A stretch of DNA of 64,000 nt from Bacteroidota bacterium (lineage in GTDB: Bacteria; Bacteroidota; Bacteroidia; B-17B0; Aurantibacillaceae). A program made the position numbers and the translations under genes. Of this stretch, positions 1 to 64,000 are shown piece by piece. The notes under the pieces were generated by a model, which searched no databases, was not told the origin of the DNA, and was given only the letters and a program-made list of their open reading frames with translations. The stretch covers positions 62,001 through 126,000 of the forward strand of contig JACPOC010000015.1 of the NCBI GenBank assembly GCA_016185125.1, read 5' to 3'. How positions within the stretch are numbered: position 1 is the stretch's first letter; every line of letters starts with the position of its first letter.

Positions 1-1
1 C

Positions 2-310
2 AATGAACGTTTTAAAAATGAAGGAACTAACGTCAACTTTATTGAACAAAAAGACGATCATATTTTTGTTCGCACTTATGAAAGAGGTGTGGAAGAGGAG
101 ACTTTTTCTTGCGGAACGGGTGTAACGGCAGCAGCATTGGTAGCCGGGCTTGAGGGAATGCTTTTAACCAAGAATTATTGCATTGTTAAAACCCTTGGCG
201 GAGAGTTGGAAGTTAAATTTGAAAAGGTTTTGGATGCTAATTTTTATAACATTTGGCTAAACGGGCCTGCGGAGCTTGTATATATGGGGCAAATTGAATT
301 AAAAGAGTGA
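2..310 (+). CDS. dapF: Diaminopimelate epimerase, C-terminal part (5' end outside window)
   Basis: This is the C-terminal part of DapF, the cytoplasmic enzyme that converts LL- to meso-diaminopimelate for lysine and peptidoglycan synthesis. The frame is open from base 2, and the in-frame Met at 89 is internal. The segment FSCGTGVTAAA carries the second catalytic Cys of the two-Cys racemase fold. The first Cys must lie before the window. The stop overlaps the GTG start of the next gene by four bases (GTGA), which suggests translational coupling. Family assignment is firm from the motif; only about the last 100 residues are visible. Confidence 0.9.
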   Translation, partial: NERFKNEGTNVNFIEQKDDHIFVRTYERGVEEETFSCGTGVTAAALVAGLEGMLLTKNYCIVKTLGGELEVKFEKVLDANFYNIWLNGPAELVYMGQIELKE

Positions 311-861
311 CTTCCCCGAACATTTATATCCCACTTCAAACGCTTACTTTTGCCCCGAAACTGTTGGAAAAGGGATCTTGGCTTGCCATTGTTCATTCTC
401 AACGAATTCCGCCGCATGTTGGAATGTTATTTTCAGGAAATTATAATTCCCTTACCATTAAGGAAGCTGAAATTAATATTAGCAGTGAAGTTTTCCTGAA
501 AATGCTCTCACAAAAGAAAATAAAAACTTTATTCTTAAAATTAGCTCATCATCCAGTTTTTAGTTTAGATCATCAAATGGCTATGTTTCAAGAGCAACTT
601 AAAAAGTTTGGTTGCGTAAAAAGCACTCAAGCCACATGTCTTTCACCGATTAAATTATTTTTTTCAGAATTTTACGCATTGCCTTTAGTCGATAAAGAAC
701 TCCTTTTTGATTTTATTTTACGATTAAAAGAAAATAATTTTTTAGATTTTGTATGCGGACTTAATGTAGAACTCAATGATGGAGTTGAACTTCCCTTCTA
801 TTCCAGTGAAGAGCTTAACGATAAAATTACAAGCGAACGCAGTTTATATTATAACAATTAA
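307..861 (+). CDS. Conserved hypothetical protein downstream of dapF
   Basis: This 184-residue protein has no signal peptide, membrane segment or catalytic motif that I recognise. The start is GTG at 307, overlapping the dapF stop, and its stop overlaps the next ATG by one base (TAATG). It therefore sits inside a tightly coupled operon dapF - this gene - GNAT - cytochrome - mltG. It is probably cytoplasmic. The even spread of hydrophobic residues suggests a folded globular protein. Function is unknown, and I infer only that it is co-expressed with cell-wall precursor genes. Confidence 0.75.
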   Translation: MTSPNIYIPLQTLTFAPKLLEKGSWLAIVHSQRIPPHVGMLFSGNYNSLTIKEAEINISSEVFLKMLSQKKIKTLFLKLAHHPVFSLDHQMAMFQEQLKKFGCVKSTQATCLSPIKLFFSEFYALPLVDKELLFDFILRLKENNFLDFVCGLNVELNDGVELPFYSSEELNDKITSERSLYYNN

Positions 862-1391
862 TGTTTTTAAAATCTCAAAATATTTTTTTACGAGCCATGG
901 AACCCAGCGATGTTGAACTCTTGTATACATGGGAGAACGACAATAGCTTATGGCCCGTTAGTAATACAAACATGCCCTTTAGTAAGTTTGTACTAAATGA
1001 ATTTGTAAGCACATCGCATCAGGATATATACAGCAGTAAGCAATTACGGTTAATGGTTGCCGAAAATGTACAGAACAAAACAATTGGCTGTATTGATATT
1101 TTTGAATTTGACCCGCAAAATGCCCGAGCCGGTATTGGAATTTATATTCATAAGGATTATAGGGAAAAAGGATTTGCTAAAGAAAGTATAGATTTAATAA
1201 CTGAATACGCTTTTAAAATATTGCACCTAAAACAAATATATTCTCACATCAATCCAAATAACGAAGCCAGTCTTAAACTTTTTACTAAATCCGGTTTTGA
1301 AAAAATTGCATTAAAAAAATCATGGCAAAAAGTTTCACTAAACCTGTTCGAAGATGTGTGGTTCTTACAACTCATCAACCATGGTGATTAA
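861..1391 (+). CDS. GNAT family N-acetyltransferase (RimJ/RimL-like)
   Basis: This 176-residue protein is a predicted acetyl-CoA-dependent N-acetyltransferase. The N-terminus (LKSQNIFLRAMEPSDVELLY) is typical of the RimJ/RimL-type subgroup. The acetyl-CoA loop is in the YIHKDYREKGFAKESI region, followed by the usual NEASLKLFTKSGFEK segment near residues 130-145. Related proteins acetylate protein N-termini or small amines; the substrate here cannot be read from sequence. It overlaps the previous stop by one base, and its 3' end contains the start of the cytochrome gene, so it is part of the same operon. Confidence 0.85.
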   Translation: MFLKSQNIFLRAMEPSDVELLYTWENDNSLWPVSNTNMPFSKFVLNEFVSTSHQDIYSSKQLRLMVAENVQNKTIGCIDIFEFDPQNARAGIGIYIHKDYREKGFAKESIDLITEYAFKILHLKQIYSHINPNNEASLKLFTKSGFEKIALKKSWQKVSLNLFEDVWFLQLINHGD

Positions 1392-3429
1392 AAAAAAAAT
1401 TATAATTGTATTTCTGTGTACGGTAATCACTTTGATGCTTACTGTTTGTGATAACTCCAAAGAAAAGGTAAACTTCATCCAACCTTCTCCAACATCTTCT
1501 TATTTAAATCATGATGACTCCGCTAAATATGTTGGAATGCCAACTTGTAAAGGCTGCCATCCAAAAATATATAACACGTTTATTGAAACGGGAATGGGAA
1601 AATCGTTTGACGTTGCGGGCCGAAAAAAATCTTCTGCCGATTTTACTAGCGCAACAATACACGATAAAGCCGGCGATTTTAATTACAAAGCATTCTTGCA
1701 TAACGATAGTTTATATTTCAAAGAATACCGCACGGATAAAAACGATACTATTCACAGCAGAACGGAGCAGGTGAATTTTATTATAGGATCCGGACAACAC
1801 ACTAATTCCCATATACAAAATGTTAACGGCTACCTTACTCAAATGCCCATGACCTATTACACGCAAAAAAAACATTGGGATCTTCCACCCGGATTTGAGA
1901 AAGGTTTTAACACGCACTTTACACGCAAAATAGGATTGGAATGTATGACTTGCCACAATGGTTTTCCTGATTTTGTGATGGGTTCTGAAAATAAATACCG
2001 CAGTGTGCCGCAGGGAATTGATTGTGAACGTTGCCATGGTCCCGGAAGCATACACGTTAACCAGCGGAGGTCACTACCAATTGTCGACACTTCAAAATAT
2101 ATTGATTATAGCATTGTAAACCCTTCAAAATTATCAGTTGATCTTCAGTTTGATATTTGCCAGCGCTGTCATTTACAAGGAAACGCCGTGCTTAAAAACG
2201 AAAAATCCTTTTACGATTTTAAACCGGGGAAAAAATTAAGCGATTACATTTCTGTTTTTCTTCCAAAATATAAAAATGCAGACGAAGAATTTATCATGGC
2301 CTCACATGCCGACAGGCTTAAACAATGCATGTGCTTTATAAAATCTATTCAAAAAGCAGAAAATAAAAATTCGTTAAAACCTTATAAAAACGCTATGACT
2401 TGTATTACATGCCATAATCCGCATGTCAGCGTCCAAAAAACCAATAAAAATATATTTAATCATGCGTGTACCAATTGTCATAAGCCGGGTGGTAAATCTT
2501 CTTTAAATTGTACCGAAAAAAAAGTTATTGCAGAAAAACTAGAAAAAATAAATGCGCATGAAGATCAGAAAATAAATTGCGTTAGCTGTCACATGCCTGC
2601 TTCGGGAGCCACAGATATTCCGCACGTCTCAGTACACGATCATTTCATTCGCAAACCTTTAACGCGAACGCAAAAAGAAAAAATAAAAACTTTCCTTGGT
2701 TTATTTTCCATTAACGAAAAGAATCCTGATAGATTAACAAAAGCAAAAGCTTATATCAATCAATACGATAAGTTTGAACAAAATCCCTCGTATCTGGATT
2801 CCGCTGAACAATTGTTGAAAATTAATCCGGCAAAAAATTCACATGAACAGATTAAAACGTTGATACAAGTTTATTTTACAAAGCATGATTTTAAACAAAT
2901 ACTATTTTATGTAAATGAATTGGGCGAAGATAAATGTATAAAGCAATTGGTAAAACCTTCTTATGATAATTCAGATGCTTGGACTTGTTATCGCATAGCC
3001 GAAGCATATTATAACACGGGCAATTATCCAAATGCTGTAAAATGGTTTAAGCAAAGCATCCAACTCGCGCCTTATAATCTTGATTTCAGAAATAAAATGG
3101 GTTCCGCTTTTGCCGCAATAAATGATACGAAAGCGGCTATTTCCGAATTCGAATTTGTTCTTTCAGAAAACCCAAAACATGTTTCTGCCTGTACAAATCT
3201 TGGCTTTATTAAACTTCAGCAAGGATTTCCTGCCGAGGCTATAAGATTATACTCAATTGCCTTAAAATTAGATCCGGATTATGAACCATTATTATTAAAT
3301 TTAGCGGGCTATTATGCTTTTCAAAAAGATAAACAGCAGGCGATTTTTTTTCTTAAAAAAATATTAAGTAAAAATCCCGGTAACCAAAAAGCAAAAATGG
3401 CATTACAACAGGTAAATACTTTGTTATGA
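1381..3429 (+). CDS. Seven-haem c-type cytochrome with C-terminal TPR repeats
   Basis: This is a predicted exported electron-transfer protein. I count seven CxxCH haem-binding motifs: CKGCH, CMTCH, CERCH, CQRCH, CITCH, CTNCH and CVSCH. The first two thirds thus resemble cytochrome c554-type multihaem modules. The last roughly 170 residues are TPR-like helical repeats. The start chosen is ATG at 1381, giving a basic N-terminus and hydrophobic segment ending in LTVC. That could be a lipobox, although Val at -1 is atypical. An in-frame start 27 bases earlier would spoil the signal peptide. The gene overlaps the GNAT gene by 11 bases and mltG by four. Redox partner and electron acceptor are unknown. 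Confidence 0.85.
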   Translation: MVIKKKIIIVFLCTVITLMLTVCDNSKEKVNFIQPSPTSSYLNHDDSAKYVGMPTCKGCHPKIYNTFIETGMGKSFDVAGRKKSSADFTSATIHDKAGDFNYKAFLHNDSLYFKEYRTDKNDTIHSRTEQVNFIIGSGQHTNSHIQNVNGYLTQMPMTYYTQKKHWDLPPGFEKGFNTHFTRKIGLECMTCHNGFPDFVMGSENKYRSVPQGIDCERCHGPGSIHVNQRRSLPIVDTSKYIDYSIVNPSKLSVDLQFDICQRCHLQGNAVLKNEKSFYDFKPGKKLSDYISVFLPKYKNADEEFIMASHADRLKQCMCFIKSIQKAENKNSLKPYKNAMTCITCHNPHVSVQKTNKNIFNHACTNCHKPGGKSSLNCTEKKVIAEKLEKINAHEDQKINCVSCHMPASGATDIPHVSVHDHFIRKPLTRTQKEKIKTFLGLFSINEKNPDRLTKAKAYINQYDKFEQNPSYLDSAEQLLKINPAKNSHEQIKTLIQVYFTKHDFKQILFYVNELGEDKCIKQLVKPSYDNSDAWTCYRIAEAYYNTGNYPNAVKWFKQSIQLAPYNLDFRNKMGSAFAAINDTKAAISEFEFVLSENPKHVSACTNLGFIKLQQGFPAEAIRLYSIALKLDPDYEPLLLNLAGYYAFQKDKQQAIFFLKKILSKNPGNQKAKMALQQVNTLL

Positions 3430-4463
3430 GTAAAAAAAATAAATCACGCTGGGCATTTCTTCTGGTTCTTGTCATAATTGCTCTAACAGGCTATTTTGTT
3501 TATCATAAATTTTTTGGTGATTCAGTTAAACTAAATAAAAATTACACCTTCCTCTATATCGAAAACGGGAGTAATCTTCAAGATGTTACCAATGATTTGG
3601 TTGAAGAAAAAATTATTAGTGACCCGCAATCTTTTTCATGGCTTGCACATAAAATGGAACTGGATACAAACATTCATCCGGGCAAATACAGAATTACCAA
3701 TGGCATGACCTTGCGTCAGATTATCAATCTTGTAAAATATAATAAACAGGAGAAAGTTAAGCTTACCTTTAATTCACAAATCCATAACCTTGAAGAGTTT
3801 GTAACTTACACAGCCGACAAACTAGAAATGAATGAAACAGAAGTAGAACAATTTTTAAGCGACGAAAAAAAACTTCGCGATAATTTTAATCTTGATCCCG
3901 ATAATGCTTTCGCTTTGTTGGTGCCGGGAATAGTAGAAGTGAGTTGGGCTATAAAAACAGAGGAATTATTTGAACTTCTTGCAAAGCGATATAAAAATAT
4001 ATGGAATCAGAACAGATTCTCAAGAGCACAAAAAATAGGCTTCTCTGTACCTGAAATCATTACCCTTGCATCCATTGTTCAAAGCGAAAGTAGCATTAAA
4101 AGCGAACAGGAAAAGATAGCCGGAGTATACATTAACCGTTTAAAAAAAGGCATGCTTTTACAGGCGGATCCAACATTAAAATTTGCCAATAATAATTATA
4201 CTGCTCAAAGGGTTTGGGACACGGATAAAGAAACCAATTCGCCTTATAATACTTATAAATATAAAGGCTTGCCGCCGGGACCCATTTGCCTTGTTTCTAC
4301 ACAAGCAATAGATGCAACTTTAAATTATTCAAAACATAATTATTTATTTTTTTGCGCTAAGTGCGAATTAAACGGTTTGTCAGACTATTCAGCAACCTAC
4401 GAACAACATAAAAAATTCGCGGAAAAATATCAGAAAGCCATGGATAAAAGGGGCATTAAATAG
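3426..4463 (+). CDS. mltG: Endolytic murein transglycosylase MltG
   Basis: This 345-residue single-pass inner-membrane protein has a TM helix at about residues 9-27 and an extracytoplasmic YceG-like domain. The hallmark stretch ASIVQSESS, followed by VYINRLKKGMLLQADPT, contains the family's catalytic Glu. MltG cleaves nascent glycan strands and acts as a terminase of peptidoglycan polymerisation. The ATG overlaps the cytochrome stop by four bases. Length and motif order are normal for the family. Association with dapF upstream fits a cell-wall operon. Confidence 0.92.
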   Translation: MSKKNKSRWAFLLVLVIIALTGYFVYHKFFGDSVKLNKNYTFLYIENGSNLQDVTNDLVEEKIISDPQSFSWLAHKMELDTNIHPGKYRITNGMTLRQIINLVKYNKQEKVKLTFNSQIHNLEEFVTYTADKLEMNETEVEQFLSDEKKLRDNFNLDPDNAFALLVPGIVEVSWAIKTEELFELLAKRYKNIWNQNRFSRAQKIGFSVPEIITLASIVQSESSIKSEQEKIAGVYINRLKKGMLLQADPTLKFANNNYTAQRVWDTDKETNSPYNTYKYKGLPPGPICLVSTQAIDATLNYSKHNYLFFCAKCELNGLSDYSATYEQHKKFAEKYQKAMDKRGIK

Positions 4464-4487
4464 ATAAAAATTAGTAATTTTAAAGCA

Positions 4488-5483
4488 ATGGAAAAAGAGA
4501 TTCTCGAAAAAATAAAATTGCTTGATGAAAAGTATGCCCTTATGGGTCAGGATTTAAACAGTTACCTCGACGGTTTACTTTTATCAAATTATTTAACCTA
4601 TTGGGATTACATTAATCTTGATACTTTACTTACACTTCAAACTCCCAGAACCGATTTTCCTGACGAGCAGATTTTTATCATTTACCATCAGATAACAGAA
4701 TTATACTTTAAACTTTCGTTACACGAATTAGATCAGATCGCTAACAATGGCATGGATATTCAATCAAACGGTCATAACAATGGCTGGAAAGATAAAATAG
4801 ATCCTGTATTTTTTATTGAGCGTATTACCCGTATAAACAGATATTTTGAAGCCCTTACCAAATCGTTTGAAATAATGGTTGACGGTATGGAAAAAGAACA
4901 ATTTCTTCGCTTCCGAATGGCTTTATTGCCAGCCAGTGGCTTTCAAAGCGCACAGTACAGATTAATTGAAATGAGTTGCTCCGATTTTATAAATTTGGTT
5001 GATAAAGATCAGCGCGCACAGTTCGATGGAAAAACTCCTTCTTTCGAGGAATTATTTAAACATATTTATTGGAACAAAGGTGCTACCGAAGTTTCTTCCG
5101 GAAAAAAAACTCTCACCTTAAATCAATTCGAAAAAAAATATACCGAAAAATTTATTGAACATGCCACAGAGTACAAAACCAAAAATCTATGGCAAAAATA
5201 TTTAAGCTTACCTGAAAACGAACAACAAAATCCTAAACTCATAAACGCACTTAAGCATTTGGATATTAATGTAAATGTTAATTGGCCGTTAATGCATTAC
5301 AAAAGCGCTGTACGTTATTTACAAATTGATGCCGGCGATATTGCCGCAACCGGAGGAACCAATTGGCAAAAATATTTACCCCCGCGCTTTCAAAAGCGTA
5401 TATTTTTTCCGGGTATTTGGACAGATGAAGAAAAAGAGAATTGGGGCAAAGGATGGGTGGAAACCAACGTATATAAAAATTGA
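4488..5483 (+). CDS. Tryptophan 2,3-dioxygenase family protein
   Basis: This 331-residue predicted haem enzyme opens the indole ring of L-tryptophan to N-formylkynurenine, the first step of the kynurenine pathway. The N-terminal segment IIYHQITELYFKLSLHEL carries the active-site His of the family. MHYKSAVRYL (His about 270) matches the axial haem-ligand segment, followed by a GGTNW substrate-loop equivalent. ATG at 4488 follows mltG by 24 bases, so the two are probably co-transcribed. No other kynurenine gene is present nearby. This is the Bacteroidota-type form, more divergent than proteobacterial KynA, so I leave the symbol empty. Confidence 0.88.
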   Translation: MEKEILEKIKLLDEKYALMGQDLNSYLDGLLLSNYLTYWDYINLDTLLTLQTPRTDFPDEQIFIIYHQITELYFKLSLHELDQIANNGMDIQSNGHNNGWKDKIDPVFFIERITRINRYFEALTKSFEIMVDGMEKEQFLRFRMALLPASGFQSAQYRLIEMSCSDFINLVDKDQRAQFDGKTPSFEELFKHIYWNKGATEVSSGKKTLTLNQFEKKYTEKFIEHATEYKTKNLWQKYLSLPENEQQNPKLINALKHLDINVNVNWPLMHYKSAVRYLQIDAGDIAATGGTNWQKYLPPRFQKRIFFPGIWTDEEKENWGKGWVETNVYKN

Positions 5484-5521
5484 TGAGCCCGCAAATAAAA
5501 TAAAGATCTATTCTTCCAAAA

Positions 5522-6427
5522 ATGTCAATACAAGTAACAAATATTTCAAAAACTTACGGCACTCAAAAAGCGCTCAATAACGTTTCTTTTGAAGTAGGAA
5601 GCAATGAGATTGTTGGATTGCTCGGCCCTAACGGAGCCGGAAAAAGCACCATGATGAAAATTCTAACCTGCTACATTCCACCAACTCTGGGTCATGCAAA
5701 AGTTAGTGGTTTTGATATTCATGACCAAACAATAGAGGTACGAAAACAGATCGGCTATTTGCCCGAACACAATCCCTTATATTTGGATATGTACGTAAAA
5801 GAATTTTTGGAGTTTGTGGGCGGCATTTATAAAATAAAAAACATTAATTCTCGGGTTAAGGAAATGATAAACCTTACCGGACTTCAAATTGAACAAAATA
5901 AAAAGATAGGGGCTTTGAGTAAAGGCTATCGCCAACGTGTAGGGCTTGCTCAGGCAATGATTCACGATCCGAAAGTTTTGATAATGGATGAACCCACAAC
6001 AGGTCTTGATCCTAACCAATTGGAAGAAATAAGAGAATTAATTATTTCTCTTGGCAAACAAAAAACCGTTATGCTCAGCACCCACATTATGCAGGAAGTA
6101 GAAGCTGTTTGCAAGCGGGTGATCATTATTAACAAAGGTGAAATTGTTGCCAATGATGAAACATCAAACCTCAGAAAAAACTCTACCCGTCAAATTGTAA
6201 CCGTTGAATTCGACAACGAGATTTCTATCGAAAAATTAAAAACCATTCCTAAAATTGATACCGTTAAAAATCTTAATGGAAATACCTGGCAATTGATTTC
6301 ATCTTTTACTGATGATGTACGCAAAGAAGTGTTTGACTTTGCGGTAGCCAACAAACTTAGCGTACTTACTTTAAATAAAGAAGAACAACGCATGGAAGAT
6401 GTTTTCAAGGAACTTACAAAAAACTAA
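5522..6427 (+). CDS. gldA: Gliding-associated ABC transporter ATP-binding subunit GldA
   Basis: This 301-residue cytoplasmic ATPase has a complete nucleotide-binding domain: Walker A GPNGAGKST near residue 38, a signature-like LSKGYRQRVGLAQA, Walker B VLIMDEPTTGLDP and an H-loop STHIMQE. The N-terminus and the long C-terminal extension match GldA, which in Flavobacterium works with GldF and GldG in gliding motility. The partner permease genes are not in this window, so a general ABC-2-type role is the fallback. It lies 38 bases after the tryptophan dioxygenase gene and just before pheT. Confidence 0.85.
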   Translation: MSIQVTNISKTYGTQKALNNVSFEVGSNEIVGLLGPNGAGKSTMMKILTCYIPPTLGHAKVSGFDIHDQTIEVRKQIGYLPEHNPLYLDMYVKEFLEFVGGIYKIKNINSRVKEMINLTGLQIEQNKKIGALSKGYRQRVGLAQAMIHDPKVLIMDEPTTGLDPNQLEEIRELIISLGKQKTVMLSTHIMQEVEAVCKRVIIINKGEIVANDETSNLRKNSTRQIVTVEFDNEISIEKLKTIPKIDTVKNLNGNTWQLISSFTDDVRKEVFDFAVANKLSVLTLNKEEQRMEDVFKELTKN

Positions 6428-6455
6428 TTACTGCACTTTTAAAAAAATACTTTTA

Positions 6456-8879
6456 ATGAAAATTTCCTATAACTGGCTAAAAACCTTAATTAACATTGAT
6501 ATAACTGCGGAAGAAGCTGCCGAACTTTTAACTGCTTCAGGATTAGAAGTGGAAGCTGTTGAAAATTTTGAATCTTTAAAAGGTGGCTTAAAAGGACTTG
6601 TAGTGGGACATATCACCGAATGCGGCAAACACCCGGATGCGGATCGTTTAAGCCTGACTAAAGTAGATATTGGCAGCGGGGAATTATTATCAATAGTTTG
6701 CGGTGCTCCAAATGTTGCTGTAGGTCAAAAAGTAATTGTTGCAACTATTGGCACTAAATTATATCCATCACAAGGCGAACCCTTCGAGATAAAAAAATCA
6801 AAAATAAGAGGGGCAGCGAGTGAAGGAATGATTTGTGCCGAGGATGAAATCGGATTGGGGAATAGTCATGCCGGTATAATGGTCTTACCTTCTGATACAC
6901 CAATTGGTTTGCCTGCCTCAGATTATTTTAAAATAGAAAATGATCAGATCCTTGAAATTGGCTTAACTCCTAACAGAAGCGATGCGGCTTCGCATTTAGG
7001 CGTGGCTCGCGATCTGGCAGCTATTTTAAATTCTTCAGCCGATACTGTTAAAGCTAAAGTAGAACTGATTGGTTTAAACCAGTTACCCGAAGCTTCAGGA
7101 ATAAATACAGTGAGTGTAAGTATCGAAAATAACGATGGCTGCAAACGTTATTCAGGAATTGTTATTAGCGGCATAACGGTAAAGGAAAGCCCTGAATGGC
7201 TAAAAAATCGTTTAAAATCCATTGGTGTCAGGCCAATAAATAATGTTGTTGATATTACAAATTTTGTACTTCATGAATTAGGTCAGCCATTGCACGCGTT
7301 TGATCTTGAAAAAATAACCGGAAAAAAAATAATAGTAAGAAGTGCTAAAGAAGCAGAAAAATTTGTAACACTTGATGGAGTGGAAAGAACTCTAAAATCT
7401 TCTGATCTTTTAATTTGTAACGAAAACGCACCAATGTGCATTGCCGGAGTTTTCGGCGGCGCTGATAGCGGGGTATCTGATAAAACCACCTCGGTTTTTA
7501 TTGAAAGTGCTTATTTCGATCCTTCACATGTGCGTCGCTCTTCCAAAAATCATTCGTTAAAAACTGACGCCTCCTTTAGATTTGAAAGGGGTACTGATCC
7601 AGATATAACGGTTACCGCTTTAACACGCGCCGCTAATTTAATTTTTGAGATAGGCGGTGGGACTCTAAGCATGGGCGTTTTGGATATTTATCCTGAAAAG
7701 CTTGAACCTTATCGCGTTGCTTTTTCAAATACAAATTGTAATGCACTTATTGGAAAAGAAATTGACATGAATATTGTAAAAAGCATCATTACAAATCTTG
7801 GAATCGAAATTGAATCTGAAGGAAGTGATGGATTGTTATTACAAGTTCCACGATATAAAACTGATGTTATACGGGAGGCTGACGTTATTGAAGAAGTAAT
7901 GAGGATTTATGGATATAATAATGTGGAAGTAAGCAAAGCCATTACTTATACAGCTTCCAACAGCCCTAAGAATTTTGATATTGCTTTAGAAAATAAAACA
8001 GGCGGAATACTTGAAGGTTTTGGCTTTAATGAGATCATGAGTCTTTCCTTAACCAAAGAATCCTACTACCCAGAGCAAAGCAGCAATGTTAAAGTGGTTA
8101 ATCCTTTAAGTAAGGATTTAAACGTTTTACGCGGAGACATGATCTATAGTGGCCTCGAAGCTATAGCCTACAATATCAACCGTAAAAATACTGACCTTAA
8201 ATTGTTTGAAATCGGACGTGTTTATTCAACAACTCCTGAAACTGATTTTAAATTCACAGAGCAGAAACAACTTTCGGTGTTTGTGAGTGGAAGTTTATTT
8301 AATGAAAATCCTTACAAATTAAATGCTAAAGCAGAATTTTCTTTTTTAAAATCATCAATTGAAAATATTTTTGATAAGTGCGGTCTTGCAAATATTAAAA
8401 GTTCAGAAAGCACTTACCTGAATTTTGAGTTTGGCCTTACTTATTCACTCAACGCTAAAACCATTGCAGAACTTGGCAGTGTGAATAAAGGCACATTAAA
8501 AAAGTTTGATATTACCCAACCGGTTTTTTACGCCTGCATTAATTGGGCTACTTTATTAAAAGCTTTTTCTAAAAATAAAATTGAGTTTGAAGAGATCAGT
8601 AAATTTCCCTCTGTACGTCGTGATTTAGCTTTACTTATTGATAAATCTGTTAAGTATAGTCAGATTGAAGAACTTGCTTTTAGCTCCGAGAAAAAAATAC
8701 TTAAAGAGGTAAACCTTTTTGATATTTATCAGGATGAAAAATTAGGCAATAAAAAATCCTATGCCGTTAGCTTTACATTATTGGATAAAGAAAATACACT
8801 TACCGATAAGCAAATTGAAAGTGTGATGGAAAAACTCATTAAAAATTACAAGGAAAAACTTGGAGCAGAATTAAGATAA
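6456..8879 (+). CDS. pheT: Phenylalanine-tRNA ligase beta subunit
   Basis: This 807-residue beta subunit of cytoplasmic PheRS pairs with PheS (outside the window) to charge tRNA-Phe. The order of parts is as expected: N-terminal MKISYNWLK, a tRNA-binding domain (VVGHITECGKHPDADRLSLT), the B3/B4 editing domain, B5 and catalytic-like core, and the C-terminal anticodon-binding domain (FPSVRRDLALLID). I chose ATG at 6456 because an in-frame start at 6399 would overlap gldA and add a poor N-terminus. Length is typical. Confidence 0.95.
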   Translation: MKISYNWLKTLINIDITAEEAAELLTASGLEVEAVENFESLKGGLKGLVVGHITECGKHPDADRLSLTKVDIGSGELLSIVCGAPNVAVGQKVIVATIGTKLYPSQGEPFEIKKSKIRGAASEGMICAEDEIGLGNSHAGIMVLPSDTPIGLPASDYFKIENDQILEIGLTPNRSDAASHLGVARDLAAILNSSADTVKAKVELIGLNQLPEASGINTVSVSIENNDGCKRYSGIVISGITVKESPEWLKNRLKSIGVRPINNVVDITNFVLHELGQPLHAFDLEKITGKKIIVRSAKEAEKFVTLDGVERTLKSSDLLICNENAPMCIAGVFGGADSGVSDKTTSVFIESAYFDPSHVRRSSKNHSLKTDASFRFERGTDPDITVTALTRAANLIFEIGGGTLSMGVLDIYPEKLEPYRVAFSNTNCNALIGKEIDMNIVKSIITNLGIEIESEGSDGLLLQVPRYKTDVIREADVIEEVMRIYGYNNVEVSKAITYTASNSPKNFDIALENKTGGILEGFGFNEIMSLSLTKESYYPEQSSNVKVVNPLSKDLNVLRGDMIYSGLEAIAYNINRKNTDLKLFEIGRVYSTTPETDFKFTEQKQLSVFVSGSLFNENPYKLNAKAEFSFLKSSIENIFDKCGLANIKSSESTYLNFEFGLTYSLNAKTIAELGSVNKGTLKKFDITQPVFYACINWATLLKAFSKNKIEFEEISKFPSVRRDLALLIDKSVKYSQIEELAFSSEKKILKEVNLFDIYQDEKLGNKKSYAVSFTLLDKENTLTDKQIESVMEKLIKNYKEKLGAELR

Positions 8880-8884
8880 TACTC

Positions 8885-9961
8885 GTGTCATTAAATATTT
8901 TCAAAGATCTTAAAGTAATAGAACTGGCAGGAGTATTAGCCGGGCCAAGTGTTGGTTATTTTTTCGCTGAGCTCGGCGCAAAGGTTATAAAAATTGAAAA
9001 TCCCCAAGCAAACGGAGATGTAACCCGCAGTTGGAAACTTAAAACAGAAGATCCGAAAAATGATTATAGTGCTTATTTCTGGAGCGTAAATGCTTTCAAA
9101 GAATTTATTTCCCTCGACGTTTTGATTCCTTCGCAACTTCAAAAATTATACGAACTTGTAAAAGGCGCTGATATTATAATTACAAACTATAAAAAAGGGG
9201 ATGATGAAAAACTGAAAGTGGATTACAGTACTCTTTCAAAAATAAATCCAAAAATAATCTACGCTTCTATAAACGGATTTGGAAACGATTCTCCAAGAAC
9301 CGCCTACGATCTTATATTGCAGGCCGAAAGCGGTTTTATGTTTATGAACGGTGAAGCTAACAGCCAACCCGTAAAAATGCCGGTAGCTCTCATTGATATT
9401 TTGGCCGGACATCAATTAAAGGAAGCTATTTTAATCGCGCTTATTAACCTCTATAAAAACAACAAAGGCTCGCATCTAACGGTTTCGTTATTTGACAGTG
9501 CCATAGCTGCCTTGGCCAATCAGGCTACCAATTGGCTTATTGCAGGCCACCTTCCAAAATCATCCGGTAGTTTGCATCCTAACATTGCACCGTATGGAGA
9601 GTTATTTGAAACTAAAGATAATCACCTCATTACTTTTGCCATAGGAAGCAATCGGCAATTTAAAAATTTGTGTGAACTTATTCAATATCCCACGCTCTCC
9701 AAAGATTCAAAATACTTAACTAATCAGTCACGGGTATTAAACCGGATACAGTTGTACCACATTCTTTACAATTACATTAAACAATTTAATTTTAAAGAGT
9801 TATATGATAAATGCCTCCTTTACGAAATACCTGTTGGAAAAATAAGGAACTTAAAGGAAGTGTTTGAATTACCGGAAGCAAAGGCCATGATCCTAAACTT
9901 CGAACATGATAAAAAAAAGCTAGCCACCGTTTCAGGAATCTCTTTTAAATTTATAAAATAA
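8885..9961 (+). CDS. CaiB/BaiF-type CoA-transferase family protein
   Basis: This 358-residue class III CoA-transferase-like protein starts at GTG 8885, five bases after pheT. The N-terminus KVIELAGVLAGPSVGYFFAELGAKVIKIE is the family's hallmark. Later blocks (ADIIITNYKKG, IIYASINGFG, VSLFDSAIAAL, HPNIAPYGELF) follow in the usual order. The family moves CoA between carboxylic acids such as carnitine, oxalate and branched substrates, and the substrate here is not readable. The family's catalytic Asp probably lies in the YDLILQAESG region near residue 140. Its stop overlaps the next ATG. Confidence 0.88.
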   Translation: MSLNIFKDLKVIELAGVLAGPSVGYFFAELGAKVIKIENPQANGDVTRSWKLKTEDPKNDYSAYFWSVNAFKEFISLDVLIPSQLQKLYELVKGADIIITNYKKGDDEKLKVDYSTLSKINPKIIYASINGFGNDSPRTAYDLILQAESGFMFMNGEANSQPVKMPVALIDILAGHQLKEAILIALINLYKNNKGSHLTVSLFDSAIAALANQATNWLIAGHLPKSSGSLHPNIAPYGELFETKDNHLITFAIGSNRQFKNLCELIQYPTLSKDSKYLTNQSRVLNRIQLYHILYNYIKQFNFKELYDKCLLYEIPVGKIRNLKEVFELPEAKAMILNFEHDKKKLATVSGISFKFIK

Positions 9962-10395
9962 TGTTTAGCGTTAAACAATCTGCCACTAAAAAAGAATTTG
10001 AAGCGATACTACAATTACGTGATGAAATTTTACGAAAGCCTTGGAACCAACCTGTGGAAACAGCCACCGATCACCTCGAAGAAAAAAGCGTTAACGCTTA
10101 TATAGCAGATGAAACCGGCAATGTAATTGCATGTGCGCGATTGCAGGAAAATGACAATAAAATTGGGCAGATTCGTTTTATGGCAGTTAGCAATGCTTAT
10201 CAGGGTAAAGGACTGGGTAAAAAAATAGTTTTTTTTCTTGAGGAAAAAGCCCGGGAATTACAATTACAAAGCATTGAGTTACAAGCCAGAGAAAACGCAG
10301 TTAAGTTTTACCAAAGTTGTGGTTATACCATCAAAGAAAAATCTTTTTTATTGTGGAGCCAAATTCAGCATTACCTCATGGCCAAAAAACTTTAA
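9961..10395 (+). CDS. GNAT family N-acetyltransferase (small, YjcF/ElaA-like)
   Basis: This 144-residue acetyltransferase has a compact GNAT fold. RFMAVSNAYQGKGLGKKIV forms the beta4-loop-alpha3 acetyl-CoA site, and ENAVKFYQSCGYTIKEKSF is the conserved C-terminal motif. The start ATG overlaps the CoA-transferase stop (TAATG), so the two are translationally coupled. The substrate is unknown. It is the last gene of the plus-strand run and faces trmN6-like tail to tail across 21 bases. Confidence 0.85.
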   Translation: MFSVKQSATKKEFEAILQLRDEILRKPWNQPVETATDHLEEKSVNAYIADETGNVIACARLQENDNKIGQIRFMAVSNAYQGKGLGKKIVFFLEEKARELQLQSIELQARENAVKFYQSCGYTIKEKSFLLWSQIQHYLMAKKL

Positions 10396-10416
10396 TAAAG
10401 CATTTAAAAAAAGTGT

Positions 10417-11130
10417 TTAAAAATTCAAGTAATAATCTTTTGTCAGCTCTCTGTATTCTTCAGAATATTTCATGTTCCGGTCGCTCTCAATTACCAGGGT
10501 GGATTCAGAATATTCCGTTTCCTTAAATTCAAATTGCATTAAATGTCGCTTCTCCGAATCTTTATCAGATCTGGTTCTTACGCGTAATAGTTTTGAAAGA
10601 TACAAACCTTTTTGCGTTGCCATATCTCTAAAAATGGCGGCTTCATTCTTTGGAAGAATCAAACAAAACTTACCCTTTTCATCCAGTAACTTTTTTACGC
10701 TTGCAATAAGATCCTCAAAAGGTAAAAGGTCGGCATGTCTTGCAATTGTTCTATTGCCATCGTTACTTTTAAATGAAGCAATAAAGTATGGCGGATTAGT
10801 CGCAATTAAATTAAATTTCTTATCACTGTTTTGAGCCAGCGCTTGCAAAGAAATATGTATGACTTCAATATTTCTAAAATTACTATTGCTGATATTTTCA
10901 ATCGCTTGGTCGGTGCTTTGTTTGTCAATATCAATGGCGATAATATCAGCGGAAGATTTTTGAGCGAGCATCAACGCTATAATTCCTGTGCCGGTGCCAA
11001 TATCAAGAATATTCTTACACTCTTCCGGGTTTATCCACGCGCCTAAAAGCACGGCATCGGTGCCCACTTTCATGGCGCATTTATCCTGCTTTATTGTAAA
11101 CTGTTTAAACGCAAAGCTGTCATTGGACAT
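10417..11130 (-). CDS. trmN6: tRNA1(Val) adenine-37 N6-methyltransferase-like
   Basis: This 237-residue SAM-dependent methyltransferase has a SAM-binding loop in LDIGTGTGIIALMLAQK and the catalytic NPPY tetrad (ATNPPYF) typical of N6-adenine methyltransferases. The N-terminus FKQFTIKQDKCAMKVGTDAVLLGAW is the signature of the TrmN6/YfiC group, which modifies A37 of tRNA-Val. It is a stand-alone minus-strand gene, separated by 64 bases from the porP/sprF stop. Confidence 0.88.
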   Translation of the reverse strand: MSNDSFAFKQFTIKQDKCAMKVGTDAVLLGAWINPEECKNILDIGTGTGIIALMLAQKSSADIIAIDIDKQSTDQAIENISNSNFRNIEVIHISLQALAQNSDKKFNLIATNPPYFIASFKSNDGNRTIARHADLLPFEDLIASVKKLLDEKGKFCLILPKNEAAIFRDMATQKGLYLSKLLRVRTRSDKDSEKRHLMQFEFKETEYSESTLVIESDRNMKYSEEYRELTKDYYLNF

Positions 11131-11194
11131 ACATCATTTTTAATTTCAGTATTACAATATAAAAAGGAGTTGTTTAATTTTATAGTTTTATAAT

Positions 11195-12247
11195 TTAATA
11201 AGAAGCTTTTTGATCACCTCTTCCAAGGTTTTTGCCGTAACCAGGCGACATGTTATACCTCAGCATCACTTCTATGGCGCCATTACGTTTTGATGCAGGG
11301 GTAAGCGCAGATACGTTTATATCATATGCAAAACCAACCGCGTATTTATCGTATTGATACAACATGCACGGAATGATAGCATCTTTGTAACGGTACTGCA
11401 CACCAATTGAAAATGCCGATGGCTTTTTAATGGCGGTGTACATCGATTGATCAACCAGAATAAATTTATACAAAGCGCCAATTACAAACTCAGTGCTCTT
11501 GCCCTGCTTCATATAAATAAAACTTGGCATTACCGCGCTTTTGGTTCCGGGTATATTAAAGTCGCCGTTAAAATAACCAACGTAACGTGTATACAGTTTT
11601 TCATTTGAACTAAAAAACGAATTTTTCGGAATTCCAAAATGAAAAGCAGACATACCTATATTTACCTTATTGCCATCTTTTGCACTTATAAATTTTTCAC
11701 TTTGTGCATAGTTATAATTTACGCCACCTCCCATATCGTAAGAAGTAATGGCACTCCTTGGAATTTCCGATTCGCCACTAACCGCCGAAGGATCATATTC
11801 ATATCCGTTAAATTGCCTGTCCCATTTAAGTTTTGAAACATCAATTGTTTTGTAAACAAATCCTCCCTGCATTCCGGCCGAAAGTTTCATTTGCTTGTTT
11901 ATCTTTTGAATGTAGGCGAGACCGACGTTCGGATTCAGCATTCCCATTTTAGCATCTCCTGCCAAATCTCGTAAAATGTTCGCGGAAACAGCAAAATAAT
12001 TTCCTTTTAGTTTTTTGTTTTTAATTGCTTGCTCAAACGAAATACCATAAGTGTTATATGCCTGGGCTACACTTCCCCATTGGGTGCGGTATTGTGCAAT
12101 TACGCGCGTATCGTAACTAACCCCTGCAAGCGCCGGATTAATAACGCTGGGCACTTCGTTATACAACGAAAAATGTATATCCTGCGCTTTTAATCCGTTT
12201 AAAGCCAGCGCGCAGATAAATCCAAATAATAGTTTTCTCTTTTGCAT
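11195..12247 (-). CDS. PorP/SprF family outer-membrane protein (T9SS-associated)
   Basis: This 350-residue outer-membrane beta-barrel protein has a signal peptide (residues 1-21, ending LKAQ) and the family opening DIHFSLYNEVPSVINPALAG. The alternating beta-strand pattern and a region of Tyr/Phe-rich strands fit the PorP/SprF family. SprF-type members are needed for surface delivery of a specific partner with a CHU_C-type C-terminal domain. It starts only nine bases after the 1196-residue CHU_C protein, so the two probably form an operon and a cargo/helper pair. Confidence 0.9.
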   Translation of the reverse strand: MQKRKLLFGFICALALNGLKAQDIHFSLYNEVPSVINPALAGVSYDTRVIAQYRTQWGSVAQAYNTYGISFEQAIKNKKLKGNYFAVSANILRDLAGDAKMGMLNPNVGLAYIQKINKQMKLSAGMQGGFVYKTIDVSKLKWDRQFNGYEYDPSAVSGESEIPRSAITSYDMGGGVNYNYAQSEKFISAKDGNKVNIGMSAFHFGIPKNSFFSSNEKLYTRYVGYFNGDFNIPGTKSAVMPSFIYMKQGKSTEFVIGALYKFILVDQSMYTAIKKPSAFSIGVQYRYKDAIIPCMLYQYDKYAVGFAYDINVSALTPASKRNGAIEVMLRYNMSPGYGKNLGRGDQKASY

Positions 12248-12256
12248 AATATTCTT

Positions 12257-15200
12257 TTATCTAACCAGTGTAACATTTCCCTTCATGGTATAACCTTTAC
12301 CGTCGTAGGTTTTCCCCTCCAGCCTAAACACAAAAACACCCGTGTTCATTGGCTCGCCCTTATAGGTTCCGTCCCATCCTACATTTTTGTCATTCGATTC
12401 AAAAACTTTTTCGCCCCAACGGTTAAATACCATAAAGGTTAACGTTTGCAAACACTGCCCTCTAACATACAATATATCATTTGCACCATCGTTATTTGGC
12501 GAAAACGCGTTCGGCACAAACATTTCACCGCAATTATCGGTTACTCTTACGTTAATCGTATCACTCGAAAAACATCGCGAACTGTTATATCCCTTAACAA
12601 TGTATTGGGTAGTTTGTAAAGGGTTAACCGTTACATTTGTTCCTGTGAGTGCGCTGATGTTATAGGGGGGGCTCCAAATATAACTTGCGGCGTTAGTTGC
12701 CGTGAGTACAATGGAACTTGCAAACCTAATAATTGTATCTTTGGGAGAAGTGTGAAACACTATATTAGGTAATATTCTTGGATTAGGAATATCTACTACT
12801 TTAATAAAATTAAGAGCCCCCTGAGCAAAGCTGCTTCCTGTAGGATTAGATTTAGGATAAGGATTCGCTATCCTCAAAATAACATTGTATTTACCCGGCA
12901 AATTATAACAAACCGTTGGATTTTCCAGATTTGAACTGGGAGGGTTACCGCCGGGGAAAGTCCATGTAAAGGTTTGCGGCCCGCCAAAGGTAGTATCATT
13001 AGCCGCTAAAAAAGTAACGCATTCCCTTGTGCAGATGGTATCATTTACAGTAGCAGTTGTAAAGGTAAATGGGGTCACCGGCCTGCAATCTATCACTCTA
13101 ACAGTAACGGTATCTTCGCGCCTGCACCCCGGTATGCCATTAAAGCCCGAAACGACCGTATAAACCATTAAAGTGGGCAGCCTCAAGGGCGCAGATACTA
13201 TAATGTTAGACACCGGGCCGTTGGTAGGATTTTGGGTAATTATAGGCCCTGCCGTGGTAGTGTAAGATGGCACCCACGTAAACGTTGGATCGTATTGCGG
13301 CGGAAAACTGTTGGTGTTATTTGCAGTAAGCGTTAAGGTAACATCAGGCACGCCAACTGCGTCTTTTACAAAACAAATAGTGTTGGTTCGCACACCATTA
13401 ATGGTGGGCACAGATACCGCCGTGAGAGGCCGGGGAATAACAGTTACAGTAACCAAACGCGCTACCGAAATACAACCTCTTGAATCCTTTACCTCAGTTG
13501 TGTAAGTAATTGAACGCGGTGAAGTAGTGGTATTAGAAGGAACGGCTGTAACTGAAAAATCTAATTGATTATAAATGCTGATAGGCTCCGGATCTGCCCA
13601 ATTATAAGTGTAAGGCCCAACTGATAAGGTTCCTATATTAGCTACTTTTAATTTTAAGGAATCTGCTGTACACATAATTGGCAAAGGAGGGGTTACTGTA
13701 ATGGTAAATTGCGGAATTACCGTAACACAAACAACAGCCGAACCCGAGCATACCGAAGTGTTACCCGTTACCGTATAACAGCGGCTGGTTGGAGGCCGCA
13801 CCTGCACTACCGGACCCAAACAAATAGAGATATATTGATCGCAAGGTGCCCAATTATAACTGGAGCCTCCGCTGGCTGTTAAAATAACCGGCTTTGAATA
13901 CGCACTTGGACTATTAACGGCAATACAGGTTGTAAAATTATTTTGTGAAGCCGTTATATTAAGTGGCGGCGCTAAGCTCATTGTAATAACTGTTTTTGAG
14001 GCACAAGCCGAACCGTTAGACGCGTTTAAGCTGTATGTTCCGGGACCCACAGCTACGGATGATTGATTGACAGCATTAGTAAATGTTGTTCCCGTCCAGG
14101 TATAGGAAGTTGCCCCTGTGCCTGTTAGAGTGGAAGAAAAGCCTGTGCAAACCGCCGTGGCTGTTGCAATAACTTGTAGGTTAGGAGCAGAACCCATATT
14201 AATAGTAATAAAGCCGCTGCCCGAACAACCTGCTCCATCATTGCCTATCACCGTATAAGTAGTTGGTGTAACCGGAGAAGCAATAACTGCTGAGCCTGAA
14301 GTAGTGCTTAAACTTGAACCCGGCGACCAGGTATAATTTACGCCACCTGTTACCGTTAAATTTACCGGTTGGCCGGGGCAAACCGAAGCACTTGATGCGG
14401 AAACGGTATAAGAAACATTGCTGGTAGTGGCTATTGAAATAGTGTTAGAAGCCGTACAAACTCCATTGCTGCCAGTAACAGTATAGGTAGTATTAACGGT
14501 AGGACTTACCACTACCGTAGCCGTTGTGGCCAGCGAAGGATTAGAAGGTGAAGCCCAGGTATAAGTATTAGCACCCGAGCCTGTTAATGTTACATTTCCG
14601 CCAATACAAACCTGGGTGGACGATGCGGTTGCATTAACTACCAAAGGAGGTGCCACCGTAATAGCCGATGTGGCAAAAGCGGTGCAGGACCCAATGGATA
14701 CCAGTACTGTGTAGGTGGCGTTACCGGTTGGGCTGGCGGTTTGCGTGGCACTTGTTCCTAATAAAGTTATTGCCGGAAATGTTCCGGTAGCCCATTGAAA
14801 ACTGGAGCCCGCCGTGGCATTGGCCGTCATGGTGGCGGTATTGCCCGAGCAAATAGTTTGTGTAGCGGGCACAATGGCCACTGTTGGCGAAGCGTTAACC
14901 GTAATGGTTTGTATAGCACTGGCAATTACAGTACCGCTGTTTAATGCAAAAACAGTAACTGTGTAAGCACCGGCAGTTGAAAAAGCTACCGCGGGCGCAC
15001 TGCTGGTTGGAGGGGCAAACACACCGCCGGCAGGAGTGGATGACCATGAATAAGAAGTAGTTCCTGCCACAGTGCCTGTAACCGTAGCCTGAACCGTTTG
15101 ATTAACACAGGCAGAAGCCGGAATTGTAAAGGTAAGTGCTGCTTTAGAAAGAACAATATCATCAACAGCAATGGAAGGATCGGCTCCGGCCGGATCGCTA

Positions 15201-15847
15201 CTTTCCCATCTTACACCAATCTTTACAGCGGCATTACTGTTTGCCGAAGCCGGTAACGAAACCGATAAGGGCGTCCAATTGCCTTGAGGAGCGCAAGGTC
15301 CGTTATTAGTAACAGGAAGGGCGCCCAATACAGCCCAAGTTCCTCCGTTATTTGCAGAATACAATAATTCAGCATAATCAACACCGGGCACACCTTCCAC
15401 TAAATAATTTAAAGAAAGCGTAATATTGGTTTGGCCCGTACAATTAATAGTTGGAGATTCTGCCCTTGCATTTGTATTATAATTAGTTCCACCTGCTAAA
15501 TACGCCGCGCCCGGATCTACAAAAAAAGGTACGAGGTTAGATCCTATATGTAGTGTGCGGTTTATTAAGGTTGTAGTATTTAAACATCCGTCGCCACAAT
15601 TACCGGCGCCCATTCCTGCTTCGGTAGCACTTATAAACCATTCGTTTGCATCTGCTCCATTTCCCGGTCCGGTGGCAAGTGGCGTAACTGCCCACGCGCC
15701 ATTGGATGCAGTGGCCACAGAGCCTGCCGCAAAATTACCCTGCGTGCATCCCGTGCCAAAGGTTTCTGTCCAAAAAACCTGAGCCTTAAAACCTTGCGCT
15801 AAACTTAAGAGGAGTAAAACAAAAAAACAGGGTAAAAATCGTTTCAT
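12257..15847 (-). CDS. Large secreted surface protein with gliding-motility CHU_C C-terminal domain
   Basis: This 1196-residue T9SS cargo has a signal peptide (about 1-22). An N-terminal jelly-roll-like region (ELLYSANNGGTWAVLG) is followed by repeated Ser/Thr/Val-rich Ig-like segments with a recurring TTYTVTGSNG pattern. A PKD-like unit (TWTFPGGNPPSSNLENPTV) precedes a C-terminal CHU_C domain over about the last 90 residues (FVPNAFSPNNDGANDI, FNRWGEKVFES). It is predicted to be exported and displayed on the surface, perhaps as an adhesin. The downstream PorP/SprF gene is the likely dedicated helper. The ligand is unknown. Confidence 0.9.
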   Translation of the reverse strand: MKRFLPCFFVLLLLSLAQGFKAQVFWTETFGTGCTQGNFAAGSVATASNGAWAVTPLATGPGNGADANEWFISATEAGMGAGNCGDGCLNTTTLINRTLHIGSNLVPFFVDPGAAYLAGGTNYNTNARAESPTINCTGQTNITLSLNYLVEGVPGVDYAELLYSANNGGTWAVLGALPVTNNGPCAPQGNWTPLSVSLPASANSNAAVKIGVRWESSDPAGADPSIAVDDIVLSKAALTFTIPASACVNQTVQATVTGTVAGTTSYSWSSTPAGGVFAPPTSSAPAVAFSTAGAYTVTVFALNSGTVIASAIQTITVNASPTVAIVPATQTICSGNTATMTANATAGSSFQWATGTFPAITLLGTSATQTASPTGNATYTVLVSIGSCTAFATSAITVAPPLVVNATASSTQVCIGGNVTLTGSGANTYTWASPSNPSLATTATVVVSPTVNTTYTVTGSNGVCTASNTISIATTSNVSYTVSASSASVCPGQPVNLTVTGGVNYTWSPGSSLSTTSGSAVIASPVTPTTYTVIGNDGAGCSGSGFITINMGSAPNLQVIATATAVCTGFSSTLTGTGATSYTWTGTTFTNAVNQSSVAVGPGTYSLNASNGSACASKTVITMSLAPPLNITASQNNFTTCIAVNSPSAYSKPVILTASGGSSYNWAPCDQYISICLGPVVQVRPPTSRCYTVTGNTSVCSGSAVVCVTVIPQFTITVTPPLPIMCTADSLKLKVANIGTLSVGPYTYNWADPEPISIYNQLDFSVTAVPSNTTTSPRSITYTTEVKDSRGCISVARLVTVTVIPRPLTAVSVPTINGVRTNTICFVKDAVGVPDVTLTLTANNTNSFPPQYDPTFTWVPSYTTTAGPIITQNPTNGPVSNIIVSAPLRLPTLMVYTVVSGFNGIPGCRREDTVTVRVIDCRPVTPFTFTTATVNDTICTRECVTFLAANDTTFGGPQTFTWTFPGGNPPSSNLENPTVCYNLPGKYNVILRIANPYPKSNPTGSSFAQGALNFIKVVDIPNPRILPNIVFHTSPKDTIIRFASSIVLTATNAASYIWSPPYNISALTGTNVTVNPLQTTQYIVKGYNSSRCFSSDTINVRVTDNCGEMFVPNAFSPNNDGANDILYVRGQCLQTLTFMVFNRWGEKVFESNDKNVGWDGTYKGEPMNTGVFVFRLEGKTYDGKGYTMKGNVTLVR

Positions 15848-15991
15848 ATTATTTTGCGGTATTTTAACAGCTAATGTACTAAATATTTAGCTTCTAAATT
15901 AATTTTGAGTATATAACAGTTATAGTTACTAACTCGTAAATGTAAATAATTTTATTTAATCCTCAAAAATGGCTTAATAGTCTGCATTTTA

Positions 15992-16217
15992 AGAAAGTAA
16001 TTTGGCGGCTGTAGAACGTTATTTCGAGGTCTTAGAAAGTGATTTTGAGGTCTTAGAAAGTGATTTTGAGGTCTTAGAAAGTGATTTGGAGGTCTTAGAA
16101 AGTGATTGGAAGGTCTTAGAAAGTAATTTTGAGATCTTAGAAAGTAATTTGAAAGTCTTAGAAAGTGATTGGAAGGTCTTAGAAAGTGATTTTGAGGCGG
16201 TAGAAAGTGATTAAATT
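15992..16217. repeat. 21-bp tandem repeat array, about 10.5 units
   Basis: The 456-base gap between two divergent genes holds about ten head-to-tail units of exactly 21 bp, consensus AGAAAGTGATTTTGAGGTCTT. The first unit (15992-16012) and the tenth (16181-16201) have a GCGGCTGT or GCGGT end instead of GGTCTT, so the array has distinct border units. Internal variants change GATTTTGAG to GATTTGGAG, GATTGGAAG, AATTTTGAG and AATTTGAAA. Twenty-one bases is two helical turns, so all units face the same side of the DNA. The remaining flanks are AT-rich with nothing else seen except the promoter downstream. Confidence 0.92.
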
Positions 16218-16256
16218 TAAAGAAATTAACAATTAGGCCTGTTTTGAAACATTTAA

Positions 16257-16287
16257 TTGCTTAAACTCTGTATATTTATTAAACTTG
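16257..16287 (+). promoter_or_regulatory. Bacteroidota-type promoter for the 16304 gene
   Basis: TTG at 16257-16259, a 20-nt spacer, then TAAACTTG at 16280-16287 gives one mismatch to TAnnTTTG. Transcription would start about 6 nt later, leaving a leader of roughly 10 nt before the ATG at 16304. Position and spacing fit the phylum consensus. Confidence 0.55.
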
Positions 16288-16303
16288 CACAAAATTTAAC
16301 ACC

Positions 16304-16651
16304 ATGGCCGAGATTCATATAACAGGTATAAAATATGTAGAAATTAATTCTGAAGAAGGATTGGAATTTAAGTATAAGCCTGAAGTTCCTAAACTTAAAT
16401 TAGTTGGAACACTTCTAAATGCAGAAAGCGAAGACGAAGAAGAAGGAGTTTTATTTTTAACTCAAAAGCAACTTAATCAGGTTTTAATTGATAAAGATAT
16501 TGATCTTAAAGTGTTGGACGATCGTTGGTATCTTAATAAACCTCTTAGTAAAGATCAGGTTAAAAAAGTTGGCTTGGTTGATGTAGATGCTGAGTTTTTA
16601 GGTTCCGCCGGCGAATTTAAATGCTACGAAGCAGTTAAAATATCCGAATAA
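16304..16651 (+). CDS. Hypothetical protein, 115 residues
   Basis: This is a small acidic, soluble protein (many Glu and Asp, a run EDEEEG near residue 46) with no signal peptide, membrane segment or motif I know. It has a candidate promoter immediately upstream, a clean ATG, and ends one base before the convergent gene at 16652, so it looks like a genuine monocistronic gene. It lies just downstream of the 21-bp repeat array. Function is unknown. Confidence 0.7.
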   Translation: MAEIHITGIKYVEINSEEGLEFKYKPEVPKLKLVGTLLNAESEDEEEGVLFLTQKQLNQVLIDKDIDLKVLDDRWYLNKPLSKDQVKKVGLVDVDAEFLGSAGEFKCYEAVKISE

Positions 16652-17359
16652 TTACCACACCGCTGGCCCAAACCTTTTGGTGATATTTGATTTGGGAAAT
16701 ATCTCGTAAAAAAGTTGGTCAAACCAAATTAAAACTTTTAAGCTATACGTGGGCGACAATGGTAATGCCTTATAGCGCGAATCGGGTGCGTCAAATTGTT
16801 TTCTGATTTTACTATTGCTAATTAACGAAAACCTATAAGCAATATCTGCGCCTAATCCCAGCCATTTTAAGAGTTTGTATTGAGCCGTTATTCCGGGTTC
16901 ATACAAAGCCATCATGTACTTGGTATCATTTCCGTAAAGGTTATAAAGTTTTCCTTTCTGAAACCATAACAAGCCAACTCCCGCCTGAATGGGCACGCTC
17001 AATTGCCAGCGTTTGGTTTTATAAAATACAAAATCCAGGTAAAAGCACAGGTATCCAAATTTGAGGTAACGCTTAATGGTATCTTTTCCCCCATCCACTT
17101 TAAAGGGATAAAAAGTATTTTCATAATCCGAATTCAGCCAGCTTAAACCACCGCCAATTCTTAATTTTCGTTGAAAAGCCACTCCCAACCTTACACCGGT
17201 AACATTTATTATCTGGTTATTTATAAAACTGTATCGCGATTCAATTCTCGCGTCAATACTTGATTTGTGAGTGAAAACTTCGTGAAGGCTATCCAGGTAC
17301 TGCGCTTTGAAAAACAAAGAGGATAAAATAAAAATAAATATAAAGGCCATTGTTTTCAA
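16652..17359 (-). CDS. Predicted outer-membrane beta-barrel protein
   Basis: This 235-residue protein has a signal peptide (MKTMAFIFIFILSSLFFKAQ). Repeated strands with alternating hydrophobic and aromatic residues follow (for example LRIGGGLSWL, YLKFGYLCFYLDFVFY, WLGLGADIAYRFSL), which is typical of small outer-membrane barrels in Bacteroidota. No specific family is recognised. It converges on the 16304 gene, with adjacent stops and no gap, and its start is divergent from recG. Its role could be structural or transport. Confidence 0.7.
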   Translation of the reverse strand: MKTMAFIFIFILSSLFFKAQYLDSLHEVFTHKSSIDARIESRYSFINNQIINVTGVRLGVAFQRKLRIGGGLSWLNSDYENTFYPFKVDGGKDTIKRYLKFGYLCFYLDFVFYKTKRWQLSVPIQAGVGLLWFQKGKLYNLYGNDTKYMMALYEPGITAQYKLLKWLGLGADIAYRFSLISNSKIRKQFDAPDSRYKALPLSPTYSLKVLIWFDQLFYEIFPKSNITKRFGPAVW

Positions 17360-17447
17360 TCAAAAACAAAATTATTGTATAACTCGCTATGATGTTGTTA
17401 AAAATCATAATTGTTTCAACACAAATCATATAGTAATTTTAAAACCA

Positions 17448-19544
17448 ATGCTTGATACGCCCATTGAATATTTAAAAGGTATTGGTTCCCAACGCGCCGA
17501 AGTTCTTAAAAAAGAACTTAATATTTTTATTTACCGCGATCTGCTCACGTATTATCCTTTCAGATATGTTGATCGCACAAAATTTCATCATGTAAATGAG
17601 ATTACAGAAGCGCTTCAGTTTGTACAATTAAAAGGAAGCATTGACCGCTTGGAAATTGTTGGACAAAAACAAGGCAAGCGATTAATAGTAGTTTTTAAAG
17701 ACAGAACGGGCTCCATAGAACTTGTTTGGTTTAAAGGTTATAATTGGATGGCCGATAAATTAAAAACAAATGTAGAGTACATTGTATTTGGAAAGCCAAC
17801 TTTTTTTAAAGGTCGGGTAAATCTTGCTCACCCCGAAATAGAATTGGCCACTCCCGAATTACTTAGCCAGCAATCTGCTTTTCAATCGGTTTATAATTCA
17901 ACCGAAAAATTAAAAACAAGAGGGCTCGACAGTGAAGGAATAAGAAAGATAATGCGAGCTTTGATTCAGCAAGTACAGCTCCGGGATCTTGAAGAAAATT
18001 TAAGTGAAGAAATATTAAATGATCACAAACTTATTTCACGCTTTGAAGCCATTAAACAAATACATTTTCCTGAAAACGCGCAGCAATTAAAAAACGCCGA
18101 AGCCCGTTTAAAGTTTGAAGAATTATTTTATGTACAGTTGCGTTTATTAAGAATGAACAAAGTTAGAGCGCATACCGTTAAAGGATTTGTATTTTCGCGT
18201 GTTGGAAAAATATTCAATGACTTTTTTACCAATTTTTTACCGTTTGATTTAACCGGCGCGCAAAAGCGTGTGCTTAAAGAAATTCGCTTGGATATGGGAA
18301 GCGGCCGCCAAATGAATCGTTTAGTGCAAGGTGATGTGGGAAGCGGCAAAACCTTGGTGGCATTAATGAGTATGCTGCTGGCAATTGATAACGGTTTCCA
18401 GAGTTGTATTATGGCTCCTACAGAAATTTTGGCGCGTCAGCATTTTCAAACCTTTAAAGATTTGCTGGAACCTCTTGAATTAAAGATTGAAATTTTAACC
18501 GGTTCTTCCACTACCAAAGAAAGAAAACGTATTCATGCCGGCTTACTCAATGGAGAAATTAATATTTTAATCGGTACGCATGCGCTCATTGAAAAATCGG
18601 TGCAGTTTAAAAACATTGGTTTGGTAGTAATTGATGAACAGCATCGCTTTGGCGTTGAACAACGAGCCAAGCTACGCGATAAAAACACCTCGCCGCCACA
18701 CATGCTTATTATGACGGCCACACCCATTCCCCGCACTTTGGCAATGACATTGTATGGAGATTTGGACACTAGCTTAATTGATGAAATGCCGCCGGGAAGA
18801 AAACCAATTAAGACGCAACATTTTATGGAGGCGCAAAGGCTGCGTGTGTTTGGTTTTATGAAAGAACAGATTGCTTTAGGCAGACAAATTTACATTGTGT
18901 ATCCACTCATTCAGGAAAGCGAAAAAATGGATTATCAAAATCTCGAGCAAGGTTATGATAATCTGATACATGAATTTCCGCCACCCACTTATCAGGTTAG
19001 TATTGTTCACGGAAAATTACCTAACGATAGAAAAGAATTTGAAATCCAGCGTTTCATCAATCATCAAACACAAATAATGGTGGCTACAACCGTTATAGAA
19101 GTTGGTGTAAATATTCCAAATGCCAGCGTCATGATCATTGAAAGCTCTGAACGATTTGGCTTATCGCAATTGCATCAACTGCGAGGCAGAGTAGGCAGAG
19201 GAAGCGATCAGAGTTATTGTATTCTGATGACGGGATATAAATTAGGAGCGGACAGTAGACTGAGAATGGAAACCATGGTACGCACCAACGATGGATTTGA
19301 AATAAGTGAAGTGGATTTAAAGTTAAGAGGTCCGGGAGATATTGAAGGCACCCAGCAAAGCGGTGTAATGGATCTTAAACTTGCCAACTTGGCGTTAGAC
19401 GGACACATTCTGCAATTGGCCCGACAATCGGCACAAACGTTATTAGATGAAGATCCGTTATTGGAAATGGAAAAGAATAAAGTATATATCCAACAGTTGT
19501 CTATTCAACAAAAAAGCAGACCTAACTGGAGTAAGATCGGATAA
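17448..19544 (+). CDS. recG: ATP-dependent DNA helicase RecG
   Basis: This is a 698-residue branch-migration helicase for stalled forks and Holliday junctions. It has an N-terminal wedge/OB domain (PIEYLKGIGSQRAEVLKKEL, then HVNEITEALQFVQLKGSI) and two RecA-like lobes: Walker A QGDVGSGKT, DEQH box VIDEQHRFGVEQR, motif III TATPIPRT, and a motif VI region QLRGRVGRG. I chose ATG at 17448 because the family starts with this LDTPIEYLKGIG block. An upstream in-frame start at 17307 would overlap the divergent gene and add unrelated residues. Confidence 0.95.
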   Translation: MLDTPIEYLKGIGSQRAEVLKKELNIFIYRDLLTYYPFRYVDRTKFHHVNEITEALQFVQLKGSIDRLEIVGQKQGKRLIVVFKDRTGSIELVWFKGYNWMADKLKTNVEYIVFGKPTFFKGRVNLAHPEIELATPELLSQQSAFQSVYNSTEKLKTRGLDSEGIRKIMRALIQQVQLRDLEENLSEEILNDHKLISRFEAIKQIHFPENAQQLKNAEARLKFEELFYVQLRLLRMNKVRAHTVKGFVFSRVGKIFNDFFTNFLPFDLTGAQKRVLKEIRLDMGSGRQMNRLVQGDVGSGKTLVALMSMLLAIDNGFQSCIMAPTEILARQHFQTFKDLLEPLELKIEILTGSSTTKERKRIHAGLLNGEINILIGTHALIEKSVQFKNIGLVVIDEQHRFGVEQRAKLRDKNTSPPHMLIMTATPIPRTLAMTLYGDLDTSLIDEMPPGRKPIKTQHFMEAQRLRVFGFMKEQIALGRQIYIVYPLIQESEKMDYQNLEQGYDNLIHEFPPPTYQVSIVHGKLPNDRKEFEIQRFINHQTQIMVATTVIEVGVNIPNASVMIIESSERFGLSQLHQLRGRVGRGSDQSYCILMTGYKLGADSRLRMETMVRTNDGFEISEVDLKLRGPGDIEGTQQSGVMDLKLANLALDGHILQLARQSAQTLLDEDPLLEMEKNKVYIQQLSIQQKSRPNWSKIG

Positions 19545-19580
19545 AAAAAATGCTATAAATATTTAAAACAAAAATCAAAT

Positions 19581-19907
19581 ATGCCATTTATTAAAGCACT
19601 TCCACAAAATAATTTTTATGCTGTTATTTTTTCGAGCACCAAAAGTGATACGCTTGATGGCTACGCCGAAATGGATGAACAAATGATGACGCTGGCTCAA
19701 CAACAACCGGGGTATTTAGGTTACGAAAGCTGTAACAATGGCAGCTCCGGAATTTTTATCAGCTATTGGGAAAGTAAAGAAGCCATTGATCACTGGCGAA
19801 AAAATGCCTCACATCAAATGGCAAAATCGCAGGCTAAGAATTGGTACAAGCGTTATTTATCGCAAATCTGTTTAGTGGAAAGCAGTCATTTTTTTGAAAA
19901 AAATTAA
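19581..19907 (+). CDS. Antibiotic biosynthesis monooxygenase (ABM) domain protein
   Basis: This 108-residue protein is a single ferredoxin-like ABM domain. The pattern FYAVIFSS, MMTLAQQQPGYLGYESC and GIFISYWESKEAIDHWRKN... ASHQMAKSQ is diagnostic. Relatives include quinol monooxygenases, haem-degrading proteins and many stand-alone domains of unknown role. It follows recG by 36 bases. The substrate cannot be assigned. Confidence 0.85.
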   Translation: MPFIKALPQNNFYAVIFSSTKSDTLDGYAEMDEQMMTLAQQQPGYLGYESCNNGSSGIFISYWESKEAIDHWRKNASHQMAKSQAKNWYKRYLSQICLVESSHFFEKN

Positions 19908-19988
19908 TATTGATATTACAATATTCCGCTCTATGATTAAATCAAAGATTCTTTATTATACTTGATAATCTAACCTTTATGCAAGTTA

Positions 19989-20138
19989 ATGATTATAAAA
20001 TACTTTTTGAAACCTCGTTGGGTGTATGTCTTTCTTGATCAGCAAATTCACGATCGGAAGTTGGAACAGTCCCCGTTTTCTTTTTTATACTTCAAAAATA
20101 AATTTGAATACTCATTTCAAGAGCATAGAAAAACATAA
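19989..20138 (+). CDS. Possible small protein, 49 codons
   Basis: In the 238-base gap between the ABM gene and the response regulator, ATG 19989 opens a 49-residue frame ending at TAA 20138. The product would be basic and aromatic (starting MIIKYFLKPRWVYVFLDQQ) and ends nine bases before the convergent regulator. There is no clear ribosome site or promoter and no homology I recognise. It may be a chance frame. Confidence 0.2.
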   Translation: MIIKYFLKPRWVYVFLDQQIHDRKLEQSPFSFLYFKNKFEYSFQEHRKT

Positions 20139-20145
20139 GGTTAAC

Positions 20146-20595
20146 TTATGCGGCCTTCAGCATTAAAACAAACTTATCTCTTTGCGGGCGGCCTAATTTC
20201 TTCTCAATTAAAAGAGTAAGAACATGTTGCAGCACTTTTTCGAGGGTATAATAATCGGGTTTACGAATATAATAGTGGGCACCATTATCGTATAAAACAT
20301 CCGCCACATCATTATGTTGCGAAGTGGAATAAATAATAACCACCATATCTTTAAATGCAGGATTCTGTTTTATTTCCAATAAACATTCTGCGCCATTTTT
20401 ACGGGGCATGTTAAGGTCAAGAAAAACCACATCCGGCAATTTGTGGATATTGGCGTTTAAAAACTCCATCAGTTCTACCCCATCTTCAGCAAAAGAAAAT
20501 TTAGTGGGAAGGTGTAACTTTTTAATAGCTTTTTCAAAAAAGAAACGATCATCCACATCGTCATCAGCAAGTATAAAGTGAAACTGTTCAGCCAT
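20146..20595 (-). CDS. Single-domain response regulator (CheY/Rcp1-like)
   Basis: This 149-residue receiver domain has no output domain. The acidic pocket is DDDVDD at residues 11-16, the phospho-acceptor is Asp60 in VVFLDLNMPRKNG, the switch Ser is in VVIIYSTSQ, and the conserved Lys is in YIRKPDYYTLE. Such regulators relay phosphate from a separate histidine kinase, often of the PAS or phytochrome type, and no kinase is nearby. The gene is alone on the minus strand, 135 bases downstream of the end of the CHAT gene. Confidence 0.9.
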   Translation of the reverse strand: MAEQFHFILADDDVDDRFFFEKAIKKLHLPTKFSFAEDGVELMEFLNANIHKLPDVVFLDLNMPRKNGAECLLEIKQNPAFKDMVVIIYSTSQHNDVADVLYDNGAHYYIRKPDYYTLEKVLQHVLTLLIEKKLGRPQRDKFVLMLKAA

Positions 20596-20730
20596 TAAAT
20601 TAAGCTAATTTTATTAAAGGTGTGAAGATAGTCATAAATTTCAATAAAAAGCAAGCTAAAATTATATAAAATCGACAAATGGTGAGGTGAGAATTGTCAT
20701 TCATTTTACTTTATTAGGTGGGTTTTATAA

Positions 20731-23700
20731 TTAATTAAACGTTTTTAAAAGTATAAAAGCAGCCCAGTAATAAGGATGCTTATACCTTTCCTTTACCAAT
20801 GTTTGCGCCTGCCTGAATGCACTTTCGATATTTAAAGTTATAGCATAATTTTTGTAAAACTCTGCCATAAGCATTTTAGTGGCATCATCATCTACGGGCC
20901 ATAAACTCATTATAATATTTTTAGCTCCCGCAATGGCGAAAGACCTTTGTAAGCCTGCCACACCTTGACTGCCCATGTTATCACCCAGCCCGGTTTGACA
21001 AGCAGACAGCACCACCAATTCAGTTGTTGACAAATTAAGCAAAGAGGCTTCGTAAGCTGAAAATATTCCGTCGTTCTCTGAATTAATATTTAAACTGTCC
21101 CTGGTGCTTGGGCCAACCCCGGCAAGAATAATTCCTGAACGTAAAAAACTATTGCTTTTTAAAGTTTTACTTTCAAACCCCAAAAACAATTTATCTTCTG
21201 TTTCCACATCTTTTAAATAATAGCCGTGGGTGGCAATGTGAAGAACGTTAGGAGATTTTATATTTCGCAGGTTTTCCTCACTTGCCAACTCTTCAGTATA
21301 TACTGTTACATTCCAAGCTTTAGCTGTAAGCTCTTTCGATATTTCTTCCACTTCCTTTTTAGTACCCGGAAGTTTGGACAGGTTATTTAATCCATAACGT
21401 TTAGCAACGGCGTCGTTCTCACTTTCATTGGCGGAGGTGCTACGTTTTTTAAAATCATATTCGTAATCGGGATAACCAAATAGAGCCGCCTGAGGTTTAT
21501 TGTTTACCGACTTGTTACTTTTATTTACCAATGAAGAAACATTGGCCGTGTTATAAATCTCAAATTCTTCCTGCACATATTTTTTAGCGCCGGGATCAAA
21601 AAGGCTGGCGAGATTTATTGTTTGAAAAACACCATCCGGTGAAATAAATAATTTATTTATCTCTTTCAAATACTTTTTTAAATCTTTAAAAAAAATCGCG
21701 TAACTTAATGTATCCGGTAATTGATTATCAATAGCATTCAAATAGTTATTGAAGTTTTTTTCTTCCATACCTTTGCCATTATTAAATATATGTAATTCCG
21801 GATTTAGGCTATTTTTTTTAATAACAATAGCCCCGTATTTTATAGTATGTGCTGAATCATTTATCCATTCATAAGCTTTAAAAATTTCTATGGCAGCTTC
21901 CTTATCTCCCAACGATTCTTTGAGTTGATCAAATGTTACAATTTCAGATTTTGAAAAAGAACTGAATTTTGATTTTAATGTGGCTTCTATACCCGACACT
22001 TTTCGTATTAACTCGTTGTCATCATTAACCCGATCGGTTGATTTACTATTATTGATTAATATATTTTTAGCTATTACCCACTCTTTAAATAAATTGATAT
22101 ACTCTTGGTTTTTAGAACCATAAACCTGCTGTTGAAGTTTTGCCGATTTTTTACCAAGTAATGATTTTAAAAGCATTTGGTTTTGCAAAGCCCTCTTTAT
22201 ATGCGCGCTTAAATCCTTTGTAGGTTGACTCAATTTATAATTAATTAAAAATACATTATAACTTTCGAAAGCCGGCTCAATAAAATTAAAATACAATGCC
22301 TGATTTTCCTCGCTCATGGCATCAAAATAATTATTTAACTGATTTGAATAATATTCAAGACTTTCAAAATATAAAGGAGACGCTAATTCAAATTTACCGA
22401 TTCTGGCATTGATTTCTGCTAAACCTAGTTGCGCCCGTGCATACAAATCATGTTTTCTGCCCAAGTTTTTATCAACAAGCAAAAGGGCTTCACGGAGGTT
22501 AATTTCAGCTTTTGTTAGCTGATTGGTACGCAAATACAACGAATAAGTAGAAATTAAGAAAGAAGAATATCTGAAATGATTTTTACCAACACTTTTTTCT
22601 ATAATAGCAAGTGCTTGTAACTTATATGATTCGGCCTTCTTAAAATCATTTAGTTTCAGATAAAGAAGTGAAAGATTGTTGAGGCAATTGCCATAAAACT
22701 GATGCTCCTTGCCTACTGTTATTTCATATACTTCCTTAGCTTCCAACGTTCGTTTTAAGGCTTCCTCATACAATCCCGCATCAAAATAAACCAAGCCCAG
22801 ATTATTTAAAGTGTTGGCATAACTTTTTGAATTTGTACCTAAGTATTTTTTTCTTATTTCTAAAGAGCCTAATAAAATTTCGGAAGCAAGTCCTACTCTT
22901 CCTAATTCCCTAAACAAATCGCCTTTGTTATTAAGCGCAATGCAATAATCTTCAGTATTTGTTTCATTAGTTTCTTTATAAATATTAAGAGCCGAATTAA
23001 ACGCATCTTCCGCCTCTTTAATATTTCCAAAAGCTTTGAAACACAAACCCATGTTGTTTTCTAAAGATGCCAATGCATGCCTGTCATTTGCTTTCAATCG
23101 AAAAAATTCTTGCTTGCCTTTTTTAAAATATTGAAAGGCCTGATCGTATCTGCTGGTCTCCCTATAAATATCTCCCAGGTTATCATAACTATCAATATAA
23201 CCCGAAGTATCGCTTATTAAAAGAAACAAAGAATCATTTACTATTTTGGAGGATAGCTCTATAGCTTTATCATATTCTCCTTGAAATTTGTGTATGGAAA
23301 ACAACCAGTTAAGCAAAATAATATAATGACGGCTTTTTTCACCATCCATTGTTTTATAATAATACAACAAACCTTCTACAGCGGGTTTTGCTTCAGTAAA
23401 CTTTCCTAAATTCATTAATACATTGGTATACTCAAAATAAATCTCCGAATATTCACGACTCGAAGCACCTAAAATCACTGAAAGAGGGCGCATACACGTG
23501 TAGTAATATTTTTCGGCCTCGGCGTAATTACCTATTCCTTTAAAAAATTCGCCAAATCGGTAAATAGCAATATATTTTAAAGTAGTATCCGAAGCTTTTG
23601 TAGCATAATGATACGACCATTTAAAACTTTCTTCGGCATTTTTGAGATCTTTACTATTCCATAGAGCGTAAGCATAGAAACTGTAAAATTTCATGCTATT

Positions 23701-23880
23701 ATCCGGATACTGCTCTATTTCTTTTTGATGTTTGTTTTCAAATGCCTCGAAAGCTTTCACTTCTAATTTAGTTTGCGCATTCAGCTTTTTATTTAAATCC
23801 TCCCAATCTTTTTCATAGGTTTGAGAGCAAATTGGACTATAACAAAAAACAATAAAAAGAAATATAATTTTTAACTTCAC
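20731..23880 (-). CDS. TPR-rich protein with C-terminal CHAT protease domain
   Basis: This 1049-residue protein has an N-terminal signal-like segment (MKLKIIFLFIVFCYSPICSQ) and more than ten TPR units across about residues 60-520 (recurring patterns such as ALNNLGLVYFDAGLYEEAL). A helical linker follows, then a C-terminal CHAT domain of the caspase/separase fold. The putative catalytic dyad is His in LHIATHGYY (about 880) and Cys in VVLSACQTGLGD (about 960). The CHAT ending SLWPVDDDATKMLMAEFY is classical. The protein is probably exported or periplasmic. Its substrate is unknown, and the TPR array likely binds an activator or target. Confidence 0.9.
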   Translation of the reverse strand: MKLKIIFLFIVFCYSPICSQTYEKDWEDLNKKLNAQTKLEVKAFEAFENKHQKEIEQYPDNSMKFYSFYAYALWNSKDLKNAEESFKWSYHYATKASDTTLKYIAIYRFGEFFKGIGNYAEAEKYYYTCMRPLSVILGASSREYSEIYFEYTNVLMNLGKFTEAKPAVEGLLYYYKTMDGEKSRHYIILLNWLFSIHKFQGEYDKAIELSSKIVNDSLFLLISDTSGYIDSYDNLGDIYRETSRYDQAFQYFKKGKQEFFRLKANDRHALASLENNMGLCFKAFGNIKEAEDAFNSALNIYKETNETNTEDYCIALNNKGDLFRELGRVGLASEILLGSLEIRKKYLGTNSKSYANTLNNLGLVYFDAGLYEEALKRTLEAKEVYEITVGKEHQFYGNCLNNLSLLYLKLNDFKKAESYKLQALAIIEKSVGKNHFRYSSFLISTYSLYLRTNQLTKAEINLREALLLVDKNLGRKHDLYARAQLGLAEINARIGKFELASPLYFESLEYYSNQLNNYFDAMSEENQALYFNFIEPAFESYNVFLINYKLSQPTKDLSAHIKRALQNQMLLKSLLGKKSAKLQQQVYGSKNQEYINLFKEWVIAKNILINNSKSTDRVNDDNELIRKVSGIEATLKSKFSSFSKSEIVTFDQLKESLGDKEAAIEIFKAYEWINDSAHTIKYGAIVIKKNSLNPELHIFNNGKGMEEKNFNNYLNAIDNQLPDTLSYAIFFKDLKKYLKEINKLFISPDGVFQTINLASLFDPGAKKYVQEEFEIYNTANVSSLVNKSNKSVNNKPQAALFGYPDYEYDFKKRSTSANESENDAVAKRYGLNNLSKLPGTKKEVEEISKELTAKAWNVTVYTEELASEENLRNIKSPNVLHIATHGYYLKDVETEDKLFLGFESKTLKSNSFLRSGIILAGVGPSTRDSLNINSENDGIFSAYEASLLNLSTTELVVLSACQTGLGDNMGSQGVAGLQRSFAIAGAKNIIMSLWPVDDDATKMLMAEFYKNYAITLNIESAFRQAQTLVKERYKHPYYWAAFILLKTFN

Positions 23881-23902
23881 CTTATAAAATTAAGCTTTTC
23901 TT

Positions 23903-24250
23903 ATGAAGAAAATATATTATTTATCAGGCTGTAGCACTTGTTCACGCATCATTAAAGAATTGGAACTTGAAGAAAAAGGGTTCGAGTTGCAGAATATAAA
24001 AAATGAAAAAATAACTCCACAACAATTAGAAGAAATGCAATCTTTGTCAGGCAGCTACGAATCTTTATTCAGCCGAGTAGCCCTAAAATACAAAACGCTT
24101 GACCCTAAGCCTTCTTCTGAAAAAGAATACAAGAAGTTAATTCTTGAAGAATATACGTTTTTAAAAAGGCCGGTAATTATTTATAAAACCCAAATTTTTG
24201 TAGGAAATTCTAAAAGTAATATAGAGGCTGCTAAAAAAGCAGTGCAATAA
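23903..24250 (+). CDS. ArsC/Spx-family thioredoxin-fold protein
   Basis: This 115-residue protein of the arsenate reductase/Spx superfamily has the N-terminal redox motif GCSTCSRIIKEL and the conserved FLKRPVIIY loop near residue 90. The short C-terminus is closer to small ArsC-like oxidoreductases or Spx-like regulators than to a dedicated arsenate reductase, and no ars genes are nearby. It is divergent from the CHAT gene across 22 bases. Confidence 0.8.
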   Translation: MKKIYYLSGCSTCSRIIKELELEEKGFELQNIKNEKITPQQLEEMQSLSGSYESLFSRVALKYKTLDPKPSSEKEYKKLILEEYTFLKRPVIIYKTQIFVGNSKSNIEAAKKAVQ

Positions 24251-24270
24251 AAAAGGCTTCAAAAGAAGCC
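24248..24270 (-). terminator. Rho-independent terminator for the 24287 gene
   Basis: GGCTTC at 24255-24260 pairs with GAAGCC at 24265-24270 around an AAAA loop. Read on the minus strand the hairpin is followed by a T run (A run 24249-24254 on the plus strand), just past the stop of the minus-strand gene at 24287. Confidence 0.75.
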
Positions 24271-24286
24271 CTTAATCATTTAACAG

Positions 24287-24724
24287 TTAATCCTGCTCGT
24301 CTATTATATTATCTTTGCGTTTATCTTTTTGATTTTGCTTTCTTTTCTCTTTAGCTTGCGTCCATTTTGCTTTTTGATCTGGGGTTAAAAAGGCTTCAAC
24401 AGAGGTATTAAACTTTTCGTTATTTATTTTTGCTTGCGCATGAATAGCCTTTCGTTCTTCGGGCGTTGTTGAACCTTTTATTTTTTCATGCAGAGGCGCA
24501 TTCGCATTTATTCGTTCTAAAGCAGCCGCTTCCCACTTAGATTTCTGATCGGAATTTAAACCTAACTCCTTTTCAGCCCACTTTACATTCTTTTTTGCAC
24601 GTTCTTCGGGTGTCATTGGTGCCTGTTGCTGTTTTTCTTTTTGAATGGAAGGCGTAGTTTTTTGGGCTTGAAGTGTTACGGTTAAGCCCAAAATTAAAGC
24701 TGTGGCAAATAGTATCTTATTCAT
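24287..24724 (-). CDS. Periplasmic Spy/CpxP-like LTxxQ-type protein
   Basis: This 145-residue secreted protein has a signal peptide (MNKILFATALILGLTVTLQAQ). A helical, charged body carries two similar motifs, ELGLNSDQKSKWEAA and AFLTPDQKAKWTQA, as in Spy/CpxP-like periplasmic proteins. A very basic Lys/Arg-rich tail precedes the acidic C-terminus. Related proteins are small periplasmic chaperones or stress sensors. It is monocistronic, closed by a terminator. Confidence 0.7.
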   Translation of the reverse strand: MNKILFATALILGLTVTLQAQKTTPSIQKEKQQQAPMTPEERAKKNVKWAEKELGLNSDQKSKWEAAALERINANAPLHEKIKGSTTPEERKAIHAQAKINNEKFNTSVEAFLTPDQKAKWTQAKEKRKQNQKDKRKDNIIDEQD

Positions 24725-24781
24725 GTATGTAAGTTTAATAATTTCAAATCAATTTTAGTAAAATGGATTAACAAATATAAA

Positions 24782-27133
24782 TTATTTTTCCACAACTACC
24801 TTTTTTACAAATTCAGACAATCCCGTTTTTATTTTTACAAAATAAAGTCCCGCTGCCTCATTCCTTAGGTCAATTTCTAAAGTTTGATTCTTTCCGGCAC
24901 TGGAAGGTATAACTTGTTGACCTATAATATTATAAACTTCTAAATTAATTTCTTTTTCGTCAGGATTTTTTATAGTAAACAAACCCTCTGAAGGATTAGG
25001 GCTTATTACCAGATTAAATTCTGAAGAAATAATAGAATTTACTGAATTTGGTGCGCCGGTAATTTTTCTTATCCGCAAATCATCAAAATAAAATCCATCT
25101 TTAGCAGTAAACCCGTCGGAAAAAAATTTAAAACGAACTAAAAAATTAAGGCCACTATATGCTGTAATATCTATATCTTCTTTAACCCAAGCGTCCTGCA
25201 AGCCATCATAAACAGGTTGTGATGCCCCGGAAGAGGCAGGAGAAGTTTCATATCTTCCACAAAGCGGACTCCACGTAGAGCCGTTATTTGTGCTATAAAG
25301 TATCTCCGTATTATCGTAATTTTTTTCAAGTTCAAAACGGGTGTAATATTGTAAGTGAGCGTACATAGCATTGCTTAAATTCACCGCATTGCTTAACGTA
25401 ATTGTTTTGTTCTCATTGTTGGCGTACAAACCCGAGGGGCTATCTGTAATACTTCCCGGAGGCGAAACAAATTTAGTTGTGCTTATACCCCATGATCCTG
25501 TAGCTATAAAGTTGGGAGAGATTGAACTGCCATCGTTGTAAAAAAGTGTAATGGGTGTGCCGTAAATTTTAGTGATTGTATCGCTGTGAATATAAAATCC
25601 ATTATTAACATTAATGAGATACTTAACAGGTTGGGCGGGAGTTAAACTAGAATTTAATGTGAAAGCAATAGAATCATTCATCTGCTGATTAATAGCTAAC
25701 GAATAAATTTTAGCTGCACCCGTTGAAGAAATGCCTGAGCCAAGCGGAGTGATGCTTACCGTAAAACTACCGCCGCTATTGCCTAATCGTTGAATAGAAT
25801 ATTTTAAATATCCATTAGCGGACAAAAATTTATCGTGAGTGTCCTCTACCCTGGCAAAGCTGCCTGAAAGTTTAGCGAGATAATAATTTTGCTTAAATGT
25901 TGTTTTGCAAATATCAAGAATACGGGAAGAGACCGGCCAAAATCCGTCATTGGCGGAGCCTGCCTCCGGAGTCATAGATAATATTTTTGGTTTGGATGAT
26001 TGTTCTCCATACATCCAGTCATCACTATCTCCATTCACAACATAATTTACGGTTTGATCTCCTGTGCCATATAAAAAACGACTATCCTCGGTTAACAAAA
26101 CGCTCCAGTTAACAAAAGTGGCACTATCAGGCGTATACAGGCTGGGCAAATATCCCCAGGGATAAATAAGCAGATTGCTGTATGTATGGGCGTTTAAAGC
26201 CGAAACAAATTGTCGGGCATTACAAAAATCCCGCATTGCCTGAGTTTCAGGTTCGCTAAAGCCTGCTGTTCCGCGATAGGTATCGTTGCCCATGGTTGGA
26301 GAAGAACCAACATTATCAAAACCCCAATTGTTTCCGTAATTACGATTTAGATCCACTCCAAAAGTGTTGTCGGAATTTAGCCTTCTGTTTTTGCGCCACA
26401 TGCCACCGCCGCTAGGATTAATGGTTTGGTTATACACATACCCATCAGGATTTACACAGGGCACAAAATATAATTCGGTGCTGTTGATGGTTGCCTGAAT
26501 ATCAGGATCAGTAGCATAATTTTGAAGTAAATACCACATATAAAAAATAAGTTGTGATAAGCCCGCAGCCTCGCGCGCATGATGCAGAGAGTTATACAAA
26601 ACTTCAGGTTCAGCTTCATCAATATTTGGGTTATCACTAATTTTAACCATCCAAAGTTCGCGGCCTTCAATGCTTAATGGGTTAAGAGCTTGCTTTACTG
26701 TTATTAAATTTGGATATAACAATGCCATGCTATCAAGAATTTGCTTCATTTCATTCCAAGTAAAAAAACCGCCCATGCTTCCTAAATGAAAGTAGGTGGG
26801 TTTAACAATATTTTGCGCGTTACAAACTCCGGGAGCAACCGCTGTTTTGCCTAAGGCCTCAGCCGCATTTCTTTGCTCGTAAAACTTTGAAAGATCCGCT
26901 ATCAGCACTTTATAATTAATATTATTTAGCTGTAATACTTTTACCTCATCTTCACTTATTTCAGTAATGATTGAGTTGTCCTGAACATCTGCATGATCAA
27001 TGGTAACGCCTAATTGCAGAAGGGTTTTAGCCAAGCTTTTAGTTCCTGTAATTTGAACTTTTTGATACTTTAAATTTTGCGCGTTGGCAAATGAAACCGC
27101 AAACAATATTATTAACACAAATACTTTTTTCAT
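24782..27133 (-). CDS. Secreted M14 zinc carboxypeptidase with T9SS type A sorting domain
   Basis: This is a 783-residue secreted metallo-carboxypeptidase. It has a signal peptide (MKKVFVLIILFAVSFANAQ), a propeptide-like region, and an M14 catalytic domain with zinc ligands in SLHHAREAAG (about 185-188), a downstream His (LNAHTYSN) and catalytic Glu (SMTPEAGS). A jelly-roll module with a NNGSTWSPL pattern follows. The last roughly 75 residues are a T9SS type A tail (SPNPSEGLFTI, LEVYNIIGQQV, GLYFVKI). I chose ATG at 27133, since the upstream in-frame start at 27175 disrupts the signal peptide. It probably digests extracellular peptides. Confidence 0.92.
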   Translation of the reverse strand: MKKVFVLIILFAVSFANAQNLKYQKVQITGTKSLAKTLLQLGVTIDHADVQDNSIITEISEDEVKVLQLNNINYKVLIADLSKFYEQRNAAEALGKTAVAPGVCNAQNIVKPTYFHLGSMGGFFTWNEMKQILDSMALLYPNLITVKQALNPLSIEGRELWMVKISDNPNIDEAEPEVLYNSLHHAREAAGLSQLIFYMWYLLQNYATDPDIQATINSTELYFVPCVNPDGYVYNQTINPSGGGMWRKNRRLNSDNTFGVDLNRNYGNNWGFDNVGSSPTMGNDTYRGTAGFSEPETQAMRDFCNARQFVSALNAHTYSNLLIYPWGYLPSLYTPDSATFVNWSVLLTEDSRFLYGTGDQTVNYVVNGDSDDWMYGEQSSKPKILSMTPEAGSANDGFWPVSSRILDICKTTFKQNYYLAKLSGSFARVEDTHDKFLSANGYLKYSIQRLGNSGGSFTVSITPLGSGISSTGAAKIYSLAINQQMNDSIAFTLNSSLTPAQPVKYLINVNNGFYIHSDTITKIYGTPITLFYNDGSSISPNFIATGSWGISTTKFVSPPGSITDSPSGLYANNENKTITLSNAVNLSNAMYAHLQYYTRFELEKNYDNTEILYSTNNGSTWSPLCGRYETSPASSGASQPVYDGLQDAWVKEDIDITAYSGLNFLVRFKFFSDGFTAKDGFYFDDLRIRKITGAPNSVNSIISSEFNLVISPNPSEGLFTIKNPDEKEINLEVYNIIGQQVIPSSAGKNQTLEIDLRNEAAGLYFVKIKTGLSEFVKKVVVEK

Positions 27134-27359
27134 ATTTTTCTTTTTATTATTTAATACCAAGATTATCAAAAACAAAACTCCTCATATTAATTCGTATGAG
27201 GCTATTGCACCTGTTGCGCCCGCATGATAAAAGAGGCGGGTATATTAATATCGCTTCTATTTTTAATAAACCATTCATATCTTTCAAAAGTGCAATGTTG
27301 ATAAAAAGATTAACTATTCCCTAAAGGCTCGTCACCTGCCTCTACATTTGCAAATGTAA

Positions 27360-28103
27360 ATGAATATTGTCAAAATCTCAATATACTTTGTTACTAAGTG
27401 CTGTAAGGTAAATTTAATCGTTTTAATGGTTATAATCGGGGGACGAATTTGCGCGGGTAAAGATCCTATTAAAGTAACGCAATCGTATATTTGCTGGTAT
27501 GCCGAAGAAGCCGTTGAACAAATGATCAAATACCACATTCCGGCAAGCGTTACTCTTGCGCAGGCAATATTTGAAAGTAAATGCGGAAACAGTACTTTAG
27601 CGAAAAAATCCAACAATCATTTTGGGATTAAGTGCCACACAGCATGGGTTGGCGATACAGTAATAAAAACAGATGATACGCTTAATGAATGCTTTAGAAA
27701 GTACAGCAGCGTTGAAGATTCTTATACCGATCATAGCTTATTTTTACAATCAAGAAATCGTTATCAGCACTTATTTAAACTTTCGGTAACCGATTACAAA
27801 GGCTGGTGCAGAGGATTAAAGGCCGCCGGTTATGCAACGTTTTCAGGATACGCAGATGAGCTTATTAAAATAATAGAAGAAAATAAACTGTATCTTTTTG
27901 ACCGATATGAAAGGGTTACTAATTTGAGTAAAACTATACCTATCGAAAAAATCAGGAAGAGTAAATTGACTTTAAATGACTTTACCTTGAAAGATTTGGC
28001 TAAAACGGGATCACTTTTTATAAGCGAAAAAAGATTTGATATGAAACTTCTTTCTTTGATCATCGATACGCCTGATATATCAAACTACGTAGCGGAGAAG
28101 TAA
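27360..28103 (+). CDS. Glucosaminidase-domain protein (FlgJ-like muramidase)
   Basis: This 247-residue predicted peptidoglycan hydrolase has a hydrophobic N-terminal segment (about 17-32). The glucosaminidase domain shows SVTLAQAIFESKCGNSTLAK (catalytic Glu in IFESKCG), NNHFGIKCH, and FRKYSSVEDSYTDHSLFLQ ... RYQHLF. A shorter basic C-terminal part follows. A TAnnTTTG match (TACATTTG, 27343-27350) lies almost on the ATG, so the true start may be later, for example ATG 27426. A 7-bp perfect inverted repeat (27180-27186/27195-27201) lies upstream between the divergent genes. Confidence 0.85.
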   Translation: MNIVKISIYFVTKCCKVNLIVLMVIIGGRICAGKDPIKVTQSYICWYAEEAVEQMIKYHIPASVTLAQAIFESKCGNSTLAKKSNNHFGIKCHTAWVGDTVIKTDDTLNECFRKYSSVEDSYTDHSLFLQSRNRYQHLFKLSVTDYKGWCRGLKAAGYATFSGYADELIKIIEENKLYLFDRYERVTNLSKTIPIEKIRKSKLTLNDFTLKDLAKTGSLFISEKRFDMKLLSLIIDTPDISNYVAEK

Positions 28104-28181
28104 ACAGTTTCACTATTTTTTTAAGAAAAAATTTGAGGTGTTTTTTTAAAACCCTATTTTTAGCTCATAATTATTATTGTT

Positions 28182-29579
28182 ATGGAATTCAGAATTGAAA
28201 AAGACACCATGGGCGAGGTTAAAGTGCCTGCCCATGTATATTGGGGCGCACAAACCGAACGCAGTAGGAATAATTTTAAAATAGGCCCCGAAGCAAGCAT
28301 GCCTAAGGAAATAATTTATGCATTCGGCTATTTGAAAAAAGCGGCGGCTATGGCTAATACAGAATTGGGAGTGTTATCAAAAGAAAAATGTGACCTCATT
28401 TCAAAAGCTTGTGACGAAATTTTGGCTCACAAACTTGACGATCAATTTCCCTTGGTTATTTGGCAAACAGGCTCCGGAACGCAAAGTAACATGAACGCCA
28501 ATGAAGTAATTGCTTACAGGGCACACGTAATGAATGGCGGAAAATTAAGCGATGAGCCAAAAGTGTTACATCCTAATGATGATGTTAATAAATCGCAGAG
28601 CAGCAACGATACTTTTCCAACGGCCATGCACATTGCGGCCTATAAGCAAGTGGTGGAAATAACTATTCCCGGAATGGAAAAAATGCGCGATAGTTTAAAG
28701 AAAAAATCAGAAGCATTTAAAGATATCATAAAAACGGGCCGTACGCATTTTATGGATGCAACTCCCTTATCATTAGGACAAGAGTTCAGCGGTTATGTTC
28801 AACAGATAAACATGAGTATCCGCGCGCTCAAAAACGCATTGGATGCAGTGAAAGAACTTGCATTAGGTGGTACCGCTGTGGGAACAGGCTTAAATACACC
28901 CAAAGGATACGACGTGTTGGTAGCTAAAAAAATTGCAGAGTTAACCGGTTTGCCTTTTGTAACAGCGCCCAACAAATTCGAAGCGCTGGCTGCCCATGAT
29001 GCCATGGTGGAATTAAGCGGTGCTTTAAAAAGAAGCGCCGTTTCTTTGATGAAAATAGCAAACGATATTAGAATGCTTTCTTCAGGGCCTCGTTGCGGCA
29101 TTGGAGAAATTATAATTCCCGATAACGAGCCGGGTTCTTCCATCATGCCCGGAAAAGTAAATCCTACACAACCCGAAGCGCTAACAATGGTGTGCGCGCA
29201 GGTAATGGGCAATGATGTGGCTGTGAGTATTGGCGGATCGATGGGACATTTTGAATTGAATGTTTTTAAACCGGTTATTGCGGCTAACGTTTTACAATCT
29301 GCCAGATTAATTGGAGATGCCTGTGTATCCTTTACAGAAAAATGTTCTGACGGAATTGAAGCGAATCTTCCAGAATTAAAAAAACATTTAGAAAATTCGT
29401 TAATGCTGGTAACAGCTTTAAATACGCATATTGGCTACGAAAAAGCAGCAAAAATTGCTAAAACTGCGCATAAAGGCAATAAAACTTTACGTGAGGCCGC
29501 GATAGAATTAGGTTATGTTACCAATGAACAATTTGATTTATGGGTGCGGCCTGAAGATATGATCGGAAGTTTAAAATAA
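28182..29579 (+). CDS. fumC: Class II fumarate hydratase
   Basis: This 465-residue cytoplasmic TCA-cycle enzyme interconverts fumarate and malate. It has the N-terminal [19 protein letters not shown], the [17 protein letters not shown] active-site region with the catalytic His, the superfamily signature [11 protein letters not shown], and C-terminal [18 protein letters not shown]. It is full length for the family. It appears to be transcribed alone, with a terminator-like hairpin immediately downstream. Confidence 0.96.
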
Positions 29580-29587
29580 TTATTAAT

Positions 29588-29616
29588 AAAACCTGCTCCA
29601 CAAACGTGGGTTTTTT
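29588..29616 (+). terminator. Terminator-like hairpin after fumC
   Basis: The inner stem CCAC/GTGG encloses AAAC, flanked by AAAACC and GGTTTTTT, nine bases after the fumC stop. The stem is imperfect but followed by a T run. Confidence 0.6.
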
Positions 29617-29727
29617 AACGATAAAAAGGCTTTTTACAGATATAAACACTGCTCTTTTAACAAGTTTAGCACTTTTGGATATTTTTTGAAACGAAAATTT
29701 TGGTAACTTTATTAAAATCATCTTACC

Positions 29728-30549
29728 ATGAATATAGTTGAAAATGGTTCCATATTAATTCCCATTGATTTTTCAAAACAATCTTTGAGCGCAATTAAGC
29801 AATCGTATAATTTAGCAAAGCATACTAAATCGAAATTATTGCTCATGCATGGTTATACTCATGATGTGGATGAGGATAAAGCTAAATTGGAAGCCTTAGG
29901 AAAATCTACGGCCGCTGAAAGTGGTTTAGACGTAAGCGTTGTTTCTGTAAAAGGAGATATTTACGAGGAAACATCAAAAATGTCGGAAAAAATAAAGAGT
30001 ACTCTTATAGTAGCCGGATTGGATACTCATGTGCGCTTTAGGAGTTTTATGGGAAAAAGCAGTACAAGTAAATTTATTAAAAATGCCGGCTGCCCTGTAT
30101 TAACCGTTAGAACAAACGAAATAAAAGATAATATTAAAAACATTGTTCTTCCATTTGATCTCACACCTCAATCACGCGAAAAAGTACCTATTGTTATTCA
30201 GCTGGCGCAATATTTTAAAGCGGATATTCGTATTGTTTCGGTGTTTGACCCAAGCGATACACATTACGAAAATAAACTACTGCCTTATCTTCAGCAGGTA
30301 AAAAAATATATTAAGGATAAGCATGTAAATACTACTAATAAATCCATTCCGGCTAAGCACGTTCCTGAAACCATTGTAGATTATGCCAATAAAAATAATT
30401 GTGACCTGATTGTTCAAATGAATAAAACAGATGTTAGCTTCGGTGAAATGTTTAGCGGAACAGCCAGCCAACACCTCGTGGACATTAGCAACATACCTGT
30501 TTTAACGGTAAATCCTATGAGAAGAGAGAGCATGCCTCTTTCGTATTAA
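29728..30549 (+). CDS. Universal stress protein with two Usp domains
   Basis: This 273-residue protein is a tandem Usp fold. The first copy begins SILIPIDFSKQSLSAIKQ and the second NIVLPFDLTPQSREKVP. The first half ends GCPVLTVRT and the second NIPVLTVNP, which is the typical end strand of each domain. The ATP-binding glycine motif is degenerate in both halves, so nucleotide binding is uncertain. The role is probably stress or redox adaptation. It ends four bases into the convergent gene at 30546. Confidence 0.88.
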   Translation: MNIVENGSILIPIDFSKQSLSAIKQSYNLAKHTKSKLLLMHGYTHDVDEDKAKLEALGKSTAAESGLDVSVVSVKGDIYEETSKMSEKIKSTLIVAGLDTHVRFRSFMGKSSTSKFIKNAGCPVLTVRTNEIKDNIKNIVLPFDLTPQSREKVPIVIQLAQYFKADIRIVSVFDPSDTHYENKLLPYLQQVKKYIKDKHVNTTNKSIPAKHVPETIVDYANKNNCDLIVQMNKTDVSFGEMFSGTASQHLVDISNIPVLTVNPMRRESMPLSY

Positions 30550-31331
30550 GCAATATTCTTTTTTAGCTTTTTCAGATATTCGGGCAGATGCAGTAAACGG
30601 CTTCCGTACCAACTAAAGACTTCTCCGTCAACTATCAATGTTTTTACACCGGGTAAAAATAATTCAATTTCTTTTTGATGTTTTTCTTTAAAGGGAAAAG
30701 GTTCTGATGATAAAAAACAAAAATCCGCATTCATTTCTTTCAACTCTTCCTTGCTCACTTCCGGGTATCTTTGTAGGTGTTCCGCTGCGTTTATTAATCC
30801 TGTATAATTTAATACATGATTAATAAAAGTATTTCCTCCGGCTAGCATATAAGGTTTGTTCCATATAAAATAAACCACACGCCGATGATTAAAAATGTTT
30901 TTTATTTCGGGTATGTTTTTTTTTAACTGATCGATTATTTGGTCTGCCGCCTGTTCTCTTTTCAAAATAGTACCAACCTCTTGAATCATATTAAAGGCAT
31001 CTTCAAAATTAAAAATATCGCTCATCCACACATTAAATTCTCTCTGCAATTCTTCAATCTGATCTTTTTCATTTTCTTCCTTATTTCCAATAATAAGGTC
31101 AGGCTTCAACTTCCTTATTTTTTCTAGGTCAAGGGTTTTAGTGCCACCAACCCTTTCAACGGTTCTAAACATTTCATGGGGGTGAATACAAAATTTAGTA
31201 ATGCCAATAAGTTCTTCTCTTAATCCTAAATCCCACAATAATTCCGACTGCGATGGCACAATAGAAATTATTCTTTGTGGCACGCTGCTTAAAATAATAC
31301 TCCTTCCGGTTTGATCGATAAAAGTTGGCAT
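30546..31331 (-). CDS. Helical-backbone metal-receptor (BtuF/FepB-like) protein without signal peptide
   Basis: This 261-residue protein has the fold of cobalamin/siderophore substrate-binding proteins. The N-terminus FIDQTGRSIILSSVPQRIISIVPSQSELLWDLGL is classical, as are KPDLIIGNKEEN and the long central helix. There is no signal peptide or lipobox, so it is predicted to be cytoplasmic, unlike BtuF. No permease or ATPase gene is adjacent. It may be a cytosolic cobalamin-binding or metal-chelate protein. ATG 31331 lies almost on the predicted transcription start, suggesting a leaderless mRNA. Confidence 0.8.
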   Translation of the reverse strand: MPTFIDQTGRSIILSSVPQRIISIVPSQSELLWDLGLREELIGITKFCIHPHEMFRTVERVGGTKTLDLEKIRKLKPDLIIGNKEENEKDQIEELQREFNVWMSDIFNFEDAFNMIQEVGTILKREQAADQIIDQLKKNIPEIKNIFNHRRVVYFIWNKPYMLAGGNTFINHVLNYTGLINAAEHLQRYPEVSKEELKEMNADFCFLSSEPFPFKEKHQKEIELFLPGVKTLIVDGEVFSWYGSRLLHLPEYLKKLKKNIA

Positions 31332-31369
31332 CGGTCACAAAAATAAGCATATTTGTACTTGGTGACCGA
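31325..31369. promoter_or_regulatory. Divergent promoter pair with inverted repeat over both start codons
   Basis: Plus strand: TTG 31325-31327, a 20-nt spacer, CATATTTG 31348-31355, then GTG at 31362. Minus strand: TATTTTTG (plus-strand 31345 to 31338), then ATG at 31331. TCGGTCAC at 31331-31338 and GTGACCGA at 31362-31369 form an 8-bp inverted repeat covering the region of both starts. A shared operator or symmetric leaderless starts are both possible. Confidence 0.5.
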
Positions 31370-32255
31370 CTCTTTAAAAGGACATATAGCTTTATTTTCG
31401 GCTCAGATTATTTATGCAATGAATTACTCCATTGCCAAAGATCTAATGCCTGAATTTATAAGTCCTTTAGCCTTGGTGCTTCTGCGGATTATTGGCGCCT
31501 GTATTTTATTCTGGATTCTTTCTCTTTTTTTAAAAACTCAAAAAGTAGAAAGAGCAGATTTAAAAAAAATGATGTGGCTTGCTATTTTTGGCGTAGTAAT
31601 TAATCAGGTTTTTTTTATTTATGGATTAAGCATAACAACCCCCATTAATTCTTCCATTATTATGATCTCTAATCCCATCATGGTTTTTATTTTCGGAATT
31701 ATTGTTTTAAAAGATAAAATCACCAGTCTTAAAATTTCCGGTTTACTTTTGGCTGTTACCGGTGCTTTCCTTATCCTTCGCTACCGCGGAAATTTTGAAG
31801 TTGGTAGTAATACTATCATGGGTGATATGATGACTCTCATTAATTCCACTTCCTGGGCTATTTTTGTTGTTTTGGTTAAACCCATTATGATGAAGTATAA
31901 CACCGTTACAGCCATGCGCTGGATGTTTTTATTTGGCAGTATTTATATTTTACCAATAGGATTTTATGACACCATACACACTAACTGGGCAGGGTTTACG
32001 CCTCACGCGGTTTTTGCCATAGGCTTTGTAGTAGTAGCCACCACTTTTTTTGCCTACTTTTTAAATATTTACGGCTTACAATCACTTAGTCCTTCGGTGG
32101 TAAGTATGTATATTTACCTACAGCCATTTCTTGCAACTACATTCGCCATTTTACTGGGAAAAGATACTTTAACACCCACAAAAATTTTGTCGGGAATATT
32201 AATTATCTGCGGACTTTATCTGGTTAATCTCAAAACAAAAAAAACTGAAATATGA
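31362..32255 (+). CDS. EamA/DMT family transporter
   Basis: This inner-membrane protein of about 297 residues has ten predicted TM helices in two EamA repeats (first from HIALFSAQIIYAMNYSIAK, second from MGDMMTLINSTSWAIFVVL). Family members export metabolites or amino acids; the substrate is unknown. I prefer GTG 31362 because an upstream TTG at 31353 lies inside the predicted -7 box and would not be transcribed. The stop overlaps the yicC-like ATG by four bases. Confidence 0.85.
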   Translation: MTDSLKGHIALFSAQIIYAMNYSIAKDLMPEFISPLALVLLRIIGACILFWILSLFLKTQKVERADLKKMMWLAIFGVVINQVFFIYGLSITTPINSSIIMISNPIMVFIFGIIVLKDKITSLKISGLLLAVTGAFLILRYRGNFEVGSNTIMGDMMTLINSTSWAIFVVLVKPIMMKYNTVTAMRWMFLFGSIYILPIGFYDTIHTNWAGFTPHAVFAIGFVVVATTFFAYFLNIYGLQSLSPSVVSMYIYLQPFLATTFAILLGKDTLTPTKILSGILIICGLYLVNLKTKKTEI

Positions 32256-33121
32256 TAAAATCAATGACTGGTTTCGGAAAAGCTTCACTTGAATTCAACA
32301 ATAAAACTATTCATGTAGAAGTGCGATCTTTAAACAGCAAAGGCGCGGATATAAACATTCGTATGTCTTCTTCCTTAAGAAATTATGAATTGGAACTTCG
32401 TAATGAACTCAACAAACAATTGGAGCGCGGTAAAATTGATATTAGTGTTTATATAGAATCAAAAGAAGAAGAAACGCCGGTGGAAATCAATACTCCGCTT
32501 GCCAAAGCTTATTATTCTCAATTAAAAAAACTAGCGCAAGAATTAAATGAACCACTAACCGAGGCCATTGCGCAACTTTTAAAATTTCCGGATGTTTTAA
32601 AAAGTGAACGTAAGGAAACCGATGAAAACGAGTGGAAGCAAATTAAAAAATGTATTGATTTGGCAATAACCGATTTTAATAAATTCCGTTTAAAAGAAGG
32701 TGAGTCTCTTATTATTGATTTTAATGAAAGGCTTGGTAAAATAGGTTTCTACTTGGACGAAGTAAAAAAACTGGATGTTAACCGGCTTACGACAATTAAA
32801 GGCCGTATAAAAAATAATCTTAACGAAATTATTGGAAAAGACAAATACGATGAAAATCGTTTAGAACAAGAACTTATTTATTATATAGAAAAACTGGATT
32901 TGAACGAAGAAAAAGTACGATTAAAAACGCATTTAGATTATTTTTTAGCAACTATGATAGAACCTTCGGCCGGAAGAAAATTAAATTTTATCGGTCAGGA
33001 ACTTGGCCGCGAAATAAATACTATAGGGTCAAAAGCAAACGACGCCGGCATTCAAAAATTGGTAGTGTTAATGAAAGATGAACTGGAAAAAATAAAAGAA
33101 CAAACCAATAACGTTCTCTAA
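32252..33121 (+). CDS. YicC family endoribonuclease-like protein
   Basis: This 289-residue YicC-type protein has the N-terminal hallmark MIKSMTGFGKASLEF, the central EVRSLNSKGADI, and the C-terminal MIEPSAGRKLNFIGQELGREINTIGSKAND. The family was recently linked to RNA cleavage and stationary-phase growth. The ATG overlaps the EamA stop by four bases, and the stop is four bases before lepB, so all three are probably one operon. Length is typical. Confidence 0.93.
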   Translation: MIKSMTGFGKASLEFNNKTIHVEVRSLNSKGADINIRMSSSLRNYELELRNELNKQLERGKIDISVYIESKEEETPVEINTPLAKAYYSQLKKLAQELNEPLTEAIAQLLKFPDVLKSERKETDENEWKQIKKCIDLAITDFNKFRLKEGESLIIDFNERLGKIGFYLDEVKKLDVNRLTTIKGRIKNNLNEIIGKDKYDENRLEQELIYYIEKLDLNEEKVRLKTHLDYFLATMIEPSAGRKLNFIGQELGREINTIGSKANDAGIQKLVVLMKDELEKIKEQTNNVL

Positions 33122-33125
33122 GCCC

Positions 33126-34097
33126 ATGCTTAACCGCCTTTTTAAACTTTTATTTATATCCTTTTTGGTATGGATGTTTGTAAGAACTTTTTTATTTCAA
33201 ACGTATCGCATTCCTTCCTCCAGCATGTACGGCAGTTTGTTTGAAGGCGAGTATGTGGTTATAAATAAACTGGCTTACGGAGCACGATTACCTATAACTC
33301 CTTTATCGTATCAAAAAAATTATGTTGATTGGATCAGTCTTCCCTACATACGTTTATTTGGTTTTTCGGATATTGAGCGAAATGATATAATTGCATTTAA
33401 TTATTCCTTAACGGATGAGTTGCCCATTGATCTCCGGCAAGAATATATTAAAAGGTGCGTGGGCCTTCCCGGCGATACGTTAAGGATAATTAATGGTGTA
33501 GTTTCCGCGCCATCATTTACAAGTGAACCCACCACCATTTATAATCCTTACTCGGTTATAACCAATAGTAAATTAGATAGCAACACGCTCATCAACTTAA
33601 ATATTGTTCCTGATGGCAATTCAGAAAGTAATAAATATTATTTATACATGGGCACAGAACAAGCCGCAGCTCTTTTAAAAACCGGTATTATAAAATCGTT
33701 AACTCTCCAACATTATAATAAAGAACAATATCAACCCGCTATATTTCCAAACTATCCCAATTTTAAATGGAACCTTGATCATTTTGGCCCTTTATATATA
33801 CCACGCGAAAAGGATAGTGTAGCACTTACCAAAGACAACCTGCTTTTATATCAGCGAATCATCAGCCGATTTGAAGGTGTAGATTTATCTTTTAAAGGAG
33901 ATTCTGTTTTTACGGATAAAAAATACTGTGCTTATTATACGTTTAAAAACAATTATTATTTTTTAATGGGTGATAATCGCCATAATTCCATTGATTGCCG
34001 AAATTGGGGATTTATTCCTGAAAGCCACATTATCGGAAAAGCATTTCTCGTACTTTCTTCAACAAAAAAAGGTAGAAGTTTTTCTAAAATAAAATAA
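33126..34097 (+). CDS. lepB: Signal peptidase I
   Basis: This 323-residue membrane-anchored serine protease cleaves Sec signal peptides at the outer face of the inner membrane. It has an N-terminal TM helix (about 5-22), a catalytic Ser in YRIPSSSMYGSL (about residue 31), a catalytic Lys in EYIKRCVGLPGDTL, and the C-terminal box MGDNRHNSIDCRNWGFIP. An insertion of about 150 residues between the Lys and GDN boxes is seen in many Bacteroidota enzymes. It follows yicC-like by four bases. Confidence 0.94.
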   Translation: MLNRLFKLLFISFLVWMFVRTFLFQTYRIPSSSMYGSLFEGEYVVINKLAYGARLPITPLSYQKNYVDWISLPYIRLFGFSDIERNDIIAFNYSLTDELPIDLRQEYIKRCVGLPGDTLRIINGVVSAPSFTSEPTTIYNPYSVITNSKLDSNTLINLNIVPDGNSESNKYYLYMGTEQAAALLKTGIIKSLTLQHYNKEQYQPAIFPNYPNFKWNLDHFGPLYIPREKDSVALTKDNLLLYQRIISRFEGVDLSFKGDSVFTDKKYCAYYTFKNNYYFLMGDNRHNSIDCRNWGFIPESHIIGKAFLVLSSTKKGRSFSKIK

Positions 34098-34306
34098 ATT
34101 CGAATGTGCATTTTTATACGATAAGCGCAGAATTTATAGTTACCAAAGGGCAAAAGCGCCTATTAACCCACTCTTAACACTATTCCAAATTATTCTTTTT
34201 TTCAAAGAGTTAAGTGTCTATATCTCAACTCCTTAGTTTTCAATCTAAAAAATCTAAACACTATTCGTTCTCGTAAATATATTCAATAACTAATCCTGTT
34301 AATAAT

Positions 34307-36067
34307 ATGAAAAAATCTACAAAATTAATCCTTGGAGCTTCGTGTGTTCTGGCAACCGCCTTAACATTCAGCTACATGGATTCGCAACAATCCCTGATCC
34401 AGGCCTCAAGCCACAGGGAGGCGCCGTTGATCTCGAACGATCCTCTGGCCGATAATACGGACTTGTACGCATTCCGCAGCCCGGATGATACCAATAAGGT
34501 AACCATAATTGCAAATTATGTGCCTTTGCAACTACCACAAGGGGGTCCAAATTATCATTCTTTTGGTACTAACATCCGTTATGAAATCCATATTGAAAAT
34601 AATGGAGCTGCCGGCGATGATATCACTTACCGCTTTACTTTTAGTAAATTCAATGAGGATACCACAACTTTCTTTAACATCCGTTTAGGAAAGCAAAATT
34701 TAAAAACAACTTATGTAGCTGAAAAAAGTGTTAATGGTGGTGCCTTTACTACAATTGTAGGTTCCGGAATTGTTCCGCCTCCAAACATTGGCCCACGCTC
34801 TATTTCAACTCCTGTAGGTTTAAATACAACTTATCCGGCTTTAGTTGCAGCTGCAATTGCTAACGCAACCGGAACTGGTGGAGAGAAAATATTCTGCGGA
34901 CCAATTGATGATCCGTTTTTTGCTGATTTAGGCGGTATTTTTGATTTAGGTATGACCCGTGCGGGGGGCACCGGTTCTAACACACCACGCGACGGAGTTG
35001 GACACAAAAATGTTCACACTATTGCTTTACAAATTCCAATCAGCACATTACAAAAAACCGGTTTAGCTGTTAGTTCTGCAACTAATATCTTAGACAGCCG
35101 TTTTATTATTGGTGTTTGGGCTTCGGCAAGCAGGCCAAGTACACGTACACTTAGCACAGGTGGTAACAACCCGGCTGATGTAGGTACTTATGTACAGGTT
35201 TCACGTATTGGTATGCCTTTAACTAACGAAGCTATTGTTCCCATCGGATCAAAAGACCTTTGGAATTCACGTACCCCTTATAACGAAATCGCATTTCACG
35301 AAACATATTTTACTAACCCCGAGTTAGCTTTATATATGGATGATTCTCAATATGGTGGCGCGGTTCCTGCATTAACTGCTTTACGCACACAAAGTAACTC
35401 CTTACAATCTTTCGACTTCCGTAACGGAAAGCCGGGTTTGTTTCCTTTACAAGGAACTCCCGCAGTTGCCGGAACAGCTTTAGATAATGCAAATTTCGGT
35501 ACCTACTTACTGCGTTCTAACCAACCGCGTTCAGTAGATATTCTTCCAATTTTCCACACAGGCGTTCCAAATTTACCTCCTTACCAATTAGCTACAGGAA
35601 AAGCGGGTGGTAATCCACTTGCTGCAGGTAAACCGTTTATCAATAACTTTTTACCAATTTTTGGTGATATGTTACGTTTAAACATGGCTGTTCCTGTAAC
35701 TCCTCGTAATAGCCCTAATTTCAGTTCTTTAGGATTAGTTTGGGCTGCGGTTTTAGGTTTAACAGATCCTGCGTATACAAATATCAACATGCAATTTATT
35801 CCTAACATGGATGGATTCCCTAATGGCCGTCGTTTAGAAGATGATGTTACCCGTATTGAATTACAAGCTGTGGGTGGAGTTGTTTTAGCTGCAATCGGTT
35901 TATGGTATGATGATTATACTGCCGGAGGAGCTAACCCGGTTACTGCTAAACTACAATCTGTATTAGGTTATAGCACCGGAGTTCAAAACAACGATACAAC
36001 CTTTAAAGCTAACTTCCCTTATGTGCAAAACCCATGGAGCGGTTATGCTAACCATAGCGGACAATAA
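34307..36067 (+). CDS. DUF4331 secreted protein, copy 1 (no sorting tail)
   Basis: This 586-residue secreted protein has a signal peptide (about 1-23, or processed later at residue 34), then the family opening SSHREAPLISNDPLADNTDL, and the DUF4331 body across nearly the whole length. It lacks the C-terminal T9SS domain present in the next gene and ends with NPWSGYANHSGQ. The two copies are very similar over about 570 residues, so this is a tandem duplication. A 209-base upstream gap holds no clear gene, only an imperfect hairpin near 34203-34233. The biochemical role of DUF4331 is not established. Confidence 0.9.
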   Translation: MKKSTKLILGASCVLATALTFSYMDSQQSLIQASSHREAPLISNDPLADNTDLYAFRSPDDTNKVTIIANYVPLQLPQGGPNYHSFGTNIRYEIHIENNGAAGDDITYRFTFSKFNEDTTTFFNIRLGKQNLKTTYVAEKSVNGGAFTTIVGSGIVPPPNIGPRSISTPVGLNTTYPALVAAAIANATGTGGEKIFCGPIDDPFFADLGGIFDLGMTRAGGTGSNTPRDGVGHKNVHTIALQIPISTLQKTGLAVSSATNILDSRFIIGVWASASRPSTRTLSTGGNNPADVGTYVQVSRIGMPLTNEAIVPIGSKDLWNSRTPYNEIAFHETYFTNPELALYMDDSQYGGAVPALTALRTQSNSLQSFDFRNGKPGLFPLQGTPAVAGTALDNANFGTYLLRSNQPRSVDILPIFHTGVPNLPPYQLATGKAGGNPLAAGKPFINNFLPIFGDMLRLNMAVPVTPRNSPNFSSLGLVWAAVLGLTDPAYTNINMQFIPNMDGFPNGRRLEDDVTRIELQAVGGVVLAAIGLWYDDYTAGGANPVTAKLQSVLGYSTGVQNNDTTFKANFPYVQNPWSGYANHSGQ

Positions 36068-36093
36068 TTTAAACAACATTAAAAATAACTAAT

Positions 36094-38169
36094 ATGAATA
36101 AAAATATAATCACAAAAGTCCTTGGTGTATCCTGTGTTGTTGCTGCCGCAATAACCATGTACACTCTGGATTCACAAAAATCTCCTCTGCAGGCTTCAAG
36201 TCACAGAGAAGCGCCATTGATTGCGAACGATCCATTGGCCGATAACACAGACCTTTACGCATTCCGTAGCCCTGATGATACTAATAAAGTAACCATTATT
36301 GCTAATTACGTTCCTTTGCAATTACCGCAAGGAGGACCTAATTATGCTACGTTTGGTAAAAATGTAAGATATGAAATTCATATTGAAAATAACGGAACAG
36401 CCGGTGATGATATCACTTACCGTTTTACCTTTAACCAAGTAAACGAAGACACTACTACTTTCTTTAACATCCGTTTAGGAAAGCAGAACTTAAAAACTAC
36501 TTATGTAGCTGAAAAAAGTGTTAATGGCGGTGCCTTTACTACTATTGTAGGAGCAGGAGTTGTTCCTCCAAATAACGTTGGGCCTCGTTCCATTTCAGGC
36601 GGTGCAGGTTTAAATACTAATTACCCTGCGTTAATGGCTGCTGCAATTGCAACTGCAACAGGTGGTGGCGGAGAAAAAGTATTCTGCGGACCGGTTGACG
36701 ATCCTTTCTTTGTTGATCTGGGTGGTATTTTTGATTTAGGCCAAACCCGTGCCGGTGGTATTGGTGTTAACAGGCCGGAAGACGGAGTTGCTTGTAAGAA
36801 CATTCATACAATCGCACTTCAAATTCCAATCAGCTCTTTACAGCAAAACAGTTTAGCAGTTACTTCTGCAACTAATATCTTAGACGGCCGCTTTATTATC
36901 GGTGTTTGGGCTTCAGCAAGCAGACAGCAGATCAGAACCTTAAACACTAACGGAACTGAATCTTACACAGGTTCTTTTGTTCAGGTTTCTCGTATTGGAA
37001 TGCCTTTAACTAACGAAGCTGTTATTCCTATCGGATCTAAAGACAGATGGAATTCACGTACTCCTTACAACGAAATAGCATCAAACGATGAGTTTTTCTG
37101 TAATCCTGAGTTAGCATTGTATATGGATAATTCTCAGTTCGGTAGTGCTGTTCCTGCTTTATCCGCTTTACGCACTCAAAGTGCTTCTTTACAAACTTAT
37201 GACTTCCGTAATGGAAAAGCAGGTTTATATCCTTTATACGCAACTAACGCGGGTGCAGGTACTGCATTAGATACTAACGTGTTTGGTAAGTATTTATTAC
37301 GTCCGGCTCGTCCACGTTCGGTAGATATTCTTCCAATTTTCCACACCGGGGTTCCAAATTTACGTCCCTACCAATTAGCTACAGGTAAAGGTGGTAATCC
37401 ACTGGCTGCAGGTAAGCCGTTTATCAATAATTTTTTACCAATTTTTGGTGATATGTTGCGTTTAAACATGGCAGTTCCTGTAACTCCTCGTAATAGCCCT
37501 AATTTCAGTTCTTTAGGATTAATTCAGGCCGCTGTTATCGGATTAACAAGTCCTTCATACAGTACTATTGCACTTCAAAATATTCCTAACATGGATGGAT
37601 TCCCTAACGGTCGTCGTTTAGAAGACGATGTTACCCGTATTGAATTACAAGCTGTGGGCGGAGTTGTTTTAGCCGCAATTGGTTTATGGTATGATGATTA
37701 TACTGCCGGCGGAGCTAATCCTGTTACTCCTAAATTATTAGCAACCTTAGGTTACAGCACAGGTATCGAGAAAAACGATACAACGTTCAAAGCTAACTTC
37801 CCGTATTGCCAAACTCCTTGGTCGGGTTACGGTAAATGCGGCGGACCAACTGCTATCAACAACACGGTTGGTTTCTCTGAATTTGGTGTAGGTTACAGTG
37901 CGCCTGCGTTAGCAATGGTACAAAATTATCCTAACCCTTTTAAAGGCCATACCACTTTTAAATACCACGTTGCAACAACTGCACCGGTTAGCATTTCAGT
38001 TTATGATTTGTCAGGTAAGCGTGTAGCTGTGGTAATGAATGAAACAAAACAACCTGGTACTTATGAGGTAACGTATAACGCTGAGAATCTTGCTCAGGGT
38101 ATATATATTGCTACTTTATCTTCAGGTTCAACAGTAATACAATCTGTAAAGATATCTGCTGTTAAATAA
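36094..38169 (+). CDS. DUF4331 secreted protein, copy 2 with T9SS type A sorting domain
   Basis: This 691-residue paralogue of the preceding gene lies 26 bases downstream. It has a signal peptide, then SSHREAPLIANDPLADNTDL, the full DUF4331 domain, a Gly/Cys-containing linker (YGKCGGPTAINN), and a C-terminal T9SS type A domain of about 80 residues (VQNYPNPFKGHTTFKYHV, SISVYDLSGKRV, GIYIATLSSGSTV). It is predicted to be exported across the outer membrane and anchored or released, while copy 1 would lack that route. A strong terminator follows. Confidence 0.92.
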   Translation: MNKNIITKVLGVSCVVAAAITMYTLDSQKSPLQASSHREAPLIANDPLADNTDLYAFRSPDDTNKVTIIANYVPLQLPQGGPNYATFGKNVRYEIHIENNGTAGDDITYRFTFNQVNEDTTTFFNIRLGKQNLKTTYVAEKSVNGGAFTTIVGAGVVPPNNVGPRSISGGAGLNTNYPALMAAAIATATGGGGEKVFCGPVDDPFFVDLGGIFDLGQTRAGGIGVNRPEDGVACKNIHTIALQIPISSLQQNSLAVTSATNILDGRFIIGVWASASRQQIRTLNTNGTESYTGSFVQVSRIGMPLTNEAVIPIGSKDRWNSRTPYNEIASNDEFFCNPELALYMDNSQFGSAVPALSALRTQSASLQTYDFRNGKAGLYPLYATNAGAGTALDTNVFGKYLLRPARPRSVDILPIFHTGVPNLRPYQLATGKGGNPLAAGKPFINNFLPIFGDMLRLNMAVPVTPRNSPNFSSLGLIQAAVIGLTSPSYSTIALQNIPNMDGFPNGRRLEDDVTRIELQAVGGVVLAAIGLWYDDYTAGGANPVTPKLLATLGYSTGIEKNDTTFKANFPYCQTPWSGYGKCGGPTAINNTVGFSEFGVGYSAPALAMVQNYPNPFKGHTTFKYHVATTAPVSISVYDLSGKRVAVVMNETKQPGTYEVTYNAENLAQGIYIATLSSGSTVIQSVKISAVK

Positions 38170-38190
38170 TTTTAAATTAAATAATTATTT

Positions 38191-38232
38191 AGAATCGGGT
38201 TCCTTTTAATCAGGAACCCGATTCTTTTTTTT
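38191..38232 (+). terminator. Strong rho-independent terminator after the DUF4331 pair
   Basis: A 13-bp perfect stem, AGAATCGGGTTCC (38191-38203) with GGAACCCGATTCT (38213-38225), has a 9-nt loop and is followed by eight T. It separates the DUF4331 unit from the TPR-HupE-TonB unit. Confidence 0.93.
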
Positions 38233-38239
38233 AAGTTTG
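38232..38239 (+). promoter_or_regulatory. -7 promoter box for the TPR/HupE unit
   Basis: TAAGTTTG matches TAnnTTTG exactly, directly after the terminator T run. Predicted start about 38245, short leader to ATG 38257. No convincing -33 TTG is seen, because the terminator occupies that position. Confidence 0.5.
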
Positions 38240-38256
38240 TTTTAATAACAATTATC

Positions 38257-39585
38257 ATGCGTAAAAATCTATATATTATTCTGGTTGCAGTAACTTCGCT
38301 GCTGCTCATCTGCATCTTTATATTTTCAAAAAAACAGAAAGTTGTAACGCCACCGTATAAAGAAAGAAAAAGTAATGTAGCCCTTTCAGGTGAGTGGTTA
38401 AATACCAAAAAAGCTATTGAAGGATTATTGGCTGCCATTGAGCAAAACCCTGATGATTATAAAGCTATGCTTGAACTTTCTCAAGCTTACATTCAAGAAG
38501 GCCGCATTACCGGCGATCATGCTTACTACGATAAAGCCGCGCTTCAATTACTCGATAGAATTCTTGAAAAACAACCTGATAATTTTGATGCCATGTGCTG
38601 CAAGGCAACCGTGCTTTTATCCCAACATCATTTTGGAGAAGGATTACAACTTGCTAATAAAGCACTGCCTCTTAATCCCGATAATGCTTTTATTTATGGT
38701 ATTCTTTGCGATGCGCATCTTGAATTAGGTAATTACAAAGAAGCCGTTGCAATGGCTGATAAAATGGTTTCTATTCGTCCGGATATTCGTTCGTATGCGC
38801 GCGTTTCTTATTTACGTGAAATTTACGGGGATATTCCGGGAGCCATACAAGCTATTCGTTTAGCTGTTGAAGCAGGATATCCGGGCCTGGAACAAACAGA
38901 ATGGACCAGATGCGTCCTCGCTCACTTATATGAAAGTACGGGTAAGCTTGACAGTGCACAATATGAATATAAAATTTCTTTAAGAGACCGTCCTGATTAT
39001 CCTTTTGCCATAGCGGGATTAGGAAAAATAGAAAAAGCGAAAGGCAACTACAAAGCGGCTATAGCGTATTTTGAAAAAGCGAAAAAATTGGTGACCGAAT
39101 ATTCTTTTTCGGATGAATTAACAGATCTTTATCGCTTGAATAACGAAAAAGAAAATGCCGATAAAAATGCTCAGGAAGTTATTGAGATGTTAAGCCCGCA
39201 ATCAGAGGTAGAAGGCGAAAGCGGCCATGGGCATTATGCGGATAAAGAACTGGCCTATGCTTACTTAAAAATAAACGATGTAAAAAGTGCGCTAAAACAT
39301 GCAGTAATTGAATATCAGAGAAGGCCTGAAAATATTGATGTTTGCGAAACTTTGGCGTGGGTTAAATTTAAGAATAACGAAACTTCGGAAGCAAATAAAC
39401 TTATTGATAAGGCCATGAGAACGGGAAGTAAAAACCCTGTGCTTTTATGCCGTGCGGGCCTAATTAAAATCAAAAATGGTCAGGCAGAAAAAGGAAAAGA
39501 ATTAATTAAATTAGCTTTAGAAACCAACCCATTTCTGGAAATTGAATTAAAACACGAAGCCGGAGCATATTTAGCTCAAAAGTAG
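38257..39585 (+). CDS. Membrane-anchored TPR protein
   Basis: This 442-residue protein has an N-terminal TM/signal segment (about 5-23: YIILVAVTSLLLICIFIF), a short Lys-rich linker, then TPR units over the remainder (examples NPDNAFIYGILCDAHLELGN, YKAAIAYFEKAKKL). It probably sits in the inner membrane with the repeats outside the cytoplasm, where it could scaffold the neighbouring DUF4331 or HupE proteins. The stop is five bases before the hupE-like ATG, so it is the first gene of that operon. Confidence 0.85.
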   Translation: MRKNLYIILVAVTSLLLICIFIFSKKQKVVTPPYKERKSNVALSGEWLNTKKAIEGLLAAIEQNPDDYKAMLELSQAYIQEGRITGDHAYYDKAALQLLDRILEKQPDNFDAMCCKATVLLSQHHFGEGLQLANKALPLNPDNAFIYGILCDAHLELGNYKEAVAMADKMVSIRPDIRSYARVSYLREIYGDIPGAIQAIRLAVEAGYPGLEQTEWTRCVLAHLYESTGKLDSAQYEYKISLRDRPDYPFAIAGLGKIEKAKGNYKAAIAYFEKAKKLVTEYSFSDELTDLYRLNNEKENADKNAQEVIEMLSPQSEVEGESGHGHYADKELAYAYLKINDVKSALKHAVIEYQRRPENIDVCETLAWVKFKNNETSEANKLIDKAMRTGSKNPVLLCRAGLIKIKNGQAEKGKELIKLALETNPFLEIELKHEAGAYLAQK

Positions 39586-39590
39586 CGCGT

Positions 39591-40277
39591 ATGGAGTTTC
39601 TTAAAAAAAATAACATTCGGTGTATAATAATTGCATTTATAACACTTGCTCTCACGCTTATTCCTACGGTTATTCAGGCGCATCCTTCTGATGAATATTT
39701 TGCCAAACTTTCGCGTACAGATGTTTTTTACATTTACCTGGAGTTAGGTTTCACTCACATTATCCCTTTAGGATTTGATCACATCCTTTTTATTTTAAGT
39801 CTGTTTTTATTAAGTCCTAAATTAAAAACAATTATCTGGCAAGCTACCGCATTTACGGTTGCTCATTCAATTACACTCGGACTTGCCATGTTTGGAGTTG
39901 TTTCGGCACCCTCCCATATTGTTGAGCCCATTATAGCCCTTTCCATCATGTTTGTAGCTATTGAAAATATTATTTCCGATAAATTAAGGCCAAGCAGAAT
40001 TTTAATAGTGTTTGCATTCGGATTGATTCATGGCCTAGGATTTGCAGGTGTGCTCAAAGATCTTGGCTTACCTAAAAAAGAATTTATCAATGCACTTATT
40101 AGTTTTAATATTGGAGTTGAATTGGGACAGGTGGCCATAATTTTAAGTGCATGGTTCTTATTTGGTAAATGGTTTAATCAAAAGCCATGGTACAGGAAGG
40201 TGATTGTTAACCCTTTATCTGCCCTTATTGCAGCTATTGCCCTTTATTGGACAATCGAGCGGGCGTTTTTCCAATAA
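39591..40277 (+). CDS. HupE/UreJ family membrane protein
   Basis: This 228-residue protein has a signal-like N-terminus ending QAHPSDEYF, then six predicted TM segments. Family motifs are GFTHIIPLGFDHILF and AFTVAHSITLGLA, plus FGLIHGLGFAGVL; conserved His and Asp residues within helices are presumed metal ligands. Characterised HupE/UreJ members are secondary nickel or cobalt transporters linked to hydrogenase and urease. Neither enzyme is near here, so the metal is uncertain. It is co-transcribed with the TPR gene. Confidence 0.88.
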   Translation: MEFLKKNNIRCIIIAFITLALTLIPTVIQAHPSDEYFAKLSRTDVFYIYLELGFTHIIPLGFDHILFILSLFLLSPKLKTIIWQATAFTVAHSITLGLAMFGVVSAPSHIVEPIIALSIMFVAIENIISDKLRPSRILIVFAFGLIHGLGFAGVLKDLGLPKKEFINALISFNIGVELGQVAIILSAWFLFGKWFNQKPWYRKVIVNPLSALIAAIALYWTIERAFFQ

Positions 40278-40322
40278 AATGGATTTAAATCCAAAAGCAT
40301 TAAAACTTCGTATATATTTTAG

Positions 40323-40694
40323 GTGAAGAAACTTTTTATCTATATTCTTTTATTTTTTTACGTAGCTGTTCAGTTAAAACCTTTAACTGCGATTGTTAAT
40401 GACGTATTGGCTCACACGTTTTTTAAAGCGCAGCACATGGCCACAATTCACTATGAAAATGGTAAGTATCACTTGCATGCCGAATTGAAAGACATTTCTG
40501 AAAAAAATAATTTAACGCCTTCTGAAAAAGCACCTTCTTCTCAAAAAACAAATGATTCGGTTTCCTTGCATACCACCCCTGATTTTATTTTTCAACTTAA
40601 TAAACAGGCACTACTATCTCAGTATCCAACCGAAGCAACAAATGCGCTTCCCAGTGCCTTCCTTAAAATCAGCAGCCCTCCACCAAAAGTTTAA
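40323..40694 (+). CDS. Small His-rich exported protein upstream of TonB receptor
   Basis: This 123-residue protein has a GTG start and an N-terminal hydrophobic segment (about 4-20). A short His-rich stretch follows (LAHTFFKAQHMATIHYENG, then KYHLHAEL), a Ser/Lys-rich middle, and a Pro-rich end (SSPPPKV). The histidines spaced through residues 35-60 suggest periplasmic metal binding, which is inference. It lies between hupE-like and the TonB receptor. I do not recognise a named family. Confidence 0.6.
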   Translation: MKKLFIYILLFFYVAVQLKPLTAIVNDVLAHTFFKAQHMATIHYENGKYHLHAELKDISEKNNLTPSEKAPSSQKTNDSVSLHTTPDFIFQLNKQALLSQYPTEATNALPSAFLKISSPPPKV

Positions 40695-40760
40695 TTTCTT
40701 TTCTCAATTTAATTTTCTATTGATATTCCGGAAAGATATTTAAGGCATTTCATTCTTATT

Positions 40761-40886
40761 TAACAGGAACTTTCTGTATTATTCAAAGATTTCTTAATTG
40801 AATTTTAAGCTGCAAGGCTATTCTTGCATGGAGATAAAATAATTTATTTTTAACAGGACTTCCTGCTAGTAAATAACCTTGCAGCT
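40761..40886 (+). promoter_or_regulatory. Structured leader with alternative stems before the TonB receptor
   Basis: AGCTGCAAGG (40808-40817) pairs perfectly with CCTTGCAGCT (40877-40886). The same left arm can instead form a local hairpin, TGCAAG (40811-40816) with CTTGCA (40823-40828). Two related small hairpins occur, ACAGGA/TTCTGT from 40763 and CAGG/CCTG from 40854. Mutually exclusive pairing 40 bases before the ATG suggests cis-regulation. No known riboswitch motif is recognised. Confidence 0.45.
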
Positions 40887-40923
40887 ATCTTAAATTTTTA
40901 CACCAATTTCAAATTTTTTTACA

Positions 40924-43230
40924 ATGACTTTTAATTTTACTAAATACAAATATTACCTTCTTTTATATTGCCTTACTGTTACTACTATCATTAATTCTCA
41001 AACTTCTATTAAAGGAAAAGTTTCCGATAAAGAAAACGGTGCGCTGCTTGAAAACGTAAATATTATTATTGACAAAACCAACAGTCACGCCCATTCAGAT
41101 GATAAAGGCAATTTTTATTTTGTAAATATTCCCATGGGCAAATACGATTTAGAATTTGAGCGAATAGGTTATGAAAAACAAATTATTAATGTAGTAATAT
41201 CTTCAATAGACACAGTGGCATTAAATGTGCTTCTGGTTTCAAAAGCTATTGATCTAAACGAAATTGCAATAGAGGTAGACAAACCTGTTTCAGCCGCTTC
41301 ATCATCTTATTTAAGCCAAAAAGATTTTAATAATCGGCCAAAAAACTCTGCACAAGATATGCTTCGATTAGTGCCGGGTTTATTTATTGCACAACATGCC
41401 GGCGGAGGTAAATCTGAACAGATTTTTATTCGAGGATTCGACGCCGATCACGGAACAGATGTAGCCACTTTTGTGGACGGTATTCCTGTGAATATGCCCA
41501 GCCAGGCGCATGGCCAAGGATATGCTGATCTTCACTTTTTAATTCCTGAAGTTGTAGAAGGGATGAGCATCTTTAAAGGCGCCTCCTCGCCATTATATGG
41601 TGATTTTGCTACCGCGGCAGCCATAGGTTTTAAAACATTCGACTCATTACCCAACAATCTTCTACAACTTGAAACAGGTTCGGTTCCCCGCTCAAAGGCT
41701 GTAACTAGTAACAGAGGGCTTGCAATGTTAAAAGTACCCTTTAATAATAGCAAGATAAATTCTTATTTTGCTGCGGATGTAATAAACAACAGAGGATTCT
41801 TTGACATAAGTCAGGATTTTAAAAGAGTAAATTTATTTTCCAAAACAACCTTTGCCATAAACGATCATAGTCGGCTAAATTTTTCCGTAACAGGTTTCGG
41901 ATCTTCATGGAATGCTTCGGGTCAAATACCTGAAAGGGGAGTTGCCTCCGGAATTATTGGTCGCTTCGGCAGCATTGATCCAAACGAAGGAGGAACCACA
42001 CAAAGAAATAATTATAATTTAACTTACACCTACAAGCTTGGAACAGGCGAGTTTGAAGCTCAGGCCTATATGAGCAATTACAGATTTAAATTATTTTCAA
42101 ATTTCACTTTCTTTTTAATTGATTCTGTGAGAGGAGATATGATTGAGCAAAATGATAATCGTACAGTTCGAGGCTTAAATACTAAATACACAATTGGGCA
42201 TAGGTTGTTTAACATGAATAATAAATTTACGTTTGGAACATCATTTCGCGATGATGATATCCAAAATGATTTGTGGCGTTCTCCAAACAGAGAGCGCTTC
42301 AAGGCAAATGCGAATGCCTTAATCCGTCAACGGTCAAACGCTGTGTTTGTAAATGAAGTATTTAGATTTAACGATCACTTCCGAATGGAAATTGGATTAC
42401 GTTACGATTATTTTATATTTGACGTCCAAGATCTTATCCCCACTGATTCAACCCATAAAAATTATTCAGGCTTTAATTACCAATCTGCTTTTAATCCAAA
42501 ATTAAATTTAATATATACGGTAAATAGCAAAATTCAATTCTTCTTTAATTCAGGCAGCGGCTATCACTCAAACGATGCGCGATCATCTGTTCAGGAAAAA
42601 AACCAGCATCGCCTGCCCAAAGCCGTTAGCTCTGAATTAGGAACATTGCTTCACATAAATAGCAGAACAGTTATTTCAGCGGCTGCCTGGGCAATGGATT
42701 TAAGCAATGAACTGGTTTATGCCGGAGATGATGGCACAACCGAAAACAGAGGTGCCAGCAGAAGAATTGGCGTTGATTTAAGCGGGAGAGCGCAATTATT
42801 ATCTTGGCTATATTTTGACGCGGATATAAACATATCTAAAGGAAGATTTATTGATACTTTATTCGGATATACAAAAAAAGAAAATTACTATATCCCCTTG
42901 GCACCTATTTTAACTTCTTCCGGAGGATTAACAGCCAAGTTTAAAAGTATAGAGTTGGGGTTGCGTTATAGGTATATGAAAGACAGGCCGGCGAATGAAA
43001 CTAATACTATTATAGCGCGAGGATATAACGTATTTGATTTTACGGTTAATTATAAAACTAAACGGTATAAAGTTGGACTTTTAATTGAAAATATTTTAGA
43101 TGTAAATTGGAATGAAGCTCAATTCGCTACAGAAACACGTTTGCGAAATGAAAAAAAATCAGTAGACGAGCTTCACTTTACACCGGGCACACCCTTTTAC
43201 GCGAAACTGGTTTTAGGATATATTTTTTAG
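40924..43230 (+). CDS. TonB-dependent receptor with N-terminal carboxypeptidase-regulatory-like domain
   Basis: This 768-residue outer-membrane active transporter has a signal peptide (about 1-25), a CarboxypepD_reg-like beta-sandwich (KGKVSDKENGALLENVNII to about residue 110), a plug domain (QDMLRLVPGLFIAQHAGGG, IFIRGFDADHGTDVATFVDG) and a 22-strand-type barrel ending in LVLGYIF. The plug has several His (HGQGYADLHF). Proximity to a HupE-like transporter suggests a metal chelate substrate; this is an inference. A terminator follows, so it is the last gene of the unit. Confidence 0.93.
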   Translation: MTFNFTKYKYYLLLYCLTVTTIINSQTSIKGKVSDKENGALLENVNIIIDKTNSHAHSDDKGNFYFVNIPMGKYDLEFERIGYEKQIINVVISSIDTVALNVLLVSKAIDLNEIAIEVDKPVSAASSSYLSQKDFNNRPKNSAQDMLRLVPGLFIAQHAGGGKSEQIFIRGFDADHGTDVATFVDGIPVNMPSQAHGQGYADLHFLIPEVVEGMSIFKGASSPLYGDFATAAAIGFKTFDSLPNNLLQLETGSVPRSKAVTSNRGLAMLKVPFNNSKINSYFAADVINNRGFFDISQDFKRVNLFSKTTFAINDHSRLNFSVTGFGSSWNASGQIPERGVASGIIGRFGSIDPNEGGTTQRNNYNLTYTYKLGTGEFEAQAYMSNYRFKLFSNFTFFLIDSVRGDMIEQNDNRTVRGLNTKYTIGHRLFNMNNKFTFGTSFRDDDIQNDLWRSPNRERFKANANALIRQRSNAVFVNEVFRFNDHFRMEIGLRYDYFIFDVQDLIPTDSTHKNYSGFNYQSAFNPKLNLIYTVNSKIQFFFNSGSGYHSNDARSSVQEKNQHRLPKAVSSELGTLLHINSRTVISAAAWAMDLSNELVYAGDDGTTENRGASRRIGVDLSGRAQLLSWLYFDADINISKGRFIDTLFGYTKKENYYIPLAPILTSSGGLTAKFKSIELGLRYRYMKDRPANETNTIIARGYNVFDFTVNYKTKRYKVGLLIENILDVNWNEAQFATETRLRNEKKSVDELHFTPGTPFYAKLVLGYIF

Positions 43231-43256
43231 ATCCCATTTTTTCATTAACCACCTTT

Positions 43257-43286
43257 AAAATAGCTGCTTCGGCGGCTATTTTTTTT
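43257..43286 (+). terminator. Terminator with UUCG tetraloop after the TonB receptor
   Basis: AAAATAGCTGC (43257-43267) and GCGGCTATTTT (43272-43282) form an 11-bp stem, one G-T pair, around TTCG, followed by T. Confidence 0.9.
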
Positions 43287-43302
43287 AATTCCCCCGAAGT
43301 AT

Positions 43303-43310
43303 TATCTTTG
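43303..43310 (+). promoter_or_regulatory. -7 promoter box for the 43331 gene
   Basis: TATCTTTG is an exact TAnnTTTG match, 20 bases before ATG 43331 and right after a terminator. A -33 TTG was not found. Confidence 0.5.
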
Positions 43311-43330
43311 AATTTGTAATATTTATTTAA

Positions 43331-43948
43331 ATGACTCCAAACTTAACACCCGAAGAACGTGAACTGATAAAGCTTGTCGGTTTTTTTAAAAAACGCGCCG
43401 AACGTATGATCGAGGAGCAAAAAGTAGATCAGGAATACAGCCAATTAATTGAAACCTGCGATAAATTGGTGGCTCAGATTGAATTGCACGGCAAGAACAG
43501 GGATATTGTTTTAGGAGAACGCGAACAGCTTAAAAGTTTGGTAAAGGATAACGCCGTGTGCCCTAAGTGCAGCAGCAATGCCAACATGAAACTTATTGGC
43601 ACCGATGTTAACGATAAAGGCTGGAAGAGTAATAAATACAAATGCCGTAAATGCAACATTGAATTTGTTTGGAATGCGCCAAATAATCCATGGGACATGA
43701 TACCTTATGTTGAGAATTTTTTATCGGATCTTGAAGCAAAACTGCAGGCAGAACCTGACCAATCATTAAAGGAACACACTGCCGGCGTTTTAAATTTAAT
43801 GAAGGCAAATTTAGATAAATTAAAACCGGTGGTAGAAGCTTCTGACCTTGATTTAGCCGAGCTGGAGGAAAGAGAAAAAGAAATGGCGGATATGGTTAAG
43901 AAATTTAAAAAACATCTTCTTATTGAAAAAATAAGGATGGAGGATTGA
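43331..43948 (+). CDS. Zinc-ribbon protein of unknown function
   Basis: This 205-residue soluble protein has a helical N-terminal half, a central zinc ribbon with CPKC and CRKC about 27 residues apart (near residues 77-110, followed by EFVWNAPNNPWDMIPYVENF), and a charged coiled-coil C-terminal half (ELEEREKEMADMVKKFKKH). Zinc ribbons of this spacing often bind nucleic acids or other proteins. It has its own promoter box and converges on the SRPBCC gene. The family is not recognised. Confidence 0.75.
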   Translation: MTPNLTPEERELIKLVGFFKKRAERMIEEQKVDQEYSQLIETCDKLVAQIELHGKNRDIVLGEREQLKSLVKDNAVCPKCSSNANMKLIGTDVNDKGWKSNKYKCRKCNIEFVWNAPNNPWDMIPYVENFLSDLEAKLQAEPDQSLKEHTAGVLNLMKANLDKLKPVVEASDLDLAELEEREKEMADMVKKFKKHLLIEKIRMED

Positions 43949-43954
43949 GAAGGT

Positions 43955-44353
43955 TTAATCCCGATCAATATTTTCAAATAATTTTTGGTGTTGCACTTTA
44001 AATATTTTTCCCATAATTTTTTTAACCGGAAAAATAGAATTAAAGGAAACGTTTTCTGTAACCTTTGTTTTATTGTTAACCCTTTCCAGTAAAAAATCAA
44101 TTTCAATGAGCACCATTTTTTTTACGCGTGCTTTGATTTTTACCGAGCTGTCACCGATGGCAACTACATTGGCTATGTAGGTAAAGGAATAGGGTAAAAA
44201 AAATATATTCAGCTTTTCAAATAAGAGATAATTATTATCGCCTTTATGCTCCATTTTATAAATAATAGGATGAACGGACACGAATTTATCCATGTTGGTT
44301 AAATATTGAAAAATAATTTCGGGAGGCTTGTTCAGATAAAATTCGAGTACCAT
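43955..44353 (-). CDS. SRPBCC/START-like small protein
   Basis: This 132-residue protein begins FYLNKPPEIIFQYLTNMDKFVSVHP, the helix-grip entrance of the SRPBCC/polyketide-cyclase-like fold. Later beta strands (VKIKARVKKMVLIEIDFLLE, KVTENVSF) match the expected antiparallel sheet. Relatives bind lipids or hydrophobic ligands. There is no signal peptide, and the ligand is unknown. It ends six bases from the convergent zinc-ribbon gene. Confidence 0.72.
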   Translation of the reverse strand: MVLEFYLNKPPEIIFQYLTNMDKFVSVHPIIYKMEHKGDNNYLLFEKLNIFFLPYSFTYIANVVAIGDSSVKIKARVKKMVLIEIDFLLERVNNKTKVTENVSFNSIFPVKKIMGKIFKVQHQKLFENIDRD

Positions 44354-44409
44354 ATAAGTAATTGATTCATTAACCTATATCTTAGCATTTTTTTTATAGA
44401 AGGAAGAAA

Positions 44410-44862
44410 TCAGATCTTGGAAACTCGTACGGCGTTTAATCCTTTTTGTCCGTTCTCTACTTCAAAAGTAACTTTTTCCTGTTCTTTTACAGGTGTTAGT
44501 AATCCGTTCACGTGAAAAAATACACTTTCGCGGGATGAATCATCTCTGATAAATCCGTAACCTTTGGCTTCGTTATAAAAGGTAATAGTTCCTTTACGGG
44601 CAACTTCAGGTTGTCTTTCATCATCATGACGACGAGCACCCAACTGAATGTCTTCCAAATTCAACACTTTCTTTTTGTTTGGATCCGGAGGCGTGGAGGT
44701 AAGCTGACCGTTTTCGTCCACATAGGCAATCATGTCTTCAAAACTTTTGCCTTTATTATTATTAAGCTTTCTATCAGCTTTTTTTTCTTCTTTTTCCTTG
44801 CGTTTTTTCGCTTTTTTCTTTTCGTGTTCTTTCTTACTAAAAGTTTCTTGTGATCTTCCCAT
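44410..44862 (-). CDS. Cold-shock domain protein with basic N-terminal extension
   Basis: This 150-residue protein has about 85 N-terminal residues that are highly charged and Lys/Glu-rich (KKEHEKKKAKKRKEKEEKK), then a single CspA-type cold-shock domain. The RNA-binding motifs are KGYGFI (RNP1) and VFFHV (RNP2). It probably binds single-stranded RNA or DNA and acts as an RNA chaperone, with the tail adding non-specific affinity. Such extended CSD proteins are common in Bacteroidota. It is a single gene. Confidence 0.9.
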   Translation of the reverse strand: MGRSQETFSKKEHEKKKAKKRKEKEEKKADRKLNNNKGKSFEDMIAYVDENGQLTSTPPDPNKKKVLNLEDIQLGARRHDDERQPEVARKGTITFYNEAKGYGFIRDDSSRESVFFHVNGLLTPVKEQEKVTFEVENGQKGLNAVRVSKI

Positions 44863-44967
44863 GCTTTATTAAAAAAAATCTGTTTGTTGGCTCAACGGCT
44901 TTGTGATATTGAGATACAGATATACAAATATAGTGAAAAAAAGGGAGGTTTGCAAATGCTGTGGCAG

Positions 44968-45405
44968 TTACTTCAAATTTTCAAGATCATCTAAATCGCG
45001 TAATCGTCCGGACTCTTTTTTATTTTTAATTAGATCTTGATAACCGATAAAACTTACATGAAGTTCATCTATTTCTACTTCTTTTCTGTTTTTATAACAT
45101 TCGTTAAAAGAAACACCGTCAATATTAGTGAGAAGGTCGATTCTCAATGGAGGATAACCTAATTGAACAACATTTCCCTCCTTGGTGAAATCTGCAACGG
45201 TTAAACCAAAAGAAGAAAAGCCAAATTCATCAAGGCATTTTACTATAATTTGAGCGTTAGTAACGGTAGGGTTTAACCAAATATCTAAATCACCGGTATA
45301 TCTCGGATGCCCGTGTATACCAACAGCATAACCTCCAACAATAAGGTACTCCGCTTTATTTTTGATTAATAACCCTACAAACTCTTTGAAATCCTGGCTC
45401 AACAT
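44968..45405 (-). CDS. Nucleotidyltransferase-fold protein (DUF6036/MNT-like)
   Basis: This 145-residue protein has the nucleotidyltransferase core LIVGGYAVGIHGHPRYTGDLDIWL, with GG and DLD metal-binding residues near 24-40. A compact C-terminus follows. Such proteins are often paired with a short partner, as in HEPN/MNT or related modules, and this gene overlaps the small upstream gene by 50 bases. It could be an antitoxin-type or regulatory AMPylating enzyme; neither is shown. The start is ATG 45405. Confidence 0.78.
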   Translation of the reverse strand: MLSQDFKEFVGLLIKNKAEYLIVGGYAVGIHGHPRYTGDLDIWLNPTVTNAQIIVKCLDEFGFSSFGLTVADFTKEGNVVQLGYPPLRIDLLTNIDGVSFNECYKNRKEVEIDELHVSFIGYQDLIKNKKESGRLRDLDDLENLK

Positions 45406-45544
45406 CTTTTATAAATCTAATGTATTGGTCTCTTAAAGTTTCGATGGCATTTAACCTTTCTTGTGGACTTTTTGTCATCCAATATGAAAAATCAGATTGC
45501 TTTTCTTTTAGAGATGTTATTTTAACCACCTTGTCCATATTCAA
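45356..45544 (-). CDS. Small partner protein of the nucleotidyltransferase
   Basis: This 62-residue protein has a central helix (SPQERLNAIETLRDQYIRFI) and C-terminal VEPGFQRVCRVINQK. This pattern recurs upstream of nucleotidyltransferase genes in many bacteria. It overlaps the nucleotidyltransferase start by 50 bases in another frame, so the pair is tightly coupled. It could be the partner in a toxin-antitoxin-like module. The role is unproven. Confidence 0.7.
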   Translation of the reverse strand: MNMDKVVKITSLKEKQSDFSYWMTKSPQERLNAIETLRDQYIRFIKDVEPGFQRVCRVINQK

Positions 45545-45588
45545 AGATAATGATAATTTAGGTATGGGTCAATTCGTATTCATTCAAT

Positions 45589-45747
45589 TTAATAATGCGG
45601 CGGATTTAATATTTTTAATACATATTTATCTTCTCTGGATAGAATATGAACATTCAGATCGCGGATGGTAATGGGTTTCTTTTTGCCGAATTTATGAATG
45701 TTTGAATAGGAAATTCTAAAACCCTCAAAAACAATAATGTATTTCAT
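45589..45747 (-). CDS. Possible small protein, 52 codons, downstream of the rny terminator
   Basis: In the 328-base gap before rny, ATG 45747 opens a 52-residue minus-strand frame ending at TAA 45589. The product is basic with a beta-like pattern (MKYIIVFEGFRISYSNIHKF, ending KILNPPHY). It starts just past the rny terminator, so it would need its own promoter, and none is clear. It resembles no family I know. Composition looks more protein-like than chance, but support is modest. Confidence 0.35.
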   Translation of the reverse strand: MKYIIVFEGFRISYSNIHKFGKKKPITIRDLNVHILSREDKYVLKILNPPHY

Positions 45748-45762
45748 GTATTAAGAGTTTAT

Positions 45763-45784
45763 AAAAAAACCGGATTTCTCCGGT
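45763..45784 (-). terminator. Terminator downstream of rny
   Basis: ACCGGA (45769-45774) and TCCGGT (45779-45784) form a 6-bp stem with a TTTC loop. On the minus strand it runs into a T tract (A run at 45763-45768), 88 bases past the rny stop. Confidence 0.85.
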
Positions 45785-45872
45785 CTTAAAAGCTTATAAA
45801 AATATTAATATAAGCTGGATATTTTTCTTAAAAAAAGATCGCTTCGTCATTCTTCCTCGCAAAGACAAAAAT

Positions 45873-47423
45873 TTACTTCGCAAAGCCTGTAGCCCTGGTT
45901 TCTCTTATCACCGTTACTTTTACCTGGCCGGGATAGGTCATTTCGGTTTGTATACGCTGCGATATTTCAAAAGCCAGTTGTTCTGCTCTTCCATCGGTAA
46001 CTTTGTCGCTGGCAACAATTACGCGCAATTCTCTTCCTGCCTGAATAGCATAGGTTTTTTCTACACCATCGTAACTCATGGCCAAAGCTTCCAGATCCTT
46101 TAAGCGTTTCATGTATTGCTCAGAGATCTCACGGCGTGCACCCGGACGAGCACCGCTAATGGCATCACACACCTGAATGATTGGCGAGTACAAAGAGGTC
46201 ATTTCAATTTCATCGTGGTGGGCTCCAATGGCGTTGCATACTTCTGGTTTCTCCTTGTACTTTTCTGCCAGTTTCATGCCTAATAAAGCGTGTGGTAATT
46301 CCGGTTCATCTTCCGGAACTTTTCCAATATCGTGTAATAGACCGGCGCGCTTTGCAACCTTAGGATTTAATCCCATTTCGCTGGCCATAATACCACAAAG
46401 GTTGGCTACTTCGCGGCTGTGCTGTAGTAAATTTTGTCCGTAAGAAGAACGGTATTTCATTCGTCCCACCATGCGAATCAGTTCGGGATGCAGACCGTGA
46501 ATTCCAAGATCAATACAGGTTCTTTTTCCTGTTTCAATGATCTCTTCCTCAATCATTTTTTTAGTTTTTTCAACCACTTCTTCAATGCGCGCTGGGTGAA
46601 TGCGGCCGTCTGTTACTAGCTGATGTAATGCTAAACGACAAATTTCGCGGCGGATAGAATCAAAGCAACTTAAGGTAATGGCATCAGGCGTATCATCCAC
46701 AATAATTTCAACGCCTGTTGCGGCTTCAATGGCCCTGATGTTACGGCCTTCTCTTCCAATAATTCTTCCTTTGGTTTCATCGCCTTCTATGTGAAAAACA
46801 GAAACTGAATTTTCAATAGCGGTTTCAGTGGCCACGCGTTGTATGGTTTGAATTACAATTTTCTTGGCTTCTTTATTGGCGGAGATCTTTGCCTCATCCA
46901 TAATATCTTTTATGTAACCCATGGCTTGGGTCTTCGCTTCATTTTTAATGGATTCCACTAACTGAAGTTTGGCATCTTCGGCTTTTAATCCGCTTATTTT
47001 TTCAAGCATTTCTACTTGTTTGCGATGGCCTTTTTCTACTTCTTCGTGGCGTTGCTTATAAATTTCTATTTGTTGAGCAGCCTGGCTTTTAATGTTTTCG
47101 GCTTCTTTATTTTTATGATTTAAGTCTTCAATTTTTTTATTAAGATCGCCTTCTTTTTGCTTTAACTTATTTTCTGTTTGAGCGATCAAATTGTTTTTTT
47201 CTTGAATACTTTTATCGTGTTCTGATTTTAGCTGAAGAAATTTTTCTTTTGCCTGAAGTATTTTTTCTTGTTTGGTGGCCTCGGCTTTTACTTCGGCTTC
47301 TTTAATTAAATTGTCTTTTTCTTTTTGCGCGGTGGCATTTAATTTGCTTCCGGCGATTAAAAATCCTGCAATCACACCCAAAATAAGGGCGGCGGCAACA
47401 AAGGTAATTGTTAATATATCCAT
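45873..47423 (-). CDS. rny: Ribonuclease Y
   Basis: This 516-residue membrane-anchored endoribonuclease initiates mRNA decay. It has an N-terminal TM helix (about 4-24), a long Lys/Glu coiled coil (about 30-190), a KH domain ([20 protein letters not shown]) and an HD domain ([13 protein letters not shown]) with metal-binding His-Asp, followed by [15 protein letters not shown]. The order and length are standard. It is downstream of zapA on the same strand, separated by 150 bases with a hairpin. Confidence 0.96.
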
Positions 47424-47462
47424 TTTTAAAATTGTTAAAGCTGCCTTAACGGCAACCGGTTA

Positions 47463-47514
47463 ATAAAAAAACGCACAAACATATAACGGTGTGCGCCGTA
47501 ATAGATTTGTGCGT
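47463..47514 (-). terminator. Hairpin with T tract between zapA and rny
   Basis: ACGCACAAA (47471-47479) and TTTGTGCGT (47506-47514) form a 9-bp stem. An inner ACGG/CCGT stem lies in the loop, and the minus strand runs into T. A TATGTTTG box (47476-47483, minus strand) overlaps one arm and could be a -7 site for rny. Confidence 0.65.
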
Positions 47515-47573
47515 GATACGATAACAATTGAAATGCAAATTAATGGTTCGGCTAATGCTCACCACAAGTTTTG

Positions 47574-47882
47574 CTAATCCTTAATATTGTTAATGTTTTG
47601 GATATGTTCTTTTAACATTTCCTCAACACCGGCAAACAGTTGTTTTAATGTGCTTAATTCCTTCTCCGCAGTGTTAGCCTGTTTATAGAGCTGTGATACA
47701 ACCTGCAGCATCACCATAGTTAACACATCCTTCTTATCTTTAATTGCGTAAGTTTTTTCAAACTCGGCAATTTTAGTATTTATTAAGTTAACAGCCTCTT
47801 TAATATTTTGTTCGTCGACCGCATCCACTTTTAGGGGGAAGATGCCTCCTGCTATTTCAACTTTTATGTTTACTTCGCTCAT
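47574..47882 (-). CDS. zapA: Cell division protein ZapA
   Basis: This 102-residue ZapA-family protein binds and bundles FtsZ at mid-cell. The N-terminal INVK-type beta hairpin is seen as MSEVNIKVEIAGGIFPLKVD, followed by NIKEAVNLINTKIAEFEKTY and a C-terminal coiled-coil helix (KQANTAEKELSTLKQLFAG). It lies 18 bases downstream of the giant coiled-coil gene on the same strand. Length is typical. Confidence 0.88.
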   Translation of the reverse strand: MSEVNIKVEIAGGIFPLKVDAVDEQNIKEAVNLINTKIAEFEKTYAIKDKKDVLTMVMLQVVSQLYKQANTAEKELSTLKQLFAGVEEMLKEHIQNINNIKD

Positions 47883-47900
47883 TTAAAGAGGGCGTTAAAA

Positions 47901-50267
47901 TTAAGCACCTAACAACGCTATGCACTTATCAATTTCACGCACCAAATCGTTTATTTGTGATTTCATTTGGGACTTTTCCGGAGTTCCGCCTGAATTCGAG
48001 CCTAAAATAACATTTTTGCGGTGATTATTCAAACTTGTTACGTCAATACTCTGACTATCAATGTTTTGCGATAATCCACTAATTACGTTATTCATTTTTA
48101 TGAGCTGATTACCCATTTGTTCCTTTTCGTTTAACAATGCCAAACGTTCATCATTTAACACATCAATTTGTTTAAATAAACGATCGATATAAGCATCCTG
48201 TTCCTGCAAATGAGAAGATTGTGCCATTGTTTGCAATTCGGTTTCGTAATTTCCTATTTTAGAATTCAACTCCGCAACATTCAAATTTAATTCTGTAACA
48301 GTATTTTGCAGAAGATTAATTTCAGATAACAAGGCATGTTTTTCGGAAGAAAGCGAATCGTAATTGTGCTGTAAAGCGGATAATTGTTCGCCTGTTTGTG
48401 AAGAACTTTCAAATTGATTTTTAACACTGTCAAGTTCAGATTTCAATAAACTGATTTCAGTTTCAAGCGCCGCGTTGTTGCCTTGAATGTTTGTGATTTC
48501 AAAGTTTTTAGCGTTTAATGTTTCTTTTAATGCTTCGGCACGGGCAATGCTTTGAGAGTTTATTTCGTTTAATTCAGATTTTAATAAAATGATCTCCGCT
48601 TCCTGAGCTTCTACTTTATCCTGCGCAAGATCAATTTCATTAATCAAGTTAGTGTTTTCTGCAAGCAATTTTTGAAACTCAACTTCCTGACTTTGAAATA
48701 AAAGTTTTTTAGAAGACTCCAGTTCGTTTCTGTAGGTTTCAAAGCTTTGATCTTTATCTGATAAATTTGCCTGGAGGTTATTAATCTGTGCGTGTAAATG
48801 TTGGATGCTTTCTGATGCGCTCTCCAATTCCGAAGTTTTCGCTTCCAGTTCAAGTTCGGTTTCACTTAAAGCATTGGAAGTATTTTCTAATAAAGAACCA
48901 AAATTTTGTAATTCTGAATTAAGATTTTCGATTCGCGAATTTAATTCGTTAACCTGTTCGCTCGAAGATAAAGAAGAAGCATGCTTGAAATTTTCAAATT
49001 CAGAAGTTATATTTAGAAGTTTTTCAGTTTCTGCATTTAAAAGAGATTCAAGATGACTGATTTGACCATTAAGAATTTCGAGCTGTGAATTTTGGCCATC
49101 GATATGATAAACTAATTCACGTATTTTGGTGTGGCTATGATCGTTCTCTAATTGCGCTTTGCTGATCTCATCCGTTAATTTTGAATTTTGTGAGTTAGAG
49201 TGAATTAGAATATTAGATAATTTATCTTCGTAACTTTGCGTGATTTGCTCCACCAATAAAGTATTTCCCGAAGTAAGTTCGTTAATTACAGCTTCATGAG
49301 TAGATTTTAATTCGTTGATTTGATTGTTGAAAGAGATGCTTAATTCTTCGTTAGATGAAGAAGAATTGCTTTTTAAAGATTCAATCTGCGATTCGTAACC
49401 GGCAATTAATTGTTGTTCTTTATTTGCAAACTCAGTAGTTACCGCTTCCAGCTTCCAATTAAAATTAGCGGTTAAAGTTGTATGTTGTTCTTCGAGTTGA
49501 TTTTTTAAAGAAGAAATTTCATTTTCGTAAGAGTATTTTAAAGCGTCAATTTTATTCGTATAATTTTCCTCTAAACTTGAAATTGCTTCAGCACGGGATT
49601 GTGTAAGATTAAAAATTTCAGATTGACTACCTAAACTCAGGTTTTGAATTCTGCTTTCGTAATCGTTCTTTAAAAAAGTAATTTCCTGATCGTGAGAATT
49701 TTTCAAATCCCTTAATTCGTCCCTGAACCCCATGGTTAAGGATTGCTCTCTATCAGCCAAACTGGTAGTTAATTCGTTTACACGGTTTTCGAATTCTTCT
49801 TTTAAACCCGCCTCTTTATAAGAGGTGTTGGAGCGAAGATCGTTTATTTGAAGAATATATTCTTGCTTAACAGTTTCAAGTTCAATGGCCGAAGCAGTTT
49901 TAATGGATTCAATTTTTTGTTCATATACAGCCGCAATTGAATTTAATTCATTCTTAAGAGAATCAATTTCGCTTAAACGCGCATCTATTTCTTCTTGTTT
50001 AGTATGTAATTGATCTTTAATCGTTCCGCGTAACTCTCTGAAAGAAGCTAACTCGGCTTTATAATTGGTATTATCGCGCTCCATTACCGAAAGTTTTGTG
50101 TTCAAAACTTCAATAGTAACCTGTAGTCTTTTGCAATCTTCATCGCGCAAAATAAGTTGATTACGGTAATCGCTTAACGAACGTTTAAGTTCATTAAATT
50201 CCTTACGCAAGGTTATATCACTATCTAAAACCTGTTGTAATTCTGTTTTTAAGCTTTCAGTATTCAT
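47901..50267 (-). CDS. Very long coiled-coil protein upstream of zapA
   Basis: This 788-residue protein is almost entirely predicted coiled coil: Leu-Asn-Ser-Glu-rich heptads with repeating NEL, SLK and ELE blocks. It has no signal peptide or globular catalytic domain, and a distinct C-terminal end (SQINDLVREIDKCIALLGA). I chose ATG 50267 over an upstream in-frame start at 50324. Small coiled-coil genes occupy this spot before zapA in other Bacteroidota, to my knowledge with a similar EIDKCI-type end, so this could be an expanded divisome (ZapB-like) protein. That link is inference. Confidence 0.8.
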   Translation of the reverse strand: MNTESLKTELQQVLDSDITLRKEFNELKRSLSDYRNQLILRDEDCKRLQVTIEVLNTKLSVMERDNTNYKAELASFRELRGTIKDQLHTKQEEIDARLSEIDSLKNELNSIAAVYEQKIESIKTASAIELETVKQEYILQINDLRSNTSYKEAGLKEEFENRVNELTTSLADREQSLTMGFRDELRDLKNSHDQEITFLKNDYESRIQNLSLGSQSEIFNLTQSRAEAISSLEENYTNKIDALKYSYENEISSLKNQLEEQHTTLTANFNWKLEAVTTEFANKEQQLIAGYESQIESLKSNSSSSNEELSISFNNQINELKSTHEAVINELTSGNTLLVEQITQSYEDKLSNILIHSNSQNSKLTDEISKAQLENDHSHTKIRELVYHIDGQNSQLEILNGQISHLESLLNAETEKLLNITSEFENFKHASSLSSSEQVNELNSRIENLNSELQNFGSLLENTSNALSETELELEAKTSELESASESIQHLHAQINNLQANLSDKDQSFETYRNELESSKKLLFQSQEVEFQKLLAENTNLINEIDLAQDKVEAQEAEIILLKSELNEINSQSIARAEALKETLNAKNFEITNIQGNNAALETEISLLKSELDSVKNQFESSSQTGEQLSALQHNYDSLSSEKHALLSEINLLQNTVTELNLNVAELNSKIGNYETELQTMAQSSHLQEQDAYIDRLFKQIDVLNDERLALLNEKEQMGNQLIKMNNVISGLSQNIDSQSIDVTSLNNHRKNVILGSNSGGTPEKSQMKSQINDLVREIDKCIALLGA

Positions 50268-50277
50268 AGAAACGTTT

Positions 50278-50311
50278 TTGTTTTTTATAAAAATACTTAC
50301 TTGTATCTTTG
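50278..50311 (+). promoter_or_regulatory. Upstream plus-strand promoter in the rpoD leader region
   Basis: TTG 50278-50280, a 23-nt spacer and TATCTTTG 50304-50311 match the phylum consensus. Transcripts from here would have a leader of about 475 bases before rpoD, or form a separate small RNA. Confidence 0.4.
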
Positions 50312-50348
50312 CAAAAACCTGCAAGCCTGTTAATCAGTAAACACCGTA

Positions 50349-50396
50349 ATGTTAATTACATAAATGGTTATTAAGATGCGTTTGTTAATTACATAA
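50349..50396 (+). other. Two contiguous micro-ORFs in the rpoD upstream region
   Basis: ATG 50349 encodes MLIT then TAA, immediately followed by ATG 50364 encoding MVIKMRLLIT then TAA (50396) in the same frame. Both end on a 15-bp direct repeat TGTTAATTACATAAA (50350-50364 and 50383-50397). The rest of the 525-base gap (50268-50792) is AT-rich with no other gene seen. Confidence 0.3.
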
Positions 50397-50741
50397 ACGA
50401 GATTTTTTCTATAAAGAATTTCCTTTTTTATGAAAAGTCAGGTATAGAAAGTAAAAACTTTAATGCTTGTTTTAAAAGCTTATAACAAAAAATAAAACTT
50501 ATAGGACTTCAAAAAACTTTGAAATTAAAAGAATTTGTTTTAGAGATTTATGCGTTTAATTGTTGATTCGGCTTCTGATGTAAACGGTTAAAACTAAGGT
50601 TAAACGGTAAGCAAATCTTTATACATACTTTATTTTAACAAATATTTAACTTCAATTAAAAATAATTTAACATTTTTGAAACTTTTTAGTGTTAAACTCG
50701 TTATAATGGTTAATTAAAATTTTAGAATGATGGTTTTTTTG

Positions 50742-50749
50742 TACTTTTG
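50742..50749 (+). promoter_or_regulatory. Proximal -7 box for rpoD
   Basis: TACTTTTG is an exact TAnnTTTG match. Predicted start near 50756, leaving a leader of about 37 bases before ATG 50793. Confidence 0.55.
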
Positions 50750-50792
50750 CCTTCCAAAATTTCAAAATTTTACACAAAATTAATTTTAAAGC

Positions 50793-51656
50793 ATGAGACA
50801 GCTAAAAATTACCAAATCGATAACCAATCGCGAAAGTGCATCATTAGATAAATACTTGCAAGAGATTGGCCGCGAAGAACTTATAACGGCAGAAGAAGAG
50901 GTAGTTTTAGCCAAAAAAATTAAGGAAGGAAGTCAGCAGGCGCTTGAAAAGTTAACCCGTGCTAACCTGCGTTTTGTGGTTTCAGTAGCTAAGCAATATC
51001 AAAATCAGGGTTTAAGTTTACCCGATCTTATCAATGAAGGAAATTTAGGTTTAATTAAAGCGGCTCGGCGTTTTGATGAAACCCGAGGTTTTAAATTTAT
51101 TTCGTATGCTGTTTGGTGGATTCGTCAGAGCATCCTTCAGGCATTAGCCGAACAAAGTCGTATTGTGCGTTTGCCTTTAAATCAGGTGGGTTCATTAAAT
51201 AAAATAAACAAAGCCTACAGTAAATTAGAGCAGGAATTTGAGCGCGAGCCAAGTGCCGAAGAATTAGCAGATCTGTTAGATCTTCCTATTGATAAAGTGA
51301 GCGATACCATGAAAGTGAGCGGACGCCATGTAAGTATGGATGCGCCTTTTGCCAATGGCGAAGAAAGCAGCTTGTTGGATGTATTGGTAAATCTTGATTC
51401 GCCAAAAGCGGATAGCGGATTGATGATGGAAAGTTTAAGCCGTGAAATTGACCGCGCTTTAAGCACCTTAACAGAAAGAGAGCGCGATGTGGTTAAATTG
51501 TTTTTTGGAATAGGCTTAAATCATGGATTAACATTGGAAGAGATAGGAGATAAATTTGATCTTACCAGAGAACGCGTTCGTCAAATAAAAGAAAAAGCAA
51601 TTCGCAGATTACGCCACAGCAGCAGAAGTAAACTATTACAGCAGTATTTGGGTTAA
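50793..51656 (+). CDS. rpoD: Primary RNA polymerase sigma factor (RpoD/SigA)
   Basis: This 287-residue sigma-70 factor is of the short Bacteroidota type, without region 1.1. The N-terminus [20 protein letters not shown] is conserved in the phylum. Region 2 contains [19 protein letters not shown] and [20 protein letters not shown], region 3 follows, and region 4 ends [20 protein letters not shown]. It directs transcription from TAnnTTTG promoters, which are seen at several places in this window. A strong terminator follows the stop. Confidence 0.96.
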
Positions 51657-51672
51657 AATAATTTCTAAATTC

Positions 51673-51710
51673 AAAAGTCCTTGTTCAAACAGAATAAGGA
51701 CTTTTTTTTT
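51673..51710 (+). terminator. Rho-independent terminator after rpoD
   Basis: AAAAGTCCTT (51673-51682) pairs with AAGGACTTTT (51696-51705), followed by T to 51710. Confidence 0.92.
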
Positions 51711-51760
51711 GATTAAAAAATTAAAATGGACTCATAAAAAAATAATTACCTTCGCTAAAA

Positions 51761-52720
51761 ATGAATAGTACACTTCTCAAAAAAATAATAGCCATTCTTC
51801 TTTCTATGGGATTAGGTCTTGTTTTTTTATATTCCGCAAACACAAAGCTTTATCCCGTTATTGAAACCTTTGAATTTACTTTTGTGGATATTGGAATTGC
51901 CAACTGGTACTCAGCACCTGTTATTGCCCGTTTATTAATAGGGCTCGAAATTTTTCTGGGAATACTTTTAATTATCAACTATCATCTTAAAAAATTCACA
52001 CTTCCTTTTACAATAGCTTTACTGGTTTTTTTTATTATTTATTTAAGCACTCAAATTGCCATAAATGGAAATAACGGTAATTGCGGTTGTTTTGGTGAGT
52101 ATTTAAAAATGACGCCTTTGCAGGCCATAATTAAAAATGTAATAATGGTGTTAGTAGCATTAATTGTTTATTGTTTTTATAATGGCTGGAAAGTAAAATA
52201 CAACGCCCTCCTTATAAGTTTTACCGCGGTAACTGCCTTAAGCCTACCTTTTGTGTTTAATCCTATTGATTATTCTTATACCTCTAATAACATGGATGAA
52301 AAAGTGAATTATCCTTTGGAGTTAAATTTATTATATGAGCCCGAAGATACATCCAAGGTAGAAGTTCCAAAAATAGAATTGAGAACAGGGAAGCATGTAA
52401 TTTCTTTTTTAAGTTTAACTTGCCCGCATTGCCGCATTGCCGCAAAAAAATTCAGACTTATAAAAAAGAACAATACTGAGCTATCAATTTATTTTATTTT
52501 AAACGGCGATAAAGAAAAACTAAAAGAATTTTTAGAAGATACAAAAGCCGATAACATTCCTTATTCTTTTTGTTTGGGTAAATCTTTTATTCAACTGGCT
52601 TCGGCTCAACTTCCAAGAATTTATTATTTGGATAACGGAATTGTAGTTAAAAAAGTTGATTATTTTGAATTGAATCAATACAAAATAGAGGAATGGATAA
52701 AAACAGCAAGTGTTGATTAA
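51761..52720 (+). CDS. MauE/DoxX-like membrane protein fused to a thioredoxin-like domain
   Basis: This 319-residue protein has five predicted TM helices in the first 200 residues, with the MauE/DoxX pattern GLVFLYSANTKLYP and an internal NCGCFGEYLKMTPL redox-type loop. A C-terminal thioredoxin-like domain carries CPHC in FLSLTCPHCRIAAKKF. The combination suggests electron transfer through membrane thiols for a periplasmic redox step. No cargo gene is adjacent. It has no clear promoter match but follows the rpoD terminator. Confidence 0.8.
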   Translation: MNSTLLKKIIAILLSMGLGLVFLYSANTKLYPVIETFEFTFVDIGIANWYSAPVIARLLIGLEIFLGILLIINYHLKKFTLPFTIALLVFFIIYLSTQIAINGNNGNCGCFGEYLKMTPLQAIIKNVIMVLVALIVYCFYNGWKVKYNALLISFTAVTALSLPFVFNPIDYSYTSNNMDEKVNYPLELNLLYEPEDTSKVEVPKIELRTGKHVISFLSLTCPHCRIAAKKFRLIKKNNTELSIYFILNGDKEKLKEFLEDTKADNIPYSFCLGKSFIQLASAQLPRIYYLDNGIVVKKVDYFELNQYKIEEWIKTASVD

Positions 52721-52734
52721 TTATCTGTTTTTGG

Positions 52735-53433
52735 CTATTCTGAAGCCCGAGCACATTTATTCGATCTTGTTTTTATAGGGAGTTCAATTCCTATTTGAAA
52801 GTAGTTAGCCTTTTCTGTAGGAAAACCAGACAGGGTATTGTAATCCGACTTCCAATTACTGAATCCGAGTTGATAATAATAATTAAAAAACGCGTTTAAT
52901 CCGGGGCCTAATATTTTTAAGCCCGTGCTTATAGAAGATGTTTCAAGATAAATTTCCATTAGACCCGGAGTTGCGTTTTGTAAGTTGCTTAATGAAATAT
53001 TTTTGTTTTCATTATAAATATTTAGCTTACTTGTAAATTGGCTAAAGGCATATCCGGCAAACGGTTGAATGAAAAGGTTATTCCCAACTTTAAATCTATA
53101 ACCAATATTAACTGTATAAGCTACTGCTTGTAATTTAGCCCATTTACTTTGTGTATTCCTATGCGCGCCAATTTTAATATCGGCAGTAAAACCCGCTTTA
53201 ATAAACTCCGCGCCAACCGAACTGCCATACATAGTGGTAGGCAAGGTGCTTACCCCAATTGTATTTAACGTGTTGTTTATATTAAAATTGTTTACCTGCG
53301 AATAACACGTGGATACTAACAAGTTCATTTTTAAGTAATGATTTGTTTTAGCTTTTAATGAATCGGTTTGGCTTGCACAGTTAAAGGTTGCTATAGTAGC
53401 CAAAATCATCAGATAAATTACTTTTGTTTTCAT
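52735..53433 (-). CDS. Hypothetical outer-membrane beta-barrel-like protein
   Basis: This 232-residue protein has a signal peptide (about 1-20, ending FNCASQ) and repeated amphipathic strands with aromatic belts (VNIGYRFKVGNNLFIQPFAGYAF, LNAFFNYYYQLGFSNW). It ends in a basic, low-hydrophobicity tail (KTRSNKCARASE) rather than a terminal aromatic, which is unusual for a barrel. No family is recognised. It converges on the MauE-thioredoxin gene. Confidence 0.65.
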   Translation of the reverse strand: MKTKVIYLMILATIATFNCASQTDSLKAKTNHYLKMNLLVSTCYSQVNNFNINNTLNTIGVSTLPTTMYGSSVGAEFIKAGFTADIKIGAHRNTQSKWAKLQAVAYTVNIGYRFKVGNNLFIQPFAGYAFSQFTSKLNIYNENKNISLSNLQNATPGLMEIYLETSSISTGLKILGPGLNAFFNYYYQLGFSNWKSDYNTLSGFPTEKANYFQIGIELPIKTRSNKCARASE

Positions 53434-53450
53434 AGTTTAGTGTTTTAGTT

Positions 53451-53484
53451 AAAGAGGCTATCCTTTCCGATAGCCTCTTTTTTT
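53451..53484. terminator. Bidirectional hairpin between two minus-strand genes
   Basis: An 11-bp perfect stem AAAGAGGCTAT (53451-53461)/ATAGCCTCTTT (53470-53480) with an 8-nt loop. The T run is on the plus side; the minus side has only a short T tract. It lies just past the stop of the 53488 gene. Confidence 0.75.
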
Positions 53485-53487
53485 ATT

Positions 53488-53859
53488 TTAGTTATTATTC
53501 CAATATGCCTGACTATATCTTGCCACAGATAGCGTAGATAATAATTTACTTTTTGAAGTACTATCAAAATTAGATGAAATAAGTACATTTTCAAATAATA
53601 TGGTAAAATTTTCGAAGGTTTCTAAACTTTTTAGTTGTCTTACAGCGTGCCAGTATATATCCAAAATTTGTTTTTCAACCACAGTTAATCTGTTAAACGT
53701 TACCATTGATTCTGTAGTAGCAGTAAAATCTTTGCTAACATTCGGCAGATATATAGTATTATAATCGTTTAAGAAAGCATTATAACTATATATTGTGGAG
53801 GCATCCAACTTACTTAATTTATCTGTCCATTGAATAACGTAATTGTAAGTTTTGTTCAA
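53488..53859 (-). CDS. Hypothetical protein, 123 residues
   Basis: This is a mainly helical, soluble protein (YNYVIQWTDKLSKLDASTIY, then VEKQILDIYWHAVRQLKSLE) with no signal peptide or motif I recognise. Its start overlaps the preceding gene by four bases, so the pair is a translationally coupled two-gene operon. It may act together with the 81-residue protein. Function is unknown. Confidence 0.6.
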   Translation of the reverse strand: MNKTYNYVIQWTDKLSKLDASTIYSYNAFLNDYNTIYLPNVSKDFTATTESMVTFNRLTVVEKQILDIYWHAVRQLKSLETFENFTILFENVLISSNFDSTSKSKLLSTLSVARYSQAYWNNN

Positions 53860-54101
53860 CTTATGCCCAAATGGTTTTTGGCGCTTTGGTTAAAACCCTG
53901 CGCGGCGGCTTCCAGTTCTTTTGCTTTTTCGCGCTCGGGCTCCGCTGCTTTTAACAAGGCTGTAAGCGCGGTTAAATCTACCTTATCTAACAGGCTGTTT
54001 TTGCCAAGGTCTTTATCATGCTTTAATACATGTTTAATTAAATCTATCATATCATCGGCATTGCCGCGTGGTATTTTTACTCTTACTGTTTTTCTGGCCA
54101 T
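53856..54101 (-). CDS. Small conserved-type hypothetical protein, 81 residues
   Basis: This protein begins MARKTVRVKIPRGNADDMID, resembling the N-terminus of Bacteroidota hypotheticals of about 200 residues that start with RKTVKVKIPR. Here the reading frame ends early, and the following gene may supply a second half. The C-terminus has AAEPEREKAKELEAAAQG. No function is known. It is the first gene downstream of the 54-kb repeat array. Confidence 0.6.
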   Translation of the reverse strand: MARKTVRVKIPRGNADDMIDLIKHVLKHDKDLGKNSLLDKVDLTALTALLKAAEPEREKAKELEAAAQGFNQSAKNHLGIS

Positions 54102-54144
54102 AACTTTTAGTTTTTAATTTTAGTTGTTAATGATTAGTTTTTAG

Positions 54145-54372
54145 CGTCTTGTTTTCAATAATTAACGTCTTGTTTTCAATTTTAACGTCTTGTTTTCAAA
54201 ACATAAGGTCTTGTCATCAATAATTAACGTCTTGTTTTTAAAACATAAGGTCTTGTTTTCAATTTTAACGTCTTGTTTTCAAAACATGACGTTTTGTCAT
54301 CAATAATTAACGTCTTGTTTTCAATAATTAACGTCTTGTTTCTAAAACATAACGTCTTGTTTTCAATTTTAA
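54145..54372. repeat. 20/21-bp tandem repeat array, 11 units
   Basis: The array has eleven contiguous units (eight of 21 bp and three of 20 bp) built on CGTCTTGTTTTCAA followed by one of three ends: TAATTAA, AACATAA or TTTTAA. Some units have GTCATC in place of GTTTTC. A 62-bp higher-order block recurs (54166-54227 and 54249-54310). The 20-bp units break every reading frame, so it is non-coding. It fills most of the gap between tamB and the 54101 gene. Confidence 0.92.
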
Positions 54373-54377
54373 AGCAT

Positions 54378-54413
54378 AAAAAAACCCGTACACGCTTTTT
54401 ATAACGTTACGGG
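54378..54413 (-). terminator. Rho-independent terminator upstream of the repeat array
   Basis: CCCGTA (54385-54390) and TACGGG (54408-54413) form a 6-bp stem, extended by a bulged ACG/CGT. On the minus strand it is followed by seven T (54378-54384), right before the repeat array. Confidence 0.8.
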
Positions 54414-54439
54414 CAAATAATAATTTAAATAATGTAGGG

Positions 54440-54520
54440 TTAGTCTCTCTCTCTCTCTACGGCAGCAAGCGTTGCAGGGGCTTTTGCATGTATTGATATA
54501 AAAGAGATTAACAACATCAT
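54440..54520 (-). CDS. Putative 26-residue leader peptide
   Basis: ATG 54520 (or 54517) opens a 26-residue frame: a hydrophobic start (MMLLISFISIHAKA) followed by PATLAAVERERD and TAA at 54440. The end is encoded by a GAGAGA run. It lies four bases after a promoter -7 box, so the mRNA would be leaderless or nearly so, and the terminator starts 27 bases past the stop. Layout resembles an attenuator, but no gene under its control is proven and I do not recognise the peptide. Confidence 0.4.
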   Translation of the reverse strand: MMLLISFISIHAKAPATLAAVERERD

Positions 54521-54524
54521 ACAA

Positions 54525-54555
54525 CGAAAATAAATAATTTGTTTTAAACAAACAA
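54525..54555 (-). promoter_or_regulatory. Minus-strand promoter with embedded palindrome
   Basis: On the minus strand, TTG (54555-54553), a 20-nt spacer and TATTTTCG (54532-54525) match the phylum promoter with one mismatch. The spacer contains the 15-bp palindrome TTTGTTTTAAACAAA (54538-54552), a possible operator. Confidence 0.5.
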
Positions 54556-54690
54556 ACAATTGTTAAAACAGATATGCAAATTTAAAAATTAAGCTGTTTA
54601 ATTGTTTTGCCGCCTCCTTTTACTATATGGCTATTTTTTAAAATATAAAGGCAAGGGTTAGCAAACCTTTAAGCGGTAAAGCGTATTAGT

Positions 54691-57600
54691 TTAAGTTTTT
54701 GGTTTTTTCTTAAACTTGGCCGAATAGCGTTTAAATAATTGATTAACTGTTTCAAATTCTTCGCGGTAAAATAAACCTATGCCTTGCGTATAAGGGCCGC
54801 CCGTTGTTGTTATTTGTGTTATATTATTGCTGCGGTTAAAACCTTTAACCCTGTAGCGCCCGTCTTCGGTTAATTTATATTCAATATTCACGTCAATAAT
54901 ACCGCTTGAGTTGCGGCTAACCTGATTATTATTTACGCCAAAGTTACCATCAATAGATACTTTATTATTAAATAATTGCTTGCTCAAGGCAAGGTCTACC
55001 TCGTTGCTGGTATTAGTTCCTGCCCTATAATTTAAGCCCACTTCCAAATCATTTATGCCCGTTAAGTTGCCCACATAATTATTTAAAAACGAACTTAAAC
55101 GGTTACTCAGCATTTCGCTTCCGGTAGAGGCCGCGGCGTTACTTGCGCTTACTCCGCCGGTTGCGCTGCTGTATATTTGCGGAGTTACAAAGCTTCTAAA
55201 AAGCAAAAATGAAAATACTTGCCTGTTTAGTTCTGCTTCATCACTTAAAATATTATTTATTCGGGCGCGCGCGGTAGCGTCAATGGTTGGAAATTCTATA
55301 GCGAAATTTATATTGGGCGAAAATAACCGATCGCTTATTTTTAGCTTACAATCTACCGGAAATCTGCCTTTATACGCGTCTGTATTATCATTAAGCAGAG
55401 GAGCTACAGAAGCTCTTTGTTTATAGCTGGTTACTATTTTAATTTGCGCCCCTAAAGGATCTCCGCTCCACGAAATATTGCTTCCCGGATCTATTTCAAA
55501 TTTTTTATTAATTACATTTTCAAGTGTAAAGAGGTAATCACCATTTGAAATAATATAATCTCCAAACATTTCAAATTTTCCTAATGTGTTTATTTGTAAA
55601 ATCAACTCGCCATTTCCCTGAACGGTTAAAGCGTCGCCGGCCTTACTGTCTAAAATAATATTCATGTGCGCATCGGGGGTAGCTTTAATTAACATATCTA
55701 AATTAAAACCGGTTATTGCTTCATCGGCATGCTTTTTAAGGGTATCTTTTTTTACAAAATGAATAAAATTATTATCACTTATTTCGGAGGGGCCATCCAA
55801 GGGTAAAATAAATTTAGAACCTTTAGTTGTTGTGTTGGATATCTTCATGTTAAGGTTATTTAAAAAACCATAAATTCCTACGTTACCCGTGCCATACATT
55901 TTACCGTAAAATGTTTTATTTTCTTTTTTGGTGGTATTTAATACCAGCATTTTATTGTAGTTAATATCGTAATCAATTTTAATTTTTGTAAAATTATTAT
56001 GAAAGATATTTCCGTTGATGGTTCCTTGAGGAGCTGCCTTTAAACTTTTTTCTTTCATCATTAAATCAGAGAAACGAATTTGATCGGGCATAATTTCTAT
56101 CTCGCCGGTTATGTTGTAAACTACATTTGTATAATCAACTTTTATTTCACTGCTAAATAATTTTAATTTACCATCTATTTTTAAGTTTTGTGGTGTGCCG
56201 TGAATTTTGCCTGCGCCTGTTACCAGCGCGTTATTAATAGTTAAAATGCCCTCTAATAAAGGATTTAATAATTTTAAATTAGCGGGTGAGGCACTGAAAT
56301 CAATATCCAGGCTTTCCTCTGTTTTATCGAGGTAATAATAACCGTTAAAGGCAATGTTTTTGGTTTGCTCTCCGTTTATTCCCGGAAACCCTAATGAAGA
56401 ATAACCATTTAAATAAAAAAACTTTTTCTCTGAATTATGGGTTGTTTTTACAATGAGTTGTCCTAGGGTATTGTTATTAATTTTTAATTTTGAAAAACTA
56501 AGGTCGCTGTTAAAGTCAAATGTTTTTAAATCGTGCAGTGTAACTTTTCCTGATAAGGAACCTTCCAATTGCAGTTTTATTAGTTTAAGTAAAGGATTAA
56601 ATTGCTGCAGAACCACATTTTCGGTATTTATAAATAAACTATCGCCCGGCTTACCGGACAATACGCCGGCAATGTTTATTTTTTGATTATTATTTGTAAA
56701 CAGTAAAGGATTAATTATAATAGTGCCGGCGGTATCAATAATTGTTGGATTAGCGGTTATAAGATTCCAGGTACTGTCGTTGGCGGTGATAAAAAATTTA
56801 TCGAGCGTTAGGGTAGCAAGATTGTTGCTGAAAAAACCTTTTCCTGCAATTTTTCCGGCGTAATTGGGTTTAGATTTATTATCCCACTCCAAATTATATT
56901 TAGTGTCTTTATCTTTTGACACAAAATACATGAAATAATTATTCAGCTTAATACTATCGCTAAGTTGAATGTCTTTGCCTTTAAACACTAAATTTATCTT
57001 GTTATTCTGCGAAAACGATTCAATTACATTTTCATGAAACAAAATAGTTTTAAAACGTATTGAATCTGATTTGGAATTTATATTAAAAAGATTTTTTGAT
57101 ACATCAAAATCACCGTTAATAATTGTGCCCGGACTAATCATTAAATCTTTTATATAAAGCTCGCGAATAACATCAAACTTTTTTATTGTAAGTTTAAACT
57201 TAAGAGCATCTGTATAAGAAGTTTTTAATTTTTTTTTAGGAAAAAAAGCGGGGTAATAGGAAATTAAAAATTGATTGAAAGCGGGGGGAAGATTGGTAAT
57301 GTTGAACTTTCCGTCAACGGCAAGATTAAAATAACTCGAGTTAACTGTTATTTTTTTATCAGCTGTTTCCTGCTCCAGTTTAAGATCAAAGGTGCTGAAC
57401 TTATAGGTTTTTTTTGCGTTTTTATAAATGGTATTATCCAGATTAATATAACCCGAAAGATTATTTATATTATCTCCCTGCATGGCAATTAAAATCTGTG
57501 TAGAAATAGTGGCATCTTCCTTAGTAAAGTTTAGTTTTTTTAAGTCGATATTATTTACTGTTGATATAAAATCCATTGATGGCATTTTCTTGGTAAAATT

Positions 57601-59151
57601 TACTGAACCGTTAAATTCGAAATCAGCATTCGGGTCTTTGCTTACCAAAAGGCCATTAAATACTTTTTGTTTTACACTCCCATTCATTACAATATTTTTA
57701 TAATCGTAATTATTATAAGTAAGGTTAATAATTTGACCCTTCACATCAACATTCATCGATTTTATAGAAATTCCTTTACCTTTTATTTCAGCATTTAAGG
57801 AAAGTGATTTAATGTCTTTAGAGCCAATTAAAGCGCCAAGTTTAAAATCTTGAGTTTTAATTTTTCCGCGATAAACTATGTCATCCGATTTTTTACCCAG
57901 CTTAATACTCAAATCGGTTGTGGCATTCCCAAGTGCGGTTTTAAAGGTGCCATAGGTTGTAAAATCGTTAACAAAACCATCAAATTGGCCTTTGTAGGAA
58001 ATAGTCCCAAACAGTTTAATTTGATTAGGAAGCTCGAGTTTTTTAGCTTCAATAAATGGGTAATTTGGTATTTCCATCAGATCAAGATAATTAGTGGAAA
58101 TTTCTTTTGCGTTAAAGTGAATATAACTCTTTGAAAAATTTGGAAGACCGCTTATGCTGAAGTTTCCCCTGAATTTCGTATATTTTCCATACGATACATT
58201 TATATCGCGTAGATTAAGATCGTTCACATACCCTTTTACAATTCCTGATAAATTAACTGTTTTATCCAGTCCGTTTAATTCGCTTGTAAAACTTGCTATG
58301 TCGGTAAAACTAACATGCGTACTATCAAAAAATTCCGCGCTCATTTGTATTTTATTAATAAAGTCAGAGTAATCATCGTAGTTGTTATAATAAAAATTAA
58401 CCGTTCCTTTTAAAAAAGTTAGTGGAGTTTTTAAATATAATTTTTCCAAAAAAAGTTCTTTACGGCTAATCTTTAATTTTGTAGTTAGCTCGTTTATAAC
58501 AAATCCACTTTGTTCTTTTGTGGTTAATCCGTTTATATCTGCAATAACCGTATCGGCGCTTAGTTTAAAATTTGAAATTTTTGCCGAAGTTTTACTAAGA
58601 CTTAAATAATTAAAATTGATATTGCGCGAAACGGAAATGTCTTTTCCTTCATCTTTATAAATGAAGTTTAAATTATCTAAAACAATATCACCCAATTGAA
58701 CATGCCATTCTTCTGCGGTATCCTGTTTCGTTTTTGCGCCACTTGTAAAATAATCAAACAGAAATTGGTAATTTAATGTAGAATCGCCTTTATAATTTAT
58801 GAGTTTTGCCGTAAGATTGCTGAAAATAATTTTATCCAAGTTAAGAATTTTGTTTGTGTAATTAAAGTTTTTAATATCTATCGAAATATCTCCTTTTAGT
58901 AAAGTGTCTTTATGTAAATCCATTACCAAAATTTCTTTTAGGTGGGCTTTTGTAAAAAAATCAAGTTCAATTTTTTTAATGGATATGGATGTATGAAGCT
59001 CTTTACTTAAATAGTTCTCGGCTTTTTTTCCTAACCATGTTTGAAAAGTATAAGATTGAATTCCAAAATATAGCGCTACGCCAAGCATCACCAAAAGCAA
59101 AAAAAGAATGCCCGTGGTTTTAAATAATATTCTTGTAATTTTGCGAAGCAT
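54691..59151 (-). CDS. tamB: TamB-like translocation/assembly module protein (DUF490)
   Basis: This very large (1486-residue) inner-membrane-anchored protein has an N-terminal TM helix (about 10-32) and then a long beta-strand-rich periplasmic body. The C-terminal DUF490 region contains SYKQRASVAPLLND and the end segment NDLEVGLNYRAGTN ... VSIDGNFGVNNNQ. TamB-type proteins bridge the periplasm and aid phospholipid transport and outer-membrane protein assembly. ATG 59151 was preferred over 59184, which is upstream of the basic LRKITRIL start. It is divergent from tsaD across 50 bases. Confidence 0.9.
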   Translation of the reverse strand: MLRKITRILFKTTGILFLLLVMLGVALYFGIQSYTFQTWLGKKAENYLSKELHTSISIKKIELDFFTKAHLKEILVMDLHKDTLLKGDISIDIKNFNYTNKILNLDKIIFSNLTAKLINYKGDSTLNYQFLFDYFTSGAKTKQDTAEEWHVQLGDIVLDNLNFIYKDEGKDISVSRNINFNYLSLSKTSAKISNFKLSADTVIADINGLTTKEQSGFVINELTTKLKISRKELFLEKLYLKTPLTFLKGTVNFYYNNYDDYSDFINKIQMSAEFFDSTHVSFTDIASFTSELNGLDKTVNLSGIVKGYVNDLNLRDINVSYGKYTKFRGNFSISGLPNFSKSYIHFNAKEISTNYLDLMEIPNYPFIEAKKLELPNQIKLFGTISYKGQFDGFVNDFTTYGTFKTALGNATTDLSIKLGKKSDDIVYRGKIKTQDFKLGALIGSKDIKSLSLNAEIKGKGISIKSMNVDVKGQIINLTYNNYDYKNIVMNGSVKQKVFNGLLVSKDPNADFEFNGSVNFTKKMPSMDFISTVNNIDLKKLNFTKEDATISTQILIAMQGDNINNLSGYINLDNTIYKNAKKTYKFSTFDLKLEQETADKKITVNSSYFNLAVDGKFNITNLPPAFNQFLISYYPAFFPKKKLKTSYTDALKFKLTIKKFDVIRELYIKDLMISPGTIINGDFDVSKNLFNINSKSDSIRFKTILFHENVIESFSQNNKINLVFKGKDIQLSDSIKLNNYFMYFVSKDKDTKYNLEWDNKSKPNYAGKIAGKGFFSNNLATLTLDKFFITANDSTWNLITANPTIIDTAGTIIINPLLFTNNNQKINIAGVLSGKPGDSLFINTENVVLQQFNPLLKLIKLQLEGSLSGKVTLHDLKTFDFNSDLSFSKLKINNNTLGQLIVKTTHNSEKKFFYLNGYSSLGFPGINGEQTKNIAFNGYYYLDKTEESLDIDFSASPANLKLLNPLLEGILTINNALVTGAGKIHGTPQNLKIDGKLKLFSSEIKVDYTNVVYNITGEIEIMPDQIRFSDLMMKEKSLKAAPQGTINGNIFHNNFTKIKIDYDINYNKMLVLNTTKKENKTFYGKMYGTGNVGIYGFLNNLNMKISNTTTKGSKFILPLDGPSEISDNNFIHFVKKDTLKKHADEAITGFNLDMLIKATPDAHMNIILDSKAGDALTVQGNGELILQINTLGKFEMFGDYIISNGDYLFTLENVINKKFEIDPGSNISWSGDPLGAQIKIVTSYKQRASVAPLLNDNTDAYKGRFPVDCKLKISDRLFSPNINFAIEFPTIDATARARINNILSDEAELNRQVFSFLLFRSFVTPQIYSSATGGVSASNAAASTGSEMLSNRLSSFLNNYVGNLTGINDLEVGLNYRAGTNTSNEVDLALSKQLFNNKVSIDGNFGVNNNQVSRNSSGIIDVNIEYKLTEDGRYRVKGFNRSNNITQITTTGGPYTQGIGLFYREEFETVNQLFKRYSAKFKKKPKT

Positions 59152-59201
59152 TGGCTTAGCTCTAAAGATAAGTGAAAAAACCAAGAAGCATTATTTAAAA
59201 A

Positions 59202-60230
59202 TTGCAAAAATCTGATGTTTATATTTTAGCTATTGAAAGCAGTTGTGATGATACATCATGCGCGGTGTTAAAAAATACCATAGTACTTTCTAACGAAACA
59301 GCAGGCCAGGAAATTCATGCCAGATATGGCGGTGTGGTGCCGGAACTTGCCAGCCGCGATCATGAAAAAAATATCGTACCTGTTGTAGATGCGGCATTAA
59401 AGAAAGCGCAAATTTCTTTAACAGATATTAACGCCATTGCTGTTACTTCGGGGCCGGGTTTAATGGGAAGTTTATTGGTGGGACTTTCTTTCGCCAAATC
59501 TTTATCTCTTTCTCTTAACATTCCACTTATTGAAGTGAATCACATGCAGGGGCACATTCTTGCTCATTTTTTAAGTAACGATGGAATTCAAAATCAGGCT
59601 CCTCCTTTTCCTTTTTTATGTTTAACTGTTAGCGGCGGCCATACCCAATTAATAAAAGTTTCTGACCATCTTGAATTTGAAATTTTAGGGCAAACTATTG
59701 ATGATGCGGTGGGTGAAGCCTTTGACAAAGCCGCTAAAATATTGGGATTGCCTTATCCCGGCGGGCCACTCATTGACAAATTAGCAAAGGAAGGCGACCA
59801 CACCAAATTTAAATTTGCTAAACCAAATGTTCAAGCGTTAAATTTTAGTTTTAGTGGCATAAAAACTTCTTTCCTTTATTTCATACAAAACAATGTTCAA
59901 AAAAACGAAAAGTTTGTTGAGGAAAATCTAAAAGATATTTGCGCTTCCTACCAACATCATTTAATTGCCGTACTTCTTAAAAATGTAAAAAAGTGTATAG
60001 CAGAAACCGGGACCCGACATTTAGCCATTGCGGGAGGGGTTTCGGCAAATTCTGAATTGCGGAATGAAGTTAAAAAACTCGAGGAAGAACTCTCAATCAC
60101 CACTTACATCCCCCCTTTTGAATATTGTACCGACAATGCAGCCATGATAGGTATTACCGCTTATTATAAGTTTCAAAAAGGCTATTTTTCTTCACTTTCT
60201 ATAAGTCCGCAAGTGAAGGTGGGAGTATAA
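59202..60230 (+). CDS. tsaD: tRNA N6-adenosine threonylcarbamoyltransferase TsaD
   Basis: This 342-residue cytoplasmic Kae1/Gcp/TsaD enzyme transfers threonylcarbamoyl to A37 of ANN-decoding tRNAs, with TsaB and TsaE. It shows the N-terminal ILAIESSCDDTSCAVL, the metal-binding VNHMQGHILAH, the SGGHTQL loop, and the C-terminal CTDNAAMIG. No in-frame ATG precedes the conserved start, so TTG 59202 is used. A neighbouring out-of-frame ATG at 59215 is not a start. Confidence 0.95.
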   Translation: MQKSDVYILAIESSCDDTSCAVLKNTIVLSNETAGQEIHARYGGVVPELASRDHEKNIVPVVDAALKKAQISLTDINAIAVTSGPGLMGSLLVGLSFAKSLSLSLNIPLIEVNHMQGHILAHFLSNDGIQNQAPPFPFLCLTVSGGHTQLIKVSDHLEFEILGQTIDDAVGEAFDKAAKILGLPYPGGPLIDKLAKEGDHTKFKFAKPNVQALNFSFSGIKTSFLYFIQNNVQKNEKFVEENLKDICASYQHHLIAVLLKNVKKCIAETGTRHLAIAGGVSANSELRNEVKKLEEELSITTYIPPFEYCTDNAAMIGITAYYKFQKGYFSSLSISPQVKVGV

Positions 60231-60318
60231 AATAGACTTAATTAATTATAAAATAATCAATTTTTAAAGCTCAATTTTATTTCGTATCTTTAACTTTCAA
60301 AAAGCATTAAACCTCCCT

Positions 60319-62259
60319 ATGAAAAGAGTTTTATTTATCATTGCCTTAAATCTTTTAGTTTTTTGTTCTATTTCGCAAAATGTTGGTATTGGCAATAACA
60401 ACCCCCAGTCTAAATTACATGTTAGCGGAGCCATACGTTCAGATACTTTAATTGGCATGGGTCCACGCAATTTGTTTGCCGCGCCCAATGGAAGAATTTA
60501 CGACAGCTTGGTTATACCTTCAACGCTTAACTGGGAAATTACCGGAAACTCAAATATTACACCGCTTAATTTTTTAGGCACTACTAATGCAAGTGATTTA
60601 ATTTTTAGAACCAATAATGTTGAACGAGGCCGTTTTTTAGGAAGCAATGGTTTTTTGGGTTTAGGAACTGCCACGCCCGGCACCCGCTTGGAAATAAGCG
60701 CTATGTTAGCAGATGGAATTTCCATTAGGCCACCGGTAGGTAACGATGCGGGCGACTTAATGTTTTTCGACGCTTTAGGAAATGAAAAAGGCAGGGTGTG
60801 TACTAATCCCGCGTTAGGATCCGGCCTTATATTTTCTGGCGGAAACGTTTACACTCCACATGTTTATATTAATTCTATTGGAAACATGGGCATTGGCAAC
60901 ACCACACCTAATAACAGACTTGAAGTAACTTCTCCTACCCCAAATACTTCCGGCTTGCGTTTTACTAATTTAACCGCGCTTTCTCCCACAGTAGCTTCCA
61001 ATGGCAGGGCACTTTCTGTGGATGTAAACGGAGATGTGGTTTTAACGCCCGCCTCCTCTAATGCTTGGGATATTTTAGGGAATTCAGGAACTAACCCTTT
61101 AATTAATTTTTTAGGAACTACCGATAATGTTGATTTGGTTTTTAGAACAAACAATATAGAGTGGGCCAGGATATTAAATAACGGCAGGGTAGGCATTGGC
61201 ACGGCAACACCACGGGCAAAATTTGATGTTTTAAACGGTGATGCTATCGTAGCGGATAATGTTTTCCCGCAATTATCTTTTAACGTGGGGCGCTCCAATA
61301 CAACTATTTTTACTGATAATATTCGCCCTTATACGGATAATGGTTTTAGAATTTACGACGGGAACTCTCCTTCGCATCTGCACCTTGAAGCCACTACACA
61401 AGGTATTATTCAAGCCTATAACAGCACCACAAGCGCTAACCCTAACGCACTAGAAATTCCCGGCACCGAAACAATTTTATCATTAAACCCTACGGGCGGC
61501 GGGGTAAGGGTAGGTTTGCCTAATGGATTATCTACAACCATTAACCCTAATTTACCCGATAATCCAAATCATCGTTTAACAGTAGGTTCTGGATATTTTG
61601 TGGCAGGAAATTATAATACAGATCCAGCCGGAATAGGACAGGCTCCGGGTACTACCTGGATTGCGGGAGTTGGTGCTTTGGCCGTTGCCATGAACAGAAA
61701 CGGAGGCAGAAGCCATGTGGATTTATGGAATACTTCTGATGTTACCCAAGTTGCCGCTAACAGCAATGCCGATCGTGGTTTTGAATTTAGAGGTTACGAT
61801 AATGCGTACGCCGAACGAACAATGGCAAGGATTGACGGACTTGGTCAATTTTTTAGCAATGGAACTTTTGCAATAAGCGATAAACGTTTCAAAACAGAAA
61901 TTATACCCTTTAATGAATCTGTTTTAGAAAAATTATTACAGGTAAAAACGTATACCTATAAAATGCATCAGCCTGTATCAAAAAATGGTGCCGCATTAGA
62001 AAGAGGAGCCATTGTTAAAGAAAAAGATTTTGGCGTGCTTGTTCAGGAATTATATGAACTGTTTCCTTCCGTTGTATACAAACCAAAAGATGAAAGTAAG
62101 GAACCATGGTCGGTTGATTACAGCAGATTTGGATTGTATTTACTCCAGGGAATTAAGGATCAGCAAAAGATCATCTCCGATCAAAAAACTGAAATAAAAG
62201 TATTAAATGATAAATACAACGAATTATTAAATCGGGTTTCAAAACTTGAAAGTAAATAA
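60319..62259 (+). CDS. Secreted tail-fibre-like protein with C-terminal peptidase S74 chaperone
   Basis: This 646-residue protein has a signal peptide (about 1-20), the repeating NVGIGNNNPQSKLHVSGAI module of Bacteroidota tail-like proteins, and several beta-helix-like repeats (WEITGNSNITPLNFLGT recurring). A C-terminal S74 intramolecular chaperone begins SDKRFKTEIIPFNESVLEKLLQ (Ser/Lys pair) and ends in a short coiled coil. The S74 domain normally trimerises and self-cleaves. A near -7 box TATCTTTA lies at 60285-60292. Neighbours share its N-terminus. Confidence 0.9.
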   Translation: MKRVLFIIALNLLVFCSISQNVGIGNNNPQSKLHVSGAIRSDTLIGMGPRNLFAAPNGRIYDSLVIPSTLNWEITGNSNITPLNFLGTTNASDLIFRTNNVERGRFLGSNGFLGLGTATPGTRLEISAMLADGISIRPPVGNDAGDLMFFDALGNEKGRVCTNPALGSGLIFSGGNVYTPHVYINSIGNMGIGNTTPNNRLEVTSPTPNTSGLRFTNLTALSPTVASNGRALSVDVNGDVVLTPASSNAWDILGNSGTNPLINFLGTTDNVDLVFRTNNIEWARILNNGRVGIGTATPRAKFDVLNGDAIVADNVFPQLSFNVGRSNTTIFTDNIRPYTDNGFRIYDGNSPSHLHLEATTQGIIQAYNSTTSANPNALEIPGTETILSLNPTGGGVRVGLPNGLSTTINPNLPDNPNHRLTVGSGYFVAGNYNTDPAGIGQAPGTTWIAGVGALAVAMNRNGGRSHVDLWNTSDVTQVAANSNADRGFEFRGYDNAYAERTMARIDGLGQFFSNGTFAISDKRFKTEIIPFNESVLEKLLQVKTYTYKMHQPVSKNGAALERGAIVKEKDFGVLVQELYELFPSVVYKPKDESKEPWSVDYSRFGLYLLQGIKDQQKIISDQKTEIKVLNDKYNELLNRVSKLESK

Positions 62260-62267
62260 GTTTAAAC

Positions 62268-63350
62268 ATGAAACCTGTCAAAATAATATTAGCAATTGTT
62301 TTAGGGTTGCCACTTTGCGTTCTATCACAAAATGTGGGAATAGGAACTAATACTCCTCAATCAAAATTACATGTGAGTGGAGCCATCAGATCCGATACTT
62401 TAATTGGAGTAGGGCCAAGGAATTTGTTTGCAGCACCTAATGGAAGAATTTACGACAGCTTGGTTATGCCTTCTACTCTTAATTGGGAAATAAACGGCAA
62501 TTCAAATATTGGCGCTACTAATTTTTTAGGAACTACCAATACCAATGATGTAATTTTTAAGGCAAATAACAGTGAAGCAGCACGCATTAAGCCTGCCGGA
62601 AATTTAGGAATAGGTACGGCTAATCCTAATGCTTCCGCTTTGATAGAAATGGTATCCACTTCGCGCGGATTAATGGTTTCTCAAATGAACACCCCGCAGC
62701 GACTGGCCATTGTTTCTCCGGCTAATGGTTTGCTGGTTGATGATATAACTGCTGGAGTTTTAATGCGGTTTAACGGTGTTCGGTGGCTGGAAGTAGGCGG
62801 GGATCCTATAGGAACCGTACAGGCATTTATGAAAAGTACAGCGATGACTCCTTTAATGCCCTGGGGTTGGGTTGAATGTAATGGCCAGGTTTTAACTGAC
62901 ACGGAGTCGCCTTACAACGGACAAACCATTCCTGATTTAAACAACACTAAAAAGTTTCTGCGTGGAGATTTAACCAGCGGTATTATTCAGGCTGAAGATT
63001 TAGGTGCTCATGCTCATGCAGGAACTACCAGTGCCGTTGGAAACCACGGCCATGGGGGAAGTACCGGAAGTGTGAATTGGGATAACGGAAGGGTAATTCC
63101 TTGGGATGATAACTTTGCTGCTGATGTGGTGAATGGCCCCTTTGGTAACGCAACGCCCCCCGGAGGATTGCCATGGGATGGGCTTGGGAAAATAGGAAAT
63201 ATGATTACTACAATGACAGGAGAATTGGATCATACACATATTATCAATCCCGATGGCGCGCATTCTCACACATTTACAACCACCTCTACCGGTGGTACAG
63301 AAACCAGACCCACTAATATGAGCGTTGTATGGATAATAAGAATTAAGTAA
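62268..63350 (+). CDS. Secreted tail-like protein with phage tail-collar domain
   Basis: This 360-residue paralogue of the preceding gene has nearly the same first 90 residues (signal peptide, NVGIGTNTPQSKLHVSGAIR, PRNLFAAPNGRIYDSLV). It then ends with a different C-terminus: a phage tail-collar domain with PWGWVECNGQVL, IPDLNNTKKFLRG and a His-rich beta segment, finishing ETRPTNMSVVWIIRIK. It starts nine bases after the S74 gene, so they are co-transcribed. It is predicted to be a cell-surface or secreted trimeric fibre. Confidence 0.87.
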   Translation: MKPVKIILAIVLGLPLCVLSQNVGIGTNTPQSKLHVSGAIRSDTLIGVGPRNLFAAPNGRIYDSLVMPSTLNWEINGNSNIGATNFLGTTNTNDVIFKANNSEAARIKPAGNLGIGTANPNASALIEMVSTSRGLMVSQMNTPQRLAIVSPANGLLVDDITAGVLMRFNGVRWLEVGGDPIGTVQAFMKSTAMTPLMPWGWVECNGQVLTDTESPYNGQTIPDLNNTKKFLRGDLTSGIIQAEDLGAHAHAGTTSAVGNHGHGGSTGSVNWDNGRVIPWDDNFAADVVNGPFGNATPPGGLPWDGLGKIGNMITTMTGELDHTHIINPDGAHSHTFTTTSTGGTETRPTNMSVVWIIRIK

Positions 63351-63363
63351 ATCGAATTTTTTA

Positions 63364-64000
63364 ATGAATTTAGAAAATCATACCGGAATTAAAAGCTTGT
63401 TAGCATGTGTTGTGTTATTGATAGCGCAATATTGCGGCTATTCTCAAAATGAATTTGTAAATAACGGATCCGGCATAACTGTTCAGTCAGGCGGTTTAAT
63501 TTTTGTGCAAGGAGAACTTATTAATGCAGATATTGGCGCAAATATTGGTTTAATTAAAAATTCAGGAACCATTGCCTTGTCGGGTGATTGGACAAATAAT
63601 TCAACATCCTCAGCGTTAACTCCAACTTCCGGATTAGTTGAATTAAATGGCGCTTTACAAATAATAAAAGGAACCCAATCTACCACTTTTAATAATCTTA
63701 GTTTACTGGGAACAAATATTAAAAGGCTTAACATCAATACTTTTGTAGGCGGTGTTAACGGTCTTTTAAATTTAACCTCGCGCCCTCTCGACCTTACTAG
63801 CAATACATTGATTGTAACAAATCCCTTGCCTTCTGCCATCATCAGAACAAGCGGTTACATTATCAGCGAAACGCCTGCTGCGCCCGGTTATGGTATTATT
63901 CAATGGAATTTAGCCAACAATACTGGTAATTATATTTTTCCTTTTGGCACTGCAACAGCTTCTTATATTCCGGTTTTTTATACAATTGGCGGGGCAGGAA
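63364..64000 (+). CDS. Secreted protein with signal peptide, 3' end outside window
   Basis: ATG 63364 opens a frame that stays open to the window edge (at least 212 residues). It has a signal peptide (LLACVVLLIAQYCGYSQ), then Gly/Asn/Thr-rich beta-helix-like sequence (GLIFVQGELINADIGANIGL, LNGALQIIKGTQSTTFNNLS). It follows the tail-collar gene by 13 bases and is probably in the same operon. Similar T9SS cargo proteins end in a C-terminal sorting domain, but that part is not visible. Confidence 0.75.
   Translation, partial: MNLENHTGIKSLLACVVLLIAQYCGYSQNEFVNNGSGITVQSGGLIFVQGELINADIGANIGLIKNSGTIALSGDWTNNSTSSALTPTSGLVELNGALQIIKGTQSTTFNNLSLLGTNIKRLNINTFVGGVNGLLNLTSRPLDLTSNTLIVTNPLPSAIIRTSGYIISETPAAPGYGIIQWNLANNTGNYIFPFGTATASYIPVFYTIGGAG

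Follow-up and report, generated by a model that had tools for sequence, protein, structure and literature searches.

Genes for DUF4331 proteins, a TPR protein and a metal-type permease co-localise in several phyla, and in Bacteroidota a particular family of TonB-dependent receptors often joins them. We consider it probable that such a cluster—found here in the window, i.e., the whole stretch of 64,000 nucleotides that was analysed—constitutes an envelope route for metal capture, in which Cu(II), or Cu and Ni, would be captured and handed over to the permease. The N terminus of DUF4331 is, by prediction only, an ATCUN copper/nickel motif, the third residue of the mature protein being histidine; this X-X-H is a new finding of this analysis. 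Conserved partners, a predicted N-terminal metal site and the possibility of an H3A test make the function of DUF4331 directly testable, and a widespread, long-unexplained family gains a testable role. A literature search that took in few subscription papers found no paper naming DUF4331.

The cluster and its conserved partners

All features of the cluster lie on the forward strand. LepB, a paralogue of signal peptidase I (33126..34097; Pfam Peptidase_S26, NCBIfam TIGR02227), is positioned immediately upstream of two exported DUF4331 proteins; further Peptidase_S26 open frames are found on contig 23 of the window genome. DUF4331a (34307..36067; Pfam E 5.7e-128) and DUF4331b (36094..38169; Pfam E 5.8e-130) match PF14224 with 428 and 435 bits at a cut-off of 27, covering model positions 1–421. 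Only DUF4331b bears a C-terminal type IX secretion (T9SS) tail—the type A sorting domain TIGR04183—and none was found in DUF4331a. An intrinsic terminator with a 14-pair stem and a T run (38191..38225) lies between DUF4331b and the TPR protein (38257..39585; assigned by Pfam), which has a hydrophobic N-terminal segment and is probably anchored in the inner membrane. The 228-residue HupE follows (39591..40277), a HupE/UreJ-2 permease matching PF13795 with E 3.7e-48 and 163.6 bits against a cut-off of 24.5. Next come HisR, a small exported or anchored protein with a GTG start (40323..40694), the structured leader of the TonB gene (40806..40888), and the TonB-dependent receptor itself (40924..43230), in which a CarboxypepD-like N-terminal extension (CarbopepD_reg_2), the plug PF07715 and the barrel PF00593 are all matched. 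A second intrinsic terminator with an 11-pair stem (43257..43282) is located 3' of this gene. Positions and Pfam matches thus bear out the gene order of the initial annotation, including the strong terminator. Its label "His-rich" for HisR is too strong, as 6 His among 123 residues make the protein only mildly so; nevertheless, four of them (His31, 38, 43 and 50) are invariant in 13 aligned sequences, the window's included. HisR has no Pfam match.

DUF4331 was found in 48 of 395 sampled Bacteroidota genomes, the window genome included, and also on proteobacterial and actinobacterial plasmids. Twenty of the 48 genomes were inspected, ten each for a full-length and a split form; judging from their match pattern, the other genomes with weak matches are assumed to carry the split form. 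Phyla beyond Bacteroidota were sampled through plasmids only, for which 26 of 34 records were examined (H2, H9, H12 and H30–H34 were left out) together with three more from a second set of 37.

The conserved adjacency that had been proposed as a check on the system is indeed present: within 6 kb of DUF4331, the 45 complete genome loci hold a TPR gene in 43 cases, a TonB receptor in 30, HupE in 16 and HisR in 3. In the even phylum sample, ten full-length-form loci show TPR in eight, TonB in four and HupE in four, each locus having at least one of them, and ten split-form loci show TPR in nine, TonB in six and HupE in one. The gene order can be shuffled with the set remaining together (L111, L153, L155, L167). 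Across these loci, the TPR protein is the most constant partner, and HupE—absent from 29 of the 45—and HisR are optional. HisR and the TonB receptor form a separable module judging from their distribution, as the pair occurs without DUF4331 in two genomes (G043, G059) and on a contig other than DUF4331's in a third (G002). In one set of 20 stretches, LepB neighbours DUF4331 in six (L078, L079, L080, L087, L096, L097), but it does so in only one of the 45 complete named loci. In five of five Rhodobacterales plasmid loci, DUF4331 adjoins type II secretion genes, without TPR or HupE.

A histidine at residue 3 of the predicted mature DUF4331

The predicted mature N terminus of both window proteins is SSHREAP, starting at residue 34 in DUF4331a (Ser-Ser-His codons 34406..34414) and at residue 35 in DUF4331b (36196..36204). 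SSHREAP recurs in 132 of 138 DUF4331 sequences, all 132 with A, S or G at −1 and A, L, S, V, I, T or G at −3; the remaining six comprise SSHREAK (L113) and five fragments or open frames missing their own N terminus. Plasmid proteins show SSH in 24 and ASH in 2 of 27, the six proteins of loci L031–L036 being counted in both sets. Three forms can be distinguished: SSH or ASH after signal peptidase cleavage, ADH in the split form (9/9 N-terminal halves seen), and S-N/H-H in a form without signal peptide, which begins M-S-N/H-H in four of four cases and would expose the motif upon Met removal. Nine of the ten split loci showed both halves, the second one of L192 being recognised by eye; L199 yielded a call for its second half alone. 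The residues flanking the histidine vary by form (ADHIDAP, SNHFTGL, SHHYSGP), and His3 alone among the first seven is common to all.

Cleavage before SSH was predicted by a simple rule rather than a dedicated signal-peptide predictor. Applied blind, a cleavage rule places His at +3 in 47 of 97 DUF4331 proteins versus 2 of 188 other exported proteins; it picks a different site in the other 50 and calls no signal peptide in 32 more. His at +1 is obtained by the same blind rule for 9 of 15 HupE and 11 of 25 TonB receptors, versus 3 of the 188. An ATCUN site requires an N-terminal amine that is free and unblocked. On average, 71% of SPI substrates in Bacteroidetes expose an N-terminal Gln (PMC5837995); the predicted DUF4331 site does so in 0 of 127 proteins, nine of which have an alternative site exposing Gln. 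The simple rule also permits a cut before the histidine in 127 of 127, i.e., a His1 end. This candidate was rejected: it would put Asp at −1 in the split form and cannot apply to the third form, which lacks a signal peptide, so that X-X-H is the one reading that fits every form.

In full-length proteins, R-E-A-P is almost as constant as SSH, which suggests a further role besides an ATCUN site. SSHREAP might serve as a tag for docking to the TPR partner or to an exit machine, with metal being incidental. TPR proteins often bind peptide ends, and TPR is the partner found most regularly. Of the alternatives weighed here, we nevertheless regard this one as the least probable: the split and signal-peptide-less forms change the residues around the histidine and keep His3, the four records examined for the signal-peptide-less form annotate no neighbouring TPR gene although X-X-H is kept there, and the metal permeases are left unexplained.

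In the favoured metal-capture route, the cut by signal peptidase I would free an amine that, with two backbone amides and His3, makes up the predicted ATCUN site, which should grip Cu(II) first and Ni(II) second. DUF4331b would reach the cell surface via type IX secretion and DUF4331a would remain periplasmic. The TonB receptor might carry the metal, or a metal-bearing ligand, across the outer membrane, and the TPR protein might hold the partners at the inner membrane. The metal would then pass to HupE—or to NicO in Streptomyces-group plasmids—with HupE itself beginning with a predicted His1. Copper is favoured as the substrate, nickel comes second.

Exchangeable permeases and the choice of metal

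A30-H31 of HupE is invariant in 23 of 23 cluster sequences, and some compatible cleavage exposes His31 as the predicted mature N terminus in 20 of these. The same alignment shows H56-x6-D63-H64, H92 and H147 to be invariant. The first helix reads HIIPLGFDH (residues 56–64; H56, I57, P59, G61, D63 and H64 invariant in the 23) and thereby departs from the HupE/UreJ signature HPXXGXDH as it is written in PMC7689651. The 26 plasmid loci hold HupE_UreJ_2 in ten cases, a NicO-like permease in eight and neither in eight, with permeases assigned by Pfam for L182 and L212 and annotated "nickel transporter" in some records. Proteobacterial plasmids bear DUF4331-TPR-HupE, Streptomyces-group plasmids DUF4331-TPR-NicO, and a Rhizobium plasmid carries DUF4331 beside a canonical PF04955 HupE. 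That three families of metal permease (HupE_UreJ_2, HupE, NicO) alternate beside DUF4331 supports a metal function. The HupE that neighbours DUF4331 in proteobacteria likewise begins with His; its permease match starts at residue 178–204.

The initial annotation described HupE/UreJ members as nickel or cobalt transporters; uptake of Ni or Co might serve a Ni or Co enzyme. The permeases in this slot do belong to families with Ni/Co members (PMC2667541 and PMC7689651), and on a Variovorax plasmid UreD immediately precedes DUF4331-TPR-HupE. The co-occurrence with nickel enzymes is mixed. Urease is commoner in other full-length DUF4331 carriers, 4 of 22 versus 8 of 372 (Fisher p 0.003), a test not of independent cases because three of the four urease carriers belong to one genus. 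Hydrogenase is rarer, 1 of 22 versus 102 of 372, and 17 of the 22 carriers have neither. Here, the 372 are the sampled genomes without full-length DUF4331, the window genome is excluded, and only matches with E < 1e-50 were counted. The window genome itself, rated 99.9% complete, yielded neither urease nor NiFe hydrogenase, which extends the absence first noted for the neighbourhood to the whole genome. Nickel for urease or hydrogenase in Bacteroidota is, judging by this co-occurrence, poorly supported, and uptake for a Ni or Co enzyme appears unlikely. The adjacency and a metal function are supported; with the first-helix signature departing from the pattern and both enzymes missing from the genome, nickel or cobalt as substrate is not established.

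Alternatively, DUF4331 might buffer or detoxify metal by sequestering excess Cu(II)/Ni(II) outside the cell under ECF sigma control, with the permease acting in efflux or not being central. ECF sigma genes lie near DUF4331 in eight and RskA-type anti-sigma genes in seven of the 45 complete loci—neither being known metal regulators—and both precede DUF4331 in the three Pseudoalteromonas plasmids examined. The same reading fits the RND efflux genes that lie close to the loci of Pseudoalteromonas and Sulfitobacter pontiacus, the fasciclin genes at a few loci and the surface export by T9SS, and the NicO family includes exporters such as RcnA. However, the TonB receptor, present in two-thirds of the complete loci, is an energised importer, and we regard buffering as slightly less likely than uptake for a Ni or Co enzyme.

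The capture route may extend further, to a multi-phylum relay on N-terminal histidines, although we put this forward tentatively and think it rather less likely than not to hold in full. DUF4331 would act as an ATCUN metallochaperone or as a protein metallophore, retain its His3 despite cleavage, gene splitting and signal-peptide loss, and feed exchangeable HupE-2, HupE or NicO permeases beginning with His1; in Bacteroidota, it would work with a TonB family that often has His1, too, and in this genus the adjoining signal peptidase might serve specifically to expose such ends. If metal capture by DUF4331 holds, exposed protein N termini would be a means that bacteria use repeatedly to bind copper or nickel in several layers of the envelope. 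The window's own TonB receptor exposes Gln, not His, at its predicted N terminus.

Known systems, leader and terminators

Anglerases (PMC12537917) are the precedent for metal capture by an N-terminal histidine: the His1 domains Ang-1 and Ang-2, fused to HupE/UreJ-2, bind Cu with 74 and 62 nM, and one of the two also binds Ni with 220 nM. The window HupE shares the permease family and an N-terminal His after (predicted) signal-peptide cleavage, and the proteobacterial HupE beside DUF4331 has, in addition, an N-terminal domain of similar size. In contrast, the window HupE bears no β-sandwich Ang domain—its permease match starts at residue 49 and its model shows helices only—and it is partnered by DUF4331, which is encoded separately and bears X-X-H instead of His1. 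The anglerase paper does not contain "tetratricopeptide", and its single mention of TonB stands next to DUF4198. PF04955 HupE/UreJ and NicO/NiCoT nickel-cobalt permeases adjoin DUF4331 in other bacteria, whereas the window permease is of the PF13795 type, with HIIPLGFDH. ATCUN proteins like serum albumin, which bind Cu(II) and Ni(II) through a mature NH2-X-X-His (PMC7701195), share this end with the predicted one of DUF4331, which in contrast is bacterial, is genetically tied to permeases and binds by prediction only. BtuB-BtuG (PMC10404256), in which the partner is a cofactor-binding protein of the surface, also pairs a TonB receptor with an exported protein in Bacteroidota. The window receptor, however, is only distantly like BtuB, ShuA and CntO—a sequence search of solved structures found resemblance to these and CirA over the plug region only—and its partner would be DUF4331 exported via T9SS.

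The same kind of search found nothing credible for HupE or DUF4331. The DUF4331 model (mean pLDDT 70.9; residues 28–41 below 50) gave a best Foldseek E of 0.078, and the VIA-align rows are antibody-like β-sandwiches with Z < 7, which offers no lead; fold comparison of the HupE model (pLDDT 86.6) was without convincing match. Scanning viral contigs for the pattern of this DUF4331a revealed no relative.

The structured leader suggested ahead of the TonB gene was substantiated by folding, as it folds better than 200 of 200 shuffles (z −2.96). Its closing helix, which goes with a TTTAACAGGA motif, has compensatory pairs in seven genomes and is broken or absent in others. Rfam 15 gives no riboswitch or leader at gathering score in the window, the best sub-threshold matches being unrelated. 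The leader is not a mobile repeat: it has a single full match in the window genome and, among 60 genomes, occurs at one position each in seven. All seven were used to build the leader model, and G034 matches on both strands. It is not a core part either: the cassette genomes G025 and G029, outside the model set, show no match. The gap in G025 holds no inverted repeat of a comparable kind, the leader was not found in G043 or G050, and in G029 a similar stretch is, in our reading, recognisable with the closing helix lost. The terminator between DUF4331 and TPR is not general: the exact-stem search found it in four of eight syntenic gaps, stems similar to the window's lie in G030, G006 and G018, and none was found in G034, G050, G003 and G061.

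Conservation of the DUF4331 gene set

Within the 3.34 Mb genome, the cluster is laid out on the plus strand as two transcription units. The first encodes two DUF4331 proteins (Pfam PF14224), DUF4331a (34307–36067), which is predicted to be exported, and DUF4331b (36094–38169); the second encodes a TPR protein (38257–39585), a HupE_UreJ_2 permease (39591–40277, Pfam PF13795), the small protein HisR with four invariant histidines (40323–40694) and a TonB receptor (40924–43230). These genes and the terminator separating the DUF4331 pair from the TPR unit had been called in the initial annotation, as a candidate metal-acquisition system, possibly for Ni or Co, and prove real and correctly placed—the terminator has 14 pairs, and an 11-pair terminator ends the second unit. 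Since DUF4331b bears a type IX secretion tail and none was found in DUF4331a, the pair is probably divided between surface and periplasm.

A signal peptidase I gene (LepB, 33126–34097, plus strand) ends about 210 bases 5′ of the cluster; further Peptidase_S26 open frames of this genome lie on contig 23. Such an upstream gene stands near DUF4331 in 6 of 20 stretches and in just 1 of 45 complete loci of a wider set, and is hence a trait of the genus and family and not of the wider set. This extra peptidase may be devoted to DUF4331 precursors. On the minus strand, some 3 kb before the cluster begins, lies a gene (30546–31331) for a Peripla_BP_2 (BtuF/FhuD-like) protein without an obvious signal peptide.

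Among 100 genomes (the window genome and 99 relatives), DUF4331 occurs in 14, HisR in 12 and HupE_UreJ_2 in 60, so that HupE by itself is no marker. The order LepB–DUF4331a–DUF4331b–TPR–HupE–HisR–TonB is found again in five of them (G006, G018, G030, G034, G050), and G003 matches from DUF4331a to TonB, without LepB, on a cut contig. The wider set comprises the best 80 of at least 567 named genome loci and is biased toward close relatives; partners were tallied within 6 kb of DUF4331. In its 45 complete loci (flanked by no less than 3 kb on the upstream side and 6 kb on the downstream side), a TPR gene is present in 43, a TonB receptor in 30, HupE in 16 and all three in 14, with only L121 and L172 lacking every one; HisR is found in 3, an ECF sigma gene in 8 and an RskA-type anti-sigma gene in 7. 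All of these best 80, cut loci included, give TPR 64, TonB 40 and HupE 25. The set stays together even where its order changes, as in L153 (TonB–TPR–HupE–DUF4331) and in L111 and L167, where TonB precedes HupE.

Across 395 Bacteroidota genomes sampled more evenly, DUF4331 is carried by 48: the window genome, 22 other full-length carriers and 25 weaker matches. Twenty of these loci were examined, 10 full-length and 10 split. The full-length ones show TPR in 8, a TonB receptor in 4 and HupE in 4, with at least one of these in every locus. In the split form (L191–L200), found in other Bacteroidota families, DUF4331 is divided between two adjoining reading frames, one of about 220 residues and the other of about 180, accompanied by TPR in 9/10, the window-type TonB family in 6/10 and HupE in 1/10. 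Seven control neighbourhoods of HupE without DUF4331 (L088–L094) contained no TPR gene and at most a weak TonB receptor match (51 bits, L093). The adjacency that the initial annotation proposed to check thus recurs, and its system is a real conserved unit.

HisR–TonB is a module that also occurs by itself. The pair lacks an adjoining DUF4331 in L083, L084 and L085; it adjoins a di-haem peroxidase (CCP_MauG) in L085 and has an ApbE gene nearby in L084. ECF sigma, RskA-type anti-sigma and fasciclin-domain genes lie near DUF4331 in several phyla (L033, L221, L222, L106, L107, L182), hinting at shared regulation.

Predicted N-termini

The motif SSHREAP is present in 132 of 138 DUF4331 sequences, preceded at −1 by Ala (122), Ser (8) or Gly (2) and at −3 only by A, L, S, V, I, T or G—by sequence, a classical signal peptidase I site. 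The predicted mature N-terminus, Ser-Ser-His, would be an ATCUN motif, described as NH2-X-X-His (PMC7701195). Among 27 plasmid proteins, six of which overlap with the 138, 24 read SSH and 2 ASH. The N-half of the split form starts A|ADH, then I/V/A, then DAP or DTP (9/9 seen), and the four signal-peptide-less DUF4331 proteins begin M-S-N-H or M-S-H-H; in one of them the start codon is GTG. Met before Ser is removed from protein N-termini, and therefore these would be X-X-H as well. Across all forms the flanking residues vary and His3 is constant.

When a crude cleavage rule was applied blind to 129 DUF4331 proteins, 97 were assigned a signal peptide; the predicted cut left His at +3 in 47 of them and fell at a different site in the other 50. 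Among 188 other exported proteins from these loci, 2 had His at +3. By the same rule, His at +1 appears in 9/15 HupE and 11/25 TonB receptors versus 3/188 controls, whose commonest +1 residue is Gln (63). A second simple rule gave His as first candidate residue in 22 and Gln in 32 of 58 TonB receptors, a set in which one genome is represented twice; the window receptor is among those with Gln. Mature N-terminal Gln is reported as normal in the phylum (71% on average) and as being cyclised (PMC5837995), so that its amine would be blocked. The predicted DUF4331 site exposes Gln in 0 of 127 sequences, an alternative site does so in 9 of 127, and a cut immediately before His is likewise permitted in all 127.

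Permease exchange and metal identity

Three permeases alternate beside DUF4331. Of 34 plasmid records, 26 were examined. DUF4331 adjoins HupE_UreJ_2 in 10 of them (Pseudoalteromonas, Marinobacter, Comamonadaceae, Variovorax, Lichenicola, Paraburkholderia); in 8 more (Streptomyces, another Streptomycetaceae strain, Embleya, Nonomuraea) its neighbour is a NicO-like permease, and the remaining 8 have neither. A profile made from four NicO-like proteins matched the remaining four at 423–979 bits, Pfam confirmed L182 and L212, and all four annotated records read 'nickel transporter'. On a Rhizobium ruizarguesonis plasmid, canonical HupE (PF04955) directly follows a signal-peptide-less DUF4331 (L225:4001–5602); the three other such records have no permease annotated next door. 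Five Rhodobacterales plasmids (L034, L181, L183, L184, L186) combine DUF4331 with type II secretion genes and neither TPR nor permease beside it, which counts against a fixed gene set and suggests a different export route; in four, a small gene with a lipoprotein-like product adjoins DUF4331. A Variovorax plasmid carries the urease accessory gene UreD (L185:5885–6721) directly 5′ of DUF4331–TPR–HupE. Proteobacterial HupE (L033, L035, L036, L180) bears an N-terminal domain in which a loop, e.g., DLNGDRTVTGNE, resembles an EF-hand.

HupE/UreJ and NicO are described as including Ni/Co members (PMC2667541, PMC7689651). The window HupE reads HIIPLGFDH in place of the HupE/UreJ signature HPXXGXDH (PMC7689651). 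Neither urease nor NiFe hydrogenase was found in the window genome; the 22 other full-length carriers have urease in 4 (three from one genus), hydrogenase in 1 and neither in 17. Copper is weakly favoured, since both Cu(II) and Ni(II) are bound by ATCUN sites (PMC7701195) and copper is the metal reported to be bound best by two His1 domains fused to the HupE/UreJ-2 family, with nickel second for one domain and iron second for its counterpart (PMC12537917).

Leader RNA and proposed route

A leader element of 80–138 nt, 8–47 nt upstream of the TonB start, is common to seven genomes (window 40806–40888, plus strand; L078, L079, L085, L095, L096, L097), at one place per genome. It is not in Rfam by search, is absent from G025 and G043, and has a broken helix in G029. 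All 55 of 55 cells of its 8-pair closing helix pair, with 4 compensatory pairs changed on both sides, and slid versions are 22–53% paired. The observed value was reached by 0 of 500 shuffles in four of five measures and by 160 in the fifth (pair types)—statistics that are helped by the selection of the helix from the very sequences tested. TTTAACAGGA is conserved in most copies. We take the leader to be a genuine RNA structure that some members of the genus carry, and not a core part of the system.

From the observed conservation and N-terminal sequences we infer a route in which every transport step is putative. The DUF4331 N-terminus would take up metal outside the cell or in the periplasm, the TonB receptor might supply metal or carrier, and the TPR protein might arrange the hand-over to the permease. 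In the window organism the TPR protein is probably anchored in the inner membrane; some relatives encode lipoprotein versions by a crude rule, with Cys at +1 in 20 of 47.
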